NCBI RefSeq assembly: GCF_905475395.1
Contig: NC_058338.1
Span: 44,799,935-44,863,934, forward strand
Length of the DNA stretch: 64,000 nucleotides
Reading direction: 5' to 3'
Source of the DNA: Chrysoperla carnea
Taxonomy: Eukaryota > Arthropoda > Insecta > Neuroptera > Chrysopidae
Shown: piece by piece, positions 1-64,000 of the stretch
Layout: each line of letters opens with the position of its first letter
How positions within the stretch are numbered: position 1 is the first letter of the stretch
Program-made: the position numbers and the translations under genes
Notes under the pieces: model-generated
The model's database searches: none
Seen by the model: the letters and a program-made list of their open reading frames with translations, nothing else
Told to the model about the DNA's origin: nothing

Positions 1-369
1 AATAATGATGTTCATTGGAGCCAACCAACAAAACATAGTCAACCAACACCCACCACAAGTTAACATAAGGAGGATAAGTGAGTAGGATGGTATTTTACTC
101 TTATCATCATCTCAGAGTCTCTATTTATTCTCCATATAATCTGTGTGTATAAATGTCAATGATAAACGTTTAGCAATCAGTCAATATTCAGAATGGCTAG
201 CGTATTAAATTGATAATCGTAGACTAGGTGTAGACCCATCCCCGGCACTACGGATAGCAATCCTCGGCAGTAATCTGACGGGCATTCCACCTTACGAAAC
301 TAGTAGGAAAACCTGACCAGGGAAAGGCGTACACATGTACATACTTACAGGAAGCGAGCAACCACTTTT
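1..369. other. Left-edge sequence with no gene seen
   Basis: I see no supported gene here. The stretch at 200-360 is less AT-rich than its surroundings and runs directly into the reverse-transcriptase relic that starts at 370, so it may be more of the same decayed element or another element inserted in it. No reading frame of it matches a family I recognise. Confidence 0.4.
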
Positions 370-613
370 TTGTTGAATTTAGGTACACTCGATATTCATC
401 CTTGGATTGACGACAGTGGTTTAGCCCTGAATATATCCAAAGCACAGGCGATTAAAATTAATAACTTAGGTGAAAAATTGTCACTTGCTTATTTTGGGGA
501 TATTGAACTTAAAAATACCGTCAAGCTTTATGGCATAGTTCTTCTAGATTTCAAACACCCCGTCAATTTCCTCATAAACAGAATCAATTCTTACATCTTT
601 CTTCTTTGGTCAC
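370..613 (+). pseudogene. Non-LTR retrotransposon reverse transcriptase fragment (Jockey/CR1-like)
   Basis: The plus-strand frame reads as the late part of a Jockey/CR1-type reverse transcriptase domain. It has the segment LNLGTLDIHPWIDDSGLALN followed by ISKAQAI, matching the family pattern 'W...N.L.LN..K...', then a beta-hairpin-like stretch and YGIVLLDFKHP, matching the 'v..LGv.lD..l.w..hi' pattern. About 80 residues are recognisable. There is no start codon for a gene, no catalytic YADD box in the preserved part, and the frame stops soon after, so this is a dead 5'-truncated or internally broken copy. The family call rests on motif spacing alone. Confidence 0.5.
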
Positions 614-654
614 TAGGTACTATTTTTTCTGTAAACTCTTTGATTAATATTTAA

Positions 655-1490
655 CATGCAGTCAAGGAAGGATCTTAAAAATTAAATGGAACGATTACCA
701 ATTGAATTCGAAAGTTATAAAAAGTCATGTTTTAAAGAAGGTAGACCTTGAATCAATCGTGGTAATGAGCAAATTATATGGAAAGAGAGGAAAATACATT
801 CCATTTCCATTCATGTGACAGCAACTTTAATGCACTACCTATAACCAAATTTTTAGCTGGTCCCTAAACTTTGTTGATCTTAATACATCTATTTCTTGTA
901 CTATATATTGTTTCATGTATACAAGAACACTTGAGAGAAGCACTATGAAGAAGGGTTCTTTGTCTGTTAAAAGTAGACATTACCAGATTGAACACATTTC
1001 TAACTCCGCTTCAGTTATTTTACACCATTCAACAAAGATGATAATAACAATGATGTTGAGTTGAGATGTTATAAAATGATGTGCTATGTTCATATTGTTA
1101 TCTATTTATAATGACTATATTAGAGTAGTATAAGACCTGATCTTAGCAAACCCTGTATGATATTACTACACAAGTTTAATTTTTAATTACTAAAACTAAT
1201 TTTCGGGGTTTCCGAAATATCATATTAAGTGTTATCCGCAGCTGTTGAAATTTTTCTGTTTTGTAGGTACGATATAGCATCCGGAAAATAATTAATTTGA
1301 AAATTACAATAAATTTTCATGTTTTGAAACAGACCCGTACGCAAGGAAGGGGTTTTGGGGTCAATACCCCTCCCATTGAGAATCTGTCCACATAAAATTT
1401 GAATTAACAACATAGTCCTATAAATGCCTCCACTTATGAGACGCATTTCCACTGGCGAATCAGGTACCCATACATATTTTGAGCTCGGTA
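655..1490. other. Intergenic DNA with no recognisable feature
   Basis: AT-rich sequence with no convincing coding frame, RNA gene or repeat pair that I could match elsewhere in the window. A short minus-strand open frame at 1225-1530 has no recognisable motif and overlaps the transposase-like relic on the other strand. Confidence 0.4.
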
Positions 1491-1496
1491 CATCCT

Positions 1497-1697
1497 TTGA
1501 CTTTGTCTTTGAGTCGAGTACTTCAAACAAAAAACCTGGATCTTGGCGATTCCATCGAACTAGCCGAAGCTACGAAACATTATATGATTGAAAGAAGAGG
1601 AAAGGCTGGAGAAGAATTCCGGAAAATTTTAAAAACCATGAGCGATATCTGTGATGAATACGACATAGAAGTGCAGAAGTCAAGACTCAAAAGTTGA
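1497..1697 (+). pseudogene. Possible hAT-type transposase C-terminal fragment
   Basis: The frame contains LSRVLQTKNLDLGDSIELAE, then about 40 charged helical residues ending EYDIEVQKSRLKS and a stop. This resembles the region of ZBED/ZMYM/P52rIPK-type hAT transposases where a 'LQ....D...A' helix is followed by a long helix 'R......F..I......' and a basic 'PR' motif. No DDE residues or zinc finger lie upstream, so it is an isolated relic. It could also be a chance open frame; the call is tentative. Confidence 0.35.
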
Positions 1698-2399
1698 GTT
1701 TGAGTTTTGTTTTTTGTTTGTCCGTGGAAAATCGGCATTATATCCAAACCATAAGCAACAGTTTTATGACCACATTTAAAACTACGTATTCTATATAAAT
1801 TCCATCTCATTGCTCTCAAGGAGGGCTTACTACAGCCTTCTCTATTCTTAGACCATTATACGAATTCTAATATTTATGATATTAATAAAAAAGACTAAGA
1901 TTAATGCGGTAACTGGTTAGGGGAAGTATATTCTTTTGTGTATTTTTCTTTTGATCTATTCAGAGGGTTAGGTATTGAATTTATTCTTCTTAGTCCTCTA
2001 CCGTTTGGTGATAATTGAATTAAAATAAAATGAATTGTTAATTGCTAATTATTCTAAACAAATACCTAACAGTTGAATTTAATTGATTGAATTGAATATA
2101 TTGGTGAAAAACAAATTGCTGAGAGAACGATTTTCAAATTTTAGCTAGATTAAATAGTGGGTAAAAATTACATATTATGTCCAAGGAAGTTATACACTTT
2201 AATGTAAATATGGATTGTTCTTCAAATTTTCAAATAAATGTGATATCGGCACGACATTTTTGTACATTCTAGTTGCTAAATTCAGTCTGTTATCAAGAAT
2301 ACAACGTCTTTTAGCCTATATTAAGTTGAAAAGTCGAAATATTTTAAAGTTTTAGATTTATGGCCATTTAAAATAAATCATGCGGTAGGAAATTGAGAG

Positions 2400-2530
2400 T
2401 GTCTGTTTGCAGAACTTTCAAATAGGGTCCAGGAAGAAATTAAGTATTCTATGTGCTTAACCAGATTATAAACTATCTGTGTGTCAAATTTCATCCCAAT
2501 CCGCTCAGTCATTTAGCATAGCACATAAAA
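2400..2530. repeat. Decayed interspersed repeat with an 'aaatccgttcag'-type motif
   Basis: The segment around 2480-2520 (a 'tgtcaaatttcatcccaatc' string followed by 'cgctcagtcattt') resembles the 3' part of a dispersed repeat common in insects that carries 'tttcat.aaaatccgttcagt'. Similar strings occur at about 21095-21125 and 21960-22000. It is heavily mutated; boundaries are not visible. Confidence 0.4.
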
Positions 2531-2729
2531 AATATTCTAAACTTCTCAAGAATAGCTCTTAGTATCTCAATTATAGTATGATATCAATTTGACAGAATCC
2601 TGAGAAATTTTAAAAAAACAACTTCGATTTAAAACAAAAATTAAGCAGAATAAGAAGGCATGTTATTTGTTGCTAATTATGTCACTTACATTAACATTTG
2701 TTCATATATTTACTGAATTTTTATCATTT

Positions 2730-3010
2730 ACAAAAGTTTAGAGTAAAAGTTTTAGAAAATTTGTAGATTTAAAAGTTAAGTTATTAGAATTTTATTCTTT
2801 AAACTAATATTAGAAAAAATGTAAATAATATTACAAAAAAGATAGGAAATTTAATGATCTACAATAAAGACTAGTACTATTTGCAGAGGTCTAAAGTGCA
2901 CGGTTAAGGGGATATAGCATAAAACGGTTTTCCTTAAAATGGAGGCACTTCCCCCACCTATTTTTGTAAGAATTTTGTGCATTTACATTCAGTACGCGAT
3001 ACTGAACCAA
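2730..3010 (+). repeat. Dispersed repeat family D, copy 1
   Basis: This segment matches 29990-30310 in reverse complement (shared strings 'aaaacggttttccttaa' and 'gtagatttaaaagttaagtt') and 30375-30500 in direct orientation (shared 'aaaagataggaaatt', 'tctacaat' and 'cacattcagtacg'). It is therefore a dispersed repeat, probably a decayed DNA element. No coding capacity is visible. Confidence 0.5.
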
Positions 3011-3411
3011 TTTAAATAAAAAATAACTCCTGTAATTTAATGAAGAAAAAAATTATCTGTAGGCTGAAGTATTTTCATAATAAAAAATCTAAGAATTTTA
3101 ATAATTTATTTTATTTATTAATCGAAAGAAGAGACATTTTTATTAAGAGAGTGAGATGCTAAGATTGAAAACTGTCCAATTAAATTAGTTTACGTTTCTT
3201 TTTATTTTTGGATAATTCCCTCCATATACGCAAGTGAACACCTACCACGTATACTGGATTTCATGGTTCTATGAGTGGGTGGCTTCATGAGTGGAAATTT
3301 TTTAAGTTTTCCCATTGAAATATCTCGAAAATTAGGCCTCAGATCGAAATCTGGTAAAAAGTTTTTTGTTTGTTTTATATGTTTTATTGCTGTATAGTAT
3401 GTATACACGTA

Positions 3412-4143
3412 TTGTATACAGTGTGTTCATTTTAAAAGTATCCACTCTTGATAACTCTTCACCTTATCTGATTATTGTTTAGAGTGAAGACACGTAGATT
3501 TAGATATAGAAGGGAAGTTCATAAATGGTACCTAGAGAACTTTTCATCTCTTTCCCAAAGTTTTTACGGACGTAAAAAGTGAGGTCGAGTTTATAAATGA
3601 ATAACATAGGTCAATTGGATCTTGGGTCCGTAGGACGTATCTTGTAAACCGTTTGAGAAAGAACAAAAGTTTAAATCTAAAACATGTTCCTTATCAAAAA
3701 ATAAACAACTTTTGTTTGAAACATTTGTTCGTAAACATCACTGTTTACCCGTGAGAGCGCAAATTGTATAGTATGTATTATATGAGAATATCAGTTATAT
3801 GCGTGTGACATGTATGTATGTGTAATGTGACAGAGTAATCAACACTGTCTATACATGGTATTTCAAGAATTAACTCAGTCATTTGTTTGTTTTCACTAGT
3901 TGTTCATCGTTTCAACAAAATAAGCCGTTATTGTGGATTATTTAAGAGAACGTATTTCAAATTTAAATTTTAAATTTCAAACCTTAACCTTAAGCACTCG
4001 GTCAGCGTAACAAAAACCAAAAACATAAATCTTTAATCTATTTATAAAGCTGCAGTAATCGTACGTTTTTTTTTTGTTTTTTTTTTATGTAAATAAACTT
4101 ACTTTCATTCAATGTTAATGATAAAAAATATGAACACACTGTT
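3412..4143. mobile_element. Possible DNA-transposon relic with short TIRs
   Basis: The string 'acagtgtgttcat' near 3419 is matched by its reverse complement 'atgaacacactgt' near 4130. They bound a ~720-bp interval with no transposase frame. The interior contains a copy of family E (3548-3768). The arrangement suggests a non-autonomous TIR element that captured or was invaded by the other repeat. Only 13 bp of TIR are clear. Confidence 0.4.
3548..3768 (+). repeat. Dispersed repeat family E, copy 1
   Basis: The segment runs from 'acggacgtaaaaagtgaggt' through 'ttgggtccgtagga' to 'aaacatcactgtttacccgt'. The same text is present in reverse complement at about 52470-52660, and partially related copies lie at 39890-40260, 30650-31230, 59080-59560 and 63100-63640. 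It is one of the most abundant repeats in the window. Confidence 0.6.
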
Positions 4144-6334
4144 TTATAAGACGATAGTCATAATAAATTTCAAACCTAAGTTCTTTCTTTTCAAGTTTCA
4201 AAAGCAATTTCAAAAATAAATTATGTATCCTTTCGTAACTCATAAAGTAAAAATTTGTTGGCAAATCCAAATAAATAATTTTTCAATTTTCATTATTTAT
4301 ATGTAATTTATTTTCAACGTCTATATTTATTATTTACAATGAACAACGGATTATTATGGTTTCTGAAATATAAAGGTTTATTTAATTCGCTTTGGCTGCT
4401 CATTTGTAACGAATATTGGACTCAATATTAGTGTTAATAGAATTAGAGTTTGATGTTAGCTTATATAGTTAGGGGACATGTTGAAAATTTTCTACTTTTT
4501 TTGATTTTTCATGAATAGAATTTACAACTTTGTGGATATATACTTCCTCGTAAAAATATATATAAAATATAAAAAATGGCTTTTTTTGAAATAATTTGAA
4601 AGTTATTAAATGAATGTCTAATCTTTCAACACCCTTTCACCGCAAGTCGCGTTAAAGAAATTCGTTCAAAAACCCACCAAATGTAATACATCAATTATTA
4701 ATCATACCCCAAATATTAAATATACCCAATTTTTAATCGAATATTAACTATACCCCATTCAGTCTAAAAAATGCAATAGTTTATTCGTCCGAGGTAATTT
4801 TCTAAAGCTTTGGCAGTTATTTGGGCTATAACTTGATGGATGTTAGCGTTTAGATGCTCCAACTTTGTTGGTTTGGTGATTTAGGCGCGACTCTAAAGAA
4901 GAAAACGTCACAAAAAGAAATCGAATGACGTATTCTTGACTGAACGCATTCTACTATTATGTAGAAGCCTTATCCTATGTTCAATGCAGTTTCCTCTAAC
5001 TTTTTCTTACAATTATTACAGAATTGTTATTGTTCTACTAGAATAAGTACATAATTTGAGCATTGTGCGTTGTTGAACATTAGTTAACCGATTTATATCA
5101 TAAAACGAATGTTTCAAACTAACATTTGACATTTGAAACAAGCGAAAATATTAACAGCATTCTAATTTACCGAGTTTCTAAAATTGGAAACTGAAATTAT
5201 TGTAACACCTAATATATGTTAACAAATCAATAACTTATCTTGTTAAATACTACTAACTCTACTGTAAACTTAATTAAATACTACAGATTAAACATTTTTT
5301 GTACACTTACCTTCATTTAAATAAAGTAGCCACAACAAATTGCAAGTGAGATTTGAATTTGAAATTTTTTTATATATCAATTTTCTAATTTTAATTTTTT
5401 TGCATACAAACTTTCAATCGTTATTTAAACGATTATTAGACCGTTATTTCGGCTATGATATAATGAAAAATAGTATACAACCTACGATCAGAATGTTAGG
5501 TACCCTGCGTGATATAAAGGTCGAGGGAAAACTACAAGAAATCTAACTTTCTGATCTAGGGTTGTAATATACCTACCACTCAGTGCCCACAACATGTGTC
5601 TAAAAACATTTTGCTACGCTAGCATGTATTGGGTCTTAAATAGTCGATTATTAGATATTAAATTCGTAAATAAATATACATTTAGAACTAACTTCTATAT
5701 TGTCGTAAATAAGTCATATTATTTTAAGTGTATTTTGAACAATATTCAACAAATATAAAACTATTTATAGAACTTTTTTATAGGTATTTTTACGTTTTAT
5801 TTATGTACACGTATGTGTGTACGTACAGCTACACACAACATATTACAAGTATTCACAAAAGCTATTTTTAATTAAATACACACAACACATAACAAACAAA
5901 TTGTATTTTATATGTTCAAATATAAATAAAATTTTGGCTATTTATTCAAATTTTAAAATGCATTTATCTAAGTTTATACTACATACAGATTGATTGAGAT
6001 AAATGATCTTGGAATTAATATATTTTTAGATTTGTTGGCTTTTAAATGCGTAAGACATTCTGACGCTCAAGATTAGCATATTCAATTTATTGTTGAGAGA
6101 AATTCCTATAGGGGAAATAATAATCGGCAATATTAGTGCAAGCGTAACAAGAGGAAATTGTTAACCAATGGGGTCAAGTTCAGAAACTAAGATTGGTCGA
6201 TTATTGGAAACACATCAAATGATTTCCTCTTTTCAAACTTGGCTGTTACGTATTAACCCGAGCCTACACATTCGGCTTTCATCCTAACTTTGTTTTTACT
6301 GGGACTATTTTGATAATACGATAGTTGTTATACA
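4144..6334. other. AT-rich intergenic DNA with no gene seen
   Basis: No coding frame with recognisable content. A 68-codon frame at 5340-5546 is hydrophobic and low-complexity at its start and matches nothing I know. No RNA gene or clear repeat boundary was found. Confidence 0.4.
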
Positions 6335-6657
6335 TATACAGAATGTTCGAATTACAACCAGGCATATAAATATCACGAGTATGACAGAATGCATGCGTTA
6401 AGCAATGCATCTAAATGAGAGGTATTATATACATGTGTTGAAGGTTCGATATGCGTTGAGATAGTTGTAAGACGCTTGGAGAGTGGGAGTTTCTTAGTTG
6501 AATAGATGAACTACAACAGATAAGCTACGATAAAAGTCACTTTTGCAATTTCATATAACATCTATAATACCTCTAACTTAGATACATTGCTTAACGCATG
6601 TACTCTATCACACTCGTAATATTGATATGCCTAGATGTAAATCGAACATTCTGTATA
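6335..6657. mobile_element. Long-TIR hairpin MITE, family A, copy 1
   Basis: The two ends are near-perfect inverted repeats of about 100 bp. The left end begins 'tatacagaatgttcg' and continues with 'aggcatataaatatcacgag'; the right end is the reverse complement, closing 'cgaacattctgtata'. The centre carries 'cttggagagtgggagtttct'. Copy 2 is at 25597-25917 with its centre in the opposite orientation, and a divergent relative is at 51902-52216. No protein is encoded, so it is a non-autonomous element able to fold into one hairpin. Confidence 0.8.
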
Positions 6658-8176
6658 ATAAGACGTAATATCTAACAAGCTTACGTATATTGATCAGTTT
6701 TTAAAGGACCTCGGATGAAATACATTGATTTTTGGTTTTTTGAAAACTATGGATTAAGGTAGGATTGATCATGTTGATCAGAAGTTCTTATGGACTCAAT
6801 CCTCAAAAATCATTTTTAAGTCAAAGAAAACAGGGTGATTTAATTGGAGTATATTAACATAGAAATATTAAAAAAACTGACTTTGTATATAGATATCGGT
6901 TTATTTCAAGTAGCCACTGAGGAAATTCAATTACGCGAACTCAAGTTATCTTCATTACCAATTATCCGGATAGATTTTTAGTCAGCTTTTTATATTAGTA
7001 TCCAATTATTTTCATATACCTAAGTTTGCTTTTTTACATTAGTATTCGAGATAATATTCTGTCACAATTAATGTAGACAATTGGAGTCCTATTTATCAAG
7101 AGACATGATTAAAACGTTATCTGAGTCTTTTTAAACTTTTGAAAGGGTAAAAAAAGGTTTTGTAATTTTTTTTGTGCTTAAAATTAAACTATAATTAAAA
7201 TTGACTTAAAAAATATTTTTGACTTATCAGTAACTAGGGTTTTACCCAGATTATTAAAGTTGGATTTCTGTTGTGTTTTCCATGATAAACTCTTGACAGA
7301 ATCAATATATATATATTATGCATCTGGTTGTTCATAAATTCCAATAAGACAGAGTAGTAGAAACCTGTAAGAAAAAAGTGTACGATTTTCATTGTTTCAA
7401 TCACATACACTTTAAGATCATATTCCCTAAAATTAACTGTAACGATTACATGTTAAAGAGGGTATCTTCAGAGGTACAATATGTAGAGATTCTAAGTGCA
7501 TGATTCACACGTTTTTATCAACAGTTTAATATTTGAATTCTTCATTTGAAGAATAACAGTGATTTTAACAGGAACAATTGATACGGTGTTTGTTTCCCTA
7601 CAGTATTGTAAGAAAGTTTTGGTTTATATACACAGTACATACATATAAACCAAATACATGCTTTGTAGTCAAGTACTATATTATTTTTAGCTTTATAATA
7701 CCACAAATATAATATATTTTGGGCAAGTGCTGCTTATAAATTTTATAATATAGATATCTCTCTTCAATCATCAAAACTATATAACGATGAACTCATAATT
7801 AAATTAAAATTTTGTTTTTATATCATCGACAATCTTAAAATTTTTATGGCATTATTATAAACTACACAAGATTGTTTAAATATTTTAGATAGTTTTTTAT
7901 CACACTCTCTAGATTTTTTTATATAAAAATATCCAATTGAAAAGGATAACCTATATGATTCATCATTTTTTCAGCCAAATTTGATAAAATAAAAAGCTCG
8001 ATAACCTAGGAATTTTTTGTGATTTTTGGAATCTTTGTTAATCAAAAAATGTATTTTTGAAGCTTTATTGAAATCCCTAGTATTATTAAATCCTTGCATA
8101 TCTCCTTAAATGTCAATTGTGATTCTAGATACTACCCCTATAATAATATTTTGAATGAGCCTTTTTCTTAATTCAC
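6658..8176. other. Upstream flank of Alk with no gene seen
   Basis: Strongly AT-rich with no recognisable coding frame. Alk non-coding leader exons or a promoter could lie here, but nothing in the sequence lets me place them. Confidence 0.4.
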
Positions 8177-8188
8177 AAGTTTATATCT

Positions 8189-8468
8189 CTAAGAGCCTAA
8201 ATGGCCGAGCGGTCTAAGGCGTGTGCCTTTGACTGTTTGTCCATTAAGACTTAGGTTGCGGGTTCGAACCCAGGCAGCGGCAGTGTGAACAATTTATAAA
8301 TAATGGGAGTGCAGAATTGATTCTCGTCGCTTGTATAAGAACGAAGTAACCGACTCCACCCACATCAAAATGTAATTGTAAATATGTTTGTAATTAAATA
8401 AATAAAGATTAACAAATAATGATGTGGGTGGCCTCTGTTATAGGCGTTTCTTATTTATTATTATTATT
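8189..8468 (+). mobile_element. tRNA-derived SINE with target-site duplication
   Basis: The head is tRNA-like: an A box 'tggccgagcggtctaaggcg' (8202-8221) and a B box 'ggttcgaaccc' (8261-8271), with Leu/Ser-type spacing. An unrelated body follows, then a 3' tail of TTA/ATT triplets. The insertion is flanked by a perfect 12-bp direct repeat 'aagtttatatct' at 8177-8188 and 8469-8480. Those features together define a complete, fairly young SINE. The tRNA part continues straight into the body, so it is not a functional tRNA gene. It sits ~50 bp before the putative leader exon of Alk. Confidence 0.85.
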
Positions 8469-8522
8469 AAGTTTATATCTATAGTAATTTAAAATAATTT
8501 TAATATATTTTTCGTTTTTCAG

Positions 8523-8805
8523 GATTTCTACATGAACAACTCATATTTGACAATAACAATACCAAAACAACAACTATGGAAGGAACTAAAAATCAACGCC
8601 GATTGTGTCCAAACTCTACAAAATAATATTTATAAATTCAAACTAATTAACTCACAAAATACTCAAAATGAAAGTGTCACAATATCACAAAAGACCAAAT
8701 TTTCTATAAATAATTTAATTATTTATTAGACATAAACAAATAATAAAAATTAACAAAAAAAAAAAAAAAAAAATTAATAATAAACACAAAAAATAAAAAT
8801 TTAAT
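8523..8805 (+). promoter_or_regulatory. Putative Alk 5' leader exon with a 65-codon uORF
   Basis: A pyrimidine-rich acceptor 'ttttcgtttttcag' ends at 8522, suggesting that a leader exon begins here and runs into the Alk start codon at 8806. The leader contains a complete upstream ORF (8532-8729, 65 codons), followed by an A-rich tract around 8755-8775. If this is transcribed as leader, the uORF would be expected to reduce initiation at Alk. The uORF product (start MNNSYLTITIPKQQLWKELK) matches no family I know, and the frame could be fortuitous. Confidence 0.4.
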
Positions 8806-45772
<36,967 letters not shown>

Positions 45773-48700
45773 AAATTATTTTTCATTTTAAAAAATCACA
45801 TAAAATCGTTTTTTGGAAAAAAAAGGAACATTGTAATACCTACAACTTTTATATTTGTTGTTAAAAAAATATATACACAGGGTATTTGGAAAATTATTTT
45901 GTGGGCCGTGCCAGAACATAAAAATTATTCTAAATGTTTAAAAATAATTAAAATTTTAAAAGAATCTGTTACATTTTGCAAAAAATACATCCCTCTAGCA
46001 ACTCAACCAAACAATTTTTTTCGAGGTTACAATTACAGATAGTATTTTATATTTTGGCTTACTAGAACTTTTTGAAGACAGTTTTCAGAGCTGTTTTTTC
46101 TAGCATTTTAACATTCATAGTATCCATGCCTAAAATTGTCGGTAGAAATATTGATAGTTATATTTTCCGATTTATTTCATACAAAATACCGAAAGTGCAT
46201 TGGAAAAAGAGGCGAGCAAATAATACTGATGAACAGTATTAAAATTTTCCACCAATAATCAATAGCAGCTTGTTGGATTTTTGGGGAAAAATTTAAACCT
46301 ATTTTCGAGCAATCGAATCTAAGAGAAAGGAAAATTCAGATTATTTTTAAACATAAAGAATACAGACACGAAAATTCTGGTGTACTATTGTATCTTGAAC
46401 TAAAACCACCCCCTCCCCCACTACTGATTATGTGAAAGACAATTTACTTTACAAAAATAATAGGGGTAAATATTTTTATAAATTGTACACTTGTTTGAAA
46501 AGAATTGTGAAAAAAATCCATATCCTGCAATTTTTGACAAAATATTTGTGGACTGTATTAAATAAGGAGAGAAAAACATTTATTTATTTTATTCAAAAAA
46601 AATCGGCAAATTTTCAACAAAAAAAACTCGCGAGACTATTAAATCTCGAGATTAAATGCGAGACAGAATTTTCATTTTTTAAATTTTGAACACACAACGA
46701 ATCAAAGAGTCAAAGACTGAGGAATAGAAAACAAATTTTATAGTTTAAAAAAAGGAAAAAAGACATTTTATCTAATATTTAACATTATAAATATACGTAT
46801 TTTTTGTGAATCTTTGTGAGAAATATAGGCGAAATACTTAAAAATCGCAAAGCTTTAAGGCGGTTATAAACAAACTAAAAGAAGTCTTCTTGTTTTTCTT
46901 CATGATATTCCTTCTTATAAACAATTTTTTACGTCATTTATGGGATGACTGATCTCTACAAACTAGCAAAAAATGACATAAGAAATTTTAGAAAGTTCGC
47001 TGTATGACTTTGTTACAAAATTGGACACAGGATTCTGCTCTGGGGTACACCGCACGAGACTATTTTTTTAGAGTGCATTTGTCTCCTTCCGATTTGTATA
47101 GTTCTAAAAATTAAGTTAAAATAATTGAGAAAACTTTAACTTATCTTATAATGCTGTGGCAGCATTTTCCTTTTCTACCTAAAAACTAAAAATGTGATGG
47201 ATAACGTTTTTATTAATAATAATTTTATTTCACTAATTTACAATTTGTGCAGTGCTAAAAATTGCTAAGAAAAACTGCAACGTACTGAAACGGAAACAAA
47301 TCAGAAAGTTTTAGAAATTTAAATTGATTTAGAAATTTCGTTCACCTTGAAACACAACAATTTACATTTACTTGGAATTTATTATTTAAAGAGCTTTTTT
47401 TTTAAATGTGTCGTAAAAACCTTTCGTCCATCCTATTCCCAGATTTCCATTTTTTGATTTTTTTTTTTCAAAAAAACTAATAAATTCAGAATTTTATACA
47501 ATTTTTTTATCGATTTTTTCAAATTTTACTTTTATGTTAATACTGGCAGTGCTGGATTTAGGGGCGGCAAAATTTTTGAAACGTCAAAATTTTAAGAGCA
47601 ACCAACCATTTCAAGGCAATCCCAATTTTTTTCAATATAATTTATTGAATAATCTAATGATTAAATATCAAATATTATATTTGATTTCAACTTCAAAAAC
47701 AAATATTCCTGTTTCATATTCCAAAGCAAATATTCCCGTTTTATAGCCTTCACCTCCCTTGCCCTCATTTACTGAGTTTTAATTTCTTTTACGCGGAACC
47801 CTAAGTCTAACAACCCTAAAATAAAAGTAGCTTAAGTTACTCCTTTTAACATTAGCTATCTATCATTGTAAGTCCTGTCAAAATTAAACTGACCGAGACA
47901 GACAAAATTTTAAAAATTGGTTTTTAATATAAATATCGAAAAATTGTTACTTAGACAGACTCTTCAATTTTATGGGGATTTCAACGCTAAGATGACATCG
48001 GCGTGAGTAAAAACCATGAAAACCATAATTATTACATTGAGATTGTAAACAGCATTTCCGTTAAATATTATATATCTATGCAAGGTAACATATTAGCATT
48101 AAAGTCGTGTAGATATACGCAGATAATAACAGTATGTAAAGTAGGTACTCACAATTCAAGGGGACTGGCTTTTAGTGTGTCGCTGTTCTGATTTCGCCTA
48201 TACGACAGGTACTTATATATGATCGAATTTTAGCGATTTGAAAGAATGTACTTAATAAAACCAAAACTAATTTAATATCTAAAATATGTCGTTCAGAGTT
48301 GAGTGACTAACTTCATGATTTAAAAAAAAAAATATTTGAATTTTTTGCTACATCTAAACCGATATGACAATAAATATATTTAAATAATACTTTTATTTGG
48401 AAAATTTTTCTAATGCAATACAAAATATTTTAATATTTATTAAAATTTTCGTTGGGGAAAAAAACAATCAATAACATAAATAATTAAATGACTTAAATCC
48501 GTCCGAAAAATATGAATACGAAAAATAAGAATAATTTCAAAAGAATTTGAAAAATTTAATTTTAATTCGAAATTTTAATATTTATTTTGAAACAAAAATA
48601 TTCCCAGTCTTTGGACATTGTACTTTGGACATTGTACTAAAAAAAAGTCGTTGCGGTACATTTATCCAAAATTTTCGATTTTAAAACAATCGAGCTACTT

Positions 48701-49774
48701 TCGAGAGTAAAACAAATTAACAAGCTTTTAAATATTAGCAAAAAACACAGTGTTCGAATAAAAATAAGAATGCTAGTAGATTCCTCTACCTCATATTTTT
48801 ATTTGTACCGCATGACTCAAAATTATATTTTATTTTAAATTTGCTCAAAAAAAAAATTAAAATAATATAAAAAATTATTAAAAAAATGATATAAAAAAAC
48901 ACTTAAATGTTAAAAATAATGTTATTCGACGTTTACTAAAAAAAGTGTGAAAAATGATGAAAAAAATCACAAAAAATAGATACAATAAATACAATTAATT
49001 GTAGTGCATTTATAGACGCTTATTTTTATATGTAAATTTTAAAAATTAAAAAAAAAAAGAAAATATATCGATAATGAGTTGGATAATTGGTAAAATGGGA
49101 CATGGATTACTCTATTAATGAATGTTTGCATTGAATTTCATTCCTTTATTAAAACGTTATTTATTAAAAAAAAAAAAAAAAAACATATATAAAATTTTAT
49201 TGTAAAATCTATTGTAACTATTTCTAATAGTATTTGGAAAGTAAATAACGCTTGTATAAAGCCCCTTCGGAAACAATCTGAGTATTTTTATAGAATATTG
49301 CAGATATTATTTATAGCAAAATGTTTTGTCTAAAAAGTCTGAAAGATTAATTCATCCGTATCTCCCCACATTTTCTTTATCAAATCTTAATATTCTTTGT
49401 GGGTATATATCGAAATTTTCACTATTCTTTAATATTTTCAAAACAATAATTTCTGTTACAGGCCAATCTAAAAAGGAAATAAATTAAAATTTCGCTTTCT
49501 ATTAAATAATAAAATACCAAAAAGTCTTTAAAACAAAACTCAGCACACCGACTCTCGCATGAGGCTGATTTCTCAGGATAAATTAGTTTTTAGGGCAGTC
49601 TGGATTAGAAGATAGATTAAACACTATATTCTCACAAACCTTAGGAAATAGACTAACTTTGACTTCCTGGTGTTACATAAAGTGAAATCTCACACGATAA
49701 TTTTTTATTTTCCTTTCAAGAACCCGAATATGTTTCTAGATACAAATAGATATATTTGCTACAGCACTGTCAAC
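45773..49774 (+). other. Alk 3' flank, including probable 3' UTR
   Basis: Very AT-rich with many A-runs and no recognisable gene. The open frames at 46432-46689, 47534-47746 and 48003-48191 are Lys/Phe/Asn-rich products of base composition. The Alk 3' UTR must begin here, but with several possible AATAAA-type signals (for example near 48254 and 48371) its end cannot be fixed. Confidence 0.4.
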
Positions 49775-49990
49775 TTGTAGCCTAATTGATTAGAGTCTCA
49801 TTCTTAACGCCAGAAGTTGTGGTTTCAATCAATCCTTGCTCGGATGTACTTTTCCTCATAAGTAAAAGTGATGTCAAAAGCATAAAAGTTTTTTTAAAGA
49901 TTGACCCTTTAAAAAATTTAACTAAAGATTGGGCATGGCATCTAGAAATTACTTCTGCTAAGACGGATAAGCTCTACTTTTAGAACTTGA
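49775..49990 (+). repeat. Degenerate tRNA-derived SINE relic
   Basis: 'gtagcctaattgattagagt' resembles a tRNA A box and 'gtggtttcaatcaatccttg' a decayed B box about 40 bp later, a normal tRNA-type spacing. No tail or target-site duplication was identified. It differs from the Leu/Ser-like SINE at 8189. Confidence 0.35.
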
Positions 49991-51010
49991 ATTCTTTTCC
50001 GACAAATATTTTTATAAAAATACGAATTTAAGGTTACAGGGTATTTTTATCAACAAAAACTGAATCTTAAGAAATTTTACAATAAACAATTGTGATATCG
50101 TCCGAGATTAATAAAGTACATGCATGACTCCTTAAGTCAAATAACTTAAAAAGTGAGTTTACCGAGAAAAATGTTTCAAACAAAAGTTGATAAATTCGAA
50201 TTATGTTATCTTTATGTATCGTCAGTTGCTTGCTTTTGTCAAGTATTTTGTCAAGTACTAACCTGTATTAACACAAGACCCTAATTAAGCACTAAGTCAG
50301 TAACTTTAGTAAGTTCAAAACTATTAAGAAATAGTTAAAACAGATCATTAAAAAAATTATTTGTTTATGGAAAAAAAAAGAAATTATTTATTTAAAAAAT
50401 TCAATTGATTGAAAGAGAGATGTTATTAATTTATATTAATCATATTATATTATCTACCTAATTATTATCTAATAAAATATATTTAAGTACTGGCATTTAA
50501 AAATAAATAAAGAAAAACTTGAAAAAATACATATTATTTAAAAAAAATAATAAACAATAATAATCTTGAAGTCCAAATATTAATTGTAAAAATATTTGTA
50601 CTTTCAATCTTTGTAGAGTGAATATTAAATAATTCATTTTTGAATGGATGTAATGTATATTACAAAATAAGAAAAATACACAATTAAATATTGTTAATTA
50701 TCATTGTTTTATTTTTTATCGAAAATCGAAATTTTGTGCGTCGTAGTTTATGAAAGGCATCAAATAGACGAGCACATAAGCTTGCACTCGTTAGGAAATA
50801 TTTTCGTATTAGATTCTTCCACCTACACGTTCGGTTGATAAGACTAAGGATGAAGAGTTTTTCGAGCGATAATATGGTCTTAATATTTTATACCCCGTAC
50901 CTATACATGAAACGATTCTATCAGTTTGACTTTATTTCGGGTCGAATAAAGATTTGGGAGGAGGGTATGTTTTTACGATTTTCAAGGGGATGCAATGAAA
51001 AAGTTTTCCA
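49991..51010. other. Intergenic DNA with no gene seen
   Basis: AT-rich. The frame at 50835-51065 overlaps text related to the loop of the foldback element at 42682-43171 and is not treated as a gene. Confidence 0.35.
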
Positions 51011-51364
51011 AAAGTATGACCCAAATTTAGTAGGATTACATACTTGGTTTAACAAAATTGGATAAAATTTGAATGTGATAGAGCAAAATTAAATTTTTTG
51101 GATTCTCATGAAGTTAACAAATCGATTTTTTTGATAACACAGGCAAATTTGATCCGATCTTATTGGAATTTTTTTCGTAACCCACTAATTGTGGGTCATT
51201 CTTTTCTGCTGTGATGTTAATTTTATACTAGCTATCATTTATGTGCTTAAATCCGGGACCAGGACTCCACATTCTTGAACCAATTAAAACTAGTAAATTT
51301 TGATCACAAATTTAAAAAGTATGACCCAAATTTAGTAGGATTACATACTTGGTTTATCAAAATT
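51011..51364 (+). repeat. Direct duplication of ~50 bp
   Basis: The text 'aaaagtatgacccaaattta', 'gtaggattacatacttggtt' is present at 51011-51061 and again at 51314-51364 with only one or two changes. They are separated by ~250 bp and could be the ends or subrepeats of a decayed element. Confidence 0.6.
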
Positions 51365-51901
51365 GCCAATATGATACTTTTTGATACTTTTTAATGAACA
51401 GCGAATATATAAATAATAATTACAATTTTAATCCAATTTTGTTTGTATTACTCTGTAATATTTACTTTATTTATTATCAACAAAATTTCGATTTTGGAAG
51501 TTAATGAGTTCCTTATACAAAATACACCAGTATCATTTAGGAGAGTATTGAGTTGCATGTTTTTCTTGGAAACGTAGAGAGAATTCAATACTTTAATTTG
51601 ATACTCATGATCAGTTGAATAAATTTAAAAAGTTTATCAATTAAATGACACGATTATGGCGACTCTCCCCCATTTTGCCTTTACTCTTATGTTTAATACT
51701 ATCAGTATACGAATTTTTATCAAAATCGTTAGATCCGATCCCGATATATATAAGGCGCAACATAAATACTATATACCCTCGTTACGGCCCTGGTAAATTA
51801 AATGCGGTATGTGTATGTATATATATCAAGGAGTCCAGGTGCTTTATATTATAACTTTTATAGTGTCAGTGTTTCGAAGATACTCTGTATGTACACGTGT
51901 A

Positions 51902-52216
51902 ATATACCATGTGTGTTTGTACCATCTAGGCATATACATATCTGTAGTATGACAGATTACATAAGAGAGAGGTATTATATACAAGTGTTGTAAGACTACA
52001 GATACGATACAACAGATCTTCTGTTGTATGCATGCAGAGAGTGGGAGTTTTGTGTATACAAATATTAACAAATAAAACTCCCACTCTCCAAGCGTCTTCC
52101 AACTAATGTTCAATACATGTATATAATACCTCTCGCTTAGATGCATTACCAAACGGATGTATTCCGTCATACTACAGATATGTATATGCCTAGATGGTAC
52201 AAACACACATGGTATA
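51902..52216. mobile_element. Long-TIR hairpin MITE, family A relative, copy 3
   Basis: The ends are almost perfect inverted repeats of ~110 bp: 'ataccatgtgtgtttgtacc', 'atctaggcatatacatatct', 'gtagtatgacag' on the left and their reverse complements on the right. The centre holds 'gagagtgggagttttgtg' and its inverse 'aaaactcccactctccaagc'. The core matches family A (6335-6657, 25597-25917) but the outermost ends differ. High arm identity suggests a recent insertion. Confidence 0.8.
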
Positions 52217-52469
52217 TGTATAAACAAATGGCGCACTATTGACCACATCGATTGCACTTATTTTTTACAACCCTTGAGCCAATATTATTCATGTATATAG
52301 ATAATAACATTTTAGAAGTATAATAGGGAAGGATATTCGGATTATAATTTCATTCCAAATTTAGAAACGTGGAATGCCCAAATCCGACACCGTTAATTAC
52401 TTATAAAAAAAATGTATAAACAAATGCAATTTTTCGTATTTCCAGTTTGCGTTTCTAACCTAATTTGCG

Positions 52470-53050
52470 CCCCCACGGGTAAACAGTGATGTTAACGAAA
52501 AAATGTTTCAAACAAAACTTGTTTATTTTTTTATATTTTATACATTTAAACTTTTGTTCTACCTCTAACGGTTTAAAAGATGGGTTCTACGGATCCAAGA
52601 CCCAATTGACCTATATTGCTCATTTACGAACTTGACCTTCCTTTTTACGTCCTAAACATGCTGTAAAAATTTCAGGTTGATATCTCTTAAAAAAGAAGAT
52701 GCACAATTAAAAAACTATTTGCAAAAAACTCACATTTACAAAAAGAAACTCGTGAACAAAATTTTTACTTTGAACGCGAATAACTTTTTTACTATCAATC
52801 GTAGCGTGTACTTTGAAATAAAGATAAAACGCAAACAAGTCAAAGGATATCAAAATCATCAAATTTGAATCAATAGAACGCAAGATATAGGCCAAAACGT
52901 AAAAAAAGTCACTTTCCAAGATGGCGGCAAAAGGGTTAATTTTCCGAATAGGCAAAATCAGTTTTAAAGTCTCAAAACAACCTCCTTTATTGAAGAATGA
53001 ATAAAAACCTAGCGCCAAAACTTTTGGATCAATCCGTAAATGCATTAGAC
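52470..53050 (-). repeat. Dispersed repeat family E, inverted copy
   Basis: 'cacgggtaaacagtgatgtt', 'caagacccaattgacctata' and 'catttacgaacttgacctt' are the reverse complement of the copy at 3548-3768. Downstream text to ~53040 ('tatctcttaaaaaagaagat', 'ccaagatggcggcaaaaggg') appears to continue the same element. The 112-codon minus-strand frame at 52707-53045 lies wholly within it. Confidence 0.55.
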
Positions 53051-53090
53051 TATAACGTATATTACGAATTCCCTGTTATTATAGTATAGT

Positions 53091-53103
53091 GTTGCTAGGT
53101 AAC
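53091..53103 (+). promoter_or_regulatory. RFX X-box motif upstream of B9D2-tectonic
   Basis: GTTGCTAGGTAAC fits the X-box consensus RYYNYY-N(1-3)-RRNRAC with a 1-bp spacer at every constrained position. It is an imperfect inverted repeat (GTTGC/GTAAC). RFX factors use this site to drive ciliary genes, and it lies 185 bp before the B9D2 start codon, the usual distance. A TATA-like 'gtatataaaa' follows at 53105. Binding is inferred, not shown. Confidence 0.7.
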
Positions 53104-53288
53104 CGTATATAAAATGAAAACAATAACAAATTATTTAAGTATATTATTTTAAATTAGTAGTCGTTAATGACCTCGCTGTTAAAAAGCGACTTTAAATAAA
53201 TAAATAATAATAATATTTTAAATTACCAAAAGAGAAGTGATAAACTTATAACAGTGTGCTTACAATGAGTTAAAAGAGTTAACGATCA

Positions 53289-54838
53289 ATGGGTGAAGTA
53301 CATATTATTGGACAAATTTGTGGAGCATATCAATTTTTAGAAACAAATTTATTTTGTAAATGGTCTATAGAAACTGGTAAGTGATCTTTAATACTTTGTA
53401 GGAACAATTTTTATGATGCGAAATATTTTAAACATATTTAATAGGATCTGGATGGAAATTGTTATCGGGTCCAATACAAGGACAAACATCTGTTAGTCGA
53501 TCAAATTATAGAAAAGCTAGTTATTGGGGATATCCAATTGATGTACATTTTGTATCAAAAACTATAAAAGGTATGATTGGAAAAATTCGTATATTTTAGT
53601 ATAGAAGCATTATATGACACAAGTTCATACTAACGGGGATCTTAGTCGAACATCATGGGTTCTTGAGAAATATGTAAAAAGGGAATAAAAGGCGGTTTAA
53701 CGTAACTAGACCCTGAGAAAAACAAAGACACGCCTTTATCACTTAGCGGCCACCCTTAAAATTAGGGTAAAACCTCAAACAAATAAAATGGAGAGCATAC
53801 TGGCAACGTAAAAAAAATTTCCTCGACTAGGGTAGAATAATTGTTCAAGCCAGAATTTTAAATTTCGCCTCAGAAAAAATGAAAAAGAAAATACAGTGAT
53901 AGGAAAAAAAAGACAAACCGAATTTCAGCTTTTTCGCCATTACTAGACTAATGCAAAAATTTTTTGGAAACAATATGCTTGGATCTCGGATTATAGAAAA
54001 GGCATATTGCATGGATTTGTTACAAACATTGAAGTGTCCCAAAGTTTAAGGTAGTTCTTTCTCTGCAATCCATTATAAAATTATTGGCTTATTACCCATT
54101 CTATTTTTACTGCTTACTGTAGAGCACACTACTACAATAAAATAAAATACAGTTAATACACACATACACCCCTCCATTTAAAATAATAATATAAATGTAA
54201 TATTTAATTTAATATTTTAGGGAAACTAAACGGTGAATAATTTTATTTTTTATGATTCTACGCTTCTCCTATGCTACGTGTGTTAAAAATGACATTTCTA
54301 ATTGCAATTATCTCATGTTAGGCGCATTAAATTGATTACTTATATTAAAAGTTTTGAGATTTCTTAACATTTTGTGGCGTGACCCAAATATCTTAAATTG
54401 TTAAATAAATATGCAACTTGTTTTACCTGTGAGTAATTTTACAATTTTTTTTTACAGGGTGGCCAAAAATCAATTTACATATCCATCATTTTGATTCCTA
54501 TGGACGTATACACTCATTTGGATACGGCCAATTACATCTACCTACATCTCCAGGTCATCACGAATTAACTTGTTATATTTGGCGACCCATAGGAACAATT
54601 TTTCAAAGAGTAATACAATTTTTCTTAGGTAATAAAACCATTATATCTTGGTGATAGGAATATATCAAACAAATGAAACAATAAATTTTTAGGTGGATCT
54701 CCACAATTATCGGATCCAAACAGTATTGGATCACCAACCGATCGTTATCAGTTAAACACAGAATCTATGGGAATAGTTAAATTAGAATTATATATTGTAT
54801 TTCGTAATTATCAAGAATTTGGGGTTGAATATAAATAA
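53289..54838 (+). CDS. B9d2: B9 domain-containing protein 2 (B9D2), 4 exons, 176 aa
   Basis: Transition-zone component of the MKS module at the base of cilia, where it works with B9D1, MKS1, tectonics and CC2D2A in gating membrane proteins. Exons 53289-53376, 53445-53570, 54458-54628 and 54693-54838 are all GT-AG and all phase 1. They give 176 residues, against 175 in human B9D2. The whole protein is one C2-like B9 domain. Recognisable segments: [38 protein letters not shown], the [13 protein letters not shown] strand, [40 protein letters not shown] and the C-terminal [11 protein letters not shown]. The start is the ATG giving the conserved N-terminus; a 2-codon uORF (53264-53272) precedes it. 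An X-box lies upstream, and tectonic starts 2 nt after the stop. Confidence 0.96.
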
Positions 54839-54839
54839 A
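54834..54839 (+). promoter_or_regulatory. AATAAA hexamer at the B9D2/tectonic junction
   Basis: AATAAA overlaps the B9D2 stop codon (54836-54838) and ends one base before the 2-nt gap is complete. If used, cleavage would fall inside tectonic exon 1 and give a B9D2-only mRNA, offering a choice between monocistronic and bicistronic transcripts. AATAAA is frequent by chance in this AT-rich DNA. Confidence 0.3.
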
Positions 54840-54840
54840 A

Positions 54841-57800
54841 ATGATGGTCTATTTTTTTATAATTATTGGATTCAAAATGGTCCAAAATTTGGAAGATATG
54901 ACAATAAACTCCACAGATTATAATGTTACGAATTCGTCATGCGACGAAGATAATTGTACAACTGTTGATCCACAAACTACAATTATCATAGAAAATACCG
55001 AACGTACTACACTAAATACCACGGAAATTCCAAATGTAACCACGACAATTAGTCCACAAAATGATACAAAATCACCAGTTTCGAATACGACAAAAAAAAA
55101 ACATTCTTTGTTTCGCCGAAAATCTTCCTGTGATTGTGATCTTATGGTAAGTTTTTTTAATTAATTTGAATTAAGAATGAATGAATATTTTTGAAAAAAA
55201 TATTTTTCTTATGATACGAATACTGGAAATTTTTTCGGGAGCTGAATTTTGGATTTTTTTTAATCGAAAATAGGTACGTTTTATATCTGAGACCGGTTGC
55301 GTTAACTAACGCGGATTAAATTTAATAGAATTAAATTAAATTTGCTACAACTCTTGCCTAAAACTTTTTCCATATTTTCGAGAAAATTGGAGGTAATAAT
55401 TTTGTTTACGTTTATGCAATACTGCCTGAGATGCAGGCAAAGATAATGAGAGATTCGAGTGTTTGAGGGCCTTAAACATAGAAATGAACTATAGGGTAAT
55501 TTTATCCATGTCCTCTGCGATTCTCTTTCAAATTAATGCAAATTCTGATTGATCTATATTATATGTTATTTTATGTTATTTTTTAACTTATAAATACTTT
55601 TTTTCTAGGATCAGTATTGTGATTTAAATTGTTGTTGCGACAGTGAATGCTCCGAAGAACATTTCAATTTATTTTCAAAATGCATGGAGCCGGTTTCAAA
55701 TCAAAAGTCGCGATTAAACTATTGTACCACAGAGAATTGGATATGGAAAAATAATACAGAAAGTAAAATAGAAATTACATCAAATGGGTTATTTTGTATT
55801 TATAAGGATAATTTACCGCCAACCGTATTTTATGGTCAATCATATGTAAGAAATGGTTTTTGTAACATTTATGTAAAAATATACGGCTAGTAAATGCTTC
55901 AACAAATTTTTCATATTGTAATAATGATTTGGAAAACAATTTTAATAAATCGAAAATTCATCGCATGCATGGGAAATTAAAAAATAACTTTAATTTCATA
56001 TTCAATCTGATTTAAACCTATTCAAGAATTTAAAATTGAATTAAAGGAAAGACATCGGAAACTAAATCATTCTAAAACAAACTAACCCAAAATTTTAAAT
56101 AGACTAAATAAACAAATAAAATTAGTTTCCATTTATTTCGATTCAAGTCCAATTTCACTAAATCTATGGGACTCATTCACGAAGGAAAAATTTCAAAGAT
56201 TAATTAGAGATTCTTTATTTTAGAAAATAAATAGCCCTAAAGAAATTTTAGATTTGACAAATAGAAACAATAAATGGGTAAGAAAAGGTTTGGAACAAAT
56301 ACCAAATGATATACAAATCATGTTAAAAGATAAATATCGGCATGGGTCATCAATTTTATGCGTTGAAAATGGAACTATCAACTTTTTAGGTAACCAAATT
56401 TTTTTTTTACTGGGAACTCTTTTACTTAAATATGCTAAATAGTGTATCAAATGCTAATTTTGAAAGGTCAAAATGTTAACAGCCTAATGTAGAGGCATCC
56501 CTGATAAAAAAATCCGATTCAATTTCGATTCAAATTTTTTTCCAATTGGATCCTAGTCATTCCTATTGGTTGAATTGAAAATTTCCGATTCATTAATCGG
56601 ACTTTTTTTATCAATGATACCTTTGTTCCTATTTTAACATATCTTTTCATTGTTTAAAGATGTTGAAATGAGAATAATTCACAAATGTTATTTAAAAAAT
56701 CGTACCCCGGCAGTGCAAACTAATCAAATTTATATACTTCAAATATTAAATGTTTTAATTTTTAGAATTACCAATAAATATCGTTACAAATGTTTGTAAT
56801 TCAAAAATAAAAATTTTATTTTTAAAAAACTTTCAATCTACATGTGATGTAAATTGCAATGCAAAAGATCAAACTATTTCATCGATATATTATCAGAAAA
56901 TTAAAAATAAATATTTAATTTCGTCTCCAGAATTATTTAATACAACATGGTTGGAAAATATGTCGGTAAAATCATTTTCTAGTATTTTTAATTTAAACGT
57001 AATATGGAAATTGAATTGAGAATTCGCTGATCCAAGTATGCCTTAAATATTAATAACGAATTTAGAAGCTTATATCTTATTGCTATTATCTCGCACATTC
57101 TCAAGAGAAAATAAATCACTTAAAATTCAAATGACGAAGAAAGTCACTGAATTTTCTATTTTAAGGGGGGGGGGGGGGGGGAAGATTTGCTATTTGAAAA
57201 TCACAATTGACAGGAACTGTAAGGTCCCGTTACTTTAGTCCTCAAAGTCTATTATTTCTATTACCATAGCTGCAAAAGTAACAAATTAGACTAAATTTAC
57301 ATAAGTGAGAACAAATTTTCTAGTTCAGTTAACACTCTCTTATCCTAAAATTGAACTTTATGTCGAATAAGAGTTCGCCGATTACTACACTCATAGTATA
57401 AGGTGCCTTAGTCCTTCGGGAGCTACAAGCGTCAGAAATTTCACACATACCTTCTCGAATTAGTGTCAAATTCGTTGAATTTTCCGAAAAAATGATTCAC
57501 GTTTTGCGGATACACATGTTCCGTATACCAATATCAACGTAAACTTATATGGCGTAAGCCCCTGAATTATGAGCATTTATTCAATAACACCCTGTACATA
57601 CTATAATGTTTGATTCTCCGATTGACTACCAGTGGATAGATAATTGGGTTGGCTTCAAATACAATTTTCAACTACCTATTATTGATTTCAAAAATTTTCA
57701 TTCTTTAAAAGAAAATGTCTTTCTTTTCTAGCAATGTCCAAAAAATATTTGTATTCCATTTACATCATACATATGTGATGATTACTTCAAGAATTGTTTC

Positions 57801-58877
57801 ACCTACAGTGAAAAAAATGTGACACGAGTCAAATTCGAATTAATTGTACATAAAATTAAATACGTAATTTTTTATAACGTGACTTTCGGCGGAATTACCA
57901 ATATGCGTGTCGAAATAACAGTGAAAAATCCAAAAATAATTGACAATCCATTTAAGCAACTGTATACAGTTAATTTTTTGGAAGAAAATAATACGGTAAT
58001 AGATTATTCAATAATGCGTAGTGGAAATCCAGGATATTTACAAGGATATCCAATTTTAATTGGTGAACTAAAAAGCTATGCATTATTAAATGAAACATAC
58101 TTACCAGAATTTGAAAAATTTATAAGTAAGATTGAAAAAAATTTCTTACTCTTACCACAAAATGTAAATGGTTTTTGTATTCGGGATGACTTTCATTACA
58201 CTACCGTTAAATTCGGGACAAATTTAAACTCAAAATGTAAGTTAAATGTTGACATAAATTATAAAAATACTTCAGAAATTTGTATGAAAATTCAAGAACA
58301 AATTTGGGAAATATGGACAATATATAACACAACCGCAAAAACCTTTAAGTACAATAAATACTTTGGAGTTTATGGAAATGCAAATCGTTCCAATCTAAAC
58401 GAATGGAAAACTGTTTTATATGACAACACACCTTTACTCACTCAACAAAATACTGATTCAGGGGAAATAAAATGTTTTTCATTAGTTACAACATTACAAA
58501 TAGAAATTTTATACGAACGTATACCGCAGAAAATGGACACAAAACGTAGTGTAAAAATTTTAGCAATTTATTATAATTTTTTAACAACGGAAGACTATGA
58601 AATGAAACAAATCAAGAGTGGAGGAAATATTCATATTGAATTAAAATCAAATGTAATGTTTTACGATTTAACTAATTATCATTACGATCAATTGAAATTT
58701 GCTTCAGCACCAACATTTGATTTACATTTACCAAATGATTTTTTCTATCCATTTTTATTAAATTCTGGACATCGAATCTTCACTAATCAAATATTTATTA
58801 TTTATTATTTGGCAATAGCTTGTTCAATACCAAATATTCATAAAAATTATTTTTGTACTACTAAATTGATAGAATAA
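54841..58877 (+). CDS. Tctn: Tectonic, 5 exons, 684 aa
   Basis: Secreted or membrane-tethered MKS/transition-zone protein, partner of B9 proteins. Exons: 54841-55146, 55609-55845, 56224-56389, 56766-56965, 57732-58877; frames join exactly. The N-terminus MMVYFFIIIGFKM is a short hydrophobic leader, followed by a Thr/Asn-rich region. The tectonic Cys motif spans exons 1-2: CDCDLMDQYCDLNCCCDSEC (residues ~99-118). The hallmark RSGNPGYLQGYPILIG lies in exon 5. A weakly hydrophobic C-terminus (QIFIIYYLAIAC) may act as membrane anchor. The start cannot lie upstream in unspliced RNA: a stop in this frame sits at 54832-54834 and the B9D2 stop is 2 nt before the ATG. Lys/Asn/Phe-rich and fast evolving. 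Insects usually have a single tectonic. Confidence 0.92.
57165..57181 (+). repeat. 17-bp poly-G run in tectonic intron 4
   Basis: Seventeen consecutive G, exceptional in sequence this AT-rich. It lies in the 766-bp intron 56966-57731. It may be a real G tract or have an assembly length error. Confidence 0.95.
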
Positions 58878-58878
58878 A
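58873..58878 (+). terminator. AATAAA overlapping the tectonic stop codon
   Basis: The poly(A) hexamer AATAAA includes the TAA stop at 58875-58877. If it is the signal used, the 3' UTR would be only ~10-30 nt. Later AT-rich sequence offers alternatives. Confidence 0.35.
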
Positions 58879-60790
58879 CCTTTTTTAAAATTATTTATGT
58901 CGTAAGTTTTAAATTCCAAATTGGAGTGAATGACCAACATTATTTTCATAGATTTAACCAAGTTTTTTAAATGCAATTTAACCATGAAGAATGTTAAATA
59001 ATTTGTGCCCTTGTCTATTTTGGACTGTAAACAAATAGCATTTGGGCGCTAAAAAATCGAAAATTATGCCAAAGGATTTTTATGGCCCCTGTATATATGA
59101 TATATGATAAATATATCAAGAATTAATAATTTTAGCCCCAAGTTTGTAACGGTTTTGGTATAGGTTCATAAATCACCAAATTAGTCCATTTCCGTTTGTC
59201 CTTCCGTCTGTCAGCACGATACCTCAAAAACGAAAAGAGATATCGAACTGAAATTTGTATTGCGAGCTGAGGACGTCAAAAATGAGGCAGAGTTAATCTA
59301 TTGGGCCTTAAATGCAATAAATGTTCCTTAAAAAAAATAAACACTTTTCAAACAAAAGTTTTCAAACAAATATGTCATTGTGTTCCCGTAAATTAGGGCA
59401 ACACGTTGGTGTCCTTTTTCTCCACAACTATAAAAAATATAGAGAGTTGAAAATTTGTAGGTGGCTTCAACTAGTAAGTCTTGTTAAAGATGGAAAAAAA
59501 ACTATAACAATTGGCCGAGAAAAGCCCGCCATTAGAGGTTGGTTTTTTAAACCTTGTAATTTATTAAAAATACTGCAAACATTGATTATTAATACAGTCA
59601 ATTGTTAATTTTCACTTGTTTTTGTTTAAAATGGCACAAAAAACACAAAATTATATTTTATTAAAAAAACTATTTTTAAGCTGTTGCAGGTTCTGGCTTT
59701 TTTACTCTTCAAGGACTTCTAGGTTTTTACTCTTCATCTGTTTTATTTAACGCTGAATTTTCGAGAATGTTAACATGTCCAAATGATATTTGCTTATAGT
59801 TCTTAATTCTTTCTGAATATCTTATCATACCAAAATTCATAGAAAAAATGGGTAAATTCATCGAAATATAAGCATCGGGTCCGTTTACAATCAATAATTT
59901 CAGAAAGTTTGTTCAAAAGTTATTTTTCATGTTGAAAGCTCAAGGTTATAAACGTTAGTATAAACGCTTAAATAGACTTTTGCTCACAGTGCCACTATTG
60001 GCCAGCCTAATACCCTTGCAGACAAACCCGTTTGAAGTGTTCCTTTTGAAGTTAAAAACTTTCTGGACAGCGAAAACAGCGAAAAAATAAAGGCGACAGG
60101 TTGTAAATAAACTACAACAGTTTGTACGTGTTTATTCGCACAAAGACAAACAGCTAAATTGCCAATTTTTGTCCAATAATAACTGTGCCAAATTTACTTG
60201 TCACGTGAAAATGGTAATTGAGTCAATTATTTATAGTCGTTATTTATTACTGAATGCAATCACAGTATACAATATTGTATTAGCTGGATCGAAGCTTAAC
60301 GAAAAGATTATAATCCATTATATTTAAATGCAAAATAAAATGAAATATTTGTATTTTTCGTAAAATTATATTGATTTGCGATTTTACATTCGAGCTTATG
60401 GTCGTAAATATAAATAACATAATTTTACACTATATTCAAACACTTTTTTTTATTTTACACCTATGATTTATAAACTTCAACTTTTTGAGATAAATGGATA
60501 TAGTTTGCTCTTTTCTTGAAATAATACTTTTTGAAACTTAATATCTAAAGAATTTTTTTAACTAAAATTATCAAGAGCACTGGTAGTAATCACAGATTTA
60601 CAGAGGATTACACATTTCACATTTTGGGAGGTCAGCAAATTGAAGATCTTATTATTTCAAGACGTATTAATTTTATTTAATTTTTATTTATAAATGCGAA
60701 AGTTAATTAACCTAGTTAATTTAAACTTAAAATTAAATATTATTTTAATTTGTATATGCATTATTTTTTTCAAAATAAAAATTTCGTAAT
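58878..60790. other. Convergent intergenic region between tectonic and FAM98
   Basis: About 2 kb between two genes pointing at each other. It holds the family E copy at 59080-59560 and otherwise AT-rich sequence with no gene. The 95-codon frame at 59321-59608 lies almost wholly within the repeat. Confidence 0.6.
59080..59560 (+). repeat. Dispersed repeat family E copy
   Basis: Reads 'tatatatgatatatgataaa', 'aagtttgtaacggttttggt', 'ctgtcagcacgatacctcaa', 'aaacgaaaagagatatcgaa', then 'aaataaacacttttcaaaca' and 'gtaggtggcttcaactagta'. The reverse complement of the first half is at 63430-63640. Related text is at 39890-40260, and the second half resembles 30650-31230. Confidence 0.6.
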
Positions 60791-60812
60791 TTTATTAACA
60801 TCAATTTTTATT
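60791..60812 (-). terminator. Candidate FAM98 polyadenylation signals
   Basis: Two AATAAA hexamers on the minus strand (complement of 'tttatt' at 60791-60796 and 60807-60812), ~155-175 nt after the FAM98 stop codon. The distance suits a short 3' UTR; the choice between them is unknown. Confidence 0.45.
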
Positions 60813-60965
60813 CCAAAAATCGAAAGGAGCAAAGACCATTACAAACTAAAAATTTTCTCAACTATCGATTAAATTTCAAAACATTCCAAAGAATTTCATA
60901 AGAATTTCGATGATCATTTTTTTAGTTTGTGTAATAACTTAATTTAAATATGTTAATCGCGATAT

Positions 60966-62999
60966 TTAACGATAACCACCACGATTATAATTTGATCGGC
61001 CACCGCCCCCACCTCCGCGCCCACCGCCACCTCTATTATAATTACTATATTCCTGATTACGCGAACTATCTTGAACGTATTGATCAGCGTACGAACCGGA
61101 AGTTGGTTGGTTATATGTATTGTAAGTTCCTCCACTACCACCTCGATTACCACCATAACTTTGCCCACGATTTCCACCTCCACCACCACCGTATCCTCCT
61201 TGATTTCCTCCACCATATCCGCCTTGATTACCACCTCCATATCCACTTTGACCTCCACGATTTCCTCCTTGATTTCCCCCACCATAACCACCTTGATTGC
61301 TTCCACCATAACCTCCTTGATTTCCTCCACTATAGCCTCCTTGATTTCCACCACCATATCCTCCTTGGTTACCACCACCGTAACCTCCTTGGTTTCCACT
61401 TCCTCGGCCTCCACCTCCACGACCACCCCCGCCACCCCCTCGACCGCCTCCTCCAGTGTTACGCTGTTGCCATGAAGGCATTTCTGGTGGAGGAGGTTCT
61501 TGTTCGTTAGGACGACCTCCTCGATCAGGAACCTAAAAAAATATATAATATTTGTAGCGTTCAAATAATAAAAAAAGATTGGGATTGAGACTGTATTTGC
61601 TTAACAAAAATGAAATTTAGAATAATGGCTTTGCAGTCAGCAGGCGCCACTCTCTAAAATATGGTACCTCATTGTAAATTGTGAACCAGGTAGCCAACAA
61701 TCTACGGCAGTGGCAGCCATAAACATCCGTACGATTACATGACAGACAACTTTGACTATAGCCAGAGCCAGGCTTGACCCAATGTGGCTGCATTTACCTC
61801 CGCATCTTTATAGACGCAGTCAGGCAAAGTAATTGTCATTCTGAAAAAACATAAAATCATGCGCATCCATCTCCCTAAACTGTTATAGCAAATCTTCGTA
61901 TGGTAGCAAAACTTATCAGAAAGCTAGCTAATATTCTTTTTTGGCATATTATTTACGTTCATGCTACCAAAGTATGAATTTTAGATAGATTCTAGCAGCT
62001 AAATTTATATTTTTTAGCAAGGAACTTTAATGCGTAATATATTTATATATTTTAAATACTTACACTTCCAATCATCACTTTATTGATCGACGTTTGAGTA
62101 TTTTTTCGTACTGAAGCACTACTTGTCTTTTCTATAATTGTAATATCATCACGTGCCGCTAGCAAATCACTAATATCAACATCGGGTATTGTAGTCATTG
62201 AAGCGGCATGTTTCTTATAAATATCTTGAATCGTAGCTTCTTTACCTTTCATTCGATCTGACCACTAGAAGAATGTAATTAACAAATTAATCATTATAAA
62301 TCTGGGAAAAGAACATCTTATGAAAAATGAATTTCGAGCAAAACCTGCAGACGGCCAATAAAGAATACTGTTGAATCATGATGAAGCGTTTGCGTGTGTA
62401 AGACCGTCAAAAATTATCATAATTGTGGAACAACGATTACTAGATATTTCCCAACATTAACGGTTAAAACTGTGAAATAAACGGTTAAAACTATTAAAAA
62501 AAAAGTCATGCATGGCAGATATGGTAAATGGCAATAGAAAAAGAAAAACTTACTGAAAAACACATAAATCTGCCGATGAATGGCTTCAATTGTACAGAAA
62601 ATCAATATTATAGTACCCGCACCTGTATAAGTAACTGTTGTCATTCTATAGCACAGCTCTTTACATAGAAATTCATTTTTCCCAAAAGTTTACGTGAACC
62701 TAACTTACTTGAAAACCTTGAATGGTCACATCTAGACGTTTAACTAACATTTCACGTCTTATCGTATACTCATCGTGTAATTTTTGTTGTAATAAAGTTA
62801 AACTATCCCATTGTTTCTCCGATAAATGGCCATTAAATGCTGGTTTGCCAATTAAATCATTTCTACATTTACTAAGCGAATCACGTACTTTTGTTTCAAC
62901 TTTTTGAAACAATTGTGCTGCTGTTATATTCGGAGGAGGTTTATTAAATTGTAATGCAACCAATAAATTTTTTAAATCTCTTGCTGTATCAGTTTCATG
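60966..62999 (-). CDS. FAM98 family protein, 3' exons (partial at right edge)
   Basis: FAM98 proteins belong to the RTCB/DDX1 tRNA-splicing ligase complex and bind RNA. Three exons on the minus strand: 62999-62709, 62264-62064 and 61532-60966 (stop TAA at 60968-60966), all phase 0, giving 352 residues. Exon order and text follow FAM98: KPPPNITAAQLFQKVETK, REMLVKRLDVTIQGFQ joined to WSDRMKGKEATIQDIYKKHA, DISDLLAARDDITIIEKTSS, INKVMIGS joined to VPDRGGRPNEQEPPPPEMPS, then a Gly/Arg/Asn/Gln/Tyr-rich tail ending SNYNRGGYR. The N-terminal calponin-homology-like part must lie upstream, beyond 63000 or outside the window; I found no further exon in 63001-64000. Insects usually have one FAM98 gene, so A/B/C naming is not applied. 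Confidence 0.92.
61185..61400 (-). repeat. NQGGY-type coding repeats in the FAM98 tail
   Basis: About nine imperfect units of GGNQGGYGG (roughly 21-24 bp each) within the last FAM98 exon, with flanking RGG runs. This is a low-complexity RNA-binding/condensate-type tail. The open frames on the opposite strand and in the other minus frame here are by-products of the repeat. Confidence 0.85.
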
Positions 63000-63000
63000 C

Positions 63001-64000
63001 TGAAAAGTAAAAAATAAGTTTATTTGAAATTCTAGACTTAATATTTAAATATTAAGAACTTTGGTAAATTTAGTCAAGGGGCCCGTGCACAAATCAAATA
63101 CAAGAGGACGTTCGGTCACTTTTTCTAAAACTTCAGGAAAGGCAATTTAATTTTTTCTAAACAAAAGTCTCCATAAGCAAAAAGTTTTAAGTTCAAACAT
63201 AAGCAATAAAACAGGCCTGAAGAAACTTTTGTCTGAGGTTAAATATTCGCCTGAGGAGAAATGGAAAATTTTTATTATATTTCCAAAAGCCGATTCAACG
63301 AAACCCCATAATAGGGTGTACGGAAAAAAAATTTATAACCAACATAAAACTTTTCGCAGCCCAAATGAGATGGGGAATTTATGATTTTAAAATTGAATAA
63401 TAATCTTTCAGTGTCTTTTCTTCTCCATTAGCCGAAAGAAACTATAAAAACTTCGGCTTGACATCTCTTTTCGTTTTGAAGTTATCGTGGCGCCAGACGG
63501 ACAGACAACCGAAAATGGCATAATCAAGTGATTTTATGAAGACCTATAGCAAAATTTTGTTTGTAGGATCAATATTTTTAAGCGTTACAAACTTGGGACT
63601 AAACTTAGTATACCTTGATATATATTATATATACATGGTATAATAATGAGTTATGGTGGATTTTTTAAGAATTTGTTGAACTGGCCATATGTATTACACA
63701 AACGATCCCCAACATAAAATTACCCATTTTTCTATTGGCTTTTCTCAGTTTCTATTTTATAAAATATAAATTTATTAGCTTCTGGCATATCAAAAAAATA
63801 ATAATTTTACATTTCTCATAGAACTTGAAAAATTTTTAATGAATATAAAATATCGAAGTTTTGTGATTTTTAAAGCAACAAATGGTTAGATAATAGTAAA
63901 ACATAATTATTAAAATCGTGGATTTTTAATTTAATGTTTCTACTCTCTTTGTAACGTCCCAAATCAGAAAAATATCCATATTTTGAATCATCTTTCAATT
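63001..64000. other. FAM98 upstream intron, with a family E copy
   Basis: Sequence 5' of the FAM98 exon (acceptor on the minus strand at 63000-63001), presumably an intron that continues beyond the window. The family E repeat occupies about 63100-63640, including 'acatctcttttcgttttgaa', 'gacggacagacaaccgaaaa', 'aagcgttacaaacttgggac' and 'ttgatatatattatatatac'. No exon was recognised. Confidence 0.55.

Follow-up and report, generated by a model that had tools for sequence, protein, structure and literature searches.

A putative dicistronic unit of the ciliary genes B9D2 and tectonic, with a first cistron that looks permeable to scanning ribosomes, in the lacewing Chrysoperla carnea

Gene content and layout of the locus

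Within the 64,000 nucleotides of Chrysoperla carnea DNA analyzed here (the window), two predicted genes for components of the MKS transition-zone module, B9D2 and tectonic, follow each other on the forward strand. The exon models of both genes are our own predictions from the sequence, and the sequence-level analysis covers this one species. The B9D2 model begins at 53289 and comprises four exons with GT/AG splice ends that encode 176 aa; the tectonic model comprises five exons with GT/AG splice ends, encodes 684 aa and ends at 58877. The coding features are as follows:

53289..53376, + strand: B9D2 exon 1, predicted exon with Pfam-backed identity; start codon with T at −3
53445..53570, + strand: B9D2 exon 2, predicted splice model
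54458..54628, + strand: B9D2 exon 3, predicted splice model
54693..54838, + strand: B9D2 exon 4, predicted splice model; stop codon TAA at 54836-54838
54832..54834, + strand: stop codon TAA in the tectonic frame (frame reading), which bars an upstream in-frame start
54841..55146, + strand: tectonic exon 1, predicted exon; start codon with A at −3
55609..55845, + strand: tectonic exon 2, predicted splice model
56224..56389, + strand: tectonic exon 3, predicted splice model
56766..56965, + strand: tectonic exon 4, predicted splice model
57732..58877, + strand: tectonic exon 5, predicted splice model; stop codon TAA at 58875-58877

Both predicted identities are solid. The Pfam family B9-C2 matches residues 4-164 of B9D2 (E 4.1e-54), and tectonic is matched by DUF1619_N (E 6.9e-14) and TCTN_DUF1619 (E 7.2e-13). 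Searches against solved structures returned two weak matches for B9D2 (E 0.14), which we take as chance, and none for tectonic at E 0.1. None of 34 pattern stretches in bacterial and archaeal contigs, and none of four in viral contigs, was confirmed as a relative of B9D2. Since the profile match of tectonic starts at residue 76, its residues 1-75 and its exact start are placed by the open frame and by a short, hydrophobic N-terminus (MMVYFFIIIGF) and not by homology. There is no AG between the tectonic-frame stop and the tectonic ATG, but six AGs occur inside exon 1, so that a separate leader may be spliced into this exon.

Read from the letters, the B9D2 stop codon and the tectonic ATG (54841-54843) lie on the + strand and are separated by two bases (AA). 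The first-pass annotation had described exactly this 2-nt gap, together with the tectonic-frame stop and a frame offset that would block fusion by readthrough, and all three descriptions hold: a readthrough fusion is ruled out because the two genes are read in different frames and each frame ends in a stop. An origin of the pair by tandem duplication is likewise ruled out, because the two genes belong to different Pfam families. As in insect dicistronic pairs, two complete, non-overlapping coding regions thus lie closely spaced on the same strand, and the gap falls within the range of −34 to 319 nt given for exclusively polycistronic fly loci (PMC4528330, available excerpt).

Promoter region

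Three features were recognized upstream of B9D2:

53091..53103, no strand assigned: predicted X-box (RFX site), GTTGCTAGGTAAC / GTTACCTAGCAAC, a consensus match 186 bp upstream of the B9D2 ATG
53106..53113, + strand: TATA-like TATATAAA directly after the X-box, which would place the start site near 53136
53265..53273, + strand: two-codon upstream ORF (Met-Ser-stop) with A at −3; 15 nt separate its end from the B9D2 ATG

The site at 53091 fits each of the five restricted fly X-box consensuses (Laurencon 2007), and its minus-strand letters are those of the X-box given for fly CG17599. Within 52289-54841, a range that begins 1 kb ahead of B9D2 and reaches the start of tectonic, the restricted consensuses have no further match. 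The strictest consensus occurs at one place in the 64 kb, and a tight form yields 501 strand matches in 559 Mb, which makes about 3e-4 matches expected in a stretch of 300 bp. A position near the start and a fit to the restricted consensus are what an RFX target would have, here with a fly consensus applied to lacewing sequence; according to the source paper of the consensus, an X-box that is not conserved does not predict RFX control (Laurencon 2007). Such an X-box is not the general pattern here, judged by B9D1, where no tight match was found in the 5.6 kb upstream, and by MKS1, where a match lies about 1.3 kb ahead of the first recognized MKS1 exon. The evidence for a TATA element at 53106 is weak because such words are common (2.3 per kb), and the upstream ORF is relevant only if the transcription start site lies upstream of it.

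AUG content and start codon contexts

The B9D2 start codon and all five AUGs internal to its coding sequence, one of them in frame and four out of frame, carry a pyrimidine at −3, and the tectonic AUG is the first with a purine at this position when counting from the B9D2 start. Synonymous shuffling of B9D2 (20,000 shuffles in each run) gave an expectation of 8.2 internal AUGs against the five observed (P 0.013). For AUGs with a purine at −3 the expectation was 3.9 against none observed (P 0.0009 and 0.0006 in two runs), a P value that is partly post hoc because the −3 pattern had been noticed before the test was built. No such bias was seen in tectonic, whose 52 AUGs, 31 of them in purine context, compare with 51.3 and 29.2 expected. 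Ten other coding stretches contained 80 AUGs and 49 purine-context AUGs (79.4 and 45.5 expected), and 36 open frames, which include six of these ten stretches and for which the flanking stretches L035 and L036 supplied sequence, contained 321 and 177 (311.1 and 169.6 expected). Among the 26 open frames for which at least 2.5 purine-context AUGs were expected, not one lacked them. Leaky scanning would call for a weak start in the first reading frame and a strong one in the second, as found here, and for few and weak AUGs within the first, which is also the case, though the in-frame AUG remains. By its AUG contexts, B9D2 looks permeable to scanning ribosomes.

Expression of the second cistron

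We consider it on balance probable that B9D2 and tectonic constitute one dicistronic ciliary unit and that leaky scanning is the main route to the second cistron. RFX would bind the X-box, apparently a cilia-specific switch, and drive a single mRNA with both coding regions. Ribosomes would scan from the cap, some initiating at the weak B9D2 AUG and others bypassing it along with the five weak internal AUGs to start at the tectonic AUG, and a single promoter would yield two MKS-module proteins in a ratio fixed by how leaky the B9D2 start is. The first gene appears to be shaped so that ribosomes can slip through to tectonic. The first-pass annotation had proposed one mRNA for two subunits, translated by reinitiation or leaky scanning. 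Co-transcription gains indirect support from the sole restricted X-box match in 52289-54841, located upstream of B9D2, and from an RFX-dependent fly gene model bearing both names (see below), and the weak AUG contexts of B9D2 speak for leaky scanning, whereas its 176 codons speak against reinitiation. Against leaky scanning stand the five AUGs that B9D2 still contains, one in frame, and the AUG at 53265, which with its A at −3 would, if transcribed, catch scanning ribosomes first. Against a single unit stands a hexamer overlapping the B9D2 stop, the first of two at the ends of the reading frames:

54834..54839, + strand: AATAAA that overlaps the stop codon of B9D2 and might serve as poly(A) signal of an mRNA with B9D2 alone
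58873..58878, + strand: AATAAA at the tectonic stop, which could be the poly(A) signal of the unit

Two overlapping monocistronic mRNAs could arise if B9D2 were polyadenylated shortly after its stop via the hexamer at 54834, which is followed by a T-rich stretch, and tectonic were transcribed from a promoter inside B9D2, e.g., in intron 2 or exon 4. Monocistronic isoforms are indeed often present at fly dicistronic loci (for both genes in 45 of 159 and for one gene in 69 of 159; PMC4528330, available excerpt). However, AATAAA is not accepted as decisive proof of separate mRNAs because the word is frequent here (2.5 per kb on the + strand of the window), and with separate transcripts there would be no reason to expect the AUG permeability of B9D2. 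Moreover, RFX control of tectonic would be expected if it resembles the fly locus, and the restricted X-box consensuses are absent between the two genes, where the loosest consensus does have two matches. We regard this explanation as rather doubtful.

If the mRNA is dicistronic, a ribosome finishing B9D2 might stay on it and restart two bases further on. The spacing suits retention of the 40S subunit, and a TGGGA pentamer (54768-54772) precedes the stop by 64-68 nt, within the zone of motif 1 of calicivirus reinitiation sites, which pairs with 18S rRNA and is located 40-90 nt before the stop (PMC5972666, available excerpt). This pentamer, compared with motif 1 alone of a set that also includes motifs 2 and 2*, occurs 34 times on the + strand of the 64 kb, which corresponds to a chance of about 3% in such a zone. 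For long cellular ORFs, subsequent reinitiation is presumed to be very rare (PMC5972666, available excerpt), and it would leave the weak AUG contexts inside B9D2 unexplained; after a 176-codon ORF it is less likely than leaky scanning, and we consider it improbable. Internal ribosome entry ahead of tectonic, finally, is very improbable: no Rfam match at gathering scores was found in 52600-59600, and the junction shows ordinary folding (z −1.09). Among 18 spliced 100-nt segments, one had z −3.3 when compared with simple shuffles, but this segment is located within exon 1 of tectonic, past the start codon.

Comparison with other polycistronic loci

Nematode operons resemble the predicted dicistronic unit in that linked genes share one promoter, but they depend on spliced-leader trans-splicing, which insects are not known to use. 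For loci of the stoned/Snapin type, a title by Wall from 2005 reportedly announces the absence of in-frame AUGs; B9D2 differs in keeping internal AUGs, one in frame and four out of frame, each with a weak −3 position. In fly stoned and Snapin, the first cistron is AUG-poor, the start contexts diverge, and leaky scanning was seen in reporters (PMC3372440, PMC11892635, available excerpts). The lacewing pair shares the paucity of AUGs and the divergent start contexts, in its case read from sequence alone. Fly sloth1/sloth2, separated by 5 nt (2 nt here), also combine a weak first and a strong second start, use leaky scanning and encode partners in one complex, but with 79 aa (Sloth1) and 61 aa (Sloth2) the products are shorter than B9D2 and resemble paralogues, whereas B9D2 and tectonic belong to unrelated families (PMC9681215, available excerpt). 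Green algal bicistronic loci show the same weak Kozak-like contexts of the ORF1 and internal AUGs and an AUG depletion before ORF2, in another lineage and in other genes (PMC11892635, available excerpt).

An arrangement of this type is rare but already known in insects. In flies, a minority of nuclear genes is accepted as dicistronic, with 159 pairs in the annotation release cited, and only a few pairs are known to combine dissimilar genes of related function (PMC4528330, available excerpt). The lacewing pair has two partners from the MKS transition-zone module and a first gene that is predicted to be permeable to scanning. If this is true, such a pair behind one X-box would lend itself to testing whether subunit ratios in animals are set by operon-like coupling, and B9D2 knock-outs in such insects may silently alter tectonic.

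The fly gene model CG9227 was named tectonic, was also counted as a B9-domain gene and was paired with worm Y38F2AL.2, which we take to be mksr-2 (B9D2). An X-box lies 119 bp upstream of CG9227, and its reporter was lost in dRfx mutants. A single model with both names implies that CG9227 joined B9D2 and tectonic, and that the two would be adjacent in the fly as well. The likeness between the species concerns the names, the upstream X-box and, in the fly, the RFX-dependent reporter; gap and AUG contexts were read on the lacewing side, where the transcript structure is a prediction. The split fly genes are presumably CG42730 and CG42731. Neither identifier was found in the literature searched, nor was any report of B9d2 and tectonic as dicistronic; Y38F2AL.2 was not found beyond the paper on CG9227, and the available excerpt of a study of the fly transition zone (PMC5087661) contains no mention of bicistronic, CG427 or tctn.

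A more far-reaching version of the dicistronic reading, which we consider unlikely, is that fly and lacewing inherited the pair from their common ancestor as an operon-like unit of the ciliary gate and kept it, with a whole 176-codon structural gene selected for transparency to scanning. Under this version, the two-codon upstream ORF may add a second setting: most ribosomes that have translated it would not yet be ready when they reach the B9D2 AUG and would restart at tectonic instead, and the levels of initiation factors could thereby tune the B9D2:tectonic ratio.

The gene pair and its fly counterpart

The B9D2/tectonic arrangement is real, well placed and coherent. The first-pass annotation had proposed a bicistronic unit here, and a re-reading of the sequence confirmed its landmarks, namely the B9D2 stop, the 2-nt gap, the tectonic ATG and the blocking stop in the tectonic frame.

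53289-54838, + strand: B9D2, four exons, Pfam match
54841-58877, + strand: tectonic, five exons, Pfam match

Splice ends of these exon models are GT/AG throughout. In this window of ~30% GC, an AATAAA overlaps the B9D2 stop codon and, likewise, one at 58873-58878 overlaps that of tectonic; the 3' UTRs could be very short in both.

Dicistronic arrangements of this kind are already known in insects; what the analysis adds is the X-box and a putatively scanning-permeable first cistron. RFX control, a shared mRNA and leaky scanning are functional steps predicted from sequence. The fly locus CG9227 is named tectonic and paired with worm Y38F2AL.2, and is also counted among the Drosophila genes for B9-domain proteins (PMC2375033). 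Because the lacewing tectonic protein gave no B9 match in a Pfam scan while CG9227 has been called both, we infer that the CG9227 gene model joined B9D2 with tectonic. This reading agrees with the consecutive fly identifiers named in the first-pass annotation (CG42730/CG42731), which a literature search did not find. If it holds, the adjacency would be older than the Diptera-Neuroptera split.

B9 profile matches in the genome fall at three loci: B9D2 and two genes on other contigs, which we take, from their translations, to be B9D1 and MKS1. Exon 1 of B9D1 by itself scores 17.3 bits, below the Pfam cut-off of 27 bits. Elsewhere in the window, receptor tyrosine kinase reading frames with LDL-receptor-like and glycine-rich regions lie at 34582-41341 (+); the two kinase frames, the only ones scanned, give a joint Pfam E of 5.2e-66. 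This is probably the ALK orthologue. Convergent with tectonic lies a DUF2465 gene (60969-63044, -; E 1.5e-32) with a long glycine-rich frame, presumably FAM98.

The X-box upstream of B9D2

53091-53103: X-box GTTGCTAGGTAAC, consensus match, 186 bp upstream of the B9D2 ATG

Consensuses were taken from Laurencon 2007 (PMC2375033). The strictest, RTNRCC N1-3 RGYAAC, occurs in the 64 kb only at 53091-53103. The four other restricted forms match at 4 to 30 places across the 64 kb, of which this is the sole one within 52289-54841; the loosest has 70 in the window, adding two weak matches within 52289-54841. Genome-wide, the tight form gave 261+240 strand hits vs 232+222 for the reversed pattern (palindromic sites counted twice). 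These hits are mostly background, and the argument therefore rests on position, about 3e-4 hits being expected per 300 bp. In the fly, the CG9227 X-box lies 119 bp upstream of the ATG (146 in D. pseudoobscura) and dRfx mutants lose the CG9227 reporter (PMC2375033). The same paper cautions that finding an X-box ahead of a single gene's ATG does not by itself predict RFX control. The control loci are mixed: MKS1 has a tight match ~1.3 kb ahead of the first exon recognised there (the true first exon was not found), and B9D1 has none in 5.6 kb upstream.

Translation of tectonic

Transcription of the pair is probably dicistronic, and we incline towards leaky scanning as the main mode of the unit overall. 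Spliced B9D2 has T or C at -3 of its start and of all five internal AUGs, whereas the tectonic AUG has A. Synonymous codons were shuffled within each gene, keeping protein and codon usage. B9D2 has five internal AUGs against 8.2 expected (P 0.013), none with a purine at -3 against 3.9 (P 0.0009 and 0.0006 in two runs of 20,000 shuffles each, optimistic values since the pattern was noticed before the test was built). Tectonic has no bias (52 AUGs, 31 in purine context, vs 51.3 and 29.2 expected), and 0/508 of its 531-nt windows hold fewer than three purine AUGs. Ten other coding stretches, untrimmed open frames of ALK, FAM98, MKS1 and B9D1, hold 80 AUGs, 49 in purine context (79.4 and 45.5 expected). 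Thirty-six open frames of >=110 codons, six shared with these ten, some overlapping and not all proven genes, hold 321 and 177 (311.1 and 169.6 expected); purine AUGs are absent from three, each expecting at most 0.22, and from 0/26 expecting at least 2.5.

Leaky scanning accounts for these contexts. Its marks in stoned and Snapin (PMC3372440, PMC11892635) and in green algae (PMC11892635) are a weak first start and few or weak AUGs in the first cistron, and in sloth1 a weak first start (PMC9681215); lacewing B9D2 shares both the weak first start and the few, weak AUGs within the cistron. The first-pass annotation had also allowed reinitiation. Translation of tectonic by that route is weakly hinted at by a TGGGA 64-68 nt before the B9D2 stop, but would leave the AUG contexts unexplained and, after 176 codons, would be exceptional; following long cellular ORFs it is presumed to be very rare (PMC5972666). 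Leaky scanning might be joined by a diversion upstream:

53265-53273: two-codon upstream ORF ahead of the B9D2 ATG, A at -3

If transcribed, its AUG would be met by ribosomes before B9D2, and it could divert them past B9D2. B9D2-only mRNAs could also arise from the AATAAA at the B9D2 stop; mixed isoforms are common at fly dicistronic loci (PMC4528330).

The mRNA ~65-165 nt past the tectonic ATG (54906-55005) was the one window of 18 scanned to reach z -3.3 against simple shuffles, but a 220-nt fold of this region is ordinary against dinucleotide shuffles (z -1.09).
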